Assembly: GCA_903904755.1 (NCBI GenBank)
Contig: CAIVDV010000009.1
Location: 248,001-312,000, forward strand
From: an uncultured Acidobacteriaceae bacterium
GTDB lineage: Bacteria > Acidobacteriota > Terriglobia > Terriglobales > Acidobacteriaceae
Reading direction: 5' to 3'
Length of the DNA: 64,000 nt
In this document: one piece after another, positions 1 through 64,000 of the stretch
How the letters are laid out: each line of letters opens with the position of its first letter
Position numbering within the stretch: position 1 is the first letter of the stretch
The notes under the pieces: generated by a model
Databases searched by the model: none
What the model saw: the letters and a program-made list of their open reading frames with translations, nothing else
What the model was told of the DNA's origin: nothing
Made by a program: the position numbers and the translations under genes

Positions 1-14
1 GCGGGAGCCTGACG

Positions 15-1346
15 ATGACCGGCGCGTGGCTCACAGAGTCGATTGCCTTTGACCCGGCCGAGCCCGCAGCCTCACTGCGGCAGTTGCCGACGCGGCGGGC
101 GGCGGTGTTTGCGCTGTATGGGGATGATGAGCGGGCAGAGCCCTATGTGGGCGCAACGCCTGACCTGCGGCGACGTCTCGACCGGCTGCTGAAGCCGGCT
201 GCCGGGCAAACCAGGCGCCTGCAACTGGTGAGCCGGACACGCCGCATTGCCTGGCGGCTGACCGGCTCGGAGTTTGAGTCCCTGCTGGTGCAGTTTGCCG
301 TCCTGCACCAGGTTTTTGGCGCCAGGGCGCTTGAGCGGATGCATCTGCGAAATCCCGCGTTTGTGCGTTTTCACGGCGGGAACGCCTATCCGCGGCTGAC
401 GATTACCACACGGCCCAGCCAGCGGGAGCAGGAGTGGGCCTACGGGCCGTATCCCTCACGAGCCGCGGCGGAACGGGCGACCGACGAGTTGCTGAAGCTC
501 TTCCTGTTGCGGCGATGCGAAGAGAATCTCGCACCCGACCCCTCCCATCCCGGCTGCGTCTACGGGGAGATGAAGAGATGCCTGGCCCCCTGCCAGCAGG
601 CATGCAGCAGCGACCGGTACGCGGAAGAGGCGGCGCGGGTTGCGGCCTTTCTGGCGACGCGTGGGGAAAGCCAGGCAGCGGGATTGCGGCAGGCCCGGGA
701 AAAAGCGTCGGAAGATCTGGAGTTTGAGCAGGCGGCAGAGGCCCATGCTGCCCTGCAGAAAGTGGAAGCCGTGCAGGGCCTGATGCCGGAACTCGCGCGC
801 CCCGCGAATCGGCTGACCCTGTGCCTGCTGCAGGCTGCGGCCGGCCCGGATGAGGTGGCGGTCTTCCTCTATCAGGCAGGGCGGCTGCGCGGGCCGGTTC
901 CCTTTTCCACCCTGGGCATGCGCATCCAGAATGAGCAGTCGGGGTCCAGCTCGCTCTTTGCCCAGCCGGTGGCGATGGAGGCAATTCCCGAAGGCGTGAC
1001 CAGGCTGGAAACCGCGCGCGCCAGCCGGGATGTGCTGGAATCGCGCATGGATGCGGCGCTCGACCAACTGACCGCCGAAACCGGCGAGCTGGATGCGGTG
1101 ACCCGCCAGGCGCACCTGGCGCTGGTCACGCGCTGGTACTACCGGCCGCTGGTGCGGCGCGTGGGCGAAGTCTTCTTTCCGGATGCCGACGGGCATTGGC
1201 CGGTAAAGGCAATGCTCCGCGGCGTGGGCCGGGTGGCGGCTGCGGGAATTACGGCGCGGGGGGCACATTTGGCGGCGGTGCCGGCAGCGGAAGAGCCTGC
1301 AGGGGCAGGCGCCGTGGAGCCTGCGCCGGAGCCGGGCGGAGAGTAA
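15..1346 (+). CDS. UvrC-like GIY-YIG nuclease-domain protein (short form)
   Basis: The 443-residue product resembles the N-terminal half of excinuclease subunit UvrC. A degenerate GIY-YIG module lies at about residues 28-105, with the YVG signature at 44-46, Arg residues after it and a Glu near 87-89. A cysteine cluster (Cys168, 181, 189, 193) matches the Cys-rich segment of UvrC, and a UVR-type helical motif spans about 225-255. The C-terminal RNase H-like endonuclease and helix-hairpin-helix domains of full UvrC are absent, as in Cho-type single-cut nucleases. It may act in DNA repair, but partnership with UvrA/UvrB is inferred. The start has a GGAG about 7 bases upstream. The next gene begins 3 bases after its stop, so they are probably cotranscribed. 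Confidence 0.75.
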   Translation: MTGAWLTESIAFDPAEPAASLRQLPTRRAAVFALYGDDERAEPYVGATPDLRRRLDRLLKPAAGQTRRLQLVSRTRRIAWRLTGSEFESLLVQFAVLHQVFGARALERMHLRNPAFVRFHGGNAYPRLTITTRPSQREQEWAYGPYPSRAAAERATDELLKLFLLRRCEENLAPDPSHPGCVYGEMKRCLAPCQQACSSDRYAEEAARVAAFLATRGESQAAGLRQAREKASEDLEFEQAAEAHAALQKVEAVQGLMPELARPANRLTLCLLQAAAGPDEVAVFLYQAGRLRGPVPFSTLGMRIQNEQSGSSSLFAQPVAMEAIPEGVTRLETARASRDVLESRMDAALDQLTAETGELDAVTRQAHLALVTRWYYRPLVRRVGEVFFPDADGHWPVKAMLRGVGRVAAAGITARGAHLAAVPAAEEPAGAGAVEPAPEPGGE

Positions 1347-1349
1347 CCG

Positions 1350-1953
1350 ATGGCCAGGCAATCCATCCTGTGGACGGAGCTTGCTGCGGGCCGGTATGCG
1401 ATGAGCGCTGGCCGCGTTCACCAGGTAGCCGACGCGCTGATGGCAGGCGCGCGCACCGCAGAGCTGAACGAGCTGGTTGCGCTGCTGTTCGACGACAACG
1501 CCAGCGTGGCCATGCGTGCGGCCGATGTGCTGGAGCGGATTTCGGCACGGCCGACGCCCGCCGTTACCCGGCTGCTGGCCCGCAACAAGGCCGCTGCTGG
1601 GTCTGCTCACAGAGGTGACACTGAAGAAGAGCCGCTGGAACCTTGCCATCCTCATGGGCCGGCTGCCCTTGACTGTGGCCGAGGCCCGGCGGGTGGCCGC
1701 CTTTCTGGAGCCGTGGCTGGAGGATTCCTCATCGATTATCAAGACGGCGGCGCTGCAGGGGCTGGCGGATATGGCGCGGATGGATCCGTCGCTGCTGCCG
1801 GGGGTGCTGGATGTGCTGCGGATTCGCGGACGGTCAGGGACGCCGGCGATGCGGGCGCGGACGCGGCACCTGCTGGCTGCGCTGGAGCCGGAGCAGGACG
1901 GGCGGCGCAAGCGACGGCCAGCCTCCCCAGCCACTGACAGAATCGCAGACTGA
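1350..1953 (+). pseudogene. HEAT-repeat-like protein split by a frameshift
   Basis: Two reading frames together encode one helical, HEAT-like protein of about 200 residues. The first frame starts at 1350 (MARQSILWTEL) and gives ordinary protein to about 1590, ending ..LLARNKA. The sensible sequence then continues one frame over from about 1591 (LLGLLTEVTLKKSRW) to the stop at 1953. Left uncorrected, the first frame runs on into Gly/Ala-rich nonsense to 1937. One extra base within the gccgc run at 1590-1594 explains the break. It could be a real mutation or a base-calling error. No slippery heptamer is obvious, so programmed frameshifting is unlikely. The gene lies between the UvrC-like gene and rpe. 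Confidence 0.6.
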
Positions 1954-2004
1954 TACACTTTAAGTTGGCCGGGAGTTCCCGGAAAATGGAGTGGAACCCG
2001 CATC

Positions 2005-2682
2005 ATGGTTGAGTTGTTGCCCTCGATTTTGTCGGCTGATTTTGCCCGCCTGGCGGAGGAAGTTGCCGCGGCGGAGCGGGGCGGTGGCACCGTGATTCAC
2101 GTCGACGTGATGGACGGCCATTTTGTGCCGAACATCACGCTGGGGCCGCCGGTGGTGAAAAGCCTGCGCAAGGCTACCAGGCTGCCGCTGGACTGCCACC
2201 TGATGATCGAGAATCCCAACGACTACATTGGCGCATTTGCCGACGCCGGGGCAGACTGGGTGAGCGTGCACTATGAGGCATGCCCGCATCTGCATCGGAC
2301 GCTGGAGCTGATTGCCGGACACGGGATGAAGCCGGGTGTGGTGCTGAACCCCGCGACGCGCGTCGAAGTGCTGGAAGAGATTCTGCCCATGCTGCACCAC
2401 GTCCTGGTGATGAGCGTGAATCCTGGCTTTGGCGGGCAGCGGTTCATCCCCTTTTCCCTGAACAAGATTCGCGCTCTGGTAGAAATCCGGCAGAAACTGG
2501 GGCTGACGTTTAGAATTGAAGTGGACGGCGGGGTCGCTCACGATACGATCCCGGCAATCGTCCAAGCAGGTGCGGAGCTGTTGGTCGCCGGCAATGCGGT
2601 ATTTGGCAGCGGAGACCCTGAAGCCAACACGCGGGCACTGCTGGCACAGGCAAGGGTTGCCGCCGGCGAAGTTTCCAGGTAG
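2005..2682 (+). CDS. rpe: Ribulose-phosphate 3-epimerase
   Basis: This 225-residue cytosolic TIM-barrel enzyme interconverts D-ribulose 5-phosphate and D-xylulose 5-phosphate in the pentose phosphate pathway. Family signatures are intact: PSILSADF near the N-terminus, DVMDGHFVPN carrying metal and catalytic residues, DCHLMI with a metal-ligand His, the phosphate-loop segment MSVNPGFGGQ, and EVDGGV plus GNAVFG at the C-terminal phosphate site. The length is normal for the family. The ATG at 2005 gives the expected N-terminus. The BamD-like gene starts 71 bases downstream on the same strand with no visible terminator between them. Confidence 0.96.
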   Translation: MVELLPSILSADFARLAEEVAAAERGGGTVIHVDVMDGHFVPNITLGPPVVKSLRKATRLPLDCHLMIENPNDYIGAFADAGADWVSVHYEACPHLHRTLELIAGHGMKPGVVLNPATRVEVLEEILPMLHHVLVMSVNPGFGGQRFIPFSLNKIRALVEIRQKLGLTFRIEVDGGVAHDTIPAIVQAGAELLVAGNAVFGSGDPEANTRALLAQARVAAGEVSR

Positions 2683-2753
2683 TTGCAGGGCAAGAGTTTA
2701 CGGGTGACAGTGCGGCTCCTGTGTGGTTCCGGGGCAATGCGACACGAGGTGGT

Positions 2754-4316
2754 ATGACGTTGTTTGGCAAAAGTGTTTCCGAGAAGTCTTCCGGTGCGGC
2801 CCGCAGGCGCGTGGCCCTGGTTGCCGGTGTATTGGCCCTGGCCCTGGCTGTGATGCCGGGCGCGCAGGCCGCTGACAAGACGAAGACCAAGAAGAAAAAG
2901 AACGTTGACCTGAGCGCCAATCCGCTGGCCAATGTCAAGAGCCGCCAGCCGGACAAGGAGCTGTTTGACAAGTCCATGATTGCCCTCAAGAAGGGCCGCT
3001 TTGACGTGGCCCGGCTTGACCTGCAGACCCTGCTGAACACCTATCCGGAATCGGAATACCGCATGCGCGCCAAGCTGGCCGTGGGCGACAGTTGGTTCAA
3101 GGAAGGCGGCTCGGCCGCCCTCGCCCAGGCTGAGGCAGAGTACAACGACTTCACCACCTTCTTCCCGAACACCCCCGAAGCCGCGGAAGCGCAGATGAAG
3201 GTGGGCGACATCTACTTTATGCAGATGGAAAAGCCCGACCGCGACTTTGCCAACGCGCAGAATGCCGAGCGCGAATACCGGCGCATGATCAGCCAGTATC
3301 CTGACTCCACACTGGTTCCCCGCGCCAAGCAGAAGCTGCGTGAAGTGCAGGAAGTGCTGGCCGAGCGCGAATTCCTGGTGGGCCAGTACTACTCCGGCAA
3401 AGAGAACTATTCCGGCGGCATCGCCCGCCTGCAGACGGTGGCCGACGAGTATCCGCTGTACAGCAAGAGCGACCAGCTTTGGCTCACCATTGGCGACAGC
3501 TACGCCGGAGAAGCCCGCCTCGTCGATCTCTCGAAGACCATCCCCGGCGCCGTCAAGGAGCGCCTCAAGCAGGTCTACCTCGACAAGGCCGCCAAGGCCT
3601 ACGCGCAGGTCATCGTGCGCTACCCGATGGCTCCGCACGTGGAAGATGCACGCGACCGCCTGGTGGCCATGAACCGCACCGTTCCCGAGCCGCCGGCAGA
3701 AGCCGTGGCCCGCAACGAGGCGGAAGAACAAAGCCGCCAGCCGCTGCGCTTTACCGACAAGACTCTGGGCATGATCAAGCACGGCCCGCAGGTGGTGGAA
3801 GCCGCGCACGTGGGCGAGCCGACGATGGAGAGCCCCAAGCGCACCCTGGCTCCTGAAATCACCAAGGAAAATCAGGCGATTTTCGTCGCTGCCTACACCA
3901 ACGGCCAGCCGACTGCCGCAACCGGCGCCGCCAAGCCCACGGGAGCCAACGAGCCGCCCCGCTCTGACCAGCCCCAGGCTCCTCTGCAGTTTGAGAACGC
4001 GCCCACCGGCGAAGGCAACAGCATTGGCGTTTCGATTGTGAGCGCCCCGAACAGTGCCCCGGCAAAACCCGCTGCCGAGGAAGACCCCAACGCGGTGGTG
4101 AAGTCGGTGGGCAACAAGACCGAAGCACTGCCTGCGGCAGAGGCTCCGGCGGCCGCTCCGAACCAGGTCAACGACATCAAGTCCGGCGCTGCGCCTCCGG
4201 CCGAAGAGCCAGCCGCAAACGGCAAAAAGAAGAAGGCTCCGAAGGTGGATCAATCGGACGAGTCAAGCAGCAAGAAGAAGAAAAAGAAGGGCCTGAACAA
4301 GCTGAACCCGCTGTAA
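2754..4316 (+). CDS. BamD-like TPR protein, secreted
   Basis: The 520-residue product has an N-terminal signal peptide (basic RRR, hydrophobic core, AQA-type cleavage near residue 39). BamD/YfiO-like tetratricopeptide repeats follow at about 70-290, with typical phrases such as LLNTYPESEY and FFPNTPEA. A low-complexity Ala/Pro/Lys tail ends in a poly-lysine stretch. BamD is an outer-membrane lipoprotein of the beta-barrel assembly complex, but no lipobox cysteine is present here. It is therefore probably soluble in the periplasm or tethered through partners. The ATG at 2754 is preferred over a GTG at 2721 because GAGG lies 5 bases upstream. A clear terminator follows at 4343-4371. Confidence 0.7.
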   Translation: MTLFGKSVSEKSSGAARRRVALVAGVLALALAVMPGAQAADKTKTKKKKNVDLSANPLANVKSRQPDKELFDKSMIALKKGRFDVARLDLQTLLNTYPESEYRMRAKLAVGDSWFKEGGSAALAQAEAEYNDFTTFFPNTPEAAEAQMKVGDIYFMQMEKPDRDFANAQNAEREYRRMISQYPDSTLVPRAKQKLREVQEVLAEREFLVGQYYSGKENYSGGIARLQTVADEYPLYSKSDQLWLTIGDSYAGEARLVDLSKTIPGAVKERLKQVYLDKAAKAYAQVIVRYPMAPHVEDARDRLVAMNRTVPEPPAEAVARNEAEEQSRQPLRFTDKTLGMIKHGPQVVEAAHVGEPTMESPKRTLAPEITKENQAIFVAAYTNGQPTAATGAAKPTGANEPPRSDQPQAPLQFENAPTGEGNSIGVSIVSAPNSAPAKPAAEEDPNAVVKSVGNKTEALPAAEAPAAAPNQVNDIKSGAAPPAEEPAANGKKKKAPKVDQSDESSSKKKKKKGLNKLNPL

Positions 4317-4342
4317 AGAGCTGCCTGATCCCGAAAGCACTC

Positions 4343-4371
4343 AAGGCCGTTCCCTCCAGGGAGCGGCCTTT
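4343..4371 (+). terminator. Rho-independent terminator after the BamD-like gene
   Basis: The inverted repeat AAGGCCG-TTCCCT / AGGGAG-CGGCCTT has a very short loop and is followed by TTTCTG. It sits 26 bases after the stop codon at 4316. Confidence 0.8.
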
Positions 4372-4388
4372 CTGCTTGCGCGCACGAT

Positions 4389-4414
4389 TATATCCAGATA
4401 AATTTCTGGATATA
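4389..4414. promoter_or_regulatory. Perfect 10-bp palindrome, putative operator
   Basis: TATATCCAGA at 4389-4398 and TCTGGATATA at 4405-4414 are perfect inverted copies with a 6-base AT spacer. They lie in a short AT-rich island between the convergent BamD-like and acetyltransferase genes. The symmetry is typical of a dimeric repressor site, but no regulator gene is adjacent and neither flanking gene starts here. Confidence 0.4.
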
Positions 4415-4475
4415 GATTTACAAAAGGTGCAAACCGTGCCCGAATCCGCTACGGGAGCAGCGCTGAGGGCACCAG

Positions 4476-4934
4476 CTACAAACCCAGATACCGCACCCCG
4501 GCATTCGGATTAAACACATACGCCGGAATCTCGCGGAAACCCATCGACTCATACAGCGCAATCGCCGCAGTCATCGACGATAGCGTATCCAGCCGGATGC
4601 TGGTGTAACCCTGCCCTCGCGCGTAGTCGCAAAGCCGTCCTGCAAGCAACCTGCCCAGCCCCAGCCCCCTACCCGCAGGGCGGACGTAGAGCCGCTTCAT
4701 CTCCGCCACTCCCGGCTCGCTCAGCCGGATAGCCCCGCAGCCCACCACGTGCCCACCATCCCACGCCAGCAGCACACACCCCTCGGGCTCGGCATAGCGG
4801 CCGGGAAGACCCGCCAGTTCCTCCTCAAACCCCTGGAAACACAAATCGATCCCCAGCGTCCCGGAGTACTCGCGGAAAATCCCGCGCACCTCATCGAGAT
4901 GCGCGGGAAAGCGGGCTGGCAGAATCTCAACCAT
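4476..4934 (-). CDS. GNAT-family N-acetyltransferase
   Basis: This 152-residue protein fits one GNAT domain. The acetyl-CoA-binding motif A is clear: MKRLYVRPAGRGLGLGRLL at about residues 84-102, with the Gly-rich pyrophosphate loop. ALYESMGFREI near the C-terminus is the usual motif B. The substrate cannot be read from the sequence. The start lies 6 bases after the stop of ppc on the same strand, so it is probably the last gene of a ppc transcript. No membrane segment or signal peptide is seen. Confidence 0.85.
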   Translation of the reverse strand: MVEILPARFPAHLDEVRGIFREYSGTLGIDLCFQGFEEELAGLPGRYAEPEGCVLLAWDGGHVVGCGAIRLSEPGVAEMKRLYVRPAGRGLGLGRLLAGRLCDYARGQGYTSIRLDTLSSMTAAIALYESMGFREIPAYVFNPNAGVRYLGL

Positions 4935-4940
4935 GCGCCA

Positions 4941-7772
4941 TCAACCGGTGTTGCGCAGTCCGGCGGAGATGCCGCTGATGGTGGCGGCAAGCGCGCGGTT
5001 GACGGCGGGGGTGTTTTCTCCGCCTCGCTTGCGCCGCAGCATATCCACCTGTATGAGGTGCATGGGGTCGACGTAGGGGTTGCGCAGCTTGATGGAGCGG
5101 GCGAGGACGCGGTTGGTTTCCAGCAGATCTGTCTGGCGGGTAATAGCCAGCACAGCCGAGACGCTGCGATGGTACTCCGCCTCAAAGCCCGTGTAGATAC
5201 GCTCGCGCAGGGCCTCGTCCTTGACCAGCGTGGAGTAGAGGCGCGCGGTGCCCAGGTCGGCCTTGCCGAGCGCCATTTCCACGTTGCGGATGAGGTCTAT
5301 GAAGAGCGGGAACTCCTTGGCCATCGTGTTCAGCGTCTGGATGCTGCCGCCCTCGGCCAAATACGTCTCCACCGCATACCCCACGCCGAACCACGCCGGG
5401 ATGAGCAGGCGGGACTGGGTCCAGCCGAAGACCCACGGGATGGCCCGGAGCGTGGAAAGCGAGAGCGAACCCTTGCGCTTCGACGGGCGCGAGCCAATCT
5501 TGGCATTTTCCAGCTCAGACATCGGCGTGGACTGCTCAAAGTAGTCCAGCAGGCCGGGGTCGTCGAGGATGTGCTTCTTGTAGTACTCGAAGCTGAGTTC
5601 CGAGAGGCGGTCGATGGCCTGCTCCCACTCCGGCTCCAGCCGCCCGGTGAAGTGCCCCTCCGGGTCCTTGGCATTCGGCCGCGCCAGCGCGTCCAGCGAT
5701 GCGGCAATCATCAGTTCCAGATTGCGCTCGGCCAGGACGACCTCAGCGTATTTGAAGTTGAGGACTTCGCCCTGCTCGGTGATGCGGAATTGTCCCTCAA
5801 AGGAGTCGAGCGGCTGGGCAAAGATGGCGCGGTGCGTCGGGCCGCCGCCACGGCCGACGGTGCCGCCGCGGCCGTGGAAGAGCCGCAGCTTCACTCCCGC
5901 CTCGCGGGCTACCGTGTGCAGGGCTCGATGCGCGCGGAAAATCTCCCAGGTGCTGGTGAGCATGCCGCCGTCCTTGTTGGAGTCGGAGTAGCCCAGCATC
6001 ACTTCCTGGGTGTTGCCCCAACTGGCCAGCAGAGCCTTGTAATCGGGTCGCGCCCACAGCTCACGGCAGATTTCCGGAGCATTCCGCAGGTCTTCAATCG
6101 ACTCAAAAAGCGGCACAGGCATCACGCCGGGGTCGCGGTCTGAACCCTCCAGCCGCACTCCGGTCAGCCGGCCAAGCCGGACAACATTGAGCACATCGTC
6201 CACGCAGGTGGCGCCGGAGATAACGTAGTGGCGGATGACTTCGGGCGTGCATCCGGCCTTGATCTCCGCCACGGCCTGGAAGGTCTCCAGTACCGAGCGC
6301 GTATCGTCAGAGAACGCCTTGGGCAGCTCGGGCGCAAGATTGTCCGCAACCGCCTCCTTCAGCGCGACCGAGTGCAGCCGTGCGTGCTGGCGAATGTCGA
6401 GCGTGTGCAGGTGCAGGCCAAAGGTGCGCACCAGCAGAATCAGCGGGTCCACCAGCGAACGGGCGATGCGCAGGCCGCGGTTGGCGGCAAGAGAGTCGCG
6501 CAGGATGGTGAGGTCGCCCAGAAATTCATCGGCAGAGGCGTAGGGCGGCAGCATCTGGGCCAGCGTCTCCTGGCCTTCTGCCAGCGTGTACGGCATGGGC
6601 AGCGAAGCGCCGTTGCGGCCCTGGTGCAGGGTGCGCTGGATGCGGGCGCGCACGCAGATGAGATACCGCCGGTAAACCTCAAACTCAAAGCGCTCGCCAA
6701 AGACCTGCGCCTCGGCAGTATGCAGCAGGGCCAGGTACTTGTCCAGCCGCTTGCGCATGGCATCGGTCACGGCCACCTGCTGGGCGCTGGAAGAGAGCAG
6801 ATCGATGACCTGCTGCAACTGGCCCTGGTAGTGGTGCAGCAGATGCGCGCGGGCCAGGTCGACGGTGTTGCGGGTCACTTCCGGCGTGACAAACGGATTG
6901 CCGTCGCGGTCGCCGCCAATCCAACTGCCGAAAACCAGCACCTTGGGCACCTGGTTCAGCTCCAGTTCCAGCCCGTAAACAGCGTGGAAGGCCTCGGCGA
7001 TTTCGCGGTAGAGGCTCGGCAGCGTGGCAAAGATGGAGACATCGTAGTAATCGAGCCCCATCTTGATCTCGTCGTAGACCGACGGCCGCCGGCTGCGAAC
7101 CTCGTCCGTCTGCCACAGCGTCGTAATCTCCGCGCGCACCGCCTCTTCCAGCCGTTCCAGGTCTTCCACCGGCACGGGAATGCGGTCCAGGTGCTCCAGC
7201 AATTCACCAATCCGCCGCCGCTTGAACATCACAGATCGGCGGGCGACTTCCGTGGGATGCGCGGTGAAGACGGGCACGACAAGGACTTTGCGGAGCCAGT
7301 CCATGGCCTGCTCGGCGGTGATGCCCACGCGCTCCATGGCGCGCAGGGTGCCGGCCAGCGAGCCGCGCTGCTTGCCGGCGGCGCCACTCAACTGCAGGGC
7401 CAGGCGGCGGCGCTTGCGGTGGTTGGTCTCAGCCAGGTTGATGAGCTCGAAGTAAAACGCAAAGGCGCGGGTCAGCAGCAGGGCGCGGTCCAGCGGCAGC
7501 GAATGCACCACCTCCAGCGCCTTGGCGGCGTGGCCGGCGGCGGCGGCCACCGCGCCCTGATCCTCAGCCTCGCGGCGGCGAATCGTCCCCTGCCTCAGTT
7601 GTTCCACCAGAGAAAACAGCTCGTCACCGGCCTGTTCCCGCAACACCTCACCGAGCATAATGCCCAGCGAACGCACATCACGGCGCAGCGGAGCCTCTTT
7701 CAGCTCACCCGACTCGGCCTGCAACTCAGCCAGTCTCTGCGTCCAACTCTCAGGATTCCACAAAAGAGCCAT
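4941..7772 (-). CDS. ppc: Phosphoenolpyruvate carboxylase
   Basis: This 943-residue cytosolic enzyme carboxylates PEP with bicarbonate to oxaloacetate, replenishing the TCA cycle. All hallmark segments are present: FTAHPTE with catalytic His172, FGSWIGGDRDGNP, the nucleotide-loop-like GYSDSNKDGG, the Gly/Arg loop FHGRGGTVGRGGGPTH, and the C-terminal RNTG that closes the active site. The length is normal for bacterial PEPC. It is followed closely by an acetyltransferase gene and lies downstream of, but spaced from, the Gfo/Idh/MocA gene. Allosteric control by aspartate or acetyl-CoA is usual in the family and is not shown by the sequence alone. Confidence 0.97.
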   Translation of the reverse strand: MALLWNPESWTQRLAELQAESGELKEAPLRRDVRSLGIMLGEVLREQAGDELFSLVEQLRQGTIRRREAEDQGAVAAAAGHAAKALEVVHSLPLDRALLLTRAFAFYFELINLAETNHRKRRRLALQLSGAAGKQRGSLAGTLRAMERVGITAEQAMDWLRKVLVVPVFTAHPTEVARRSVMFKRRRIGELLEHLDRIPVPVEDLERLEEAVRAEITTLWQTDEVRSRRPSVYDEIKMGLDYYDVSIFATLPSLYREIAEAFHAVYGLELELNQVPKVLVFGSWIGGDRDGNPFVTPEVTRNTVDLARAHLLHHYQGQLQQVIDLLSSSAQQVAVTDAMRKRLDKYLALLHTAEAQVFGERFEFEVYRRYLICVRARIQRTLHQGRNGASLPMPYTLAEGQETLAQMLPPYASADEFLGDLTILRDSLAANRGLRIARSLVDPLILLVRTFGLHLHTLDIRQHARLHSVALKEAVADNLAPELPKAFSDDTRSVLETFQAVAEIKAGCTPEVIRHYVISGATCVDDVLNVVRLGRLTGVRLEGSDRDPGVMPVPLFESIEDLRNAPEICRELWARPDYKALLASWGNTQEVMLGYSDSNKDGGMLTSTWEIFRAHRALHTVAREAGVKLRLFHGRGGTVGRGGGPTHRAIFAQPLDSFEGQFRITEQGEVLNFKYAEVVLAERNLELMIAASLDALARPNAKDPEGHFTGRLEPEWEQAIDRLSELSFEYYKKHILDDPGLLDYFEQSTPMSELENAKIGSRPSKRKGSLSLSTLRAIPWVFGWTQSRLLIPAWFGVGYAVETYLAEGGSIQTLNTMAKEFPLFIDLIRNVEMALGKADLGTARLYSTLVKDEALRERIYTGFEAEYHRSVSAVLAITRQTDLLETNRVLARSIKLRNPYVDPMHLIQVDMLRRKRGGENTPAVNRALAATISGISAGLRNTG

Positions 7773-7827
7773 CGTCCTTTGATTATGCCTGATGGGGTAT
7801 GAAGAAACGCAGTGGGAGTGGTACCAC

Positions 7828-9093
7828 CTACCCGAACTGCTCCATCTTCATCCCCAGCGGATACGTCTCCCCATGCGCCATCAGCTCATCCCAGGTCACG
7901 GCACGCTTCTGGTACCCGGCCATCCGCCCCAGCATGCAGCTCAGCGCCGTCTCCACACCGCTGGCAATCTCGTTCACAGGCTTGCTGCCGGTAATCGCGT
8001 CCACCACCGCCCGCTCCTTGTCCCGGTCGGCATACGCCAGGTTGTCCTGGAAGGCTCCGTCCGCGGCAAATTTCGCCGCTTCCGGCGAGCTCTTCAGCGA
8101 GTCCTGCCAGCTCCACTCATTCGGCCCGGCAATACGAATCGGCCCCGCATAGCCCACCGTCGCCGACCCCGTCGCACCAAAGAACTTCAGTCCGGCGTCA
8201 AAGCCATAGTTCCCAAACTGCGTCGAGGCAAACGACAGATGCACCCCACCCGGATACTCGAAGTCCACCTGGTAGTTGTCCCAGCAGTCGCCCACGTGGG
8301 TCAGCGCGTTACGCCCGCCCGTCGCCATAGCCGCAATCGGCCGCGACCCCAGAATCCAGTTGCACAGGTCGATGATGTGGATATTCTGCTCCACCAGAAT
8401 GTCGCCCGACAGCGCCCGGTCCCACAGCCAGTTCCGCAGCCGGTGTTCGTCAGCCCCCGCTCCCGGCACCACCACCTCAACCGAAGCAGGCGCGTTGTAG
8501 TACGCCGCCACAGAAACCATCTTGCCCAGCGAGCCCGAGCGGATATGCTCCGCCGCCGCGGCAATCCCCGGCGCATTCCGGCACTGGAACCCCACCGCGA
8601 CGGACTGGCCGGTCTTCACTTTTTTGCCGATTTCCAGCGCCTGCCGTGCCTGGGCCACATCAATGCCAACCGGCTTTTCCACGTAAACATGCTTCCCGCT
8701 GGCCACCGCAACACCCAGATGCTCCACATGGAACCATGGCGGCGTCGAAAGCTGAAGCAAATCCACCTCCGCCGACCCCGCCAGCGCCTCCACCGCTTCG
8801 CGCCCCTTGAACAACTGCTTCGGGTCAATCGTCGCCTGCCCCAGCGACTGGTTCAGCGCGTTGAACCGTGCCTGCCCCCTGTCCAGCCGGTCCTGGAACA
8901 AGTCCCCCAACGCCACCACCCGCGTAGTCGTCGAGTGCACAAACGAGGTCGCCACCGACGAGCCCCGATTCCCGCACCCCAGCAGACCCAGCCGCACCGC
9001 CGAGTTCGCCTCATACCCAAACGCCGTCTTCGGCCTCATCACCATCACGCCCGTTGCCGCTGCCGCCGTCGCTAGAAACTCCCGTCGATTCAT
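7828..9093 (-). CDS. Gfo/Idh/MocA-family oxidoreductase with Tat signal
   Basis: The start at 9093 gives a 421-residue protein beginning MNRREFLATAAAATG, a twin-arginine signal. GAGG/GAGGG sequences lie just upstream, favouring it over the ATG at 9114. The mature protein has an N-terminal Rossmann fold (RLGLLGCGNRGSS) and the family signature EKPVGID, in which the Lys is usually catalytic. It then has the C-terminal alpha/beta domain. Such enzymes oxidise or reduce sugars and cyclitols using tightly bound NAD(P), which suits export in folded form. The substrate is unknown. It lies 48 bases downstream of a Tat-exported TIM-barrel protein, a pairing common in sugar-processing loci. Confidence 0.88.
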   Translation of the reverse strand: MNRREFLATAAAATGVMVMRPKTAFGYEANSAVRLGLLGCGNRGSSVATSFVHSTTTRVVALGDLFQDRLDRGQARFNALNQSLGQATIDPKQLFKGREAVEALAGSAEVDLLQLSTPPWFHVEHLGVAVASGKHVYVEKPVGIDVAQARQALEIGKKVKTGQSVAVGFQCRNAPGIAAAAEHIRSGSLGKMVSVAAYYNAPASVEVVVPGAGADEHRLRNWLWDRALSGDILVEQNIHIIDLCNWILGSRPIAAMATGGRNALTHVGDCWDNYQVDFEYPGGVHLSFASTQFGNYGFDAGLKFFGATGSATVGYAGPIRIAGPNEWSWQDSLKSSPEAAKFAADGAFQDNLAYADRDKERAVVDAITGSKPVNEIASGVETALSCMLGRMAGYQKRAVTWDELMAHGETYPLGMKMEQFG

Positions 9094-9141
9094 CCCTCGC
9101 TCCTCATCTTCCATCGTCCTGCCACTCGCCTCGCCCGCCGC

Positions 9142-10080
9142 TCAGCCGGCCAGCACATCCCGCAGAATCGCTTCCAGATACACCTTTTCCTTGCGAACAT
9201 CCTCAATCTGCGACGGCCCACTTGTCTCGCGCTCAATCGTCACCGCGCCCGTGTAGCCAATCTTGTGCAGCCTGGTAAACACCTCGCGGAAGTTCACCAG
9301 CCCCTGCCCAATCACCACCTCCTGGCCCAGCTCCATCGGGTCAGTCGGCCACTTGCCGTCTTTGGCGTGGATGCTGCGCACGTGCGGCCCCAGAATATCC
9401 ACCGCATCCACCGGATTCGCCTTCCCGTACAAAATCAGATTCGCCGTATCCAGCCCCACCGCCAGATTCGGCATATCCACGTCGTGAATCATCCGCGACA
9501 TCGTCGTCGGCGTCTCCTGGCCGGTCTCCATCAGGAAGTGCTGCCCATTCCCCTGGCAGTGCTTCGCCACCGTCCGAATCGCCTCCACCGTCTCATCCCA
9601 CAGCGGATTGGCCGGGTCTTCCGGCATAAAGCCGCAGTGCGACTGCACCTGCCCCACACCCAGCGCATGGCCGAAGTCCGAGGCCTGCTTCAGCGCGTCA
9701 ATCCGCGCCGCCCGCGTTGCCCGCGGCACCAGCCCAATCGTCGATGGCCCCTGCTTGAAATTCCAAACCAGCGGCTCCGGCCGCACCACCTCAACCGTGG
9801 TCGGCGTAACCCCATACTTCTCCATCAGCCCCTTGAATTGCGGCACCAGATCCGGCGTAAACCCGCCCTTCAAATACCCGTCCAGCGACAAAAAGCAGTT
9901 GTTCAGCCCCAGCTCCTGCAGCACTTTGAACCGGCCTTCCGGGTCACCAAAGGGCGAAATCAGCAGGCCCAGGGCAAAGGGCTTCAGCGGCGCCGGCCCG
10001 GCGGCAAAGGCAGAAGACGGCGTGACAGCGGCAGTTGCGGCAGCGGCGGCAGCAAACTCAAGAAAGCTTCGACGGTCCAT
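9142..10080 (-). CDS. Sugar phosphate isomerase/epimerase-like TIM barrel, Tat-exported
   Basis: The 312-residue product starts MDRRSFLEFAAAAAATA, a twin-arginine signal peptide with probable cleavage after SAFA near residue 26. The rest matches the AP-endonuclease-2/xylose-isomerase-like TIM barrel. Candidate metal ligands lie in LMETGQE, VGLDTANLILYG, SIHAKDGKWP and VTIERE. Members isomerise or epimerise sugars and keto-sugars. It precedes the Gfo/Idh/MocA gene on the same strand, suggesting that the two act on the same periplasmic sugar. No transporter lies beside them. Confidence 0.85.
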   Translation of the reverse strand: MDRRSFLEFAAAAAATAAVTPSSAFAAGPAPLKPFALGLLISPFGDPEGRFKVLQELGLNNCFLSLDGYLKGGFTPDLVPQFKGLMEKYGVTPTTVEVVRPEPLVWNFKQGPSTIGLVPRATRAARIDALKQASDFGHALGVGQVQSHCGFMPEDPANPLWDETVEAIRTVAKHCQGNGQHFLMETGQETPTTMSRMIHDVDMPNLAVGLDTANLILYGKANPVDAVDILGPHVRSIHAKDGKWPTDPMELGQEVVIGQGLVNFREVFTRLHKIGYTGAVTIERETSGPSQIEDVRKEKVYLEAILRDVLAG

Positions 10081-10183
10081 AGTTACCCCTTACTTCAATG
10101 GGAATATTAGGCAACATCGGGCCACCCTTTGACTAGTCCGCCGCGAAACGCTCAACTCTCGCAGGGATTTCCGCTTGAAAAGC

Positions 10184-12160
10184 TTACCCCAGCTCCGCCT
10201 GCTCTTCCAGCGACATCATCAGCTCTTCCCACTCGGCGGTGAAGGTGTTGAGCTGCTCGCGAAGCTGATCCAGCAAATCGGTCTGGCGCTGGGTTTCTTC
10301 GGCAGAAACATAGTTCCCCAACTGCGCCTCTGTATGCGCGATGGAGCCCTCAATGCGCGGGACTTCCTCTTCCAGGAAGTTGCAGCGGTCCTGCATCTGC
10401 TTCAGCTTGATGGGGTTCAGCCGCTTGGCCTTGGGTGCTTCCCCGGCCGGCACAGGCGCGGACTGCGGCGCCGCAGCCGCCTGCACGGGTGCGGCCTTGC
10501 CTGCGGCGGTTGAAACCGCAACCGTGGCGGCAGACTTGCCGGCAGCGGCCTGCGCAGCCTCCTCCTGGTCGCGGACATACTCGGCGTAGTTGCCCGGATA
10601 GACAACCAGCCCGCCATCCTTGATCTCAAAGACCTTGGTGGCCAGCTTCTCCAGAAAGTAGCGGTCGTGGGAAACAAAAATCACCGTCCCCGAAAAGCTC
10701 TCAATCGCCTCCAGCAGCACATCCTTCGCCCGCATATCCAGGTGGTTCGTCGGCTCGTCCAGCAGCAGAAAGTTCGACGGCGACACCAGAATCCGCGCCA
10801 GCGCGAACCGGTTCCGCTCCCCGCCCGACAGCACCCCCAGCGGCTTGAAAACATCGTCTCCGCTGAACAGGAAGCAGCCCAGCAGCGAGCGCAGCTCCAG
10901 CTCAGGCACGCGGATGGCGGCGCCGCTGATGTCGTCGAGCATGCGGGCGGTGGGGTCGAGAACCTTGTACTGGTCCTGCGCAAAGTATTCCGCCACCACG
11001 TTGTGCCCCAACGCCACCGATCCGGAGCTGGGCACTTCCACCCCCGTCAGCAGCCGAATCAGCGTCGACTTCCCCGCTCCATTCTGCCCCACCAATGCCA
11101 CGCGGTCGCCGCGCTCGATGGTGAAGTTGACGCCGCGGAGCACCTGCTTTTCGCCGTAGCTCTTGGCCAGTTCCTGCGCTGTAACCACGGTACGGCCCGA
11201 GGGCGGCGGCTGCGGAAAGCTGAAGTGGATCACCGGCTCCTCTTCCGGAATCTCAATCCGCTCAATCTTCTCCAGCTCCTTGATGCGCGACTGCACCTGC
11301 TTGGCCTTCGTCGCCTGTGCGCGGAACCGTGTGATGAAGGCCTCAAGATGCTCAATCTGCTCGCGCTGGTTCTTGTATCCCGCAATCAGTTGCGCCCTGC
11401 GCTCTTCCTTTTGTTTCAGATACTTGGTGTAGTTTCCGGCATAAATCTGCAGGCGCTTGTTCCACACCTCCACGGTGCGGTCCACGGTGACGTCGAGGAA
11501 GTAGCGGTCGTGGGAAATCAAGATGTACCCAAACGGATACGTCCGCAGATACCCCTCCAGCCAGTTGCGGGTTTCCAGATCCAGATGGTTGGTCGGCTCG
11601 TCCAGCAGCAGCAGGTTCGGCCTCGCCAGCAGCAGCTTCGCCAGCGCAATCCGCATCTGCCAACCGCCGGAAAACTCCTCGGTTCGGCGCTGCCAGTCAT
11701 CCTTGCTGAAGCCCAGGCCGGTCAGCACACTGCCCACCTGCGCGTCGAGCGCGTAGCCGTCCAGCGCATGAAACCGCGCCTGTAGCATCGAGTACCGCTC
11801 CGCTGTGGCCTCATACTCGGCGCTCTGGTGGTCCAGCGTGCTCATGGCGCCGGCCAGCCGCTCCACTTCGGTTTCCATGGCGCGCAGCTCGTCAAAGACG
11901 CTCAGGCACTCGTCAAAAACTGAGCGGCCACTCAGCTTCAGCCCCTCCTGCGGCAGGTAGCCGATGGAGATGCCGCGGGTGGTCTGCAGCATCCCGTAGT
12001 CCAGCGTCTCCAGCCCCGCCAGCACCTTCATCAGCGTGGACTTGCCGGTCCCGTTGGCGCCAACGAGCGCGGTCTTTTCCGTGGCGGTAATCAGCCAGTT
12101 GGCATCCTGGAAGAGCAGGCGGGGGCCAAACCGCTTGCCGGCATTTTGCAGCGAAAGCAT
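10184..12160 (-). CDS. ABC-F family ATPase (translation-factor type)
   Basis: The 658-residue protein has two ABC ATPase domains and no membrane segments, the ABC-F layout. Domain 1 has Walker A GANGTGKST (about 35-43), signature FSGGWQMR and Walker B LLLLDEPTNHLDL. Domain 2 has GQNGAGKST, LSGGERNR and LLLDEPTNHLDM. The charged inter-domain linker (about 240-310) corresponds to the P-site tRNA interaction motif region. An Ala/Pro-rich spacer and a coiled-coil C-terminal extension follow, as in Uup and YheS types. ABC-F proteins bind ribosomes, but the exact subgroup is not assigned. The start has GGAGGG a few bases upstream. Confidence 0.93.
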   Translation of the reverse strand: MLSLQNAGKRFGPRLLFQDANWLITATEKTALVGANGTGKSTLMKVLAGLETLDYGMLQTTRGISIGYLPQEGLKLSGRSVFDECLSVFDELRAMETEVERLAGAMSTLDHQSAEYEATAERYSMLQARFHALDGYALDAQVGSVLTGLGFSKDDWQRRTEEFSGGWQMRIALAKLLLARPNLLLLDEPTNHLDLETRNWLEGYLRTYPFGYILISHDRYFLDVTVDRTVEVWNKRLQIYAGNYTKYLKQKEERRAQLIAGYKNQREQIEHLEAFITRFRAQATKAKQVQSRIKELEKIERIEIPEEEPVIHFSFPQPPPSGRTVVTAQELAKSYGEKQVLRGVNFTIERGDRVALVGQNGAGKSTLIRLLTGVEVPSSGSVALGHNVVAEYFAQDQYKVLDPTARMLDDISGAAIRVPELELRSLLGCFLFSGDDVFKPLGVLSGGERNRFALARILVSPSNFLLLDEPTNHLDMRAKDVLLEAIESFSGTVIFVSHDRYFLEKLATKVFEIKDGGLVVYPGNYAEYVRDQEEAAQAAAGKSAATVAVSTAAGKAAPVQAAAAPQSAPVPAGEAPKAKRLNPIKLKQMQDRCNFLEEEVPRIEGSIAHTEAQLGNYVSAEETQRQTDLLDQLREQLNTFTAEWEELMMSLEEQAELG

Positions 12161-12170
12161 ACCCTCCAGC

Positions 12171-12347
12171 CTACCGCCTCACCCCCCCGCCCGCGAAACG
12201 ACGGGTCTGGATCCCTGCCCACCCTTCCGGCGACGGAATTCTTGCTAAGCTTGACCATCGCAGAAACACCACGCCGCAACAGACAAAGACCGCACCAACG
12301 GCAGCCACAACCCGCTTCCATTCGAAAATTTCGGCTCGCTCCACCAT
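12171..12347 (-). CDS. Possible 58-residue single-pass membrane protein
   Basis: A short frame starting MVERAEIFEWKRVV holds one convincing hydrophobic segment at about residues 13-30, followed by a basic tail (IQTRRF..RR). Its stop lies 10 bases before the start of the ABC-F gene on the same strand, so it could be a leader-like small gene. Codon use is less GC-biased at third positions than in the neighbours and no homologue is recognised, so it may be a chance frame. The rest of the gap up to 12517 shows no gene. Confidence 0.22.
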   Translation of the reverse strand: MVERAEIFEWKRVVAAVGAVFVCCGVVFLRWSSLARIPSPEGWAGIQTRRFAGGGVRR

Positions 12348-12517
12348 CCTGTCCGACGAAGACTTCCCCGTTCGCTGGAACCAGGACTGGGCTCGGTACG
12401 AAGAAGCAGGCAGCGCGCTCATGCTTACCTCAATGAGATGCAAGCGTGGCAACGCACCGGTTGGAATCACCCTGGAAGCTCGGGAACCGGCGAGCCCCCG
12501 TCAGCGCCCACCCCCCC

Positions 12518-14008
12518 CTACCCCCCAAGCAAATCCGCTCCCCCCACCAGCCACACCCGCTCCTCCGGATCCGCAGCCATCTGCACCAACTCCGGCGCAA
12601 AGCCACCGGGAGAAAACAGAACGTAACTCGGCCTCTCCCGCCAACTCGACTCGGGAAGATTCGCGACCTTGGCTTGCAACGCACTCAGGTCGCCCAGTCG
12701 CAATACGCTCTCGGTCCGCCACTTGCACTCCCCAAACAGAAATCTCCCATCCTCGAGCTCCGCCATCAGGTCGATTTCGGTCCGCCCATCGCGACTCCAG
12801 TAACGCGCCATCTGGCGAACGACAAGACCCAGTCGATCCGTGGCGTGCCGCTGCAGCCACTGGCCGCAAATCTCCTCAAAGACTGACCAGCCCATGTAAT
12901 CCGCCAGATACGGCGCAACCCTCGAGCCATAGACTGCCGTCGCATCAGAAAATTGCAATTCGCTCGAAAGCGGTGCAACAAAGCGATACCAGAAGGTCAG
13001 GAAAGGATCGGCAACGCGATACAGCGCACGACGTTCAGAGCGTTCTCCAAACGGAAACTCGCGACGAATCCAACCCAAATCCAGCAGCGACCGCAACGAC
13101 TTCGAAAGTGCGCCGCGCTCCACCCCAATCAACTGCTGAATCCGGTTAAACCTTGTCTCGCCTCCGGCAATCGCTGCCAGAATTGCGTTGTAGGGCGCAG
13201 GGTCGCGAATCTGTTCGCTGCCCAAAAGAAAACGCACTTCACTTTCCAAAATGGCTCGCGGCTGCATCAGCAGCGTAACAATCTCTTCCGCCGGCGGTCG
13301 CGACGCATCCACCAGAGCGTGATAGCGAGGTGTTCCGCCAAAGACGCCATACATCTGCAGCTTTTCCACCACTCCGTAGTGCGGGCTGTTCGCATAGAAG
13401 CAGGCCACATCCTCATACCGCAGCGGATCCAAATGGAAGATTCCCGCATTGAATCGCCCAAACAGTGGCGCGCTTTCTTCCCCCAACGCGGCCATCGCCG
13501 ACAGTTGCGAGCCGCACAGCACCACAAACAGCGGCACGTGCACGCCCTCCCGGTCCCACCACGCCTGCAGCATCGACGGAAGTTCCGGAGTCTGGGCGAC
13601 CAGATACGGAAACTCGTCAAGAATCAGGGCGAACCGACCCGAACCTTTTTCCCGCGCCTGGGCCCTTTGCCCTGCGTAGCGCAAAAGCGCATTCCACGAG
13701 ACGGCAATCTCCTCCGGTGTCACGTCTTCAGAGGGCAGAGCCGCAATCAACTGCCGCGCCAGCGTCAACCGCTGCGTCGCTGCCGTTGACTGCTCGGCAA
13801 GGAAGTAACAATGCGGCTTCGAAGCTTCGTTCCCGGTTGCACCGGCGGTGAAGTATCGCTGCAGAAGGAAGGTCTTGCCCAGTCGCCTGCGCCCATACAG
13901 CAGCAGCATCTGGCCCCCGTGCCCATGGCGCATCCAGGCACGATCCAGAGCCGCCATCTCGACTCTCCGGTCGTAAAACGGATCGGGTCTCAGGGTCGAA
14001 TCGGACAT
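12518..14008 (-). CDS. AAA ATPase with C-terminal DUF234 nuclease-like domain
   Basis: The start at 14008 (GGAGGAGGT directly upstream) gives 496 residues. The N-terminal ATPase_2-type domain has Walker A GRRRLGKT at 39-46 and Walker B ALILDEFPYL near 130. A winged-helix segment follows (about 285-330), then a DUF234-type C-terminal domain. There, TEIDLMAELEDGRFLFGECKW (near 405-427) fits the D..E-x-K pattern of PD-(D/E)xK nucleases. These proteins are widespread in archaea and bacteria and their cellular role is largely unknown. Three 15-bp-spaced repeats lie in the upstream region. The gene is divergent from the sugar-acid operon. Confidence 0.8.
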   Translation of the reverse strand: MSDSTLRPDPFYDRRVEMAALDRAWMRHGHGGQMLLLYGRRRLGKTFLLQRYFTAGATGNEASKPHCYFLAEQSTAATQRLTLARQLIAALPSEDVTPEEIAVSWNALLRYAGQRAQAREKGSGRFALILDEFPYLVAQTPELPSMLQAWWDREGVHVPLFVVLCGSQLSAMAALGEESAPLFGRFNAGIFHLDPLRYEDVACFYANSPHYGVVEKLQMYGVFGGTPRYHALVDASRPPAEEIVTLLMQPRAILESEVRFLLGSEQIRDPAPYNAILAAIAGGETRFNRIQQLIGVERGALSKSLRSLLDLGWIRREFPFGERSERRALYRVADPFLTFWYRFVAPLSSELQFSDATAVYGSRVAPYLADYMGWSVFEEICGQWLQRHATDRLGLVVRQMARYWSRDGRTEIDLMAELEDGRFLFGECKWRTESVLRLGDLSALQAKVANLPESSWRERPSYVLFSPGGFAPELVQMAADPEERVWLVGGADLLGG

Positions 14009-14055
14009 ACCTCCTCCAGAACTCAATACCTATTCTCCATCCACTACTCACGCCC

Positions 14056-14092
14056 TGTCAACTCACACATTGTCAACTCGTAAGTTGTCAAC
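14056..14092. repeat. Three direct TGTCAAC repeats with exact 15-bp spacing
   Basis: TGTCAAC occurs at 14056-14062, 14071-14077 and 14086-14092. Read on the minus strand, each copy presents GTTGACA, which contains a -35-like hexamer. The array is in the 326-bp divergent region between the DUF234 ATPase and the SDR gene, nearer the ATPase. It could be a cooperative regulator binding array. The rest of this divergent region (14093-14334) shows no gene. Confidence 0.55.
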
Positions 14093-14334
14093 CTACAAAC
14101 TACCAAAAACTCCAGAACTCAATCCCAAAAAACACCGCCCCACCATCTCTAAAACAAGGTGCCCGCAACCTGTCCGACTCCACCGCCCCAAACTCCCCAT
14201 CCCGCCCGCCATCCACCCACTGCATATACAATGATTCCGAACCAAATCCGCGGCCAGACCTGGCCCAAGACAATCTATTGTTCCGGTTGAATAGAGGGGG
14301 AAACGCATCCCCATACCGGAGAAGAGAGCATCCC

Positions 14335-15111
14335 ATGGCAAACTCCATCTTCGATCTCAGCGGCAAAACCGCCGTCGTCATCGGCGGCACCACCGGCATT
14401 GGCCACGCCATCAGCCTGGGCTTTGCCGATGCCGGGGCCGACGTAGTCGCCAGCTCCCGCCGCCCCCTGGAAGTGACCCGCACCGCCGAAGAAATCCGCG
14501 AGCGTGGCCGCCGCACCCTTGAAATCACCAGTGATGTGAAGAACCGCGACTCCATCGTTGCCCTCCGCGACGGCGTCCTCGCCGAGTTCGGCAAGGTGGA
14601 CATCCTGGTCAACTGCGCCGGCACCACCAAGCGCGCCCCCACCCTCAACTTCCCTGAGGCCGACTGGACCAACATCATGGAGACCAACCTCACCGGCACC
14701 CTGCGTGGCTGCCAGGTCTTCGGCGAGGCCATGCTGGCCAAAGGCTATGGGCGCATCATCAACATCGCCTCGCTCTCCACCTTTGTCGCGCTCTTTGAGG
14801 TTGCCGCCTACGCCGCCAGCAAGGCCGCGGTCGGCTCCCTCACCAAGTCGCTGGCCGTCGAGTGGTCCAAATTCGGCGTCAACGTCAACGCCATCGCCCC
14901 CGGCGTCTTCCGCACCGACCTCAACGCCAACCTGCTGGACAACTCCGAGCGTGGCCGCGAGTTCCTCCTCCGCACCCCCATGCGCCGCTTTGGCAAAACC
15001 GAGGAGCTCGTCGGCGCAGCCATCTACCTCGCCAGCGACGCCGCCAGCTTTGTCGCCGGCGAAATCATCACCGTCGATGGCGGCTTCATGGCCTCGGGCG
15101 TCAACCAGTAA
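14335..15111 (+). CDS. SDR-family dehydrogenase (gluconate 5-dehydrogenase/KduD-like)
   Basis: The 258-residue classical short-chain dehydrogenase has the NAD(P)-binding loop GGTTGIGHA at about 17-25. Its catalytic Ser146, Tyr159 and Lys163 lie in NIASLS and YAASK, and it ends in VDGGFMASG. Its position first in an operon with a KDG-type kinase and KDPG-type aldolase suggests oxidation or reduction of a sugar acid or keto-deoxy sugar acid. 2-Dehydro-3-deoxy-D-gluconate 5-dehydrogenase and gluconate 5-dehydrogenase are close family relatives. The start at 14335 follows a GGAGAAGAG stretch and avoids an upstream in-frame extension with no family match. Confidence 0.85.
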   Translation: MANSIFDLSGKTAVVIGGTTGIGHAISLGFADAGADVVASSRRPLEVTRTAEEIRERGRRTLEITSDVKNRDSIVALRDGVLAEFGKVDILVNCAGTTKRAPTLNFPEADWTNIMETNLTGTLRGCQVFGEAMLAKGYGRIINIASLSTFVALFEVAAYAASKAAVGSLTKSLAVEWSKFGVNVNAIAPGVFRTDLNANLLDNSERGREFLLRTPMRRFGKTEELVGAAIYLASDAASFVAGEIITVDGGFMASGVNQ

Positions 15112-15122
15112 GGCGGCACACC

Positions 15123-16220
15123 ATGACCCTCACTCTGAAGCCTTCTGCGAATTGCCACTGGGACCTCGTCTCCCTCGGCGAAGTCATGCTCCGCCTCGAT
15201 CCCGGCGAGGGCCGCATCGCCACCACCCGCCAATTCACTGCATGGGAAGGTGGCGGCGAGTACAACGTCGCCCGCGGCCTGCGCCGGTGCTTCGGCCTGC
15301 GCACGGCAATTGTGACGGCGCTGGCGGATAACCCCGTCGGCCGTCTCGTCGAAGATCTGATCTTTCAGGGCGGCGTCGACCAGCGCCACCTCCGCTGGGT
15401 CAAGTACGACGGCGTCGGCCGCACCGTCCGCAACGGACTCAACTTCACGGAACGTGGGTTCGGCATCCGCGCCGCCCTCGGCTGCAGCGACCGCGGCCAC
15501 ACCGCCATCTCCCAGCTCCAGCCCGGCCAAGTCGACTGGGACGCCATCTTCTCCACCGAAGGCGCGCGCTGGTTCCACACCGGCGGCATCTTCGCCGCCC
15601 TCTCGGAATCCACCCCAGCCGTTGCCAGAGAAGCCATGGTCTCCGCCCACCGCAACAGCGTCATCGTCTCCTACGACCTCAACTACCGCGACTCCCTCTG
15701 GAAGGCCATCGGCGGCAAGGCCCGCGCCCGCGAGGTCAACCAGGAACTCGCCCCCTACGTCGACGTCATGCTCGGCAACGAAGAGGACTTTACCGCCGCC
15801 CTCGGCTTGGAAGTCGCCGGCGTCGACGAGCATCTCTCCGACCTCGACACGGCCAACTTCCGCCGCATGATTGAGCAGGCCGTCGCCAAATACCCCAACT
15901 TCAACGTCGTCGCCACCACTCTGCGCAACGCCCGCACCGCAACCATCAACGACTGGGGCGCAATCTGCTACGCTGGCGGCGAGTTCTACGAAGCCCGGCC
16001 GATGCCGGCCCTGGAGATTCTGGACCGCGTGGGCGGGGGCGACAGTTTTGCCTCCGGACTGATTTACGGATTTCTTGCGAACAAGGGACCGCAGTGGGCG
16101 GTAGACTGTGGGTGCGCGCATGGGGCACTGGCCATGACCACCCCCGGCGATACCACCATGGCTGCGCTGAGGGAAGTTGAGCGCGTCATGCAGGGCGACA
16201 CCGCTCGCGTACAGCGTTAG
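15123..16220 (+). CDS. kdgK: PfkB-family sugar kinase, likely 2-keto-3-deoxygluconate kinase
   Basis: The 365-residue product has the ribokinase/PfkB fold. The N-terminal region DLVSLGEVMLRL and GGGEYNVARGL bind the sugar. The C-terminal signature DRVGGGDSFASGL carries catalytic Asp307 and the anion hole. The start at 15123 lies 11 bases after the SDR stop. In this operon, phosphorylation of 2-keto-3-deoxygluconate to KDPG is the simplest role, supplying the aldolase gene that follows. The substrate is inferred from context and from similarity to KdgK-type members, which are usually slightly shorter. Confidence 0.82.
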   Translation: MTLTLKPSANCHWDLVSLGEVMLRLDPGEGRIATTRQFTAWEGGGEYNVARGLRRCFGLRTAIVTALADNPVGRLVEDLIFQGGVDQRHLRWVKYDGVGRTVRNGLNFTERGFGIRAALGCSDRGHTAISQLQPGQVDWDAIFSTEGARWFHTGGIFAALSESTPAVAREAMVSAHRNSVIVSYDLNYRDSLWKAIGGKARAREVNQELAPYVDVMLGNEEDFTAALGLEVAGVDEHLSDLDTANFRRMIEQAVAKYPNFNVVATTLRNARTATINDWGAICYAGGEFYEARPMPALEILDRVGGGDSFASGLIYGFLANKGPQWAVDCGCAHGALAMTTPGDTTMAALREVERVMQGDTARVQR

Positions 16221-16230
16221 GGGAGGCGGA

Positions 16231-16887
16231 ATGGACAAGGCTGAAGTACTGAAGAAGATTCGCACCGTCGGGCTGATTCCGGTTCTCCGGGCCAGCTCTG
16301 AAGAAGAAGCGCTGGCCCTCGCGGACGCGCTCGCCTGCGGTGGAGTCACCATTCTTGAGATCACCATGACCGTGCCCGGCGCAGTCGAACTCATCCGCCG
16401 CGTCGTGAAAGAGTCCGGCGACCGCTTTCTCGTTGGCGCGGGAACCGTGCTCAACGCAGACAGCGCACGGGCCTGCATCGATGCCGGCGCGCAGTTTATC
16501 GTCAGCCCGGCGGTGAATCTTGAAACCATCGCGGCCTGCAATGCTCTCGATGTCGCGGTCTTTCCCGGCGCGCTCACCCCCACTGAGGTGCTGACCGCGT
16601 GGCAGGCCGGGGCCGATGCCGTCAAGGTCTTCCCAGCCAGTGCCATGGGCGGGGCAAAATACCTGCGCGCCCTCAAGGCGCCTTTCCCCCAGGTCGAGCT
16701 CATCCCCACCGGCGGCGTCTCGCTCTCCACTGCCCGCGACTTCCTGCAGGCCGGCGCATTTGCGCTCGGTGTGGGATCAGAGCTGGTCGATCCCCTGGCT
16801 ATTCGAGCAGGTACGCCCACCGTCATCAGCGACAATGCCCACAACTATCTTGAGATTGTGCGCGAGTTTCAGGCACATCCAATTTAA
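16231..16887 (+). CDS. eda: KDPG/KHG aldolase
   Basis: This 218-residue class I aldolase cleaves 2-keto-3-deoxy-6-phosphogluconate to pyruvate and glyceraldehyde 3-phosphate. Family motifs are intact: IPVLRA with the substrate Arg, ILEITMTVPGA with the catalytic Glu, VGAGTVLN, the Schiff-base Lys132 in DAVKVFPAS, and the phosphate-binding IPTGGVS. The start at 16231 is preceded by GGGGAGGCGG and lies 10 bases after the kinase stop. Some homologues also cleave 4-hydroxy-2-oxoglutarate or the galacto epimer, so strict substrate specificity is not shown. Confidence 0.93.
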   Translation: MDKAEVLKKIRTVGLIPVLRASSEEEALALADALACGGVTILEITMTVPGAVELIRRVVKESGDRFLVGAGTVLNADSARACIDAGAQFIVSPAVNLETIAACNALDVAVFPGALTPTEVLTAWQAGADAVKVFPASAMGGAKYLRALKAPFPQVELIPTGGVSLSTARDFLQAGAFALGVGSELVDPLAIRAGTPTVISDNAHNYLEIVREFQAHPI

Positions 16888-16896
16888 GGAGCAGAC

Positions 16897-17913
16897 ATGC
16901 AGGCCCTACAACTCAGGGGACCCGGCGAGATTGCCGTGACTCAGGTTCCCGACGCAGCCCGCCGCCCCGGCGAAGTTCTGCTGCGCATCCGCCAGGTGGG
17001 CCTTTGCGGCAGCGACCTGAACAGCTTTCGCGGCCGCAATCCCATGGTGAGTTTCCCGCGGATTCCGGGGCACGAGGTTGCCGCGACCATTGTGGAGACC
17101 GACTCGTCCGTTGCCGCCCAGTGGCCGGTGGGGATGGATGTAACGCTCTCGCCCTACACCAGTTGCGGCCAGTGCCCGAGCTGCCTGCGGAGCCGGCCCA
17201 ACGCCTGCCGCGACAACCAGACGCTGGGGGTGCAGCGCGACGGGGCACTGACTGAGCTGCTCTCCGTTCCGCCGGAAAAGCTCTACGCGGCAACGCTGGG
17301 TCTACGCGAGCTCGCCCTTGTAGAGCCGCTCACCGTCGGCTTCCACGCCGTATCGCGCGGCCGGGTAACCAGCTCAGACACGGTGGCTATCTTTGGCTGC
17401 GGTGGGGTGGGCCTGGGCGCAGTCGCCGCCGCCGGCTTCCGCGGCGCTCGGACCATCGGCATGGACGTCGACGACGCCAAGCTCGCCATCGCCGCCAAAG
17501 CCGGCGCAACCGACCTCATCAACACCACCCGCGAAGATCTGCACCAGCGCCTGCAATCACTCACCAACGGTCGCGGCCCCGACGTCATCATCGAAGCCAT
17601 CGGCCTGCCGCAGACCTTCCGCGCGGCCGTGGAAGAGGTGGCCTTTACCGGCCGCGTCGTCTACATCGGCTACGCCAAGGAGCCGGTTGCCTACGAAACG
17701 CGCCTCTTCGTGCAGAAGGAACTCGACATCATGGGCTCCCGCAATGCTCTCCCGGAGGACTTCCGCGAGGTCATCGGCATGCTCGAAGCCGGGCGCTTCC
17801 CTGTGGCGGAAACCATCAGCCACCAGGTGCCGCTGGCCGACGCACCGGCACTCTTCCAGGCCTGGAGCGAAAACCCCGCGGCGTATTCGAAGATTCTGAT
17901 TTCGGTCAGTTAA
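16897..17913 (+). CDS. Zinc-dependent medium-chain dehydrogenase
   Basis: The 338-residue MDR protein has catalytic-zinc residues in GLCGSD and PGHE. A structural-zinc loop with four cysteines follows (CGQCPSC then C seven residues on), and the NAD-binding [10 protein letters not shown] lies near 167-176. It resembles sorbitol/threonine/L-galactonate-type dehydrogenases. As the fourth gene of the SDR-kinase-aldolase operon (9-base gap), it probably oxidises the entry sugar acid or alcohol. The true substrate cannot be read from the sequence. Its TAA stop overlaps the stop of the convergent murU gene through a shared TTAA. Confidence 0.88.
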
Positions 17914-18677
17914 TCCAGTCGCAGCAGGCCGGCGACAACGTCGGCCTCGGCCTGGCGCAGGCTTTCCGGCTTGCCCAGGTCGCGCCAGTAGGCACCGTCG
18001 GCGCGGAAGGCCTGAATGCGCTCCCCCGCAGCCGCCAGCCGCAGGTAGGCGGGGATAATCGAAAACGCACCCTCCTCCGGCATCAGCCCAAAGATGCTCG
18101 GCGAAAGCACGTGAACCCCGGCGAAGGCCAGCGGCGTAAGCGGCCCGGCTTCCCCGGCAATTTCCGTGGCCTTTTCCGCACCGCTTGCGCGCCCGGCCAG
18201 CAGACCTTCGGCATTAAACAGCAACTGCCTGCTGCTCGCCCTCTCCTGCACAGCCAGGGTCGCCAGCGCACCTGAGGCACGATGCGCAGCCGCCATCGAA
18301 GCCAGGTCAATCGCACTCACAATGTCCACGTTGTGCAGCAGAAACGGCTCGTCGGAGCCGGCAAAAAACTGCGCCGCATGTTTCAGCCCCCCGCCGGTAT
18401 CCAGCAGCTCAGCCTCATCCGACACCATTAGCTCCATCCCGTAACCATGGTGCCCCCCCAAATAGCCAGCCATCTGGTCGGCAAAGTGATGGGCGTTGAC
18501 GACGACCAGCCGCACCCCCACCGCCGCCAGCCGGGCCAGGGTGATGTCGAGCAGCGTGCGTCCTGCCAGCGTCACCAGCGCCTTGGGCCGGTCATCGGTC
18601 AAGGGGCGCAGGCGTGTGCCCAACCCTGCGGCCAGCACCATGGCACGGGTTATGCCGACGCTGGTCACTGGGGCCAC
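17910..18677 (-). CDS. murU: Sugar-1-phosphate nucleotidyltransferase, MurU-like
   Basis: The 255-residue protein is a single nucleotidyltransferase domain with the signature [17 protein letters not shown] at about 18-34. It has LLHNVDI with the metal-binding Asp near 117, and [11 protein letters not shown] at the C-terminus. The short length and lack of a hexapeptide-repeat domain fit MurU, which makes UDP-MurNAc from MurNAc alpha-1-phosphate in peptidoglycan recycling. The upstream gene, overlapping by 13 bases, encodes an AmgK-like kinase, the enzyme that would make that substrate. The pairing strengthens the assignment. The two are probably translationally coupled. Confidence 0.8.
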
Positions 18678-20092
18678 TTCTCCGCTTCCATATGCCGCAG
18701 GATGACCTCGACGCCGGGAGTTTTGCGCAGGTGGCGGGCCAGGCTTTCGGCCAGAAAGACCGACCGGTGCTGGCCGCCGGTGCAGCCAAAGGAGACCATC
18801 AGGTGCTGAAAGCCCCGCTGGCGGTAGGCGGCCACGCTGGAATCCACCAGCGGCAGCACGCCAGCCATGTACTGGTGCACGCTGGCCTGCTGGTTCAGGT
18901 ATTCAATGACCCGGACATCGCGGCCGGTCAGTTGCTTGAATTCGTCCAGCCGCCCTGGGTTGGGCAGGCTGCGCGCGTCAAAAACGTAGCCGCCGCCGTT
19001 GCCGCTCGGGTCAGCGGGGGCCTCGCGATGGAAGGAAAAGCTGAAGACCCGCACACTCAGCGGCTGGGTCTGGTCGGCCAGCGCCAGCAATTTCTCTGCC
19101 CCCAGCATCGCGTTCAGCGCGCTCATCAGCGCCGGCAGCGCAATGGGCAGTTGGACATGGTGCGCCAGCCAGCGCAGGTTCTTCAGCGCATACGGAACCG
19201 ACTGCAGGAAGTGGGCCTTCCGCTCGTAAAATCCCCGAAAACCATACGCCCCCAGCGCCTGCAGAATGCGGATATAGACAAATGCGTAGTAGTGGCCCAG
19301 GAACTGCTCGCGGTCGACTGCCTGGTACTGCGCCAGGCAGTCCAGGTAGTGGTCCAGTAACTGCAGCCGCAGCTCCGGCGGCAGGTCTGCCTTGGCGTCG
19401 TACAGCAGCGAGGCCACATCGTACTGCAGCGCGCCCTTGCGCCCGCCCTGGTAGTCCAGGAACCACGGGCTGCCGTCGCGCCACATCACGTTGCGCGACT
19501 GGAAATCGCGATAGAGGAAGTAGTCCGATGGGGCGGCCAGCAGGCAGCTGGTCAGCGTGTCGAAGTCGTCTTCGAGAGCCTGCTCGTTGAACGGGATTCC
19601 GGCCAGGCGCAGAAAGTAGTACTTGAAGTAGTTGAGGTCCCAGTTGATGGACTGGCGGTCAAAGCTGGCACGGGGGTAGCAGACGCTGTAGTCGAGGTCA
19701 GCCCCGGCGGCAATCTGAAAGCGTGGCAGTTCGGCGAGAACCTTCCGATAAGCCTCCACCGCAGTCGGCCCAACCTCGGCTCCGGCACGGTTGGCATTCA
19801 GGAACTGAAACAGCGTGGTATCGCCCAGGTCCTCTTCCAGATACACGCCCGCGTCGAGATCCTCGGCGAATATCTGCGGCACCGGCAAGCCCTTGCTGCG
19901 GAAGTGATGGGAAAATGCCAGAAAGGCGCGATTCTCTTCGCGAACGTTGTACTGCACGCCGATTACCGTGTGCCCGCAGCCGCTGATCCGGACAATCGCC
20001 CGGCCTGAGCCGCCCAACTCGCCCTGCAGCGGAGCCACCTGCTCCACCGGAGTGCGAAATTGCTGCTCAAATAGCTTCCTGAGAGTTTCCAT
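18665..20092 (-). CDS. AmgK-like sugar kinase fused to a RapZ C-terminal domain
   Basis: The 475-residue fusion has two domains. Residues 1 to about 330 form an aminoglycoside-phosphotransferase-type kinase, with the catalytic loop FLYRDFQSRNVMW at 192-204 and the metal-binding Asp in FLDYQGG at 211-217. This matches the AmgK group, which phosphorylates MurNAc or GlcNAc at the anomeric position. Residues about 346-470 match the RapZ C-terminal domain, with VRVFSFSF, FDARSLPNPG and the signature FGCTGGQHRSVFLAESLARHL at 435-455. In enteric RapZ this domain binds glucosamine 6-phosphate. Here it could sense an amino-sugar metabolite. Overlap with murU supports a role in cell-wall recycling. The start at 20092 follows GAGAAAGAG. 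Confidence 0.85.
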   Translation of the reverse strand: METLRKLFEQQFRTPVEQVAPLQGELGGSGRAIVRISGCGHTVIGVQYNVREENRAFLAFSHHFRSKGLPVPQIFAEDLDAGVYLEEDLGDTTLFQFLNANRAGAEVGPTAVEAYRKVLAELPRFQIAAGADLDYSVCYPRASFDRQSINWDLNYFKYYFLRLAGIPFNEQALEDDFDTLTSCLLAAPSDYFLYRDFQSRNVMWRDGSPWFLDYQGGRKGALQYDVASLLYDAKADLPPELRLQLLDHYLDCLAQYQAVDREQFLGHYYAFVYIRILQALGAYGFRGFYERKAHFLQSVPYALKNLRWLAHHVQLPIALPALMSALNAMLGAEKLLALADQTQPLSVRVFSFSFHREAPADPSGNGGGYVFDARSLPNPGRLDEFKQLTGRDVRVIEYLNQQASVHQYMAGVLPLVDSSVAAYRQRGFQHLMVSFGCTGGQHRSVFLAESLARHLRKTPGVEVILRHMEAEKWPQ

Positions 20093-20231
20093 CCAACTCT
20101 TTCTCTGCTTCGTAGTTGCATCTCCACGATACGCAGCGCGACGAGGCAGATGCAAGGAGCAGCGCCCTGCACGGCCTGTCGCCAATGTTGTACCATTCTG
20201 TGTCAGACTCACGCCGTCGGGAAGGGCCCAA

Positions 20232-22595
20232 GTGTTGCGAATATCTCTACATCCCGCGGCGCTTTGCATCTCTGGTCTGCCCCCTGCCCCTGACCCAAAC
20301 CAACTCCATTCCCGCATCCGAACTGCAAAGGCACTCCTGCTTCTGATGGGGGTCTTTCTGTCCGTTTCCGCTGCGCAGTTGCTGGCCCAGGCACCGCTCA
20401 CCACGCTGGCTGCCATCCACGCGCTCAGCAACGAACAGGCCTCCCATCAGCGTCCGGTTGACTTCGAGGCTACGGTCACCTATTACAAGACCACTGACGT
20501 AGACATGTTTGTGCAGGACGGCGACAACGCCATCTACATCTTCTGCAAACCAGGGGATTCATTCGCGGTGGGTGACCGGGTTCGCATCGTCGGCAAAACC
20601 AGAGACAGCTACCGGCCCATCGTCATCCCCTCAACCATCACCCGGCTTCGTGCCGGTGCGCTGCCCAAACCCGCGGCAATCGAGTTCCCTCAATTGGTCA
20701 GCTCGCAGTTCGACTCCCGCTTGGTGACCGTGCGGGGGCTGGTGCGCTCGGCCGACCTGGTTGGCCCCAACGAGCCGCCCTGCATCACCATGCACGTTGT
20801 TCTGGACGGAGGCACCGCCGACGCCTCAGTCAACAGCACCGACGAAAACGCGCTGCCCCGCCTGATTGGCGCGCAGATTGAGATTACCGGGATTGCCGGC
20901 GCCGAGTTTGACCAGCGCAACCAGCTCACCGGCGCGCGAATTATGGCGCAGACGCTGGCCGACGTGCGAATCCTCAAGCCCGCTGACGTGGAACCGCTCA
21001 ACCTGCCCTTTGCCTCATTCGACAGCATCTTCAGCAGCTATCACGACCAGAACACGACAAGGCGGGTGCACGTCCAGGGCGTGATTACCTACTACCAGCC
21101 CGGCAGCACCCTGGTAATCCAGACCGGCGACAAGAGCCTGTGGGCCAGCACACGCACCTATCAGCCGCTCACCATAGGCCACATCGCCGACGTCACCGGA
21201 TACCCCGAGATTCGCAACAGCTACCTGACCCTGGCTGACTCTGAGGTGGTGGACAGCGGAAAGCCTGGCGTCGTAACCCCCATCCCTGTCACCGCACACG
21301 ACCTGGGATTTGGCGGCAACGCCTTCCGCCTGGTAAGCACTGAGGCCAAAATCGTTCGCCAGGTGCGCGAAGCCGCCGTCGACGAGTACGTCCTCGATGC
21401 CAACGGCTACATATTTTCAGCCATTTACCGGCAACCTCCCATGCCGGACCCTGACTCGGCCCAGTCCCAGTTGCCCCCCATGCGCGCAATTCCCGTCGGC
21501 GCAACCATTCGCGTCACCGGCATTGGAATGTTCTACACCGCTGACCCGTTTGATGGCCCGGTGGCTTCCGATGTGCTGCTTCGCTCGCCGGACGACATCG
21601 TCATCCTGGCCCCGGCTCCGTGGCTCGATCTTCGCCACATGGCCATGCTTGTCGGTGTCCTGCTGCTGCTGATTCTGATCATGCTCACCCGCGGCTGGCT
21701 GCTGGAGCGGCGCATCCGCCGCCAAAGCGAGGAGTTCGCAAACAACGAGCGCCACCGCAGCCGCATCCTGGAACACATCAACAACGCCTCTCCCCTGGCA
21801 ACCATTCTGGAAGAGCTTACAGCCATGACGGCCACACGGCTGAAAGCCGCGCACTGCTGGTGCCAGATTGTGGACAGCTCGACCATCGGCAGCACCCCGC
21901 CCGAAGCGAAGGCATGCCGCATCCTGGAGCAGGAGATTCGCTCTGGCGCGGGCTCTTTACTTGGGAACCTCTTCGTCGCCTTCCCTGACACCGTCAAGCC
22001 GCGCCCCGTGGAAGCCGAGTACCTGAAAACCCCTGCCTCGCTGGCCGCACTCGCCATGGAGACCCAGCGCCTCAACCATGAGCTGCGCTATCGCTCAGAA
22101 TTCGACCAGCTCACCGACATTCGCAACCGCTTCTCCCTGGGCCAGCACCTGGACGCGCTTATCACCCGCGCCCGGGAAGATGCCTCCATCTTCGCCCTGA
22201 TCTACATCGACCTTGACGACTTCAAGCAGGTGAACGATTTGTACGGCCACCGCGTTGGCGACCTGTTTCTGCAGGAAGTGGCCAACCGGATGAAGCGCCA
22301 GCTTCGCTCCGCCGATGTGCTGGCCCGCCTCGGCGGCGATGAATTCGCGGCCCTGGCACCCTTCATCCACAGCCGCGCTGAGGCTGACGAAATCGCCCTG
22401 CGCATCGCCAGTTGCTTCATTGAGCCAATCCGCATTGAAGGCACCGTCATCCAGGGCTCCGCCAGCATTGGCATGGCCCTGTATCCGGAAGATGGAGCTA
22501 CCGGCGACAGCCTGCTGAACGCCGCGGATCTGGAGATGTACAAGAGCAAGCGAGTCCACCGGCCCACGAATCCGAACGGAACCGGCGCCTTCTGA
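20232..22595 (+). CDS. Membrane-anchored diguanylate cyclase (GGDEF)
   Basis: From the GTG at 20232 (GGAAGGG upstream) the protein has 787 residues. It has an N-terminal signal/anchor (about 28-52), then a periplasmic region of about 400 residues made of repeated beta-rich OB-like modules (VTYYKTTDVDMFVQDG, VITYYQPGSTLVIQTG, each followed by a V-x-G-type phrase). A transmembrane helix at about 465-487 and a helical linker follow, then the GGDEF domain. The active-site GGDEF is at 701-705. RSAD five residues before it is a canonical RxxD inhibitory site, so product feedback by c-di-GMP is likely. It should make c-di-GMP in response to a periplasmic signal. It is divergent from the kinase-RapZ gene. 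Confidence 0.9.
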   Translation: MLRISLHPAALCISGLPPAPDPNQLHSRIRTAKALLLLMGVFLSVSAAQLLAQAPLTTLAAIHALSNEQASHQRPVDFEATVTYYKTTDVDMFVQDGDNAIYIFCKPGDSFAVGDRVRIVGKTRDSYRPIVIPSTITRLRAGALPKPAAIEFPQLVSSQFDSRLVTVRGLVRSADLVGPNEPPCITMHVVLDGGTADASVNSTDENALPRLIGAQIEITGIAGAEFDQRNQLTGARIMAQTLADVRILKPADVEPLNLPFASFDSIFSSYHDQNTTRRVHVQGVITYYQPGSTLVIQTGDKSLWASTRTYQPLTIGHIADVTGYPEIRNSYLTLADSEVVDSGKPGVVTPIPVTAHDLGFGGNAFRLVSTEAKIVRQVREAAVDEYVLDANGYIFSAIYRQPPMPDPDSAQSQLPPMRAIPVGATIRVTGIGMFYTADPFDGPVASDVLLRSPDDIVILAPAPWLDLRHMAMLVGVLLLLILIMLTRGWLLERRIRRQSEEFANNERHRSRILEHINNASPLATILEELTAMTATRLKAAHCWCQIVDSSTIGSTPPEAKACRILEQEIRSGAGSLLGNLFVAFPDTVKPRPVEAEYLKTPASLAALAMETQRLNHELRYRSEFDQLTDIRNRFSLGQHLDALITRAREDASIFALIYIDLDDFKQVNDLYGHRVGDLFLQEVANRMKRQLRSADVLARLGGDEFAALAPFIHSRAEADEIALRIASCFIEPIRIEGTVIQGSASIGMALYPEDGATGDSLLNAADLEMYKSKRVHRPTNPNGTGAF

Positions 22596-22780
22596 AGAAA
22601 GCGCCAAGCCTTCGGGCCCGCGACACCGGCTCTTCCCCCTTCCAACACAGCGCTTCCCGCGCCACTGTTCCCCATTGCACTGCACCGATGGCTTCAAGGG
22701 GCGAGTCTTGACTTGCCACCGATGCTGTTTGGGGATTCTCGCCCAGCCACACACTTTCGACCTGCACAGGAAGCAACAGC

Positions 22781-25700
22781 CTAGCTGCAGCCGCTCGTGG
22801 AGCCGCAACTCATGCAGCGGTAGCAGCTTCCGTTGCGGACCATGATGGCGCCGCAGGTGTGGCAGCTGGGGGCGTCGCCCATGTCATACATCTCGCGCAT
22901 GGCATCGGCGGCGTGGAAGCTGGCGCTCTCAGGCCGGGCATGGCTTGCCGGAGCAGCCGAAGCCTGAACTGAGGGCAGTTCGCCGGCCTGCGCTTCCGGC
23001 GCGGAACCCACCTGGTTCAGCCGGCGGGCAATATCCTCAACCAGCTTGGTCAGGGCCGGGCCAGAGTAGCCGTGGTCCGCTTCGTCCACCTCAGGAGTCA
23101 TGGTGGGCGGCGCGGGCAACTGCTGGGCCTGCGGAGCAAGTCCGGCGAACAGCGTCAGTTGGGTTCCGGAGAGGAAGCGCAACTGCAGCCACCGGAAGAT
23201 GTAATCCATCAGGCTTTTGGCGTAGCCAATCTGCTCGTTGCCGGTCCAGCCGGAGGGCTCAAACCGCGTGTGCGCAAACTTCTCGCACAGCACCTTCAGC
23301 GGTACTCCGTGCTGCAGGGCGAGGGAGATGGAGGTCGCGAAGGCATCCATCAGTCCGGAAACCGTCGAGCCTTCCTTGGCCATCTTGATGAAGATTTCGC
23401 CCGGTTGGCCGGTCTGGTAGAGGCCCACAGTGATGTAGCCCTCGTGCCCGGCGATGGAGAACTTGTGCGTGATGGATGCGCGCTCGTCCGAGAGCCGGTG
23501 ACGCACAGCCTTGGGAGGTGCATTCAGATCCTGCGAAGCCTCAAGCGGTGCTGCCGGGGCAGGCGCCGGGGTTGCCGGGCGGGCCGCAGCTGCAACTGCC
23601 GCAACCGCAGCGGCGGCCTTGGCGCTGGCTGCCTCGGTAGCCGCCTGGGCCAGGTGCTGCAGCGTGTGCTGGAAGCTCTCGGCAGCGGCCACAACCACCT
23701 TGGTCGTCACCTCAACCTTGTCGCCTCCCTTGCTCTGCAGGGTCTTCAGGTCGCTGGCTTCCGCGCCTGCGCCGCTGGCCAGTGCCGCCAGAACCCGTGC
23801 GCTGGCCAGGTCGGCCGCGGTGGGCTCCTGCGCGCTGGACTTGGCGTCCGACGAGACGTTCAGCGGCTGCACGCCCTTGGAACCGTCGCGGTAGATGGCC
23901 ACTGCCTTGATGCCCTGACGCCAGCTTTCGGCGTAGGCCTCGGCCACGTCCTCAACCGAAGCTTCGTGCGGCAGGTTCACCGTCTTCGAAATCGCACCGG
24001 AAAGGAACGGCTGTGTCGCCGACATCATCTTGATGTGTCCCATGTAATGAATCGACCGCGTGCCCTTGGCCGGCTTGAAGCTGCAGTCAAACACGCCCAG
24101 GTGCTCCGGCTTGATCCCCGGCGCGCCTTCAATCGTGCCGGTCGCGTCAATGTAGCTCACAATCGCGTTCACTTCATCGTTCGAGTAGCCCAGCTTGAAC
24201 AGCGCCGAGGGAACGGTGTTGTTCACAATCTTGATCATGCCGCCGCCCACCAGCTTCTTGTACTTCACCAGCGCAAGGTCGGGCTCAATGCCGGTCGTGT
24301 CGCAGTCCATCATGAAGCCGATGGTGCCCGTCGGTGCCAGCACCGTCACCTGGGAGTTGCGGTAGCCGTAGCGCTCGCCGTAGATCAGCGCCATGTCCCA
24401 GCACTCGCGGCTGGCGTCAATCAACGCCTGCAGTTGCGGCACCATGAAGGGCTCATTGCTGCCCTTGGACTTGCCAATCTTGTTCACCTCGGCGCGGTGC
24501 ATGCGGATCACGTCAAGGAACGGCTCGCGGTTGACGTAGAAGCCGGGGCAGGCGCCGCCCTCGCGCTCAACCTGCTGGGTGAGCGTGGTGGCCGAGCCCA
24601 GCGGCTGGCACGTTGCCGCAATGATGGACGACTGCAGGTACGCCTGGCCGCACATAATCGCGGTAAGGCAGCCGGCAAAGTCGCGGCCGGCGTCGGAGTC
24701 GTACGGAAGGCCCGAGGCCATCAGCAGCGCACCCAGGTTCGCATAGCCCAAGCCCAGCGGACGATAGTCATGCGAGTTCTTCGCAATCGACTCGGTCGGG
24801 TAGCCGGAGTTGTCCACCAGAATCTCCATCGCCGTCAGCACGATCGAAATCGCGTGGCGATAGGCCTGGATATCAAACGTCCCCGCCGGAGTCACAAACT
24901 TCAGCAGGTTGAAGCTCGCCAGGTTGCAGGCCGAATTGTCCAGGAACATGTACTCCGAGCACGGATTCGAGGCGTTGATGCGGCCCGAGTTCTTGCTGGT
25001 GTGCCACTTGTTGATCGTCGTATCAAACTGCATGCCGGGGTCGCCGCAGGCCCACGTGGCTTCGGCAATCTTGCGCATAATCTCCCGCGCCTTGTAGGTC
25101 TTCACCGGCTGGCGGTCCTTCACCGTCACGGTCGTGAAGTCGCCATCCTTCTCGTAAGCCTCCATGAACTCGTCGCTCACGCGCACAGAGTTGTTGGCGT
25201 TCTGGAAGAAGATGGACGAGTAGGCTTCCGAATCCGGGCCCGAACCGTCGTAGCCGGCGCGAATCAGTGCAAACGCCTTCGCCTCTTCCTTCGACTTGCA
25301 GTCGATAAAGTCGATGATATCCGGGTGCTCAACGTTCAGAATCACCATCTTCGCCGCGCGCCGCGTCTTGCCGCCAGACTTGATGACGCCGGCAAAGGCG
25401 TCAAAGCCGCGCATGAAGCTCAACGGACCACTGGCCGTGCCGCCGCCCGACAGCAGCTCGTTCGAGCCGCGAATCGACGACAGGTTCGTACCCGTGCCCG
25501 AGCCCCACTTGAACAGCATGCCCTCGGTCTTGGCCAGCGTCAGGATGGAGTCCAGCGAGTCATCCACAGAGTTGATGAAGCACGCCGAGCACTGCGGATT
25601 CTTGTAGCCGGTGGCCGAGAAGCGCACCGCGCAGGTGTGCGCGTCCCAGTGCCAGTTCTGGCCGTCCGACAACGGCTCCAGCCGGTCGCAGCCCACGTTG

Positions 25701-26170
25701 AACCACACTGGCGAGTTGAAGGCCACCTTCTGTGTCACCAGCATGGCAACCAGCTCGTCATGGAAGATCGCCGCATCCTGGCTGCTGGCGAAGTAGCCGC
25801 CCTTGATGCCCCACTCGCGAATGGTCTCTGCCACGCGCGCCACCAACTGCCCCACACCGGTTTCCCGTTCCTGAGTCCCAATCTGCCCATGCAGGTACTT
25901 GCTCGCCACAATGTTGGTGGCCGTCATGGACCAGTCCACAGGCACCTCAACGTCCTTCTGCTCGAAGATCGTCTTGCCGCTGGCATCGCTGATCAGCGCC
26001 GTGCGCCGCTCCCACTGCACTTCGTCATACGGCGAAATGCCGGCGCGCGAAAAGCGGCGGGTAAAGGTCAGTCCGCCATGGGAGGCGGGCTGCGTCGTCG
26101 AGGTGGGCTGCGTGGTGGACGGCTGGGTCGAACTGGTCGTGCCCGGGTTAAGGGAATAGATGTCCTGCAT
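22781..26170 (-). CDS. nrdJ: Adenosylcobalamin-dependent ribonucleotide reductase (class II)
   Basis: The 1129-residue enzyme makes deoxyribonucleotides using coenzyme B12, independently of oxygen. The catalytic barrel shows SACFINSVDDS, the NPCSEYMFLDNSACNLASFNL segment with active-site Cys and Glu, and APTGTIGFMMDCDTTGIEP. The C-terminal part contains an Ala/Pro-rich linker (about 835-890) and then a TSCPD-type domain (about 900-1010). The end is a Cys-rich tail, CHTCG..CYRCMSCG, that would bind zinc or relay reducing power. The N-terminal 30 residues are Ser/Thr-rich. It is a single-gene operon with an unusual dyad in its promoter region. Confidence 0.95.
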   Translation of the reverse strand: MQDIYSLNPGTTSSTQPSTTQPTSTTQPASHGGLTFTRRFSRAGISPYDEVQWERRTALISDASGKTIFEQKDVEVPVDWSMTATNIVASKYLHGQIGTQERETGVGQLVARVAETIREWGIKGGYFASSQDAAIFHDELVAMLVTQKVAFNSPVWFNVGCDRLEPLSDGQNWHWDAHTCAVRFSATGYKNPQCSACFINSVDDSLDSILTLAKTEGMLFKWGSGTGTNLSSIRGSNELLSGGGTASGPLSFMRGFDAFAGVIKSGGKTRRAAKMVILNVEHPDIIDFIDCKSKEEAKAFALIRAGYDGSGPDSEAYSSIFFQNANNSVRVSDEFMEAYEKDGDFTTVTVKDRQPVKTYKAREIMRKIAEATWACGDPGMQFDTTINKWHTSKNSGRINASNPCSEYMFLDNSACNLASFNLLKFVTPAGTFDIQAYRHAISIVLTAMEILVDNSGYPTESIAKNSHDYRPLGLGYANLGALLMASGLPYDSDAGRDFAGCLTAIMCGQAYLQSSIIAATCQPLGSATTLTQQVEREGGACPGFYVNREPFLDVIRMHRAEVNKIGKSKGSNEPFMVPQLQALIDASRECWDMALIYGERYGYRNSQVTVLAPTGTIGFMMDCDTTGIEPDLALVKYKKLVGGGMIKIVNNTVPSALFKLGYSNDEVNAIVSYIDATGTIEGAPGIKPEHLGVFDCSFKPAKGTRSIHYMGHIKMMSATQPFLSGAISKTVNLPHEASVEDVAEAYAESWRQGIKAVAIYRDGSKGVQPLNVSSDAKSSAQEPTAADLASARVLAALASGAGAEASDLKTLQSKGGDKVEVTTKVVVAAAESFQHTLQHLAQAATEAASAKAAAAVAAVAAAARPATPAPAPAAPLEASQDLNAPPKAVRHRLSDERASITHKFSIAGHEGYITVGLYQTGQPGEIFIKMAKEGSTVSGLMDAFATSISLALQHGVPLKVLCEKFAHTRFEPSGWTGNEQIGYAKSLMDYIFRWLQLRFLSGTQLTLFAGLAPQAQQLPAPPTMTPEVDEADHGYSGPALTKLVEDIARRLNQVGSAPEAQAGELPSVQASAAPASHARPESASFHAADAMREMYDMGDAPSCHTCGAIMVRNGSCYRCMSCGSTSGCS

Positions 26171-26283
26171 GGTGTCTCCTTGGGCCTCAAAAAACGGGGA
26201 ATCTGGTGATTCAGGTGATGCTGCTGGTTCGGTGTCTTGCGCCGGGGGGTCAGCCGGGGGCTGAGCCGTCAGGGCGTGGGTCC

Positions 26284-26316
26284 TGTATAAGAGCTTTCCA
26301 CTGGAAAGCTCCTCAA
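26284..26316 (-). promoter_or_regulatory. Putative nrdJ promoter with dyad between -35 and -10
   Basis: On the minus strand TTGAGG (26311-26316) is followed by the 19-base dyad AGCTTTCCAGTGGAAAGCT, then CTTATACA. Depending on which -10 hexamer is used, the spacer is 19 to 21 bp. The full inverted repeat is GAGCTTTCC / GGAAAGCTC at 26291-26311. Overlong spacers containing a dyad are characteristic of MerR-type control, but no such regulator gene is nearby. The transcript would have a leader of about 107 bases. Confidence 0.45.
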
Positions 26317-26782
26317 AAAGCAGGCGAGATCGTGTGAGGATCTGCGCAAAATGTGTGGGGAGAAGAACCGGTTACCCGAGGGTTCCAGAAAACCCGGAAA
26401 TACCGGGAGAAATACCCAATGGAACCCCAGTTCTGTTTACATCCTGTTCATACCCGCAGATGCAAAAATACCGCTCCCGGTGGTGCAGGTCAAGCAGCAA
26501 CCACAATATCTTGTATTTTCTTCATCTTGGAGGGCACCAAACTCAGCAACAGCGGCCTTTCGCTGTGCAAAACGTAAATCGCCCCGTCAGCAGCGGGTTT
26601 CCAGCTCCCGAAAATGAGCGCAATCTCATCCCCGGCGGCCTCTCGCTTGCCCCACTCCCTGAGCCTACCTACCCCCAGCCCCGCGCACAAGGCGCAGGAA
26701 CGGTGCACTCCGCCCCGCACTTGTGAAAGTTGTGGAGAACCGGGGACCGAACCGGAGGGAATCTTGAAACCTTCCCTCAGAG
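26317..26782. other. Intergenic region upstream of nrdJ, no gene seen
   Basis: About 466 bases between the nrdJ promoter and the last phosphatase gene hold no convincing frame. An inverted repeat GAGGGAA (26755-26761) / TTCCCTC (26772-26778) lies just after the phosphatase stop codon and may end that transcript, although no T-run follows. No cobalamin riboswitch consensus was recognised. Confidence 0.5.
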
Positions 26783-28714
26783 CTATGCCCGCAGCACCGT
26801 CAGCACGGTAATGTCGTCGTCCTGGCCCCAGGCCTGTGCCGTGGCGGCAATCTTTTCGGCGGATTGCGTGCTGAGTTCGGCGGTGCGGTCGAAGCCGAAG
26901 AGTTCCTTCGTAGCGGGGTCAGTCGCTTCGAGCACTCCGTCCGTGAGGAGTGTAAGCCTGTCGCCCGACACCAATGTTACACGTGTCTGCGAATACTCCG
27001 CAGAAGGATTGAGCCCAAGCGGCAGACTGCTATCCAGGCCGACCTCGCAGCCATCCAGGTAAGGCGGAATATGCCCCGCGTTGGCAAAGCTGACTGCGCC
27101 GTCTCTTCCAACACGCAAACACAGGCACGTAATAAAGCCGCCGTTCCGCGCACCCACGATCTGCCGGTTGAGCCGGGTCAGCAACTCATTGGGACTCAGA
27201 TCTTCCGCGGCGAGCGTGCGCAGAGCCCCGATGGCGAGTGCGCCGGTCATCGCCGCCTTCAGTCCTTTCCCGCTCACGTCCCCTACGGCAATCAGCGTCG
27301 AGCCATCCGCGAGCGGCAGCACCTGGTAAAAGTCCCCCCCAACCTCGGCGGCCGGAAGATAGGCGGCCTCGATTTCAAACCCTGCCACTCGCGGAATCGA
27401 AGCTGGCACCAATTGCTGCTGAACCTCACGTGCAGCTTCCATTTCGCCGGCCAGTTGGGCTCGCACTTCGGCAGTCTTGCGCTGGTCGCGGAATAAAATC
27501 ACCAGCAGCACGACGACGGCACCCATCGTCAGAAAAGCGCGCATCTCCAGGATGAGAGGCAACCATGCGTCATCGATGGATGCGGCAAAGCGCACGGAAA
27601 GATTCCGGCTCAACAGGAGGGCGATATAGATTTCGTTGACAACACTCCAAACCATCAGGACTGTAGCGGCATAGCGCATGGACCCAGAGATTCGCCGCCA
27701 CGGCCAGAAGGCCGTGAAGGGCGATAGATACAGCACAACCCATATCAGATTCACGAGGAGGACGATAAAACTCCCCACCGGAATGAGGCGCATATTCAAC
27801 GAGGCGGAAAGCAGCGATCTGCTGGCTTCCTCCAGAGCCAAGGTCACCAAAAGGCCGATGGCGATGCGATAAAACCTTGGTAACGGCTTGCGAACCAACG
27901 CGCAGCCCACCAGCACGAGAGAGGGAAAGATCGTGAGAAGAAGACCGTCCAGAAGTTGATACTGGACAATGGAGACGGGAAAAAACGAGGCTTCCGCCTG
28001 TTCCAGCAGCCGTCTCATCGCCAGCGCCCAGCAATGGACTGCGAGGAAGAGGAATGCCAGCCGGGAGCGGTCGTTGAGATACAGGCCGAAGAGCATGAAT
28101 CCGGCCACACCGACGACGCCGAAGGCGATGGTGACCGGCGTGGTGCGTAAGCCCTGCGCGAGTGCCCAACTGTCGCGACGCGCCTCCAGCCAGCCCTCTT
28201 CTCCCACGGCCAATTCGGCGTCCCTGCCTGCATTGCGCAGCCCAACCAGGTTGAACTGCCAACGGAGCGGTGCGCGTAACAGCAGGTGCAGCGCAATCGT
28301 TGATTCTGCCTTGGCTGGCACGGGAAGCGGCAGCGGGAAGGTTCGGACGGAATCTGCGGTGAAGTTGCCACTCCGCATATCTCCAAAACCACCAATCAAC
28401 CGGCCGTTGTAGAAAAGCTCATAGGCCGCACGCAGCGATGCCTGCACCGCTGGGTGAGCGGATTCACGGAAAGCGGCAGAATCGACATGGCACCGGATCC
28501 ACAGGCGCGGTTCAGCGGGATTCAGCTTCCATGCTGTGAAGGGCTTCCACTCCGACTCATCCAGATCGGGCGCAGCCCAACGCGGCACGCCGCCGACCGC
28601 GTCTCCAGCATCCTCTCCCGCATGCCACACGCAACTCTCCGGCGTAATGGTCACAATCGACTGGCCAAACCCAGGTAACGGCGCAAGCAGTAGCAGCAAC
28701 AACAATCTACGCAA
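26783..28714 (-). CDS. PP2C-family (SpoIIE/RsbU-type) phosphatase with extracytoplasmic and membrane sensor domains
   Basis: The 643-residue protein has a signal peptide and a periplasmic jelly-roll-like domain (about 25-175, including RLWIRCHVD and YELFYNGRLIGGFG). About seven transmembrane helices follow (190-400), then a short coiled linker (EMEAAREVQQQLVP) and a SpoIIE phosphatase domain. Metal-binding aspartates lie in GGDFYQVLP and VGDVSGKG, and the end is GQDDDITVLTV. The layout is that of 7TMR-DISM-like receptors coupled to a phosphatase. Targets are usually anti-sigma antagonists, but none is encoded nearby. It is the third gene of a three-phosphatase operon and overlaps the preceding gene by 8 bases. 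Confidence 0.88.
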   Translation of the reverse strand: MRRLLLLLLLAPLPGFGQSIVTITPESCVWHAGEDAGDAVGGVPRWAAPDLDESEWKPFTAWKLNPAEPRLWIRCHVDSAAFRESAHPAVQASLRAAYELFYNGRLIGGFGDMRSGNFTADSVRTFPLPLPVPAKAESTIALHLLLRAPLRWQFNLVGLRNAGRDAELAVGEEGWLEARRDSWALAQGLRTTPVTIAFGVVGVAGFMLFGLYLNDRSRLAFLFLAVHCWALAMRRLLEQAEASFFPVSIVQYQLLDGLLLTIFPSLVLVGCALVRKPLPRFYRIAIGLLVTLALEEASRSLLSASLNMRLIPVGSFIVLLVNLIWVVLYLSPFTAFWPWRRISGSMRYAATVLMVWSVVNEIYIALLLSRNLSVRFAASIDDAWLPLILEMRAFLTMGAVVVLLVILFRDQRKTAEVRAQLAGEMEAAREVQQQLVPASIPRVAGFEIEAAYLPAAEVGGDFYQVLPLADGSTLIAVGDVSGKGLKAAMTGALAIGALRTLAAEDLSPNELLTRLNRQIVGARNGGFITCLCLRVGRDGAVSFANAGHIPPYLDGCEVGLDSSLPLGLNPSAEYSQTRVTLVSGDRLTLLTDGVLEATDPATKELFGFDRTAELSTQSAEKIAATAQAWGQDDDITVLTVLRA

Positions 28715-30083
28715 GCATACCCTCCCCTCCGAACCTTACCGTCAACACCGTGATATCGTCATCCTGGCCAAAACCCTGTGCCGCGCCGGCAATCGCTTCC
28801 GCACTCTCCCCGGCGCAAGCTGCGGTCCGCTCAAAGCCGAATAGCTCTCCACCTGCCCTTCGCGCTTCCACCACGCCATCGGTCATCAGGGTGAGTTGGT
28901 CGCCTGGGCCAAGCTGGACCGATGACTCCCGGTACTCGGCTTCCGCAACCAGGCCGAGCGGCAGGCCATTGTCGCAGCTCAACTCCTGGCCATTGCGATA
29001 CGGGGAAAGGTGGCCGGCGTTGGCGAACGTGATTGCGCCGCCAGAGGCGATGTGCAGAATCAGGCAGGTTGTGAAGCCGCCACGGCTGCGACCCTGAACG
29101 CTCTGGTTGAGCCCTGCCATCAGACTCGCTGGACTGGCTGTGGTCCGTGCCAAAGCATGCAGCGCACCCACCAGCAGGCTCACCAGCATCGCCGCCGGCA
29201 TTCCCTTGCCGCTCACATCGCCGATGGCAATAACTGTCCCTCCGCCTGCCAGGGGGAGAATCTGGAAAAAGTCTCCGCCAACCTCACCAAACGGCCGGTA
29301 GACCGCCTCAATCTCAAACCCCGACACCGCCGGAATCTCCTCCGGCACCAGCACCTGCTGCACCACACGGGCCGACTCCATCTCCGCCGCAAGCCGGTGC
29401 TTTTCCTCCCGGTCCCGCATCAGCGCCCGCGCAAACCCAATCAGCGTCGTCGCACCCAGAATCGTCAAGGTCAGCGCGGTCAGGCGAACCCGCCAGCCCG
29501 CTACCACCAGGAAGTTGGACTGGCCGGTAAACCGCTCCACGGTGGGGAAGATGGTCAGCCGAATCAGGAAATGCAGGCACAGCGCTCCCGCAATCATCCG
29601 CTCCACGCGGCCGCCCCGCCGGAATCCCTGGTAAATGAATACCCCCAAAGGTATCTCCGACACCGCGCCCAGGTCCCTCAACCCATGCATCGACGGCACC
29701 CACGCACCCACCAGCACCAGAAAATACGCCGGCCAGAAGATCCGCGTCCAACGCGGATGCTCAATCTTCAGCGCCTGCCCGGCCACCTCCACAATCACGC
29801 CCACCGCCACCGCACGCAGCGTCCAGTCGATGGGGTCCGCCCCGGCAAACTCCATGAACTGCTCAAGGCCAAGCAGCACATAAAAGAAACTCAGAATCCG
29901 AAAGACCTTGAAGTCTCGGGCAATCAACCACAGGGAAAGAAAAGCAATTGCCAGCGCAAGTTCCAGCGAACCCAATACCAGGTCAGGACTCTGATGCAAC
30001 CGGTCCGCCATCGCAATCGGTGTCACCAACGGATTCAGTTGGAACGGCAGCCCCGCCCAGGCCCCCGCCAACCCCGCCATCAT
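28707..30083 (-). CDS. Membrane PP2C-family (SpoIIE-type) phosphatase
   Basis: The 458-residue protein lacks the large periplasmic domain of its two neighbours. It has about six transmembrane helices in residues 1-215, the same linker motif (EMESARVVQQVLVPEEIP) and a SpoIIE domain. The domain has GGDFFQILP, IGDVSGKGMPAAM and the C-terminal GQDDDITVLTV. All metal-binding Asp positions visible in the paralogues are kept. It overlaps both neighbours (4 bases upstream, 8 downstream), so the three are cotranscribed and probably translationally coupled. The signal it senses is presumably membrane-embedded or intracellular. Confidence 0.88.
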   Translation of the reverse strand: MMAGLAGAWAGLPFQLNPLVTPIAMADRLHQSPDLVLGSLELALAIAFLSLWLIARDFKVFRILSFFYVLLGLEQFMEFAGADPIDWTLRAVAVGVIVEVAGQALKIEHPRWTRIFWPAYFLVLVGAWVPSMHGLRDLGAVSEIPLGVFIYQGFRRGGRVERMIAGALCLHFLIRLTIFPTVERFTGQSNFLVVAGWRVRLTALTLTILGATTLIGFARALMRDREEKHRLAAEMESARVVQQVLVPEEIPAVSGFEIEAVYRPFGEVGGDFFQILPLAGGGTVIAIGDVSGKGMPAAMLVSLLVGALHALARTTASPASLMAGLNQSVQGRSRGGFTTCLILHIASGGAITFANAGHLSPYRNGQELSCDNGLPLGLVAEAEYRESSVQLGPGDQLTLMTDGVVEARRAGGELFGFERTAACAGESAEAIAGAAQGFGQDDDITVLTVRFGGEGMLA

Positions 30084-32110
30084 GCAGTCACCACCCTTTG
30101 CACTGTCAGCACGGTAATGTCATCGTCCTGGCCGAATTCGACCGCGGCGTTCATCGCCGCCTGCGCATCCGGCTTGGCGGCAAACAGAGCCAGTACCCGC
30201 GCAAAGCCATACAGCTCACCCTGCTCGTTGCGCGCCTCCAGCAGCCCATCGGTAAACACCGCCAGCCGGTCCCGAGCTTCCAGCCGGAACGGAATCGACT
30301 CGTAGACAACACCGGCCGCCAACCCCAGCGGCAGGCTGCCCGGGATCTCCAGTTCTCGGGAATTCACATACGGCGGCAGATGCCCGGCACTGGCCAGCGT
30401 GCACGCCCCCTCCGCGCTCAGCCGCAGCGCCAAGGCTGTTGCAAAGCCACCCTGCAGGCGGCCAACGAGGCGGTCATTGATCTCTGCCAGCAGCTTCCCT
30501 GGATCCGCAATCAACGGTGCCAGCGCCCGCGCCATACCCACAATCAAAGAAACCGCCATCGCCGCCTTCAGCCCCTTGCCACTCACGTCCCCCAGCACAA
30601 TCAGGGTTTCGCCTCCTCCCACCGGAATCACCTGGAAAAAATCTCCGCCCACCTCCAGCGCCGGCTTGTAGGCGCTGGTCAGCGCATACCCCGGCGTCTC
30701 CGGCTGGTCTTCTGGAATCAGCACCTGCTGCAGCTCCCGCGCATTTTGAAACTCCTGCTCCAGTTCCCCCTGCCGCCGCCGGTTCTCAATGCCGGCTCGG
30801 ATAACGGCATACACAATCGAGAGAAACATGAGTGTGCGCAGAATCAGCCGCATACCGATGGGGCTGCCAAAGAACGTCAGGAAGGGAGCATCCATCCGGT
30901 CGCTGATGGTCCAGTGGGTAAACCGCGTACCTTGCGCAAAGAGATTCAGCAGGAAGTAGAAAAGGCTGTTCAGGAAAGCCAGTGTGGCCACCACCCAACG
31001 GGTGGAGTCCAGCCGCTTACCCAGCACAAAGGCCGCAATCACGATGACCACCACACCCAGTTGCGGGGGCATGTAGATTGCCGTCAGGATTGCGTCCCCA
31101 ACCTCATAGGCCCGGGCGCTGAGCAATGCAGGAAACATCGGGACCAGCAGAGCGTCAATCAGGTTGGCCGTGAAGACAACGACGGCCAGAATTCGAATGT
31201 ATCGCGCCAGTCGCGCAGAATCTTCCATGCGAAGCAACCACAGCAACAGGAACCAGAGAGCCACCTCGCGGGTTCCGGTCACCACCAGCCGGCCCACCTC
31301 GGCCACGGCGTACGACAGTTGCAGACGGAGGAACACCAGCGGAGTCTCCATCGTGACCGCCAGCGAGTACACGCCGGTCCAGAACAGCAGCCTTTGGGAC
31401 CTGTCGCGCAACCAGACAAAGAAGCTGAACAGCGCCACCAGGCAATACAGCGACGTCAGGGCAAAACGGAACTGGATGCCTCGCAGCCAGTGAAAATCGA
31501 GCGCACCCTTGACCGCCGCAATCGCCTCGGGGCTGCCGATGCGCGGAACACCCTCGAAGCCGCCTGCCGTTCCGTCGTCGTTGGAGCCCCACGGGAACTT
31601 GTAAACCCGCACGGCCAGTACCCCGGAGCGAGCCGGCCCCAGCGAGTAAATCTGCTCCGGCACACCCTTGTACGTCACCAGGTGCGGCGGCATCGTCCCC
31701 AATTGGCCCACCAGCCGGCCATTCCAGTAAATCTCGTAAGTGTCGTCGATGGCGGGCACCAGCAGCGAAACATCCTGGGCAGAAGCCGAGGCGGTCTCCA
31801 GAGAGAGATGCTTTCGGTACCAACCGTAGCCAATGGTGTTGGCATGCCCCTGCACGCCCCACGGCCTGTCGGCAGTCAGTTGCTCCCAGCCATTGTGCCC
31901 GGTGGCATCCTCAAGACCGGGTTGCGCCCAGCCCGCATCATCCCCCAGGTGGAACTGCCACGGCCCATCCAGCGCAATCGTCCCCCTGCCCAGGCCATCA
32001 GCCGCCAGCACGGGCGCAGCGCCTTCGCGCAGCGGCTCAGCCTTTGCTGCAGCGGCAAAGGCGAGCACCAAAACGAACAGCGCGAGGGGGAAGCGCACGC
32101 GGCGAAACAT
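30080..32110 (-). CDS. PP2C-family (SpoIIE-type) phosphatase with periplasmic jelly-roll and membrane sensor
   Basis: This first gene of the phosphatase operon encodes 676 residues. A signal peptide (to about residue 23) precedes a periplasmic domain resembling the sugar-binding jelly roll of family 2 glycosidases and DISM receptors (IALDGPWQFHLG, YGWYRKHLSL, YEIYWNGRLVGQLG). About seven transmembrane helices follow (roughly 200-415), then a coiled linker. The SpoIIE phosphatase domain has GGDFFQVIP, LGDVSGKGLKAAM and GQDDDITVLTV. It probably dephosphorylates a protein partner in response to a periplasmic ligand. Its stop overlaps the next start by 4 bases (ATGA type). Confidence 0.88.
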   Translation of the reverse strand: MFRRVRFPLALFVLVLAFAAAAKAEPLREGAAPVLAADGLGRGTIALDGPWQFHLGDDAGWAQPGLEDATGHNGWEQLTADRPWGVQGHANTIGYGWYRKHLSLETASASAQDVSLLVPAIDDTYEIYWNGRLVGQLGTMPPHLVTYKGVPEQIYSLGPARSGVLAVRVYKFPWGSNDDGTAGGFEGVPRIGSPEAIAAVKGALDFHWLRGIQFRFALTSLYCLVALFSFFVWLRDRSQRLLFWTGVYSLAVTMETPLVFLRLQLSYAVAEVGRLVVTGTREVALWFLLLWLLRMEDSARLARYIRILAVVVFTANLIDALLVPMFPALLSARAYEVGDAILTAIYMPPQLGVVVIVIAAFVLGKRLDSTRWVVATLAFLNSLFYFLLNLFAQGTRFTHWTISDRMDAPFLTFFGSPIGMRLILRTLMFLSIVYAVIRAGIENRRRQGELEQEFQNARELQQVLIPEDQPETPGYALTSAYKPALEVGGDFFQVIPVGGGETLIVLGDVSGKGLKAAMAVSLIVGMARALAPLIADPGKLLAEINDRLVGRLQGGFATALALRLSAEGACTLASAGHLPPYVNSRELEIPGSLPLGLAAGVVYESIPFRLEARDRLAVFTDGLLEARNEQGELYGFARVLALFAAKPDAQAAMNAAVEFGQDDDITVLTVQRVVTA

Positions 32111-32182
32111 GGCACAAGCATACGCGGGAGTGCGCCACCGCAGTCCAGCATTTTCCGCGCGCGGCCAGTCTGAAATCGTCGC

Positions 32183-32923
32183 TTATTCGCTGGCCACAAT
32201 CTTCCGCCCATGCCGGTCCTGCAGCAGCCGGCTGTTTACCTTGTACAGCGCCGCAAAGGCCCGCCGCTGGTCGCGGGAGATATCCACCATCTGCTGCATC
32301 ACAAACCAACGCACACCCTCGGTGCAGGGCGGGGCGGTCAGCGAGCCGTCATAGGCCCAGTAGCCGCGGTCAACCGGCAGCAGCGCGCCGGGATTCAGGA
32401 ACTGGGTCATCTTGTCCGTTGCGCCCGCAGTCTTCGGCAGGTGCTCCCACAGCCCCGCCAGCAGCACATTGGCAATGGTCGTCTCGTTGAGCCGGACGGC
32501 GATAATCGCCACCTTGCCGTCGGCGCTCTTGTGCACAAACTGCACGCTCATGTCGCTCAGCTTGCCGTTCACCGGCTCCTCGCCCGGATGGTGAAAGTGG
32601 AACTCCACCAGGTCGTAGCGGGTGCCGTCGGCAATGATGTAGCTGCCCGGCTTGGGCTGCACCTCCACCGTGTGCCCCGTGTTCACCAGCGTCATGCTGC
32701 TCGAAATATAGTGGAACTCAATCGGCTTGGCATCGGAGCTGAGCCTTGCACCCTTGATGTCGATGGGCGACTGCTGCTTGCCCTCGCTGCATGCCCGCCA
32801 CGACGGGTCAAGGTGCGCCCAGTTGAGCGGCCCCTGCTTCCCCTCGTAACTCCAATCCTTCTGCTGGGCCGCCGCCGGCACGGTGGCACACACCGCCAGC
32901 AAGGCTATCGCAATTCCGCGCAT
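32183..32923 (-). CDS. Alpha-class carbonic anhydrase-like protein, periplasmic, third zinc ligand replaced
   Basis: The start at 32923 (GGAGGG upstream) gives 246 residues with a signal peptide cleaved near AAAQ (19-20). Alpha-CA features are clear: QSPIDI at 51-56, EFHFHHPGEE with zinc ligands His109 and His111, and LTAPPCTEGVRW at the C-terminus. The third zinc ligand is normally the first His of an HLVH-type motif. Here the aligned segment reads VQFVH, with Gln128 (codon CAG at 32540-32542) in its place. The usual Glu two residues before it is also absent. The protein may be catalytically weak or bind metal differently. It would hydrate CO2 in the periplasm if active. Confidence 0.85.
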   Translation of the reverse strand: MRGIAIALLAVCATVPAAAQQKDWSYEGKQGPLNWAHLDPSWRACSEGKQQSPIDIKGARLSSDAKPIEFHYISSSMTLVNTGHTVEVQPKPGSYIIADGTRYDLVEFHFHHPGEEPVNGKLSDMSVQFVHKSADGKVAIIAVRLNETTIANVLLAGLWEHLPKTAGATDKMTQFLNPGALLPVDRGYWAYDGSLTAPPCTEGVRWFVMQQMVDISRDQRRAFAALYKVNSRLLQDRHGRKIVASE

Positions 32924-33130
32924 CACTCGTCCCTCCATCCTTACGCAAGGATTCTACGGGATAGACGCAGCTTTGCGTGAGCCCGCTCTGCAACCATAGG
33001 CCCGCCAATCCAGAGATCCCCCAATCCTGCGCAGCCGACTTGTACATTCGGGAATTTCTGCTTTCCCATTGCTTGCTTCCTCGATATACTCGCTTTCCTG
33101 TCTCACACCCACTTCCCCTGCGAGGCGAAA

Positions 33131-34303
33131 ATGTCATCTCCCCAGATAGTCAACCCGCTACGGAAAGCCGCAGAAGACACCCTTACGGCGTACGGTCTTT
33201 CCGTCAATGCGTCGTTCGTCGACAAACTCATCCTGATGGACCTTGAGGTGCTGGTGCTGGCCATCAAGCTGGCGCCAGTCTGGAAAAACATCCTGGTCCC
33301 AGGCAAAAATCCGAAAGTCGTCCTCGATTTCGTCCAGTTCCTCGCCGCTGCCGGAAAGCGGTTTGCGCTGGTCCTGGATCAGTTGGCAGACATCAACAAG
33401 GTTCTGTGGGAACCTGTTGACCAGGGACACAACGGCAGATTCAAGGACCCTGTCCGCACGCTGAATCTGGCCCTGACCGATCAACAGCTCGTCGGCTTTA
33501 TCGGAGCTCTGGCCAAGCTCGAAGCCACCAAGCTGGTCCACCTCAAGAAATTCCTCACCATCCGTGGGAAAGAACCCATCGTGACGCTGCTGGAGACCTA
33601 TTACCTGAAGGTCTCGGCCCTGGTGCAGGACCACGGCAACCTCGCCTTTGAAGCAATCGCGTTGACCATCGACCAGAACGGCTACACCGACTACATCAAC
33701 GAGACCACCATCTGCGGCCTCGCCCTCATGTCGCGGTTCAAACTCAAAGCTGACTTCAAGGGCGTCCCGGCCTGGGGGCCCGGAGACCACGGCGACCCGG
33801 TTTCAAATCTCGATGGGCACTTCAACAAGCACGTCATGGGCATCAACAATTTGCCTCTGCTGAAGGCCTGGGAAATGGGCGAATGGTGGAGAACCCTGGG
33901 GCTGAAACTCTCCTGGGACGAGTACGCCGGCAACTGCCTGGCGCTGAAGCCGGCTGCAAAAGTGCTGTTCACTGAAGCGAACTCGCTGCCCGTCCTCAAC
34001 TTCGTCAAGTTTGCCGAGTTGGACCCCATCACCGGCGACATCAAGTTCCAGCAACTGCTGCAAGCCAAAATGAAGAAGGCGTATCTCGACTTCACCCTGG
34101 CCCAAAGCGCCAACATTACCGAAATCCGCATCCATGGCAACGAGAAGAGAGTCTTCCTCAGCGGATGCATCCTTGCCACAAATCTATTCATCATCGCGCG
34201 GTTTGAGGGTGCGGACTTCGGCATCTCCTCTGCCTACTTCGTGCCTGCGGACAAAATCAAGGAAAAGCTGGACGATCGTCTCGCCTTCTGGGTCCTGAAG
34301 TAG
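33131..34303 (+). CDS. Unrecognised 390-residue protein
   Basis: No family is recognised. Residues 1 to about 200 look mostly helical. A Gly/Asp-rich turn (WGPGDHGDPVSNLDG, 215-229) leads into HFNKH at 230-234. A predicted mixed alpha/beta C-terminal region follows, with LDPITGDIKF (297-306) and ARFEGADFGISSAYF (356-370). The H-x-x-K-H followed by a W/Y-rich helix and a strand-rich end is loosely reminiscent of BECR-type RNase toxin modules. This is a weak resemblance only. There is no signal peptide or membrane segment. Codon use matches the neighbours. It is divergent from the carbonic anhydrase gene and monocistronic. Confidence 0.75.
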   Translation: MSSPQIVNPLRKAAEDTLTAYGLSVNASFVDKLILMDLEVLVLAIKLAPVWKNILVPGKNPKVVLDFVQFLAAAGKRFALVLDQLADINKVLWEPVDQGHNGRFKDPVRTLNLALTDQQLVGFIGALAKLEATKLVHLKKFLTIRGKEPIVTLLETYYLKVSALVQDHGNLAFEAIALTIDQNGYTDYINETTICGLALMSRFKLKADFKGVPAWGPGDHGDPVSNLDGHFNKHVMGINNLPLLKAWEMGEWWRTLGLKLSWDEYAGNCLALKPAAKVLFTEANSLPVLNFVKFAELDPITGDIKFQQLLQAKMKKAYLDFTLAQSANITEIRIHGNEKRVFLSGCILATNLFIIARFEGADFGISSAYFVPADKIKEKLDDRLAFWVLK

Positions 34304-34458
34304 TCTCTGCAGGCCAACCCGTCCGGCGCACGCCCGGCGCGCCCTTTCTGCCCTAGCCCCCTGAGACCCTGGCCCATGGGCCGACCCCTGTGACCGCCGT
34401 AACAGAACTCCGGCTGCAATCGCCGTACACTCGTTGCCGTTTTGTGGGAGGTACCCCT

Positions 34459-34773
34459 ATGAACACCCAATGCCTCAAATGCCACTCCACCCTCACAGCA
34501 GCCTGGCACTTCTGCCCAATCTGCGGGGAAAAGATGGCCGCGCCCGTCGAGGAGCCGGTCCTCCACCACGACCCTGAGCCAGCCCCCGTCGGCGAATCCT
34601 TCGGCGGCCTCGCCGTTGCCGTCGTCACCATCCCCCTGCTGCTCGTCGTCGGCACACTGCTCACCATCACCGGCATCGGCGCGGTCATCGGCATCCCCAT
34701 GATTCTTGCGGCGATTGTTGCGCCCCTGGCCGGCCCGGTGCTGGGCATGAACAAGGTCCACCCCATCCGCTAG
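34459..34773 (+). CDS. Small zinc-ribbon membrane protein
   Basis: The ATG at 34459, with GGGAGGT about 9 bases upstream, gives 104 residues. The N-terminus is a zinc ribbon (CLKC at 5-8 and CPIC at 19-22). An acidic/proline linker and two adjoining hydrophobic segments follow (about 48-70 and 74-92), probably a membrane hairpin. No function can be assigned. Zinc-ribbon-plus-membrane proteins of this size are common. It lies convergent to metK and close to the metK terminator. Confidence 0.7.
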   Translation: MNTQCLKCHSTLTAAWHFCPICGEKMAAPVEEPVLHHDPEPAPVGESFGGLAVAVVTIPLLLVVGTLLTITGIGAVIGIPMILAAIVAPLAGPVLGMNKVHPIR

Positions 34774-34795
34774 CCCTGCCTGCTGCCAAAGCAAA

Positions 34796-34819
34796 AGCCC
34801 CCGCCGGTTGGCAGGGGCT
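34796..34819 (-). terminator. Rho-independent terminator after metK
   Basis: On the minus strand AGCCCCTGCC pairs with GGCGGGGGCT around an AACC loop (one G-T pair), followed by TTTTGCTTTG. It lies 24 bases after the metK stop. Confidence 0.8.
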
Positions 34820-34843
34820 CGTGTACTTTCTTGCGGTTCGTGC

Positions 34844-36007
34844 TTACTTCGCGGCAGCCACCAGCCCGGCCTGCTCGGCAAGCGTTGCGGCCTTGTCGGT
34901 AACTTCCCAGGTAAAGCCCTCTTCGTTGCGGCCAAAGTGGCCGTACGCAGCGGTCTTCTGGTAGATGGGCCGGCGAAGGTTCAGGCTCTCGATAATGCCC
35001 TTCGGCGTCAGCTCAAAGTTCTTCCGAACCAGCTCCGTCAGCTTGCTGCTGCCAATCTTGCCGGTGCCAAAGGTCTCCACCAGCACGCTCACCGGGTCAG
35101 CCACACCAATCGCATACGCCAGTTGCACTTCCGCCTTGTCCGCCAGCCCTGCCGCCACAATGTTCTTGGCGATGTACCGGGCCATGTACGCTGCCGAGCG
35201 GTCAACCTTTGTCGGATCCTTGCCGCTGAAGGCGCCGCCGCCGTGACGGCCCGCGCCACCGTAGGTATCCACGATGATCTTGCGGCCGGTCAGGCCGGTA
35301 TCGCCCATCGGCCCGCCGATAACAAACAGCCCGGTCGGGTTGATGTGGTACTTGGTGTTCTCGTCCAGCAGCTCGGCCGGCAGCACCGCCTGAATCACAT
35401 GCTTCAGAATGTCCGCGCGCAGCTCTTCGGTCGGGATGCTCTCCGAGTGCTGCGAGCTGATGACCACCGCGTCAATGCGCACCGGCTTGCCGTTCTCGTC
35501 GTACTCCACCGAAACCTGGCTCTTGCCATCCGGCCGCAGATAGCTCAGCTTGCCGCTCTTGCGCACTTCGGTCAGACGACGGGTCAGCTTGTGGGCCAGC
35601 GAAATCGCCAGCGGCATCAGCTCAGGCGTCTCGTTGGTGGCATAGCCAAACATCATGCCCTGGTCGCCCGCGCCGCCCGTATCCACGCCCTGGGCAATGT
35701 TCGGCGACTGGCGGTTGATTGTCGAAATCACCGCGCAGGTATTCGAATCAAAGCCATACAGCGCGTTGTCGTAGCCAATCGAGGCCACCACGCCCCGCAC
35801 CAGCGACTGGAAGTCGACATATGCCTTGGTGGTGATTTCGCCGGCAATCACGACCAGCCCGGTGGCCGTCAGTGTCTCGGCAGCTACGCGGCTGTAAGGA
35901 TCCTGCGCCAGGCAGGCATCCAGAATCGCGTCGGAAATCTGGTCGGCAATCTTGTCGGGATGACCCTCTGTAACAGATTCAGAGGTAAAGAGAAAACGAT
36001 CGCTCAA
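34844..36007 (-). CDS. metK: S-adenosylmethionine synthetase
   Basis: The enzyme makes S-adenosylmethionine from methionine and ATP in the cytosol. Diagnostic segments are [17 protein letters not shown] near the N-terminus, [15 protein letters not shown], and [11 protein letters not shown] with [16 protein letters not shown]. From the TTG at 36007 the protein has 387 residues, the usual size. GGAGGAG lies 8 bases upstream and no in-frame ATG is available between there and the first conserved motif, so a TTG start is the best choice. It is monocistronic, preceded by a probable promoter and a structured leader. Confidence 0.96.
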
Positions 36008-36124
36008 AGGTAAACTCCTCCGGTTGCGTCTGTGCCGGCTGACTCCGGAAAGCCCACACCGACCCCAGGGGACGTGCACGGACTCACAGCAGTACAGGCT
36101 CCGCCTCTGGCGCTGAACCTGCAT
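36008..36124 (-). promoter_or_regulatory. Structured 5' leader of metK, candidate riboregulator
   Basis: The expected metK leader of about 117 bases begins with a strong two-part hairpin. CAGGTTC (36115-36121) pairs with GAGCCTG (36095-36101), and an inner CGCC/GGCG pair (36109-36112 with 36102-36105) closes an AGA loop. Further GC-rich complementary segments follow before the ribosome-binding site. No known SAM riboswitch consensus was recognised by eye. Confidence 0.35.
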
Positions 36125-36130
36125 CTTTTC

Positions 36131-36160
36131 ATCTTAAAGGCCCGGCTTGACCTGCGGCAA
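36131..36160 (-). promoter_or_regulatory. Probable metK promoter
   Basis: TTGCCG (36155-36160) and TAAGAT (36131-36136) are spaced by 18 bases on the minus strand, a reasonable sigma-70-type match. A start near 36124 places the first leader hairpin at the 5' end of the transcript. Confidence 0.4.
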
Positions 36161-36249
36161 AGATTGGCGGCCAAAACCACCGTACCCATGGGCGAACGGG
36201 GAGCATTCCGGGTTGAGTGGTGAAGGTGCGGAGGCAGACCGAAGCAGTG

Positions 36250-36756
36250 TTACAGCAGGCCCATCCACAAACCCAGCCAGGAGCCGAGTTTGGCGGGCAC
36301 CGCCTCGCGCCCCGGAATCAGGGTCGGCCACCACCCCGCCTTCAGACCGTAGTACCGCACCAGGAAGAAGACCGCAAACCCCACCACAATCAGAAACAGC
36401 AGCACCCCGGCCCACTTCAGCCGCTCCGTTGCCGCATCGCGCGGACGAACCCGTGCCCGGCCCACGTTGTTGGCAAACTCCATCCAGTGGCGGTCGTCGT
36501 CAAGCACCTTGCCGCTGGCCGAGTACGCCTCCTGAAAGCGGTCAACCCAGTCCGTCTCGTCCAGGCCAATCACCCGCACGTAGCTGCGCACGAAACCCTT
36601 GCTCAGAATCCCGCCGGGCAGCGCGCTGAACTGGTTCTCCTCCAGCGCCTGCAGATAACGGGTGCTGATCTTGGTAATCTCCGTGATTTGTTCCAACCGG
36701 ATACCGCGGTTAACCCGCTCGCTCCGGAGGTCTTCGCCGAAGGTTCCCATCTTCAT
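36250..36756 (-). CDS. RodZ-like helix-turn-helix membrane protein, short
   Basis: The 168-residue product has an HTH_25/Cro-type domain at about residues 5-75 (FGEDLRSERVNRGIRLEQI, ISTRYLQALEENQF, LPGGILSKGFVRSYVRVIG), as in the cell-shape protein RodZ. A basic linker, one transmembrane helix (about 116-138) and a short tail of about 30 residues follow. RodZ normally has a much larger periplasmic domain, missing here. It may bind MreB through its N-terminal domain, but that is inferred. Start choice between the two close ATGs (36756, 36750) is uncertain. Confidence 0.75.
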   Translation of the reverse strand: MKMGTFGEDLRSERVNRGIRLEQITEITKISTRYLQALEENQFSALPGGILSKGFVRSYVRVIGLDETDWVDRFQEAYSASGKVLDDDRHWMEFANNVGRARVRPRDAATERLKWAGVLLFLIVVGFAVFFLVRYYGLKAGWWPTLIPGREAVPAKLGSWLGLWMGLL

Positions 36757-37032
36757 CGCACGAGGCTTAAGCACTTTCTCAGAGTACGTTTTCCACACCA
36801 ACGATAAGTCCTTTGTCCATACACGGTCAAAGTGAAAAGTATTCCCGCGCCCCCCGAAAGGCAACCACTTCGGTCCCAGTCCGGGAGATCCAGCACGCCC
36901 GCAGCCAGTCCAGAGACCCCATTCCCCCCGCTTCGCTGGCAACTCACCGTGATTCCAAACACCGGAACACGGCCCAAACCCGCCCGGCCTGATACCCTGA
37001 TGCTGGAGCCGGAACGGTATCCGCACCCAGCC

Positions 37033-38136
37033 ATGAATAAGCTCGTCTTTGCCAATCTCATTCACCGCCCCATGCGGTCCCTCATTTCCATGGCCGCCAT
37101 CGCCATTGAAGTGGTCATGATTCTGTCCGTCGTCGCCATCTTCATGGGCCAGCTCGACGGCCAGAAGCTGCGCACTAACGGCATCGGTGCCGACATGATG
37201 GTGCGCCCGCCAAACTCCAGCAACATCAACGCCATGGGCGGCGCTCCCGTCCCCGCCCGCAACGCTGAGGTGCTGCGCAAGCTGCCCCACGTCACCGTGG
37301 TTTCCCCCGTCATCCAGCAGTTTGCCCTCACCAGTGCGCCGGAAATCATCTACGGCATCGACTTCAAGAGCTACGACGCCCTCAAGCCCTTCGTCTTCCT
37401 CTCCGGCGGCCCCTTCACCGGCCCCGACGACGCCATCATCGACGACGTCTTCGCCCGCAAGGACAAAGGCACCAGGGTCGGCGACACCATCCAGATCCAG
37501 AACCACAGCTTCCGCGTCTCCGGCATCGTCGAAGCCGGCAAGGGCGGCCGCAAGATGGTCCCCATTGACACCCTGGGCGACCTGATGGGCGCCACCGGCA
37601 AGGCCTCGCTCTTCTACATAAAAACCGATTCAGAAGCCAACGAAGAGACCGTCCGCCAGGAGATTCTCGCCGTCCCCGGCCTGGGCCAGTACATCGTCCA
37701 AACCATGCACGAGTGGCTCTCGCTCATGACCCCCGACCACATCCCCGGCTTCAACATCGCCCTCAATGTAGTCACCGTCATTGCCACCCTCGTCGGCTTC
37801 CTCGTCATCTTCCTGTCCATGTACACGGCCGTGCTGGAGCGCACCCGCGAAATCGGCATTCTCAAGTCCATGGGCGCATCCAAAACCGCCATCGTTTCCA
37901 TGGTTCTCGGCGAATCCGTACTCATGGGACTGCTGGGCATCGCGCTCGGCCTCGGCCTCACCTATGGCATTCACGAATTCCTCTATCTGCGCTTTCCCAC
38001 CCTCTTCTTTGAAATCACCAACCAGTGGGTCGTCAAGGCTTCCATCATCGCCTTCCTCGGCACGGTGCTCGGTGCCGGTTATCCGGCAATGCTCGCCGCC
38101 AGCAAGGACCCCATCGACGCACTGGCCTACGAATAA
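37033..38136 (+). CDS. ABC transporter permease, MacB/FtsX type
   Basis: The 367-residue protein has the MacB layout. The first transmembrane helix is at about 20-42 (ISMAAIAIEVVMILSVVAIF), followed by a periplasmic core domain (about 45-235). The FtsX domain has three further helices, with LERTREIGILKSMGASKTAIVSMVLGES-type coupling sequence. Such permeases pair with an ATPase for mechanotransmission, export or lipoprotein release. No ATP-binding subunit or adaptor is beside it. The ATG at 37033 gives the normal cytoplasmic N-terminus. Upstream in-frame sequence is Pro/Arg-rich and unlike the family. A terminator follows at 38157. Confidence 0.85.
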   Translation: MNKLVFANLIHRPMRSLISMAAIAIEVVMILSVVAIFMGQLDGQKLRTNGIGADMMVRPPNSSNINAMGGAPVPARNAEVLRKLPHVTVVSPVIQQFALTSAPEIIYGIDFKSYDALKPFVFLSGGPFTGPDDAIIDDVFARKDKGTRVGDTIQIQNHSFRVSGIVEAGKGGRKMVPIDTLGDLMGATGKASLFYIKTDSEANEETVRQEILAVPGLGQYIVQTMHEWLSLMTPDHIPGFNIALNVVTVIATLVGFLVIFLSMYTAVLERTREIGILKSMGASKTAIVSMVLGESVLMGLLGIALGLGLTYGIHEFLYLRFPTLFFEITNQWVVKASIIAFLGTVLGAGYPAMLAASKDPIDALAYE

Positions 38137-38156
38137 TCCCGCCCATCACCCTCCCG

Positions 38157-38183
38157 CAGGCCGCGCTCAATCTGCGCGGCCTG
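38157..38183 (+). terminator. Rho-independent terminator after the ABC permease
   Basis: CAGGCCGCGC and GCGCGGCCTG form a perfect 10-bp stem around a 7-base loop, followed by TCTCGTTTT. Confidence 0.8.
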
Positions 38184-38354
38184 TCTCGTTTTCAGACACT
38201 TCCTTCCTCCCGCGCCGATTGTTTGCCCCGGTAAACCCTTCCACCGCCTCTTTGGCTGAATTCCCATGCGTCCGCACAGTACTTCGGCGCTATACTCGGC
38301 AGGAAGAAGTAACGATTACCCCCTGCTCAACTTTTCTCTCTGGAGATTGACTGC

Positions 38355-39926
38355 TTGCCTGCTTTCCTGAAGCGACATGGCTATACGCTGTGGATTGCTT
38401 TCCTGGTGGTGTTGGCCTCGATGCACTTCTGGCATCTGAGAGCCGATTTTCCAAACCACTCCCCCTGGGAAGATTGGTCCAAATACACTGACGAGGGCTG
38501 GTACGGCAACGCCGCCATTCGTGCGCACCTCTTCGGCAACTGGTACATCCCCGGCGACTTCAATCCCGCCCCTGCCGTGCCCCTATGGCCCTTCCTGGAG
38601 TGGCTCCTTTTCTTCGTCAGCGGGGTCTCCCTTCAGGCTGCCCGCGGGCTTTCGCTCTCCTTCTTCCTCATCAATCTCTGGCTCGCCTACAAGCTCTTCC
38701 GCGAACGCGGCCCCCGATGGGTCGGCCTGCTGGCCAGCACACTCCTCGCCACCAGCCCCTTCATCTACTGCTTCAGCCGCCTCGCCATCCTTGAGCCCAT
38801 GCTCATCAGCCTTACCCTGCTGGCCATGAATCTCGCCGTCCGCCTGCCCCGCTTCCGCCATCGGGAGTTCGTCGCCGGCCTTATCGGCATCCTCTTCACG
38901 CTCATGATGCTCACCAAGACCACCGCCGTCTTCCTGCTGCCGGCCCTGGTTTGGGTCATTGCCCTGCCCTACCTGCGCCAAAGGCGCAAACTCATCCGTC
39001 TGCTGGTTGCCGCCGGCGGCTCGGCCGCTCTCAGCTTCAGCATCTGGATGCTTCTCGTACTCAACTTCGACCTCTTCCCGGATTACAAATACCTCTTCTT
39101 CATCAACGACTACAAAAAGGCGCAGGGCCTGGTTGGCCACTTCATGAGCTTTTGGTGGTCCTTCCACGGCGGACTCTGGGCCGATGTGGTCCTCATTCCA
39201 CTGGCCGGCGTGCTGCTGCTTGTCGCCCTGTGGGGCTGCAAAAAGGAGTGGGCCCGCGAACTCTGGCTCGACCCCATCTTCGGCGGCTCAGTACTGGCCG
39301 CTGCCGGCTACATCGGCTTCATGACCTACCAGAACCATCCCCAGCCCCGCTATTACACCGTTGTCGCCACCTTCAGCTTCTTCGTTGTCATCCGCATCGT
39401 GGCCCAGTTCCTGTACAGTGAGGCGCGCCTGCGCAAGGTGGGCGTGGCGCTGCTTTGCCTGGTCTGCGGCACGGCACTGGCCAACACAGTCTGGACCCTG
39501 CGCTACGTCCTGAACCCCCAGTACACCTGGGTGCATGCAGCCGATGACCTCACCGGATACATCGACGCCCACCCCAACGGCAAGCGGCTGCTGGTCTCCA
39601 TCTCTGGCGATCAACTCACCCTCACCACCCACCTGCCCAGCCTGTGCGACGACTTTGGAACCGAAGACCTGGTGCAGAAGCTCAACGACTACCAGCCCGG
39701 CTGGTACGCCGCCTGGAACGACCTGGACCCCGGCACCCTTGAGGACATTCACCGCCACTTCTCGCTGGAGCAGGTAGCCGCCTTCCCCGCCTTCGACGAC
39801 CCCGAACGCAACGTCCTCTACCTCTTCAAGCTGCACCCCTGGAAGAACCCCGCCCCGCGCGACGACGCTCCCGCCGCCCTTCAGGTGCCCCTGCCCGAAG
39901 ACAAGTTCACCGTCCCCATCGAATAG
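38355..39926 (+). CDS. ArnT/PMT-like membrane glycosyltransferase (GT-C fold)
   Basis: The 523-residue protein has many transmembrane helices. The first luminal loop contains YTDEGWYGNAAIRAHLFGNW, with the Asp-Glu pair typical of the catalytic site of GT39/GT83-type enzymes, which use polyprenyl-phosphate sugars. The C-terminal roughly 130 residues form a soluble periplasmic domain. It may modify lipid A, a glycan or a protein. The acceptor is unknown. A TTG at 38355 with GGAG 9 bases upstream is the best start, since the next ATG would cut into the first helix. A bidirectional terminator separates it from the convergent TolC-like gene. Confidence 0.82.
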   Translation: MPAFLKRHGYTLWIAFLVVLASMHFWHLRADFPNHSPWEDWSKYTDEGWYGNAAIRAHLFGNWYIPGDFNPAPAVPLWPFLEWLLFFVSGVSLQAARGLSLSFFLINLWLAYKLFRERGPRWVGLLASTLLATSPFIYCFSRLAILEPMLISLTLLAMNLAVRLPRFRHREFVAGLIGILFTLMMLTKTTAVFLLPALVWVIALPYLRQRRKLIRLLVAAGGSAALSFSIWMLLVLNFDLFPDYKYLFFINDYKKAQGLVGHFMSFWWSFHGGLWADVVLIPLAGVLLLVALWGCKKEWARELWLDPIFGGSVLAAAGYIGFMTYQNHPQPRYYTVVATFSFFVVIRIVAQFLYSEARLRKVGVALLCLVCGTALANTVWTLRYVLNPQYTWVHAADDLTGYIDAHPNGKRLLVSISGDQLTLTTHLPSLCDDFGTEDLVQKLNDYQPGWYAAWNDLDPGTLEDIHRHFSLEQVAAFPAFDDPERNVLYLFKLHPWKNPAPRDDAPAALQVPLPEDKFTVPIE

Positions 39927-39939
39927 CTCCTGAAATGAG

Positions 39940-39966
39940 AAAAGCCGGGCATCCCGCCCGGCTTTT
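39940..39966. terminator. Bidirectional terminator
   Basis: AAAAGCCGGGC and GCCCGGCTTTT form an 11-bp stem with a 5-base loop. A-run and T-run flanks let it serve both convergent genes. Confidence 0.85.
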
Positions 39967-39986
39967 CCGTCTCTGCCTGTTCCCGC

Positions 39987-41429
39987 CTACTCGCCCAGAT
40001 AATTCCGATACTGCAACTCAATCACGCCTGAGGCGCGCGCCAAAACCAGCTTGGCCACGTTGTACTGGTATTGGGTGGCCACCAGCGTGCTTTTGGCCGC
40101 AGCCAGCGTAGCCTGCGCCCGCACCACCGGCAGCGTGTCGTCCACCCCGGCGGCAAAGCGGTCGTTCTCGTCCGCCATGGCCTCGGTCGCCAGCTCCACG
40201 TTCGACTGTGCCACCTCCACCAGTTGCCGCGCCGCATCCACATCCAGAAGCGCCGAGCGCACCTGCGCATCAATGTGGGTGCGCAGATCGGCCAACTGCA
40301 TCTGCACGCCGTCCAGCTCGGCCCGCGCCACTTCCGAGTCCCCGCGCAGCGTTCCCTCCCGGAACAGCGGCACCTTCAGCGTGCCCATCGCCACCAGAGT
40401 GCCGTGATAGCCCACACCGGTCACGCCGGTTACGCCGTAGTTACCGCGGAAGCTGAGCGTCGGCAGCCGTTCTTCCCGCCGAGCCTGCCAGATGATCCGA
40501 GACTCCCGCTCCTGCGCCTGCAGGTTCAGGTAATCCTGCCGGTCCTGGTAGGCCTGGGTCCGCAGGACATCCAGCGTACTCGCCGTCAGCTCGTGATACG
40601 GGGTCGCGTCGGTCAGCTCAATCGCCTGCCCCGGCGCCACGCCAATCTTCCGCTTCAGCAGAATCTCGTGCTTCTGTAGCTGATTCTCAGCAGATATCAA
40701 CGCCTGCTGCTGCTGCTCAAACTGCACACTCGCCCGCAGCGCATCCAGATTCGCGGCCGTCCCGGCATCGTGACGTGCCTTGGCCTGCTCCACCAGAACC
40801 CGGTCGGCCTCCAGTTGCGCCTTGGCATTCTCAACCTGTGCCCGGTCGGCCAGTATCGCCAGATACACCGTGGCCACCTGCTGCACAACCTCGCCGCGCG
40901 CCGTCATCTTGCCGGCGTGGGCAGATTCTTCCGCCGCCCGCACCGCCCGGTACCCGCCAATCACCGGCCCGGAAAACAACGTCTGCTGGTAGTTCACCTG
41001 CCCCTGGGTCACGTCTGACTTGGTAATCATCGACAGCCCGCTGAAGCCGCCGGGGAACAGATTGCCCAGCTTCTTCGCAAAGCCGGGGCCAAAGCCCATT
41101 GCAGCCAGGTTGTACTCGTGTACGCTCACGCCGCCAGTAACCGAAATCGTCGGCAGAAACTGCTGCAGCGCTTCCAGCTCCTGTCCGCGCAGCACCGTCT
41201 CGCCGCGCTCGGCTTGGCGCAGTCCCAGGTTGTTGTCAAAGCCGCGCCGAATCGCCTCGTCCAACGAAAGGCGCACGGTGCCGTCGGTCGCCGGCTTGCT
41301 GGTGACGCTGCCAAAGAACGGATTCGTGGCCGAGGTCGGGTTAGCCTGCTGCCCACGGGCAATGCCCGCGCCCAGCGCGACCGCCAGAACCGCTGCAAAT
41401 ATTGAAAAAGACGTACGTTTCACAACCAT
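39987..41429 (-). CDS. TolC-family outer membrane efflux protein
   Basis: The start at 41429 gives 480 residues with a signal peptide (MVVKRTSFSIFAAVLAVALG, cleavage near ARGQQ). The mature protein has the two internally repeated OEP halves: long heptad-rich helices (for example ALQQFLPTISVTGG and AERGETVLRG) and short beta segments. TolC-type trimers form the outer-membrane duct of efflux pumps and type I secretion systems. No inner-membrane pump or adaptor is beside it, so its partners must be elsewhere. The upstream in-frame extension to 41537 lacks signal-peptide character. Confidence 0.88.
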   Translation of the reverse strand: MVVKRTSFSIFAAVLAVALGAGIARGQQANPTSATNPFFGSVTSKPATDGTVRLSLDEAIRRGFDNNLGLRQAERGETVLRGQELEALQQFLPTISVTGGVSVHEYNLAAMGFGPGFAKKLGNLFPGGFSGLSMITKSDVTQGQVNYQQTLFSGPVIGGYRAVRAAEESAHAGKMTARGEVVQQVATVYLAILADRAQVENAKAQLEADRVLVEQAKARHDAGTAANLDALRASVQFEQQQQALISAENQLQKHEILLKRKIGVAPGQAIELTDATPYHELTASTLDVLRTQAYQDRQDYLNLQAQERESRIIWQARREERLPTLSFRGNYGVTGVTGVGYHGTLVAMGTLKVPLFREGTLRGDSEVARAELDGVQMQLADLRTHIDAQVRSALLDVDAARQLVEVAQSNVELATEAMADENDRFAAGVDDTLPVVRAQATLAAAKSTLVATQYQYNVAKLVLARASGVIELQYRNYLGE

Positions 41430-41573
41430 TATTCTTTCAGATGTTTGAGGCCGGCGCACGGATTCCGGAAAGCTTAAGAAATCACAGGCTTCCCGAATCC
41501 CCCCAAACACCCGCGCCCAGGCACTGGAAGCAAACACCCGGGCGCTGAGTCTTTTTCGGATTGAGTTGAAACC

Positions 41574-43769
41574 CTACTCCTCTTCCTCCTCAATCGGCTT
41601 CTTCGCGGTCGCCAGAATCTTCTCCGCCACCAGTTGCGGAACAATGTCGTAGCCGCGAATCTCCATGTGGAAGCTGCCCCGGCCCTGGGTCATCGCCGTC
41701 AGCGCAATGCCATACGTCAGCATCTCCGCCATCGGCACTTCCGCCTCAATCACCGTGGAGCGGCCGCGCGTGTTCATGCCCTGCACCCGTCCGCGGCGGC
41801 CATTCAGGTCGCCCATCAGCGTGCCCGCGCACTCTTCCGGCGCCTCCACTTCCACCTTCATAATCGGCTCCAGCAGGCACGGCTTCGCACCCTCCATCGC
41901 CTTGCGGAAGGCCAGCCGACCCGCCACCTTGAACGACATTTCGTTCGAATCCACATCGTGATAGCTGCCGTCGTAAACCACCGCGCGGAAGTCCACCACC
42001 GGATACCCGGCCAGGAAGCCCCGCACCGCCGTCTCCACAATACCCTTCTCCACGGCCGGCACAAACTGCCGCGGAATGGCTCCGCCGAAGATCTCGTTGC
42101 CAAACTCAAATCCAGCCCCGCGCGGCAACGGCTCCAGCCGAATCTTGCAATCGCCAAACTGCCCATGCCCGCCACTCTGCTTCTTGTGCCGGCCCTGCGC
42201 CTCGCTCTTGCCCCGAATCGTCTCCCGGTACGGCACCTTCGGCGACTTCAGCGTCACCTCGGTGTGGTATCGCTTCTTCAGCCGGGAAACCACCGTCTCA
42301 ATGTGCTGCTGCCCCGCCCCGGCTACCAGAAACTCCCCGGTCTCCTGGTCGCGGAAGAACCGTATCGACGGGTCATCTTCCACCACCTTGTGCAGCGCCC
42401 CGGCCAGCTTGTCTTCGTCCGCCCGGGTCTTCGGCTCAATGGCGTAGGTCATGCTCGGCTCTGGATACGGCACCGGCTCCACGGCAAGCTCCGCGCCCCG
42501 CTGCCCCAGCGTATCGCCGGTCAGCGTCTCACGCAGCTTGGCCACGGCGCCCAGGTCCCCTGCATGCAGCTCCGGAACCTCCACAGCCTTGCGCCCCTGC
42601 ATCACGCACAGGTGGCTCAGCTTTTCCTGCCCCTTGCGCGTGTAGTTCTCCACCACCATGTCGTTCTTCAACACCCCGCTGATCACCTTGAAGAAGCTGA
42701 TGCGCCCCGTAAACGGATCGCTCATCGTCTTGTACACAAACAGCGCCACCGGCTCCGCGTCAGAGACATCGCGCAGCACAATCCCCTGGTCCAGATGGTC
42801 GTGCTGGTCGGCATGGTCGGCAGAGTGGCTGCCCCCGTGAATCGCCGCCGTCAACTGATGCTCCGGTACCGCCAGCTCCTCAGGAGAAGCCAGCGCCGCC
42901 ACCGAATACCGCTCGGTCGCCGTCGGCGCGTACACCTTCAGGAAGTCCAGCAGGTGGTCCGTGCCCACATTGGCCAGGCCCGACGCAAACAGCACAGGGA
43001 AGATGCGGTCTTCGCGAATCGCCTCATGCAGCGCCGCAATCAGGTGATGCTCGGGTATGGTCCCCTGGGCAAAATACTCTTCCATCAGCTCATCTTTGCC
43101 CTCGGCCACCAGCTCCACCAGCGCCTCATGCGCGCTGCGCGCCGCGGCCAGCATTCCACTGGGCACCTCGCCCATCTTGCCGATTCCGTTGCCGCCCACC
43201 GTGTAGAAAAACGCCTGCATCGTCACAAGATCGACAATCCCGTGGAAGCCGTCAGGCCCGGTAATGGGCAACTGCACCGGAACGCAATTGCGCCCCCAGC
43301 GGTCATGCAGGTCTTCCATCAGCGCGCTCAATCCACCCTGGCCGCCAGCACGCGGAGAATCCATCTGGTTCATCACCACCAGGCGCGGCAGGTTAAACTC
43401 CTCGGCCCACTTCCAAACCCGCTCCGTCACCGGCTCCACGCCATTCTGCGCATTCACCACAATCAGGGCCGCCTCCGCCGGCAGCATCGCCGCGTGCGTC
43501 TCGTGGGTAAACATATGAAAGCCCGGCGTATCAATAAAGTTCACCTTCACGCCCTGCCACTCGGCATAGGCCACCGCGTTCTGCATCGTCGTCCCGCGCG
43601 CCACATCCTCTTCGTCATAGGCCGTCACTGCCGTGCCGTCGCCTACCTTCCCCTGCGTCGGAGTCATCTTCGCGGCATGCAGCAACGCGGCAATCAACGT
43701 GCTCTTGCCACTGTGCGCATGCCCCACTACAGCTACGTTGCGGATCTCACTTCCCTGGTACGTTTTCAT
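41574..43769 (-). CDS. Elongation factor G paralogue with His-rich insertion
   Basis: The 731-residue GTPase has the five-domain EF-G fold. G motifs are altered from canonical EF-G: GHAHSGKST at 16-24, RGTTM at 58-62, DTPGF at 80-84 (His replaced by Phe) and NQMD at 134-137. This suggests a divergent EF-G II-type paralogue rather than the housekeeping factor. Between the G domain and domain II a histidine-rich insertion (HGGSHSADHADQHDHLD, 311-327) could bind metal. The acidic C-terminus IEEEEE ends the protein. AAGGAG precedes the ATG. It is not within a ribosomal protein operon. Role in translocation or ribosome recycling is unknown. Confidence 0.88.
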   Translation of the reverse strand: MKTYQGSEIRNVAVVGHAHSGKSTLIAALLHAAKMTPTQGKVGDGTAVTAYDEEDVARGTTMQNAVAYAEWQGVKVNFIDTPGFHMFTHETHAAMLPAEAALIVVNAQNGVEPVTERVWKWAEEFNLPRLVVMNQMDSPRAGGQGGLSALMEDLHDRWGRNCVPVQLPITGPDGFHGIVDLVTMQAFFYTVGGNGIGKMGEVPSGMLAAARSAHEALVELVAEGKDELMEEYFAQGTIPEHHLIAALHEAIREDRIFPVLFASGLANVGTDHLLDFLKVYAPTATERYSVAALASPEELAVPEHQLTAAIHGGSHSADHADQHDHLDQGIVLRDVSDAEPVALFVYKTMSDPFTGRISFFKVISGVLKNDMVVENYTRKGQEKLSHLCVMQGRKAVEVPELHAGDLGAVAKLRETLTGDTLGQRGAELAVEPVPYPEPSMTYAIEPKTRADEDKLAGALHKVVEDDPSIRFFRDQETGEFLVAGAGQQHIETVVSRLKKRYHTEVTLKSPKVPYRETIRGKSEAQGRHKKQSGGHGQFGDCKIRLEPLPRGAGFEFGNEIFGGAIPRQFVPAVEKGIVETAVRGFLAGYPVVDFRAVVYDGSYHDVDSNEMSFKVAGRLAFRKAMEGAKPCLLEPIMKVEVEAPEECAGTLMGDLNGRRGRVQGMNTRGRSTVIEAEVPMAEMLTYGIALTAMTQGRGSFHMEIRGYDIVPQLVAEKILATAKKPIEEEEE

Positions 43770-43822
43770 GGTTGTTCTCCTTTAGGGTTGCCTTCGTTCT
43801 GGTGCAATTTGCCGGGTAACGC

Positions 43823-43853
43823 AAAAAACCGGGCAGCCCATCGGCTGTCCGGT
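43823..43853 (-). terminator. Terminator-like hairpin in the leader of the EF-G paralogue
   Basis: On the minus strand ACCGGACAGCC pairs with GGCTGCCCGGT around GATG (one wobble pair) and is followed by TTTTT. It lies 54 bases upstream of the EF-G paralogue start on the same strand. It either ends an upstream RNA or acts as an attenuator. Confidence 0.6.
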
Positions 43854-44160
43854 CCCATTCCTTCCAATCCTGCCCTGCCCTTTCCTGCCCTGCTCAACTC
43901 GCAGGGAGCCCCCCTGGGCGTCCTCGTGGGCGTCTGTCGCGCCGGCAAAGCCGGCTGTCCTCCCCGTTCTGCCGTCATGGGTCATCACTGGTACCCCGGC
44001 AGGCGCGTTCACAGTTTTGAAACAAAGCACCGCAAACCGCGTCGTCTATGAAGAAGAGGAAGCCTATCACACCCAGCCAAAACCCTCAATGTGACGGCCA
44101 ACACGCTGGTTTAACAAAGATTCTTCACTACGACATTCCCCAATCGACGAAGATGAAGCC
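43854..44160. other. Intergenic region upstream of the EF-G paralogue, no protein gene seen
   Basis: About 307 bases lie between the leader terminator and the next + strand gene. The minus strand has GC-rich complementary segments (for example GCCGGCTTTGCCGGC near 43940-43955) that could belong to a structured leader RNA ending at the hairpin at 43823-43853. No known riboswitch class was recognised. Confidence 0.35.
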
Positions 44161-44286
44161 ATGAAAATCCTCCTCGCCACCATCGTCCTCCTCCTCATCG
44201 CCGCCTCGCTCGTCGCCGACTACTACTGGCGAAGCTGGATGGCCGCCCGCAAGGCCGAGCGCGACGCAGACCAGCAGAGTCGCTGA
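44161..44286 (+). CDS. 41-residue single-pass membrane peptide
   Basis: The frame ATG 44161 to TGA 44286 encodes one strongly hydrophobic helix (about residues 3-18, ILLATIVLLLIAASLV). An aromatic interface (DYYWRSW) and a charged, coil-like C-terminus rich in Arg, Lys, Glu and Asp follow. A GAAG element lies just upstream. The amphipathic layout is typical of small membrane proteins that associate with larger partners. The next gene, a membrane-tethered DsbA-like protein, starts 90 bases on. No homologue is recognised. Confidence 0.45.
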   Translation: MKILLATIVLLLIAASLVADYYWRSWMAARKAERDADQQSR

Positions 44287-44375
44287 ACTCACCCTTCCGC
44301 CCCCAATTCCCGGAAAACCGCAACATTTCCGCCCGCACCCCGTTACAATAAACGCGAGGAAACCGTCCAAACGCT

Positions 44376-45020
44376 ATGAATCTTTTCCGCTCCCTGCGCT
44401 TCGTACTGCCCGCCGCTGCCCTGGCCCTGGTGGCCGTGGTCAACTTCGCCCAGTTCTCAAACCCCGCGCCCACCACCCCCGTCCACGACCCCGCCGCCCT
44501 GCGCCCACCCGCCGGCGCCCGCGTCGCCATCATCGAGTTTGAAGACATGGAGTGCCCCGACTGCGCCCGCGCCAACCCGCTCGTCCGCGAAGCAGCCGCC
44601 ACCTACAAGATTCCCCTCATCCGACACGACTTCCCCCTGCCCTTCCACCCCTGGAGCTTCCAGGCGGCCGTCAACGCGCGCTATCTTGACACCATCTCCA
44701 AGGCCGTCGGCGACGAATACCGCGACCAGGTCTTTGCCAACCAGCAGTCCATCACTTCCCTCGACGTCCTGCGCACCTTCACGGAAAAGTTCGCCGCCTC
44801 GCACCACGCCCAGCTGCCCTTCGCCATTGACCCCCAGGGCAAGTTCGCCGCCCTGGTCAAGGCCGACTACGCCCTCGGCCAGCGCATCGGCATTGAGCAC
44901 ACCCCCACCATCTGGGTCACCACCACCGCCAGCAAGGGCGCTCCCTTCGTCGAAGTCGTAGACCGCAGCAAGCTCTACCAGCTCATCGACCAGGCCATCG
45001 CCGACACCAAGGGCAAGTAA
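44376..45020 (+). CDS. DsbA-like thioredoxin-fold protein, exported
   Basis: The 214-residue product has an N-terminal signal or anchor helix (about 5-27), a short linker, and a thioredoxin_4/DsbA-type domain. The active site is CPDC at 60-63 within IIEFEDMECPDC, and the cis-Pro loop is HTPTIWV. It should catalyse disulfide formation, isomerisation or reduction in the periplasm. A possible TACAAT -10 element precedes the gene, and a strong terminator lies 32 bases after the stop. No DsbB- or VKOR-like partner is adjacent. Confidence 0.88.
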   Translation: MNLFRSLRFVLPAAALALVAVVNFAQFSNPAPTTPVHDPAALRPPAGARVAIIEFEDMECPDCARANPLVREAAATYKIPLIRHDFPLPFHPWSFQAAVNARYLDTISKAVGDEYRDQVFANQQSITSLDVLRTFTEKFAASHHAQLPFAIDPQGKFAALVKADYALGQRIGIEHTPTIWVTTTASKGAPFVEVVDRSKLYQLIDQAIADTKGK

Positions 45021-45052
45021 CCCCGCAAACCAGCTCGCAACTTCCCGAAAAC

Positions 45053-45091
45053 ACGCCGTTCCAGCTTCTTGACTCGAAGTTGGAACGGCGT
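45053..45091 (+). terminator. Rho-independent terminator after the DsbA-like gene
   Basis: ACGCCGTTCCA (45053-45063) and TGGAACGGCGT (45081-45091) form a perfect 11-bp stem, extended inward by GCTT/AAGT, followed by ATTCTTT. Confidence 0.8.
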
Positions 45092-45115
45092 ATTCTTTAG
45101 GCAGGAGCCCACACC

Positions 45116-45355
45116 ATGCCCAGTCTCGATTGGTCCCAATGCCCGGTAGTGGAGAGCGTTCCCGGCAAGCTGAGCGGTGCCTGGGTTCTCAAGGGCACCC
45201 GTATGCCCGTTTCCGCCATCTTTGAGAATCTTGAAGCCGGAGCCAACATCGACGACTTGATGGAATGGTTCGACGGCCTCGACCGCGAGCAGATTCGCCA
45301 GGCAATCCACTTTGCTACTCGCAGCCTGGACAACACCCCGGCCCACGCAGCATAG
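45116..45355 (+). CDS. DUF433 family antitoxin-like protein
   Basis: The 79-residue protein matches DUF433: CPVVESVPGKLSGAWVLKGTRMPV, then ENLEAGANIDDLMEWFDGLDREQIRQAI, a winged-helix-type fold. DUF433 genes typically sit directly before DUF5615 PIN-like genes in putative type II toxin-antitoxin pairs, and that arrangement is seen here with a 4-base gap. AGGAG lies upstream of the ATG. As antitoxins they usually bind DNA and the partner. Direct evidence for toxicity of this pair is not available from sequence. Confidence 0.85.
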   Translation: MPSLDWSQCPVVESVPGKLSGAWVLKGTRMPVSAIFENLEAGANIDDLMEWFDGLDREQIRQAIHFATRSLDNTPAHAA

Positions 45356-45359
45356 CTCG

Positions 45360-45677
45360 ATGAAGATTCTCTTCGATCAGGCAACTCCAGTTCCAATCCG
45401 CCAGCACCTCTCCCGCCATCTGGTCCGCACTGCTGCACAGCAAGGTTGGGCGATGCTCCGCAATGGGGACCTGCTTCGAACGGCTGAAGAGGCGGGCTTC
45501 GACCTGCTGCTCACGACCGACCGGAATATGGGGTATCAACAAAACCTTACGGGGCGGCGAATCGCGATTGTCGTTCTGGGACTGCAGCAGTAGCCGGCCC
45601 TCCGACCTCATCTTCAACTCATCATCGATACTGTGAACGCAGCCAACCCTGGAAGTTACCGGGAGGTGACTTTCTAA
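45360..45677 (+). pseudogene. DUF5615 PIN-like toxin gene interrupted by an in-frame TAG
   Basis: The frame starting MKILFDQATPVPIRQHL matches DUF5615 (PIN-like, with Asp6 and TTDRNMGYQQN). It stops at TAG 45591-45593 after 77 residues. The same frame continues beyond the stop as PALRPHLQLIIDTVNAANPG and ends with SYREVTF at TAA 45675-45677. That restores the usual length of about 105 residues and a typical C-terminus. Relatives usually have Trp before the Pro, so TGG to TAG is the likely change. The product may be inactive, giving a decayed toxin beside an intact antitoxin-like gene. Amber suppression or a base error are alternatives. Confidence 0.7.
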
Positions 45678-45706
45678 TAGTCTTGCCTTCTCATCCCAAC
45701 AAAACC

Positions 45707-45740
45707 AAAGGGCGCACCCTCCACCGAGGATGCGCCCTTT
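45707..45740. terminator. Bidirectional terminator
   Basis: AAAGGGCGCA and TGCGCCCTTT form a 10-bp stem with a 14-base loop, followed by TT on the plus strand and A-rich sequence on the other. It separates the toxin-like gene from the convergent radical SAM gene. Confidence 0.75.
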
Positions 45741-45762
45741 TTCCTTGTCCTTTGCCGTCGGC

Positions 45763-46812
45763 TTACTTCGCCCCGCCAATCGTCACCAGCTCCGGCTCGC
45801 CATGCCCACCGCCCGGCGAAATCGTGCTCGTCTGCGGGCTCCGCCAGTGGTCGATATAGCTCACCTGGTGCACGCAACTGATGGTGCAGTTCGGCGCGCA
45901 GCTCTTCGCCGTCTTGTACTCCCGCTTCACATCCGCCGTCGTATACTCGGCAATCGGCACCCCCGGGAAGCCACGCTGCTGGCTGCAGTAGTGCACCAGC
46001 CCGTCTTCGCAGATGTACAGATACCGCGCCCCGGCCCGGCAGCGCCACTCGTTCGGCTTGCCCTGCGCAATCGCTTCCTGAAATTGATTGAAGCGCGAGT
46101 AGCTCCGACGCTCCAGATCCCGCACCTCAAAATAAATCCGCGCTTCCTCGCCCGCCAGCGGCTTCAGTTGCCCGCTGCCGTCGTGGATGATGCCGATGGT
46201 ATTGCTGAAGCCCAACCCCAGCGCCCGCTTGCTGATTACCAGCGCATCATTCGGATCCTTGATGCCCCCGCCCACCACCGAGTTGATATTCACGTGGAAC
46301 TCGGCATGTTCCGCCAGCATCTCCAGCTTCTTGTCCAGCACCTTCAGGCTCTTCTTCGAGACATCATCCGGCTCAATGTTGTCGATGGAAATCTGCAGAT
46401 GGTCCAGCCCGGCCCGGTTCAGCCGCTGGATCCGCTCCACATTCAGCAGATAGCCGTTCGTAATCATTCCGGCCATCGCCCCCACCTTGCGCATCCGCCG
46501 AATCACATCGTCCAGATCCGGATGCGTCAGCGGCTCCCCGCCACTGATCGTGATAATGCTCGTCCCCAGCCGCCCCAGGTGGTCAATCCGCCGTTCCATC
46601 TCGGCAATCGGCACCGGCTGCGATACCTTGTCGTACTCGTTGCAGTACGCGCAGGAGAGGTTACAGAAGCGCATCGGAACAATCTGCGCCATCACCGGGT
46701 GACCCATCGTTGCCAGGGCCTTCGCCACCAGCGCCAGTTCGCGCACCCTGCGCTGTGCCGCCAGCCAGCGTCCCCTTGCCGTGTTTTTTCGCTGAGTTGC
46801 CATCTTATTCAT
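45763..46812 (-). CDS. Radical SAM protein with C-terminal Cys-rich (SPASM-like) region
   Basis: The 349-residue enzyme has the radical SAM motif CNLSCAYC (Cys50, 54, 57), the SAM-contact ISGGEP near 94-99 and MITNGYLL. The C-terminal third carries further cysteines (WRCRAG, YICEDGLVHYC, CAPNCTISC) fitting an auxiliary-cluster SPASM/twitch-type domain. Such enzymes modify peptides, proteins or small molecules. No precursor peptide is evident. It follows the thioredoxin-like gene by 31 bases on the same strand, so the two are likely cotranscribed. A start at residue 4 (46803) is equally possible. Confidence 0.85.
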   Translation of the reverse strand: MNKMATQRKNTARGRWLAAQRRVRELALVAKALATMGHPVMAQIVPMRFCNLSCAYCNEYDKVSQPVPIAEMERRIDHLGRLGTSIITISGGEPLTHPDLDDVIRRMRKVGAMAGMITNGYLLNVERIQRLNRAGLDHLQISIDNIEPDDVSKKSLKVLDKKLEMLAEHAEFHVNINSVVGGGIKDPNDALVISKRALGLGFSNTIGIIHDGSGQLKPLAGEEARIYFEVRDLERRSYSRFNQFQEAIAQGKPNEWRCRAGARYLYICEDGLVHYCSQQRGFPGVPIAEYTTADVKREYKTAKSCAPNCTISCVHQVSYIDHWRSPQTSTISPGGGHGEPELVTIGGAK

Positions 46813-46843
46813 TCAATCACACGCCAGCCGCAGCCAACCAATC

Positions 46844-47356
46844 TCAGCAATTCACCATCACGGTAGAGCAGCCCGCCCGCTCCGGCCTCCACTTCAGCAG
46901 AAAATCTCGCACCGCCCGCGGATCGGTCCGGCTCATGGCCTCGCCTTCCTTGTCCTTCTGGCTATACAAAAGCCGGCCACGCTCGTCCAGCACAGCCATC
47001 GCCGGCACGCCTCGCTTGATCGGAACCTGATACCGCGCGGCCAGGTCGGCGTTCTCGTCCATGTGCCCGATGTTGATGTGCACCATCACAAAGTTGCTGT
47101 CCAGCAATGCCCGGTTCATCTCTCCATGCAGATTCAGGTCCAGCACAAAGCAGTCGCCGCACCAGTTGCCGCCAAAGTCCAGCAGAATCCTCTTGTGCGT
47201 CTGCGTGGCCAGCTTCACTGCCGCTGCCAAGTCTGCTTTGGCCCGCTCGGGGTTGGGATAAATCTCCCTCCCCTGGGCTGGGGCCTGCAAGGCCACCATC
47301 GCCAAAACCAATACCAGTCCCGAAAACCGGGGAAAACCTCGCAAAATCCTTCTCAT
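46844..47356 (-). CDS. Thioredoxin-like protein, exported
   Basis: The start at 47356 gives 170 residues with a signal peptide (MRRILRGFPRFSGLVLVLAMVAL, cleavage near APAQG). The thioredoxin domain has active site WCGDC at 65-69 and the cis-Pro loop RGVPAMAVLD. WCxDC sites occur in DsbD-gamma-like and DUF255-like periplasmic reductants. It lies upstream of and probably cotranscribed with the radical SAM gene. Upstream in-frame sequence lacks signal features and is not used. Confidence 0.85.
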   Translation of the reverse strand: MRRILRGFPRFSGLVLVLAMVALQAPAQGREIYPNPERAKADLAAAVKLATQTHKRILLDFGGNWCGDCFVLDLNLHGEMNRALLDSNFVMVHINIGHMDENADLAARYQVPIKRGVPAMAVLDERGRLLYSQKDKEGEAMSRTDPRAVRDFLLKWRPERAGCSTVMVNC

Positions 47357-47450
47357 AGAACTAGGATGCACCACCCCCCACCCCAGGTGGCAAAAATCAC
47401 TTTCCCTCCACAATAGCCGCAACCGGAATTTGGCCCTACACTGGAACACT

Positions 47451-47909
47451 ATGGATCGCATCCGCGCACGACTCGAAGCCACGGCCTTCCCCGATCTGGA
47501 CTCCATGATGCTGGGCTACGCCGCTGCCGCCGCCGACACCGCACGCGAACGCTACCGCCATCGCCTCGACTTCACCGACCACTCCATTACCGCCCTGGAA
47601 GCGGTACTCAGCGAACTGGCCGAGTCCCTCCCCGACGCCGACAGCGACGAAGGCGCCGACTGGGACTTTGAGGTTCGCCTCTGGGGGGCGTACCTGGGCG
47701 AGGTCCTCCGCCGCCGCTACAACGGCGCATGGGAAATGACCAACTACCCCGGCGGCCTCTCCTCCATGCCCGCCATCGACATCCGCGGCTCCCGCCTCTT
47801 CCCGCTGATGAAGGTCTACCGCCGGCTGACCATGGGTGAGGACGAAAGCGTCAACAACTTCTACCAGATGGTCACCGAACGCCTCGGCAAACCCGCCCAG
47901 GTCAACTGA
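47451..47909 (+). CDS. Conserved-looking cytosolic protein of unknown function
   Basis: The ATG at 47451 gives 152 residues, acidic, with no signal peptide or membrane segment. The segment FEVRLWGAYLGEVLRRRYNGAWEM followed by LFPLMKVYRRLTMGEDESVNNFY is a pattern I associate with DUF3806-like or immunity-protein-like small alpha proteins. That resemblance is weak. The gene is monocistronic and divergent from the thioredoxin gene. It is followed by a repeat-bearing intergenic region. No function is proposed. Confidence 0.7.
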   Translation: MDRIRARLEATAFPDLDSMMLGYAAAAADTARERYRHRLDFTDHSITALEAVLSELAESLPDADSDEGADWDFEVRLWGAYLGEVLRRRYNGAWEMTNYPGGLSSMPAIDIRGSRLFPLMKVYRRLTMGEDESVNNFYQMVTERLGKPAQVN

Positions 47910-47927
47910 TCCCAGCCACTCAAAGAA

Positions 47928-47964
47928 GGGTCATCCCGAGCAAGCGCAGCGAGTCGAGGGACCC
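47928..47964. repeat. Dispersed intergenic repeat, copy 1
   Basis: The sequence GGGTCATCCCGAGC..GCGAGTCGAGGGACCC has complementary ends (GGGTC/GACCC). It resembles a repeat that I associate with intergenic regions of Acidobacteriota and other GC-rich genomes. A related copy lies 38 bases downstream. Confidence 0.55.
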
Positions 47965-48001
47965 GCATATCCCTTGCGAAATCCCATGAGCCCGCCCCCG
48001 A

Positions 48002-48040
48002 AAGGTCATCTTGAGCGAGCAAAGCGAGTCGAAAGACCCC
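48002..48040. repeat. Dispersed intergenic repeat, copy 2
   Basis: AAGGTCATCTTGAGCG..AAAGCGAGTCGAAAGACCCC matches copy 1 at most positions (GGTCAT, GAGC, GCGAGTCGA, GACCC). The two lie in the same orientation in the 566-base intergenic stretch 47910-48475, which otherwise contains only the IS3-like remnant. Confidence 0.55.
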
Positions 48041-48182
48041 CGGGTCCCCGCCATGCCCCGGGTGCCACCGGTCCCTCGCATTTGGGGACCGGTGAATAAC
48101 CAATCCCCCGACCTAACCCCACGTTCGAACCTACCTCGAACCCCGCGCCGCAGGCGCAGCGTCCCTTAGCCCAGCGATTCAT

Positions 48183-48316
48183 CCCCGCCTCATGCTGCTT
48201 CAAAATCCCAATAATCTGCTCTTCCGTAAATCGGCTCTTCCTCATACCCGCTTCCTCCCGTCCAGATTACGAGAGAATCCCAGTTTTCAGTGGTAGAGAT
48301 TTTGGGGAGCAGGTCA
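48183..48316 (-). mobile_element. IS3-family insertion sequence remnant (left end)
   Basis: On the minus strand, TGACCTGCTCCCC at the outer edge (ending 48316) resembles an IS3-type terminal repeat. It is followed by GGGAGGAAGCGGGT and a start codon at 48245. The frame begins MRKSRFTEEQIIGILKQHEAG, the typical N-terminus of an IS3-family OrfA transposase. Similarity stops after 21 residues and the frame continues into unrelated sequence, so only the first about 134 bases of an element survive. Confidence 0.7.
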
Positions 48317-48475
48317 CCCCCCTCCCCCCCCTCAAAAACACCCCCAAATCCCCGCGCAATTTCCCCGCTCCAACCCGCGTTCGCCACCCGTTTCCGCGTT
48401 GTGCAAGAATAGAGGTGCGTGCCGGGCAACCTTTGCCCCACGGTGTGCGGACCCCGTCCGCGGAGGACTTCGATT

Positions 48476-48799
48476 ATGGGTGAACTCTTTCAGCCGACCC
48501 ACCTGCTGGTGATTGGCGTTATCGTATTTCTGCTCTTCGGCGCAAAGCGCCTGCCCGAACTCGGCAAGGGCCTCGGCGAAGGCCTCAAGGGCTTCAAGGA
48601 AGGCATCAAGGGCGAACCCGCTGCACCGCAGGCGCCCCCACCGCAACAGTACGCGCCTCCCGCCCAACCCTACCCGCCACAATACGCGCAGCCCCAGCAA
48701 CAGTACGCGCCGCCGGCTCAGCCGCAGCAGTATGCTCCTCCGGCTCCCGTTGCCGCCCCCCCGGCGCAGCCTCAGCCCCCGGTCGAGCAGCCCCGCTAA
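48476..48799 (+). CDS. tatA: Twin-arginine translocase TatA/E-type subunit with proline-rich tail
   Basis: The ATG at 48476 with GGAGGAC upstream gives 107 residues. The N-terminal membrane helix (about 6-22, THLLVIGVIVFLLFG), the hinge FGAKRLPELGKGLGEGL and the amphipathic helix are typical of TatA. This component forms the pore for folded proteins. The C-terminal half is a low-complexity Gln/Tyr/Pro/Ala tail with QQYAPPAQP-like repeats. Two Tat-signal proteins lie elsewhere in the window (9.1-10.1 kb). No tatB or tatC is adjacent. Confidence 0.9.
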   Translation: MGELFQPTHLLVIGVIVFLLFGAKRLPELGKGLGEGLKGFKEGIKGEPAAPQAPPPQQYAPPAQPYPPQYAQPQQQYAPPAQPQQYAPPAPVAAPPAQPQPPVEQPR

Positions 48800-48904
48800 C
48801 CCCGCCCGCAAGGGCGACAGCGTCACACCTCGAAGGCGGTTCCGTGAGCACCTCCGGAGCCGCCTTCCTGCCTCTGCGCTTCCAGCGCCAGTTCTTTTTG
48901 GGAT

Positions 48905-49771
48905 TTACAAACTCAGCAGCACCACTGACGCCAGCGCCACCGCCATCCCCAGCCGCTGCCGCACGCTTGGCCGCTCGTGCAGAATCATCGCCGCCAGCAG
49001 TATCGTAAACCCCGGATACAGGCTTGAGACCGTCGCGGCAATATCCAGCCGCCCCGCATGGCTCGCCGTCGCATACAGCAGGTTCCCCGCCGTATCAAAC
49101 ACCCCCGCCAGAATCCCCATCCGCCAGAAGCCCGTCGGCCGAAAGCCCGCCCCCAGCGGCCCCTTCCCCTGCACCGTCAGCACACCCAGCAGAATCGCCA
49201 CGCCCACCACCCCGCCAAACCGCGCCGAAGTCATCGCCCACAGCACCCCGCTCTCGCTGGCCAGGTGCAGCAGTATCAGCTGGAACCCGAACCCCACCCC
49301 GGCAATCGCCCCAAACACCAGCGCCCCCGGCGGCGTGTCATGCCCGGGAGCGTAGGCAATCATCCAGATAGCCAGCCCGCCCAGCACCAGCCCGGCCGTC
49401 GCAGCGGTTCCTGGCATCCCCAGCGTCGCCAGCGCAAAAACCACCGGCACCGCCGCCGTCAGCAGGCCGGTCAGGGCAGCCGTCAGCCCCATCGCGCCCA
49501 TCGCCAGCGCACGGTAGAACAGCGCCAGCGCAAACGCGCCTTCCAGCCCGCCCAGCAGGCCATAACCAAGTTGTGCATTGGGTGGCAGCGGCAGCCGGAT
49601 CGCCAGGCAAAAGCCCGCCAAAGCCAGCAGCGTCATCAGGTGCCCGCTGGCCACAATCAGCAGCGCTGGGGCGCGCCGCGTGCCCAGGCCACCGGCAAAG
49701 TCCGACCCACCCCAGGTCACAGCCGCGCCCAGGCCCAGCAGCACAGGTGCTACCGCGCCCCCGGCCGCCAC
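48905..49771 (-). CDS. EamA-type (DMT superfamily) transporter
   Basis: The 288-residue protein has about ten transmembrane helices in two EamA repeats (residues about 6-135 and 150-285). The pattern of GlyxxAlaxxxxGGSDF at the start and P-rich HERPSVRQ near the end of the second repeat is typical. Members export amino acids, nucleotides or drugs. The substrate here is unknown. It starts with GTG 2 bases after the stop of the upstream VWA gene, suggesting translational coupling. Confidence 0.85.
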   Translation of the reverse strand: MAAGGAVAPVLLGLGAAVTWGGSDFAGGLGTRRAPALLIVASGHLMTLLALAGFCLAIRLPLPPNAQLGYGLLGGLEGAFALALFYRALAMGAMGLTAALTGLLTAAVPVVFALATLGMPGTAATAGLVLGGLAIWMIAYAPGHDTPPGALVFGAIAGVGFGFQLILLHLASESGVLWAMTSARFGGVVGVAILLGVLTVQGKGPLGAGFRPTGFWRMGILAGVFDTAGNLLYATASHAGRLDIAATVSSLYPGFTILLAAMILHERPSVRQRLGMAVALASVVLLSL

Positions 49772-49773
49772 TG

Positions 49774-51069
49774 CTATTCGATGTCCTGCGCCGTCGGATA
49801 ATACCCCGGCTTGGCAGAAACTTCCACATTCGGCCGGTCCACGCGCACCTCAATCGACCGGTACTTGCCGTCAATCGCCGGCTGGTGGCTGATGTAGCCC
49901 AGCGTGTACTGCGTCCGCGCTTCCTCGGCAATGTGCGCGTAGCTCTTTTCAATGCCGTTCACGGTGCGCTCCGTGTCCAGCGAGCCGCCGGTGGACTGCG
50001 CGTACTTGATCAGCACGTTGTCGTTCATCTGGAAGGGGATGTGGAAGCGGCTCAGGTAGCCCTCGCCCCACCGTGCACTGTCACCCACCAGCGTCGCGTA
50101 CACCGCAATCTTGTTGGTCTGCAGAAACTTGATCACTTCCTTCTGGCTGGCCTTGGAGCCATATTCCTTGCCGTCCGAAACCACATACACAATGCGCCGC
50201 CGCCCCTGGGGACGCTTCGATAGCTCCTTCGCCGCCAGCAGAATCGCATCGTTCAGGGCGTGAATTTCCTTCGGGATAATCGGGGCAAAATCACTGCCCG
50301 TGCTGCGTCCCTGCTGGATGTTGGGGTCAACGCAGGTCCCATTGCTGGTAATCGAGCAGGTTCCCCCCAGCGGCCCGCCATTGATTGGCGGCCCCTCTTC
50401 GCGCCCGGTCGCCTTGCTCAGTTCCAGCACCGCGGTCAACAGGTGACTCTGCGCCCCGGTAAAGCCCGTCTGCTCCTTGGCAAATACGTTATAGGTAAAC
50501 ACCGCCACGTCGTCATACGGCGTCAGCGCGCCCTGCACCGCGCCCAGCGACTGATTCACATGCGCCATCACGTCCCGCGTCAGGCTCTGGTCAATCACAT
50601 AGGCCACGCTCAGCGGATACGGGTCCACCGTGAAAAAGCTGAGTTGTTGCCGCGCGCCGTTCTCAAATACCCGGAAGTCGCGCCAGGTCAACCCGGCCAC
50701 CAGGCCGCCCTTGTTGTCCTTGATGGTCACCGGCACTTCCACGAAGTTGGTGAACGACTTGAAGGTGTAGCTACCCTCCACGCCCTTGCCCGCCTCAGGA
50801 ACCAGCGGAGCCTCGGTCTGCTGGTCGTCCGCAGGGCTCGGCTGTTGAGCCGCCGGCTGCTGCGCTCCCGTCGTCGAGGTGGGCGAGGACTTCTCCGCCG
50901 GCTGCTCTTCCGAGCCCCGGCCAGGTGTAACCTGCCCCTTCAAATCAGAGAACGGCCGCGGTGCCTGTGGCACCGGAGCATCCGGCACCGGCTGCTGAGC
51001 CGCCAGGCTAACCGTCCAACCAAGCGCCACAATCGACGCGCAAGCAATCCATTTCAAACCAGAATTCAC
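49774..51069 (-). CDS. Secreted VWA-domain protein
   Basis: The 431-residue protein has a signal peptide (cleavage near SLAAQQ, residues 23-26). A Pro/Gln/Ser-rich linker (about 27-95) and a beta-rich N-terminal module follow (VEVPVTIKDNKGGLVAGLTWRDFRVFENG, a phrase typical of acidobacterial VWFA-related proteins). The von Willebrand A domain is at about 150-400. The MIDAS motif is D-Q-S-L-T rather than a perfect DxSxS. It is divergent from a second VWA gene 287 bases away and upstream of the EamA gene. It probably mediates protein contacts in the envelope. Confidence 0.85.
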   Translation of the reverse strand: MNSGLKWIACASIVALGWTVSLAAQQPVPDAPVPQAPRPFSDLKGQVTPGRGSEEQPAEKSSPTSTTGAQQPAAQQPSPADDQQTEAPLVPEAGKGVEGSYTFKSFTNFVEVPVTIKDNKGGLVAGLTWRDFRVFENGARQQLSFFTVDPYPLSVAYVIDQSLTRDVMAHVNQSLGAVQGALTPYDDVAVFTYNVFAKEQTGFTGAQSHLLTAVLELSKATGREEGPPINGGPLGGTCSITSNGTCVDPNIQQGRSTGSDFAPIIPKEIHALNDAILLAAKELSKRPQGRRRIVYVVSDGKEYGSKASQKEVIKFLQTNKIAVYATLVGDSARWGEGYLSRFHIPFQMNDNVLIKYAQSTGGSLDTERTVNGIEKSYAHIAEEARTQYTLGYISHQPAIDGKYRSIEVRVDRPNVEVSAKPGYYPTAQDIE

Positions 51070-51356
51070 GGTGTTTCCCCTGCTGCCTGGGCGGCCAACC
51101 CTGCCGCACGCCCCGCGTTATGCCGAACCGTTTGTCTCTCACTGCCCGGGCCCTGCCGCTGCACACTCGTGCGTCCGGCTGCCTGCAGACAGCTGCAATC
51201 GTCAGAGTATCAGACGCAGCTGCAGCCCGGTTGTCGCATTTCGCTCCCAAAACGGCGCGTTTGCTGGCCCCAATGCCGTATGCTTTCCCAACGGTACCGC
51301 GTCTATCCGGTAGCGGCTTTCGATCGCGGCAGTCTTCAGGGAGAGGTCTCACACAC

Positions 51357-52412
51357 GTGAACAGCAAGCATTTCAGTTGGATTCTGGCCCTTGGGCTCGT
51401 CGCCGCCGGCGCGCAAACCGCCCTGGCCCAGCTCGCCCCCTCGCCCGATGCCTCCCCCGTAAGCCACGCCCCCGCCCAGAAGCCCGAGGAAGACCAGGAG
51501 CCCATCACCACCTTCAAATCCGAGGTGGACCTCGTCAACCTTTACTTCACCGTCAAGGACAAAAGCGGCACCCTCGTCCCCCACCTGACCAAAGACGACT
51601 GCAGTGTCGAGGAAGACAAAGTCCCGCAGTCCCTCAAGCACTTCCAGGCGGAAAACAACCAGCCCCTAACCCTCGGCATTCTGCTCGACACCAGCGGCAG
51701 CCAGCAGCGCGTCCTCCCGCTGGAGCAGCAGTTCGGCGCGCAGTTCCTCAACCGCGTCCTCAAGCAGAAAGACCAGGCCTTCCTCATCAGCTTTGATGTG
51801 GACGTGGACCTCCTACAGGACTTCACCAACAGCGGCCGCCTGCTGGAGCGCGCCATGAACAAGGCGGAAATCAACACCGCCGGCGGCAACGGCGCAGCCG
51901 GAGTCCCCGGCATCGGCCAGGGCCCCGTGCCCACCATCGGCGACCCCAAAGGCACCCTCCTCTACGACGCCATCTACCTCTCCGCCAACGAAAAGCTCAG
52001 CCGCGAAACCGGCCGCAAAGCCATCATCATCCTCACCGACGGCCAGGACGAGGGCAGCAAGGTCAAGCTCCCAGCCGCCATTGAAGCCGCCCAGAAAGCC
52101 AACGTCATCCTCTACGGCATCCTCATCGCCGACCGCGGCGGCTACGGCGACCTCTTTTACAACGGCGACTTCGCCCTCAAGCGCATGGCCGAGGAAACCG
52201 GCGGCCACATGATCAACGTCGGCAACAACGGCCGCAAGCTCGAAGAAGCCTTCCAGCAGATTGAGGACGAACTCCGCACCCAATACGTCGCCAGCTACAC
52301 CCCCACCAACACCAAAGCCGACGGCACCTACCGCAAAGTCTCCGTCAGTTGCAAAGGCGACGGCCTCAAGGTCCAGGCCCGCAAGGGGTACTACGCGCTG
52401 GGCCAGGAGTAA
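51357..52412 (+). CDS. Secreted VWA-domain protein
   Basis: From the GTG at 51357 (GGGAGAGG upstream) the product has 351 residues: a signal peptide (HFSWILALGLVAAGAQTALA), a short linker, a beta module (VDLVNLYFTVKDKSGTLVPHLTKDD) and a VWA domain. The MIDAS signature DTSGS near 108-112 is complete, with IILTDGQDEGSK downstream. The ending YVASYTPTNTKADGTYRKVSV is shared in kind with the neighbouring VWA protein, so the two are divergent paralogues. A metal-dependent adhesion or assembly role is inferred. Confidence 0.88.
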   Translation: MNSKHFSWILALGLVAAGAQTALAQLAPSPDASPVSHAPAQKPEEDQEPITTFKSEVDLVNLYFTVKDKSGTLVPHLTKDDCSVEEDKVPQSLKHFQAENNQPLTLGILLDTSGSQQRVLPLEQQFGAQFLNRVLKQKDQAFLISFDVDVDLLQDFTNSGRLLERAMNKAEINTAGGNGAAGVPGIGQGPVPTIGDPKGTLLYDAIYLSANEKLSRETGRKAIIILTDGQDEGSKVKLPAAIEAAQKANVILYGILIADRGGYGDLFYNGDFALKRMAEETGGHMINVGNNGRKLEEAFQQIEDELRTQYVASYTPTNTKADGTYRKVSVSCKGDGLKVQARKGYYALGQE

Positions 52413-52418
52413 GCGCCA

Positions 52419-53036
52419 CTACCCCACCCGACGAAAACTCACCCCGCGAAAATCCCGCACCCACTCGGCCCCCAGCAGCTCCTCTGGCGGAAACGTCGTC
52501 CCCACCGCCAGCACACGCATCCCAGCCGCCCGCGCTGCGGAAATCCCCGCCGGCCTATCTTCCACCGCCACGCACTCCTCCGGGTCCACCCCCAGCATTT
52601 GCGCCCCCAGCAGATACCCCTCCGGGTCCGGCTTGCCCGCCCGCACATCCTCTGAACCCACCAGCACCCTGGGCTGCGGCAGCCCGGCAAAGCTAATCCG
52701 CGCCTCGGCCAGCGGATGCGGTGCCGAAGTCACCACGCCCCATGCATCCGGGTCCAGCGTCGCCACCAGTTCCATGGCCCCCGGCAGCGCCACAATCCCG
52801 TCACGCCAGCCCGCCGCTTCCGTGTCCATCGCCAGGGCCTCGGCCCACTCGTCCAGGTGCGGAGCCAGCTCGCGTACCGTCTCCCGCGTCGGCCGCCCAT
52901 GCGAAATCGCCAGAATCGCCTCCAGCCGAATCCCGTGCCGCTCACCCCAGGCCCGCCACATCGCCTCAACACACACCGTCGAGTCCACCAGCGTCCCGTC
53001 CATATCAAAAAGGATTGCTTTGGCTTCCAGTTGCAA
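52419..53036 (-). CDS. HAD-family sugar-phosphatase-like hydrolase
   Basis: Starting at the TTG 53036 (GGAG 10 bases upstream) the protein has 205 residues. HAD motifs are: I DMDGTLVDST with the nucleophile Asp, II VTSAPH, III GKPDPEGYLLGAQMLGV, and IV VEDRPAGISAARAAGM. The cap is small and helical, and the family resemblance is to 2-deoxyglucose-6-phosphate, glycerol-phosphate or beta-phosphoglucomutase-like enzymes. The specific substrate is unknown. A longer in-frame extension to 53246 lacks family features. It ends 6 bases from the convergent VWA gene. Confidence 0.85.
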   Translation of the reverse strand: MQLEAKAILFDMDGTLVDSTVCVEAMWRAWGERHGIRLEAILAISHGRPTRETVRELAPHLDEWAEALAMDTEAAGWRDGIVALPGAMELVATLDPDAWGVVTSAPHPLAEARISFAGLPQPRVLVGSEDVRAGKPDPEGYLLGAQMLGVDPEECVAVEDRPAGISAARAAGMRVLAVGTTFPPEELLGAEWVRDFRGVSFRRVG

Positions 53037-53114
53037 CGCGCTGCGGCTCCAAACCTGCCCTGATTCTCGCAGTCCGCGAACTGGCAAATCAAACGCCCGC
53101 CTAGAGTTGCTGGT

Positions 53115-53468
53115 ATGACCGCCGAATCGCCGCTCCTGAGCTTTCCCCCTCGAGCAGTCCGCTGGCTCGGCGATATTCTGCTCGAAATCGGCTTCGCCCT
53201 CGTGATGCTCTATTGGGTTGGGATGGCAATTGAGATCGGCTCGCACATCATCTCAGGCGGTTTCGATTCTGCCGTTGCGTGGCTGCAGCAAATCGGCGGC
53301 TCTCCGCCCCAGGTTACCGCTGGTCCAGATCGAATCTCGGCACTGGTCACCCAGTTGCAGAGTGACCGGTGGTTTTGGATTCGCTTTGCTACAGGGGAAA
53401 CGGTTCTGATCGCCATCAGCTGGGGCATCATTGCCCTCAGACTGCGCAAAACCCGCAGCGGCCGCTAA
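53115..53468 (+). CDS. Small membrane protein of unknown function
   Basis: The 117-residue product has two hydrophobic segments (about 20-42, and 93-110 just before a basic RLRKTRSGR tail). A periplasm-sized loop of about 50 residues lies between them. No family is recognised. It is divergent from the HAD gene and shares a 78-base intergenic region. The downstream gap to 53651 holds no further gene. Confidence 0.55.
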   Translation: MTAESPLLSFPPRAVRWLGDILLEIGFALVMLYWVGMAIEIGSHIISGGFDSAVAWLQQIGGSPPQVTAGPDRISALVTQLQSDRWFWIRFATGETVLIAISWGIIALRLRKTRSGR

Positions 53469-53651
53469 AGGCCGAATCTGCCTCTCCCCGGCACACTCCC
53501 GCCCGAACTGCCCCAATTTCGGACACACCCGCACCCGGATTCCCGCCACTCCGTAATCTGGCGCACGCGGACCACTGAGCCTACTATCGGCACAGGTGAA
53601 AAGAACTTGAGAGCTTTCTCAAAAAAACTTTCACCCCCTCAGGAGCCGCCC

Positions 53652-53903
53652 ATGGAAACCCGCCTGCAACCCGCCGAAAGCTTCGACATCAGCCCACGAT
53701 TCCGGCGCAGCATGGAAGAGCGCATCGCCCGGCTGGAGCGCGACGCCGCCTGCGACGAGCTGATGCTCAACCACCTCATCCATCCAGACCACCACCGACG
53801 CCATCGCCGCCTGGTCGCCGTACAACGGGCCGAAGCCCTGCGCATGCGCATCTTCCTCGACCGCGCCCGCACCCGTCTTCCCCGCCCGCTCATCGAAATC
53901 TAG
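53652..53903 (+). CDS. Small basic helical protein of unknown function
   Basis: The ATG at 53652 after CAGGAG gives 83 residues rich in Arg, His, Leu and Glu. The composition predicts two helices (about 18-40 and 50-75) with a DHHRRHRR patch at 51-58. No signal peptide, metal cluster or known domain is seen. Its length, ribosome-binding site and normal codon use make it a plausible real gene. Confidence 0.45.
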   Translation: METRLQPAESFDISPRFRRSMEERIARLERDAACDELMLNHLIHPDHHRRHRRLVAVQRAEALRMRIFLDRARTRLPRPLIEI

Positions 53904-54061
53904 GCTCTCGACTTTTCCCCGCAGCCGGTCCTTCGCTCCCTGCAACGACCGGCTGCGTCTTTCTTTGACCGTGCCTCAGAATGCTGATACCGTTGCTCCA
54001 CTCTTTACTCCACCGGTCCCCACGGTTTCAGCAGCTCCTTCACCCCTTGAGGTACAAAGCT

Positions 54062-54481
54062 ATGCAGGCGGTCCCTTCCACATTTCTGCGGCAGCTCGCT
54101 CTTGTGCTCTGCCTCACCCTCTTCGGTAACAGCATCGGCTTCGCAGCGCCAAAGCTCAGGGAAGCCCCGACCGTCCAGAACCAACTCCAGCACCACGGTC
54201 TCGGGAAGCAGGTGCGCATCGTCCGCGCAGACGGCACCCAGATCAAGGGCACAATCACAACCCTGAATGACGCGGACTTCCGTCTCGCCCCCAAAAAAGG
54301 CGCTCCCGTCACCATCGCCTACGCCGATGTGAAGGAAGTGCACGGCCCCGGTCTTTCCACCGGAGCCAAGGTAGGCATTGGCATCCTCTGCGTCGTTGGC
54401 GTGGTTGTCATCGCGGGCGTCATCTACTGGAAGACCCACCCGATCCTCGGCGATATCAAGATTTCGGGCCCGCTCTCTTAG
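54062..54481 (+). CDS. Exported or membrane protein with LSm-like beta segment
   Basis: The start at 54062 (TGAGG upstream) gives 139 residues: an N-terminal hydrophobic segment (about 10-30), a beta-rich stretch VRIVRADGTQIKGTITTLNDADFRL that looks like an SH3/LSm-type barrel, and a second hydrophobic segment (about 103-122) near the C-terminus. The second segment could be a membrane anchor. I know this combination from acidobacterial hypothetical proteins. The function is unknown. Confidence 0.6.
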   Translation: MQAVPSTFLRQLALVLCLTLFGNSIGFAAPKLREAPTVQNQLQHHGLGKQVRIVRADGTQIKGTITTLNDADFRLAPKKGAPVTIAYADVKEVHGPGLSTGAKVGIGILCVVGVVVIAGVIYWKTHPILGDIKISGPLS

Positions 54482-54498
54482 CGAGCCAACCCGCGCCG

Positions 54499-54966
54499 CT
54501 AAAGCTCCAGCTTCACCTTGCTGCCAAATCCCTGCATGTTGTCGATGAGCCGGGCCCAGTGCGGGCGGAAGCGATAGAGCCTGCTTCCGGCGATGACTGC
54601 GGCAAATTCGTCGCCCAGCCCATATCGCTCGCGGAAGCCCACCACCAGCGCTTCCCGTTCCAGATTGTCCACTGTCTGGCACACTCCGCGCATCTGCACC
54701 CCGGCAATCTCCCGCCAGGCAAACGTTGGCCGGAATACGGATACCGCAGCCTGCGGCTCCGCCAGCAGATCCCGGCTGTGCTGGGTATCGGCAGAGGAAA
54801 GCCACAGCAGCTCAAGCCCCTCCGTCACCAGATAAAACAGCGGCGCGGAGTGGACTTCCCCCTCCGCGCCCCTGGTCGAAAGTACCAGCGTGCTCTGGGT
54901 TTGCAGAAACTCGTACACCTTGCGGATGGTCTCTTCCCTGCCTGCGGTTGCCGCTGTATTTGCCAT
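54499..54966 (-). CDS. Pyridoxamine 5'-phosphate oxidase-like (split-barrel flavin) protein
   Basis: The start at 54966, with AGGAGG ideally placed, gives 155 residues of the PNPOx-like split barrel. Visible segments are TQSTLVLSTRGAEGEVHSAPLFYLV, ELLWLSSADTQHSRDL, and SRLYRFRPHWARLIDN at the C-terminus. Such proteins bind FMN or F420, or heme in the HugZ group. The cofactor is not decided by the motifs seen. It lies 65 bases downstream of the tannase gene on the same strand and may be cotranscribed. Confidence 0.8.
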   Translation of the reverse strand: MANTAATAGREETIRKVYEFLQTQSTLVLSTRGAEGEVHSAPLFYLVTEGLELLWLSSADTQHSRDLLAEPQAAVSVFRPTFAWREIAGVQMRGVCQTVDNLEREALVVGFRERYGLGDEFAAVIAGSRLYRFRPHWARLIDNMQGFGSKVKLEL

Positions 54967-55031
54967 GCCGGCCTCCTGTTGCCAATGCCTGGATTGCGCA
55001 GCACCATTGTCGCAGAGACAGGCCAACCCCG

Positions 55032-56927
55032 CTAGGGTTCCGGTGTCGCCGAGCAGCTCAGCTCCTGTCCCTTGCCCGTACACCACTGCTCGTAGTGCGG
55101 TGTAAAGAACTTCGCGCCCAGCCACTCCAGCCGTGCCGGGTCAACTGGCTCCGCCGCTCCCTTCACGAAGCTGGCCGCGTCGTCCATGCTGCCCGTACCC
55201 ACATACTTCGCCACGTAGGGGTACGGATACACCGGCCGCGTACGGTCCAGCTTGCCGGGCTGCCCACCTCCCGGCCCACCAGGTCCACCGGGTCCCATCG
55301 CATCCATCGGAGGCATTTGGCCCACAGGCCCACCAGCGCCCATCGGCGGCATCCCACCGCCCGGACCACCGGGGCCCCCGGGGCCCATCGGCGGCAGCAT
55401 CGGTCCACCCGGCGCATTCCCCGGCAACCCGTTCAGCGGCCCACGCGCCGCGCGCGCCGTGTGCGAAGCCACCAGTGCCTCCGGTGCCTTGCCCCCTTCC
55501 ACCCAGCCGGCTATCGCCGCCATCAGCGGAAAATCAAACGGCCCCTCGCCATCCCCGCAGTGGTAGCCGCCGGGGAAGAGATACAGCCGCGCAAATCCGT
55601 CCACCTTTTCAGCACCCATCACCTGCCGCATCGCCGTGTAATAGGCCACCGTGTTCAGCGGAGAAATATGCTGGTCGGCATACCCATGCCACAAGATCAG
55701 CTTGCCCCCCACCGCCTGAAACGCGCTCAAATCCGGGTCCGTCGCGTCATACAGCGAGTGCAGTTTGGTCGTTGCCTCAAAGTTCTCTTTGGTCAGCGCC
55801 AGATCCTTCAGCGTATAGCTCGCCGGCGGGTCCACCGCATACACCAGGTGCTTCAGCGCGCTCAGGCTTGCCCCCTGGCTCATCACGCTCGTCCCGCCCG
55901 GCGGGGGAATCTCCACCCCGGCCCACGCCAGCTCCGAGCCCGGCAAGGGGCCGCTCAACACCAGCTTGTTTCCAGCCGCGTCATGCGCCCCGGCATAAAT
56001 CTCCCGGGCCGCGACCACCTGCGCCTGCGTCAGGCACATCGCCGCATCCTCTCCCGGCTTGCATTCGGTCACCGCGGGGTCAAAGGGGCACGCCAGCGGA
56101 TTGCTGATCAGCCCGTCCTTCAACCCATCCGCCGCGTCGCACGCTTCCAGCGCCGCCCGGTGCAGAATCGGCAGCTTGTCAGCCGTCAGCACAAACTTGC
56201 CCTCCGCGTCCTGGTTCGCGATTACGTTGTAGCCGTGGTAGAAGGTGTTCTGCGTTGTAAAGTTCATCGCCGGCGCGCCCGCCGTGATGCCGTTGAAGTC
56301 CTTCGGGAAGCGCTCAGCCTCCATCAGCGCCTCCCGCCCTCCATCGGAGCAACCCGCAAAATACGAGTACTTCGGCCCCTGCCCGTAATAGGCCGCCGTC
56401 AGTGCCTTGGCCGCCAGCGCCGTCACATGCACCCCGCGGTAAGCAAAATCCACCCGCGCCTGATAATCCCGAGAGCCCCAGCCGCCGTCGTCCCCCATCC
56501 CGCCCTGGTGCCCCATGTCGGTTGAGGCCAGCACCACCTCGCCGTTGGTCGCCGGAGCGCACCCCTGCTCGTGGTCCAGCCGGATGCTCGACTGCCCGCA
56601 CAGCCCGCCGCAGCCGGTCTGCACCAACCGCTGCGTCCACCGCGCCAGCGGCAACCGCACCTCAAACCGAATCGCCGGCTCAACATATCCGGTCACATCG
56701 CAATACGCCGCAGGCTTGCCATCCGTAACTGCCTTTGCTGCAGTAATATGCGCCGCCGCACCCACCGCCGGGCTGATATCCACCCCGGCCAGCTTCTCGC
56801 ATGCCGTCACAGGCGCAACCACCGGCAGATTCGCCGGTGCACCCATTTGTGCCACTGCCGGGGCCATCCAAAGTCCCGAAACCAGAATTGCAAAAGTAAG
56901 GAAAAAATGCCGCTTCCAGGAAGTCAT
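55032..56927 (-). CDS. Tannase/feruloyl esterase-family hydrolase with Gly/Pro-rich insertion
   Basis: The 631-residue secreted enzyme has a signal peptide (cleavage near PAVAQ, 23-27). The alpha/beta-hydrolase core has the nucleophile motif GCSDGGR near 193-199, Asp in YADQH and catalytic His in GGYHCGDG. Paired cysteines fit the CS-D-HC type. Tannases split galloyl or feruloyl esters of plant polyphenols or polysaccharides. A Gly/Pro/Met-rich stretch (496-558, 55254-55442) with near-duplicate PGGPGGPGGG blocks interrupts the C-terminal part just before RPVYPYP. A peptide linker is the likely role. The organism probably uses it on plant material. Confidence 0.9.
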   Translation of the reverse strand: MTSWKRHFFLTFAILVSGLWMAPAVAQMGAPANLPVVAPVTACEKLAGVDISPAVGAAAHITAAKAVTDGKPAAYCDVTGYVEPAIRFEVRLPLARWTQRLVQTGCGGLCGQSSIRLDHEQGCAPATNGEVVLASTDMGHQGGMGDDGGWGSRDYQARVDFAYRGVHVTALAAKALTAAYYGQGPKYSYFAGCSDGGREALMEAERFPKDFNGITAGAPAMNFTTQNTFYHGYNVIANQDAEGKFVLTADKLPILHRAALEACDAADGLKDGLISNPLACPFDPAVTECKPGEDAAMCLTQAQVVAAREIYAGAHDAAGNKLVLSGPLPGSELAWAGVEIPPPGGTSVMSQGASLSALKHLVYAVDPPASYTLKDLALTKENFEATTKLHSLYDATDPDLSAFQAVGGKLILWHGYADQHISPLNTVAYYTAMRQVMGAEKVDGFARLYLFPGGYHCGDGEGPFDFPLMAAIAGWVEGGKAPEALVASHTARAARGPLNGLPGNAPGGPMLPPMGPGGPGGPGGGMPPMGAGGPVGQMPPMDAMGPGGPGGPGGGQPGKLDRTRPVYPYPYVAKYVGTGSMDDAASFVKGAAEPVDPARLEWLGAKFFTPHYEQWCTGKGQELSCSATPEP

Positions 56928-57111
56928 CGTGCGAACTCCTCAATTGATTGCGGGCGCAGGCGCTCCATGCGGCGCGCCGGGCGCTCTCTGTTCAAAGGAC
57001 GAGCCCCGCGCACACTTGGACCCACCGCGACGAAAGAAATGCGCCCCAAGGCCGCTCGCGCAGCCGGCTTCGCTCACCTGAATTGTCAGAGTTTGCCAGG
57101 GATAATGGATT

Positions 57112-57187
57112 TGGAGCACCGGGCGGGAATTGAACCCGCGAATACTGATTTTGCAGACCAGCGCGTTAGCCACTTCGCCACCGGTGC
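57112..57187 (-). tRNA. tRNA-Cys (anticodon GCA), CCA encoded
   Basis: The 76-base gene folds into a cloverleaf. The acceptor GCACCGG/CCGGTGC is perfect, and the anticodon stem CTGGT/ATCAG encloses loop CTGCAAA with anticodon GCA. The T-arm is GCGGG TTCAATT CCCGC. The discriminator base is U (position 73), as expected for Cys, and CCA is encoded. It lies downstream of a terminator that ends a separate upstream RNA. Confidence 0.97.
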
Positions 57188-57264
57188 CCTTTGCGTCAGC
57201 AGGTGGTCATCCCTTGACCCAACCCTGCCCACGTTTCCTGCCTTGCCGCAATCCCCACGGCCAA

Positions 57265-57443
57265 TAAAAAACCCACCTCGCTGATTTGCGGGTGGGTCGT
57301 GGAGTTTCGAACTCTCTGCGCTTCGCTTTGCCTAGCTACACGCCCCGCCGCTCTGCTTGGTATGGCAGAGACAGCAACAGACGGTCTGGAAGTCAAAGGT
57401 ACGCATACAATCGAATCTCGTCACCGGGTCTTTCCCAGTAAGT
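57265..57443 (-). ncRNA. Candidate noncoding RNA of about 180 bases, unassigned
   Basis: A promoter with consensus-like boxes, a terminator with T-run and no plausible protein frame define a transcript of about 178 bases on the minus strand, ending 77 bases before tRNA-Cys. Local hairpins include ACTGGG/CCCGGT (57423-57439) and CTCTGC/GCAGAG (57351-57370). A T-loop-like TTCGAAA (57305-57311), and a GGGGCGT/ACGACCC pairing (6 of 7 pairs, 57340-57346 with 57294-57300), give a tRNA-like but anticodon-less end. It may be a 6S-type RNA, a tRNA-derived relic or something new. Confidence 0.5.
57266..57297 (-). terminator. Rho-independent terminator of the candidate RNA
   Basis: On the minus strand ACCCACC and GGTGGGT form a 7-bp stem with a 13-base loop, followed by TTTTT. 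It lies between the RNA candidate and tRNA-Cys. Confidence 0.75.
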
Positions 57444-57449
57444 TCTCCT

Positions 57450-57478
57450 AGACTATGGTCTTACCCCGAAAATGTCAA
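57450..57478 (-). promoter_or_regulatory. Promoter with near-consensus boxes for the candidate RNA
   Basis: On the minus strand TTGACA (57473-57478) is the exact -35 consensus. It is separated by 17 bases from TAGTCT (57450-57455). The -35 box overlaps the 3' end of plsC. This is a strong housekeeping-type promoter pointing at the RNA. Confidence 0.65.
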
Positions 57479-58278
57479 CCCTGCGCAACCATTTCGCGCG
57501 CCCCGGCGTCCTTCGCAGGATTCCGCTCGCCCCCATTTTCCCGAATCAGCTGCTCAATCGCATCCTTCAACTCCGCCGTCAGTGCATCCACATCCCGCAT
57601 CGTCCGGCCCACGGTCGAAATCGCCTTGCCCGCCACCAGCTTCATCGGCGCCGGGTAAAAATGATGCGTGTGAATCGGCAGCAGGTCATAGACGCCAATC
57701 AGCGCCAGCGGCACCAGCGGCACCTGCGCCCGAATCGCCAGGAACGTCGCCCCGTTCATGAACGGCTGCACTTCCCCGTCCGGCGTCCGTCCGCCCTCAG
57801 GAAACACAAAAATCGGCATCCCCGCCTTCAGCGCCTTCACGCCGACACTCAGGCTCGAAACCGTCGCCCGCGGATTCGCCGTATCAATCGGAATCTGCCC
57901 GGACCGGCTCAGATACCACCCGATAAACGGCACCCTCCACAACTCGATCTTCGCCAGAATCCGGAACTGGTTGGGCAGCGAGCTGAACACCACCGGCGTA
58001 TCCATGTACGAGGTGTGGTTCGCCGCATACACCACCGGCCCCGCGGCGTGCAAATGCTCCGCGCCTACCACCGTCAGCCGCGCTCCCGAGGCCCACACCG
58101 CTAACCGCGCCCACGTCTGCGCAATCCGGTGCTGCGCCCGGCCGCTCTTGTCCACCAGCGAAACCAGCAGCGAAACACTGCCGCAGGCCGCCGTGGCAAC
58201 CCCGAAAAACGGCGCCTGCACCAGGTTGCTCATCAGACGCCGCAGCAGCGGCAATGGGTTGGGCCTATGCAGAATCAT
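57475..58278 (-). CDS. plsC: 1-acyl-sn-glycerol-3-phosphate acyltransferase
   Basis: The 267-residue membrane-associated enzyme acylates lysophosphatidic acid to phosphatidic acid in phospholipid synthesis. The catalytic HX4D motif NHTSYMD (about 90-96) and the substrate motif FPEGGR (about 158-163) are intact. A hydrophobic N-terminal anchor lies at about 20-45. The gene overlaps folC by 4 bases (ATGA), so the two are translationally coupled. The last bases carry a -35 box for a downstream RNA promoter. Confidence 0.93.
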   Translation of the reverse strand: MILHRPNPLPLLRRLMSNLVQAPFFGVATAACGSVSLLVSLVDKSGRAQHRIAQTWARLAVWASGARLTVVGAEHLHAAGPVVYAANHTSYMDTPVVFSSLPNQFRILAKIELWRVPFIGWYLSRSGQIPIDTANPRATVSSLSVGVKALKAGMPIFVFPEGGRTPDGEVQPFMNGATFLAIRAQVPLVPLALIGVYDLLPIHTHHFYPAPMKLVAGKAISTVGRTMRDVDALTAELKDAIEQLIRENGGERNPAKDAGAREMVAQG

Positions 58279-59645
58279 CCCTTTGCGTCGTCCCCCGCTT
58301 CGCCCGTCTTCACCTGCTCCAGCAACTTGTGCCGCGCCTCGCCCACCAGGTACACTGACCCGCTCACCACCACCCGGCCCGTCGGCGTCAACTCCCTCGC
58401 CAGCTCAAGCGCCTCGGCCACGGAACTCGTCGCCCGCGCCGGCACGCCGGTCGCCTCGGCCGCCGCCAGCAGTTCCTCCACCCGCGTCGCCCGCGCCGAG
58501 TGCACCGGCGCCAGCACCACACGCTCAAACAAGGGAAACAGAATCTGCGCCATCTCCCGCAGCGGCTTGTCCCGCAGGCACGCAAACACAAGCGTCTGCG
58601 CCTCGCCATCCCTGGCCGTTGCCGACAGTGCCGCCCGCAGCGCCCACGCGCCCGCCGGGTTGTGCGCCACATCCAGCACCCACTCCAGCCCACCGGCCCT
58701 CAGCCGCTCCATCCGCCCCGGCCACACCGTCTGGCGAATCCCTCGCTCAATCGCAGCCGCTCTCATCGGGAACCGCCCATCGCCACCCAACTCCACCGCC
58801 GCGGCAATCGCCAGCGCCAGGTTGCGATGCTGGTGCGTGCCCATCAGCGGCGACTCCACGCAAATCTCCTCGCCCAGCACCGCCAGCGCATACGCCCCGT
58901 CCGCCCCGGCGCTCATGCCCGGCATAAACTCCACCGCGCTCACCCCGCGCACGCCCAGCTCGGTCGCCACTTCGCCAATCGCCTGGTTCGCTTCAGGATG
59001 CTGCGGCAGCGTAACCAGCACACCGTTCTCCCGCAGAATTCCCGCCTTCTCCCGCGCAATCGCGCCAATCGTGTCTCCCAGCCACTCCTGGTGGTCCAGC
59101 GAAATATCGGTAATCACGCTCAGCAGCGGCTCCACAATGTTGGTTGCGTCCAGCCGCCCGCCCATGCCCACTTCCAGCACCGCCAGCTCCACCCGCTGCT
59201 CGGCAAAATACACAAACGCCAGCGCCGTCAGCAGCTCAAAATAGCTGGGCAGCCCCGGAAGCTCCCCGCTTTGCACAAGCGCCTGCGCCTGGTCGTGGAC
59301 GCGAAAATAGATGCGCGCAAAATCCTCATCGGAAATCTCGGCCAGTGCCGTCTCTCCCGCCGCGCCCAACCGCACCCGCTCGTTCACCCGTTCCAGATGC
59401 GGCGAGGTATACAGCCCGGTGCGAATGCCCGCAGCCTGCGCAATCGCGGCCAGCGTCGAGGCCGTCGAGCCCTTGCCGTTGGTGCCGGCAATCAACACGG
59501 CGGGGAACTGGCTCTGCGGATTGCCCAGCGCACGGCACAGTACCCCAATCTCATGCAGCGTAAACTTGCGCCGCTCCTGCCCCGGCGCGGTAAACAGCTC
59601 GGGAATCAACTTGTTCAGGTTCTCAATGGCGGCGGAGTAGGACAT
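58275..59645 (-). CDS. folC: Folylpolyglutamate synthase/dihydrofolate synthase
   Basis: The 456-residue cytosolic enzyme adds glutamates to folates and may join glutamate to dihydropteroate. The N-terminal Mur-ligase-like domain has the ATP loop VLIAGTNGKGSTAST (about 50-64), TGLYTSPHL, a central ITDISLDHQEWLG, and the C-terminal Mur-ligase domain with DVAHNPAGA. The length is normal. Its stop overlaps the plsC start by 4 bases. It is probably the first gene of a folC-plsC operon. Confidence 0.94.
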   Translation of the reverse strand: MSYSAAIENLNKLIPELFTAPGQERRKFTLHEIGVLCRALGNPQSQFPAVLIAGTNGKGSTASTLAAIAQAAGIRTGLYTSPHLERVNERVRLGAAGETALAEISDEDFARIYFRVHDQAQALVQSGELPGLPSYFELLTALAFVYFAEQRVELAVLEVGMGGRLDATNIVEPLLSVITDISLDHQEWLGDTIGAIAREKAGILRENGVLVTLPQHPEANQAIGEVATELGVRGVSAVEFMPGMSAGADGAYALAVLGEEICVESPLMGTHQHRNLALAIAAAVELGGDGRFPMRAAAIERGIRQTVWPGRMERLRAGGLEWVLDVAHNPAGAWALRAALSATARDGEAQTLVFACLRDKPLREMAQILFPLFERVVLAPVHSARATRVEELLAAAEATGVPARATSSVAEALELARELTPTGRVVVSGSVYLVGEARHKLLEQVKTGEAGDDAKG

Positions 59646-59738
59646 CTCAGCTTCTATTGTAGGGGAACCAGTATCTCCGCATCCGCCCGCCCCCCGCCCG
59701 CCGCTGGATTATTCGCCCCAGCCTTCTGCGAAAGAGAA

Positions 59739-59766
59739 AGGCCGCCACCCGCGGGGGTGACGGCCT
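59739..59766 (-). terminator. Rho-independent terminator after the TonB-dependent receptor
   Basis: On the minus strand AGGCCG-TCACCC pairs with GGGTGG-CGGCCT around CCGC (one mismatch), followed by TTCTCTTTC. It lies 21 bases after the receptor stop codon. Confidence 0.8.
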
Positions 59767-59787
59767 CATTCTTTTCCTGCCCGGAAG

Positions 59788-62700
59788 TTAGAAGGTGAAC
59801 TTCGCTTCCAGTTCGGTGTTACGGTTGCCGCCCTTGTACGCCAGAGTGGCATTGTAGGAACTCACGTCGTTCGATCCACCCAGGTTCAGGTAGGTGTTGG
59901 CGTGGTTGAAGACGTTGATAAAGGTGCCGCTCAGCTTCAGACCAAAGCGCTCGTGGATTTTGATGTCCTTCGAGAGCTTGAAGTCTTCGCCCCATGCGCC
60001 AGGGCCCATGTACGAGTTTCTGCGGTCCATGTTGGTCACGAATCCACCGGTCAGGGCGTTGGTGCCCAGAATCGGCATATCCGAAGTGCCAGAGTAGGGG
60101 TTGACCTGCTCGTTGTAGAGGCCGCTGAAGTCGCTGCCATCCGCGTTCAGGTAGTCAGGCAGATCCTGGTACGAATAGGTATTCGGACCATAGAGGCCGC
60201 TGATGTCCTTCAGGTTGCCGTTCTTCTTCGGAGCCTTCCCGACGAAGCTGGCACGCGGGCAAACCGTCCAGGCAAGACCGCAATCGAAGATGGTGTACGG
60301 GTTGCCGGTGCTGGCAGTGAACGTGGTGCCAAGGTTCCAGTCGGCAAGGACGGTCTTCTCGAGCGTGTTGCTGTGCTTGAAGAAGGGCTCATCCCAGGCC
60401 ACGGAAGCCGTCAAACGATGACGAACATCAAAGTCCGAGTCGCCACGATCCAGCGCGTGGTTGTACGGATCCAGGTAGCCCAGAACCAGGCCACCGCCAG
60501 CGGTGTTGCTGCTGTCGCTGAAGGTCGAGCTGGTGTTGTCAATCGAGTGGCCGATGGTGTAGTTCGCCGTCGCGGAAAGTCCGGTCTGGTGAAGGTTGTT
60601 GGTGCGAACGCCGAAGTTCACGCTCTCGTAGTAGCTGTCGCCATCCGCGCCGCGCCAGTTGATGTTCGAGTACTGCAGGTTGGTGCGGTTCGAGAAGTTC
60701 GCATCACCAAGGTAGTTGCCGCCGGTGAACTGACGGTTCAGGTTGGCGATGGAGTAGTTATGGACACCGCGCGAACCAATGTATCCGATGGTGACCAGAG
60801 TCGACGGATCGAGCTGATGCTCGAGCGTCAGGTTCCAGTTCTCAGCATAGGAAGGCTTGATCTTCGGGTCAACCGCGCGCAGCGTCGTGTTGGGCAGCGC
60901 AACCATGCCTGTGCCCGTACCGAAGACATTCAGGTTGTTGTTGTTGATGGCGGTGCCGCTCGTCAGGGCAACCACAGCATAGTTCGGCGGATTCTGAATC
61001 ACGTTGAAGGTAACGTTGTTGAAGTTACGCTCGTAGCTCAGTGCGAAGCCGCCGCGGATGCTGTCCTTGCCGTTGCCAAAGATGTCATAGGCAAAACCTG
61101 CACGCGGGCCAAACTGCAGCAGGTTCAGGTTCCACATGCGGCCGTTCGGAGCCTTGTCGCGGGTCAGCACCTGGCCATTGCGGATGTCATCAAAGAGGTT
61201 GCCGCTGTTGGCCGGGAAGAAGTTCGCATCCAAACCTGCGCGCTGCGAGTGCTGGGGACCATAGATCTCCCAGCGAACGCCGGCGTTCACGGTCAGGCGA
61301 GTGGTTGCCTTGAAGGAATCGGAAACGTAGCCCGCGCCATCCTGGAAGCGGTTGCTGCGCGAGAAGTTCGGCGAAGTTGCCGGCAGGCTGATTTCGCAGT
61401 CAGGAGTAACCTGGTAGTTACCGCCCGCATCGCGAATGCAGGGATACACGCCATTCGGATTCAAAGCCACCGAGAGGTAGCCGAGGTTGCCGTCGATGAA
61501 GTTGACCAATGCGCCCTTGCTGGCCGTCTGCACCAGTGCGTCAATTGCGTTCTCGTAAGCACCGAAGATGCGGTTGTCCTTGATGAAGAGGAACTCGCCG
61601 CCGGCCTTGATGCTGTGCTTGCCCTTGATCCATTCCAGATCCTCACCCACCTGGATGAAGTTCTGCGGACCGCCGAAGGGAATTGCGCTGCCGGGGGTGG
61701 TGGCGTTGTAGCCCGGGAAGTACACCGTGCCCGAACCGATGGTGAATGCGCCGCCCGAGTTGATGTAGAGAGTCGGGCTCACCGGCTGTGCGCCCAACGG
61801 CTGCGAGTTATTGAAGCGGGTTCCGAGCAGCTTGGTGTTCGACACCAGGTTGTTCGTGAAGGAGTGGGTCAGCGAGATCAGACCGTTGTAGTTCTTCTGG
61901 GTCTGGCCCGTCGCGTAGCCGGCGTAGGGGCTGGCATTCACCGTACCCGCAAAGTCCAGCGAGTTCAACTGCGTGTAACGGAAGTAGACCGAGGTCTTCG
62001 GGCTGATCGTCCAGTCAACGCGGTTGAAGGTGTTCCAGGTGTTCTGCGGAGTGCCGCCGCCGGAGTCGCCGGGGTTCTGGAAGGCCACGGTGCCAAACAG
62101 CGGCGTGGTCAGAATTTCCGGGTGGTTGACAGCAATCTTCGGAATGTCCGACGTGAACTTGTTTTCGTCGAGCAAGTCCTGGCCCGTGTAGGTCTTGCCC
62201 GTCACCGGGTGAGACAGGGCGGCGCCGTAGGTCGAGAAGTACGACTGCATGTTGTCGGCAGACATCGAAATCAGGCCGGGCAGCGCAACTTCAGCAACCA
62301 GGGTCTGGGCGCTGCGTACGCGGGTCCATTCTGTGGCCGACGAGAAGAACAGCTTGTCCTTCTTGATGGGGCCGCCCAGGAAGTAACCGAACTGGTTGCG
62401 AACGTAACGCGACTTGGCGTTGGGAATGACACCCGCGGCAAACAGTGCGTTGTTGTTGAAGCCGGCCGACGCGAAGGTCGAGATACGGTTGTAGTCGTAT
62501 GCGTCGCCGTGGAAGCTGTTGGAACCCGACTTGGTCGAGACGTTCACAGCGCCGCCGGAGGCGCGGCCATACTCGGCACCCTGGCCGGCGATGACGACGC
62601 TGAACTCGGCCAGCGCATCTTCCGGAACAGACTGGCCAACGCCAACGCCGAAGAGATCGGTGTTTTCCGCACCGTCCATCAGAATGTCAACCGAAGCCGA

Positions 62701-63276
62701 ACGGGCACCACCGATGTTGAAGCCAACACCACGGTTGCCGCCGGTCAAATCGGTCGACATATTGCCCGACATCGAAACCAGCGCGTACGGATTACGGTCA
62801 GGAAGCGGAAGAGCGGCGATATCGCTCTGGGAAATCGTCGTCGTGATTTCAGGCTTGTCCAACTGAACCGTGGTGCTCGCATCCGAGGCCACCAGAACTT
62901 CAGTCTTCGTGCCCGCAACACCCAGCTTCAACTGGAGGCTGCTCGTCGAACCGACCGCAACGTGCAGCGTTTCGGTCTGATCGGAGAAGCCGCTGGCCGA
63001 AACCAGCACGCTGTAGTTGCCCGGGTTCAACTGAGTCACGGTGAACTCGCCCCGGTTGTTGGTCACGGCGGTACGTGCGGCGCCCGTGTCAGTGTTGGTG
63101 ATGGTGATGGTCGCCTTGGCGATTGCTGCGCCAGTGCTGTCTGTCACCGCACCGCTGATCGAGCCCAGATCGGCCTGCGCCATGGCTGCCTGAGGCGCAA
63201 GGCTGGTGATAGCCAGACCGCTTGCCAGGGCAACTCCAAGTACCAGGGATCCCAGTTTGATTTTGATGTTGAACAT
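59788..63276 (-). CDS. Oar-like TonB-dependent receptor with carboxypeptidase-regulatory-like domain
   Basis: The 1162-residue outer-membrane protein has a signal peptide (cleavage near AAMAQA, residue 31-34). A beta-sandwich carboxypeptidase-regulatory-like domain follows (about 35-115, GSISGAVTDSTGAAIAKATI). The plug (about 135-260, with ISQSDIAALPLPDRNPYAL) precedes a large 22-strand-type barrel ending in LEAKFTF. Such receptors are abundant in Acidobacteriota and import large polymers or complexes, but the substrate is unknown. No SusD-like or hydrolase gene is adjacent. The long upstream AT-rich region suggests complex control. Confidence 0.92.
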   Translation of the reverse strand: MFNIKIKLGSLVLGVALASGLAITSLAPQAAMAQADLGSISGAVTDSTGAAIAKATITITNTDTGAARTAVTNNRGEFTVTQLNPGNYSVLVSASGFSDQTETLHVAVGSTSSLQLKLGVAGTKTEVLVASDASTTVQLDKPEITTTISQSDIAALPLPDRNPYALVSMSGNMSTDLTGGNRGVGFNIGGARSASVDILMDGAENTDLFGVGVGQSVPEDALAEFSVVIAGQGAEYGRASGGAVNVSTKSGSNSFHGDAYDYNRISTFASAGFNNNALFAAGVIPNAKSRYVRNQFGYFLGGPIKKDKLFFSSATEWTRVRSAQTLVAEVALPGLISMSADNMQSYFSTYGAALSHPVTGKTYTGQDLLDENKFTSDIPKIAVNHPEILTTPLFGTVAFQNPGDSGGGTPQNTWNTFNRVDWTISPKTSVYFRYTQLNSLDFAGTVNASPYAGYATGQTQKNYNGLISLTHSFTNNLVSNTKLLGTRFNNSQPLGAQPVSPTLYINSGGAFTIGSGTVYFPGYNATTPGSAIPFGGPQNFIQVGEDLEWIKGKHSIKAGGEFLFIKDNRIFGAYENAIDALVQTASKGALVNFIDGNLGYLSVALNPNGVYPCIRDAGGNYQVTPDCEISLPATSPNFSRSNRFQDGAGYVSDSFKATTRLTVNAGVRWEIYGPQHSQRAGLDANFFPANSGNLFDDIRNGQVLTRDKAPNGRMWNLNLLQFGPRAGFAYDIFGNGKDSIRGGFALSYERNFNNVTFNVIQNPPNYAVVALTSGTAINNNNLNVFGTGTGMVALPNTTLRAVDPKIKPSYAENWNLTLEHQLDPSTLVTIGYIGSRGVHNYSIANLNRQFTGGNYLGDANFSNRTNLQYSNINWRGADGDSYYESVNFGVRTNNLHQTGLSATANYTIGHSIDNTSSTFSDSSNTAGGGLVLGYLDPYNHALDRGDSDFDVRHRLTASVAWDEPFFKHSNTLEKTVLADWNLGTTFTASTGNPYTIFDCGLAWTVCPRASFVGKAPKKNGNLKDISGLYGPNTYSYQDLPDYLNADGSDFSGLYNEQVNPYSGTSDMPILGTNALTGGFVTNMDRRNSYMGPGAWGEDFKLSKDIKIHERFGLKLSGTFINVFNHANTYLNLGGSNDVSSYNATLAYKGGNRNTELEAKFTF

Positions 63277-63613
63277 TCTCTCTGCTTCCTCCCGAAAGGA
63301 TTTGTTTGCAGTGGAAGACCATTTTTAGGTCAGTGGTAGAAATAGTAGGGCCAAGTCTCAACTGATTTCGTTTAATGAAACCATTCCACGCCGATCGTGC
63401 AAACGCGGTGTGCGAGTTTGCTCTATTCTTTGCAATTTAGGGGCCATTCGTCCCATTTCGGTAAAACACCTTTTTTCAACCACTTGGAAATGCTCCCCGA
63501 GAAGGGTCTATGAATTTATATTCATATTTTCATAGAAATATATCGAAAACGGGAGAGGCTTTCCAACCTTGGGATTCCCAGACAACCCATTTCCACTCCT
63601 CCGCAGTCTGTTC
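63277..63613. other. AT-rich region upstream of the TonB receptor with nested palindromes
   Basis: This 337-base stretch is much richer in A/T than its surroundings and holds no gene. ATGAAT (63510-63515) and ATTCAT (63520-63525) form a 6-bp palindrome. It lies inside a second pair, CTATGAA (63508-63514) and TTCATAG (63529-63535). It probably carries the receptor promoter and operator sites; no clear hexamers were fixed. Confidence 0.45.
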
Positions 63614-64000
63614 CTAATTGACCACAATTGTCATGTTAAGCGTGTGGCTCGCCCCCCGCGCTGTCGCCGTCATTGAGACCGTATATTTGCCCGCCGGCGT
63701 GCTTCCGCTGGGTTTGCCCTGCCCGCCGGAGCCGCTGCTTCCCCCCGCCCCCGCGCAACTGCCCAGCCCGCAGCTCAAGGCCACCGCCACGCACGCCAGG
63801 CCCAGCAGCCGCAGCCCGCTCCTCCGTTTGCCCGCCGCCAGCGGCAGGCACGCCAGCGCACCGGCCAGCGCCAGCACTGCCGGCAGCCGCCCCGGCGCCC
63901 GCTGCGTTTCCACACTGGCCGTGGAGGACCCAGCCGTAGCCACGCCCAGCAGCACGCTCCCCTGTACATTGACCGGCAATGACGACTGCTGCGGCGGATT
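63614..64000 (-). CDS. C-terminal part of a protein with Ala/Leu-rich and Gly/Ser-rich tail (cut by window edge)
   Basis: The frame is open from 64000 to its stop at 63614, at least 128 residues. It contains a hydrophobic Leu/Ala stretch with basic residues (LPAVLALAGALACLPLAAGKRR and LLGLACVAVALSCG), then a Gly/Ser-rich linker and a short Ig-like strand pair (GKYTVSMTATARGASHTLNMTIVV). This tail is typical of large secreted acidobacterial proteins with Ig-like or beta-propeller repeats. The remaining protein lies outside the window, so no function can be given. Confidence 0.6.
   Translation of the reverse strand, partial: NPPQQSSLPVNVQGSVLLGVATAGSSTASVETQRAPGRLPAVLALAGALACLPLAAGKRRSGLRLLGLACVAVALSCGLGSCAGAGGSSGSGGQGKPSGSTPAGKYTVSMTATARGASHTLNMTIVVN

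Follow-up and report, generated by a model that had tools for sequence, protein, structure and literature searches.

The transcription unit beside the tRNA-Cys gene on the minus strand of the window (the whole 64,000-nucleotide stretch of DNA analyzed here, from an uncultured Acidobacteriaceae bacterium) is very probably a leader-peptide transcription attenuator, in which a translating ribosome would control the tRNA-Cys gene. Leader-peptide attenuation is a textbook form of control for amino-acid enzymes and synthetases, and the unit described here appears to control the supply of the tRNA itself. If this is correct, the decoding machinery would tune the abundance of one tRNA by the speed at which its own codons are read, and a shortage of one charged tRNA would turn on the transcription of that same tRNA. 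The anatomy of the unit (promoter, ORF, enrichment in Cys codons, terminator, co-variation, and linkage to tRNA-Cys) is well supported by the sequences compared, and from this anatomy we infer the translation of the ORF, the stalling of the ribosome, the read-through of the terminator, the physiological purpose, and the feedback on tRNA-Cys.

Organization of the unit

The features of the unit are given below in the order in which they would be transcribed, with the coordinates of the window.

57473..57478, minus strand: -35 box TTGACA, exact in 11 of the 17 homologous units
57450..57455, minus strand: -10 box TAGTCT, separated from the -35 box by a 17-base spacer
near 57443, minus strand: predicted transcription start
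57421..57442, minus strand: 5' hairpin of the leader RNA, CTTACTGGGAAAGACCCGGTGA, from the minimum free energy fold of the window sequence only
57332..57406, minus strand: leader ORF of 24 codons plus TAG, with the peptide MRTFDFQTVCCCLCHTKQSGGACS, its Cys-codon enrichment common to the homologs
57365..57379, minus strand: Cys codon cluster TGT TGC TGT CTC TGC (region 1), the presumed stalling site
57338-57340, minus strand: additional Cys codon
57339..57349, minus strand: predicted antiterminator 5' strand GGCGGGGCGTG (region 2), within the last codons of the ORF, from the duplex and swap tests and folds
57288..57301, minus strand: predicted antiterminator 3' strand CACGACCCACCCGC (region 3), sharing bases with the 5' arm of the terminator, from the duplex and swap tests and folds
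57266..57298, minus strand: intrinsic terminator (regions 3:4), GACCCACCCGC-AAATCA-GCGAGGTGGGTTTTTT, with similar terminators in 17 of 17 units
57112..57187, minus strand: tRNA-Cys (GCA), the proposed regulated gene, identified by ARAGORN and Rfam

The layout is that of an attenuator, with a promoter and a short ORF rich in a single residue, a terminator between this ORF and the gene, and a gene linked to the amino acid that would be sensed. The RNA polymerase would start at TTGACA-17-TAGTCT and produce a leader that contains the Cys-rich ORF. When Cys-tRNA is plentiful, the ribosome would reach the stop codon and cover region 2, allowing the terminator 3:4 to form and ending transcription before the tRNA-Cys. 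When Cys-tRNA is scarce, the ribosome would stall on the Cys codons and leave region 2 free to pair with region 3 as an antiterminator, and the polymerase would continue into the tRNA-Cys. The level of charged tRNA-Cys would thus be under negative feedback. Where cysteine itself is lacking, extra tRNA-Cys would be of no help, which makes the benefit of such a loop unclear.

The analyzed set comprised 17 distinct units from the Acidobacteriaceae, in Terracidiphilus/Occallatibacter, Acidicapsa, and other genera. A preliminary description of this locus had recognized a promoter-to-terminator unit beside the tRNA-Cys, which proved to be both real and conserved. The TTGACA-17-TAGTCT promoter is seen in the sequence and recurs in 13 of the 17 units (as a TTGAC[AGT] box, a spacer of 17-18 bases, and a TA...T box), with a -10 box of exactly TAGTCT in nine of these 13, a sequence that agrees with the consensus at three of six positions. 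The terminator, a GC-rich stem followed by a T-run at 57266-57298, has a counterpart in all 17 units, where its type is CCCACC...GGTGGG with a T-rich tail (CCCACTGCC...CAGTGGG in genome G169). In the window, the stem contains a bulge, the final run consists of six T, and 78 bases separate the terminator from the tRNA-Cys. A simple promoter/terminator scanner applied to the window unit detected neither its promoter nor its terminator. The leader RNA, of approximately 178-179 bases, has a fold more stable than that of its shuffled copies (z = -4.8).

The leader ORF and its Cys codons

The preliminary description had reported no reading frame between the promoter and the terminator, which is contradicted by the 24-codon, Cys-rich ORF at 57406-57332 on the minus strand, an ORF below the 40 aa threshold of the ORF listing. 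The Shine-Dalgarno sequence of this ORF is weak, and its true start codon is uncertain. An in-frame GTG is found 18 bases 5' of the ATG (window 57407-57424, minus strand), which would prepend MTRFDC, with one extra Cys.

Each leader contains one short ORF, and the trait shared by these ORFs is the cluster of Cys codons, as in MTILHSIRQVPSGCCCCCAGEDIEI, MANFGMNACCLCCCDGSAARASR, MARFSTPAICLCCCCQGCRTARACSLG, and MPVSAARNSMCMCCCMCGRAGMGN, for example. Cys codons account for 72 of the 334 codons across 14 leader ORFs, whereas the remaining five reading frames of this DNA contain 1.5-4.2%, and 2000 shuffles returned a mean of 15 Cys codons and a maximum of 30. Both codons are used (TGT 37 times, TGC 35 times), which points to selection on the residue, rather than on the DNA. 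The residues beyond the cluster have no conservation across the set, as would be expected if it is the codons, and not the peptide, that matter. The transcript is a coding, Cys-rich leader gene rather than a noncoding RNA.

Pairing of the ORF end with the terminator arm

In each unit, the 3' end of the ORF, just before the stop codon, is complementary to the 5' arm of the terminator. In the swap test (n = 17), the native duplexes had a mean of -23.4 kcal/mol, versus -19.3 kcal/mol for the swapped duplexes (p = 2e-5), while smaller sets of 14 units and of 11 de-duplicated units returned p = 6e-4 and p = 0.004, respectively. The control pairs, in which the terminator arm was set against the ORF start, the 5' UTR, the pre-promoter sequence, or the Cys codons, were not significant (p = 0.16-0.997). 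In G169, which offers the clearest example, the terminator arm is altered to CCCACTGCCAG and the end of the ORF is likewise altered to CTGGCATGGGG, forming a near-perfect duplex. The same complementarity explains the tRNA-like end described previously, which was probably perceived because GGCGGGGCGTG pairs with CACGACCCACCCGC, a pairing that is predicted to be the antiterminator and not an acceptor stem; neither ARAGORN nor Rfam recovered a tRNA at the unit.

Folds with a model ribosome placed on the leader follow the proposed mechanism in most units. When the ribosome occupies the stop codon, the arm of the terminator remains free in 11 of 14 units (probability of pairing upstream <= 0.12), whereas when it occupies the first Cys codon, the arm is mostly paired upstream in 12 of 14 (0.5-0.8). 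The expected contrast between the stalled and the terminating ribosome is absent in G010 and at locus L198, and partly absent in G009. Shuffled ORF ends, used as a null for the folding probabilities, pair with the terminator arm to a similar extent in most genomes, and this null is not discriminating because the arm is GC-rich and sticky. Given this lack of specificity in single folds, the structural case depends on the swap test. The terminator arm and the ORF end co-vary across the sequences compared, which provides the predicted alternative antiterminator, with weaker support from the folds of single sequences. A protector hairpin between the Cys codons and region 2 was also considered and rejected, as it does not co-vary (p = 0.42).

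Distribution of the unit and its linkage to tRNA-Cys

A DNA search of 60 relatives recovered matches in only two genomes (G004 and G011), which were confined to the terminator and were located just upstream of the tRNA-Cys, and not of plsC. A common layout is found in G001, G002, G004, G009, G010, and G011, formed by a TTGACA promoter, a leader of approximately 180-210 bases, CCCACC...GGTGGG, 54-78 bases, and the tRNA-Cys. A pattern scan of the GTDB genomes recovered further units, including those of Terracidiphilus (now Occallatibacter) gabretensis and Acidicapsa dinghuensis. The units in G156, G167, and G169 were recovered by a second tRNA query. The matches of the pattern scan outside the Acidobacteriota were mostly due to chance, with no tRNA-Cys being found there, and a scan of IMG/VR for the unit pattern returned no match. 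The tRNA-Cys lies directly behind the leader in 17 of 17 units, although the searches for units were mostly anchored on tRNA-Cys; the unbiased DNA search pointed to the same place.

The comparison of plsC-tRNA-Cys regions proposed in the preliminary description revealed that the conserved neighbor is the tRNA-Cys and not plsC. A small RNA linked to plsC was rejected, as the plsC orthologs of the genus are located elsewhere, without a tRNA-Cys.

The tRNA-Cys is present as a single copy among the 41 tRNA genes detected in the window's genome, and is the only downstream feature common to all the units. Measured from the final base of the stem of the terminator, the tRNA is only 14 bases away in G067, 18 in G169, and 26 in G167, leaving little room for a separate promoter, so that, to judge from this spacing, the tRNA-Cys of these three genomes is almost certainly read through the terminator. 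No TA...T box is found in the 84 bases behind the terminator stem of the window, while some other genomes have one. The gene upstream of the unit is transcribed away from it in most relatives within the genus, which leaves the promoter of the leader as the only visible source of transcription for the tRNA-Cys. No obvious cognate leaders were found before the other tRNA genes detected in the window's genome, and no Cys-rich leader is present upstream of its cysS (locus L199), where tandem GGGGTTAGCG-type repeats occur instead, at approximately 1165-1270 of the locus.

Alternative readings

The Cys-rich peptide or the leader RNA may act alone, for example as a peptide that responds to metals or to redox state, or as a small RNA acting in trans, with the tRNA-Cys being promoted separately. 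Metal-responsive Cys-rich small proteins are known, and the terminator would yield a separate RNA some 178 bases long, but this reading is unlikely given that the peptide is unconserved beyond its Cys cluster, that the terminator arm co-varies with the end of the ORF, that each unit found precedes a tRNA-Cys (in searches mostly anchored on this gene, with which the unbiased DNA search agrees), and that the terminator lies only 14-26 bases from the tRNA-Cys in three genomes. The new small noncoding RNA envisaged in the preliminary description is likewise not the best reading of a transcript with a conserved Cys-rich ORF, an ORF end that co-varies with the terminator, and a constant position before the tRNA-Cys. 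Slightly less probable than a peptide or RNA acting alone is that the main target of the attenuator is a protein gene co-transcribed behind the tRNA-Cys, with the tRNA as a passenger; this gene would be that of an SDR dehydrogenase in several relatives and of a tannase-like enzyme here. An SDR-like gene does follow on the same strand in G001, G002, G010, and G011 (loci L063, L064, L065, and L073), and could share the transcript, while a gene of the tannase family (PF07519) starts 185 bases past the tRNA-Cys of the window. The downstream gene, however, differs or is convergent elsewhere (G004, L174, and L184, for example), whereas the tRNA-Cys is constant in 17 of 17 units, and, to our knowledge, neither the SDR dehydrogenase nor the tannase-like enzyme has a link to cysteine.

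The least probable reading, by far, makes the unit a structured noncoding RNA, with 6S as the candidate suggested previously on the basis of size. The length of about 178 bases and the stable, rod-like fold (z = -4.8) would fit, and the Rfam 6S is undetected in the window's genome. A 6S identity is rejected, given that no 6S match was obtained at the unit even at E = 10, that the Cys-coding ORF is conserved in frame, and that in G002 a 6S scoring above the Rfam cut-off (L051, contig C77) is present in addition to the unit (contig C112). The covariance searches suggested for 6S, tmRNA, SRP, RNase P, and the Rfam families returned nothing more for the unit than a weak match. At the gathering thresholds, Rfam recovered only the neighboring tRNA-Cys, and at E <= 10 within the unit, only RcsR1, which was rejected (E = 0.26, with its alignment largely on the hairpin of the terminator); tmRNA, SRP, and RNase P had no Rfam or ARAGORN match at the unit. 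The Rfam 6S model finds 6S RNA in the majority of the family's other genera. In the window's genus, where the 6S may have diverged or been missed by the model, it matches only one of the 15 genomes (G000-G014).

Comparison with known systems

Cys-leader attenuators are already known before cysS and cysteine operons, and what appears to be new, from the gene order observed here, is the tRNA gene as the target. The uORFC-8-2 motif, found ahead of cysS in the Rhodobacterales, has been proposed to sense charged tRNA-Cys by ribosome-mediated attenuation, and resembles the present unit in its short uORF, tandem Cys codons, hairpins, and intrinsic terminator (PMC8632094). Its target is the cysteinyl-tRNA synthetase mRNA of alphaproteobacteria, however, whereas the unit of the window precedes, and would target, the tRNA-Cys gene of an Acidobacteriaceae, and the ORFs described here have 4-7 Cys codons. 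In Mycobacterium and other Actinobacteria, operons for cysteine metabolism are preceded by poly-Cys leader ORFs that lack conserved terminator hairpins (PMC1262725). Like the present unit, these leaders have a short ORF with Cys codons in runs, but the mycobacterial ORFs are leaderless, while in the window unit an untranslated stretch precedes the ORF, an intrinsic terminator follows it, and the putative target is a tRNA. To judge by its title, the work of Canestrari in 2020 (cited in PMC13236596) reportedly found the poly-Cys leaders to be cysteine-responsive in mycobacteria.

The classical attenuators (trp, his, and pheST) share the regulatory codons, the mutually exclusive antiterminator and terminator, and the stop codon beside region 2, but target biosynthetic or synthetase mRNAs rather than a tRNA gene. 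T-box riboswitches likewise make the read-through of a terminator dependent on tRNA charging, although they bind the uncharged tRNA directly and need no leader ORF, and the present unit has no Rfam T-box match. The 6S RNA (RF00013) is similar in length, but the unit has no match to its covariance model and occupies a separate place from the 6S in G002. It has been noted that hardly any of the attenuators predicted for acidobacteria are associated with functions (PMC2965389). No report of the control of any tRNA gene by a leader peptide was found in the open-access literature, although a report elsewhere is possible.

Alternation with a peroxiredoxin-like gene

In many related Acidobacteriaceae genera, which are without the leader, the tRNA-Cys is found directly behind a same-strand peroxiredoxin-like gene, named from the reading of its sequence. 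Under a motif rule, approximately 23 tRNA-Cys loci were linked to the peroxiredoxin-like gene, 12 had a Cys leader, five had neither, and none had both, which suggests that the peroxiredoxin linkage and the Cys leader are two alternative ways of driving the tRNA-Cys. The attenuation of a tRNA gene through a leader peptide of its own codons, in alternation, within the family, with a peroxiredoxin-linked tRNA-Cys, is a likely reading and would be the first loop of this kind known to us. The peroxiredoxin-like arrangement was observed at loci L066, L068-L072, L074-L077, L079, L081, and L082, among others.
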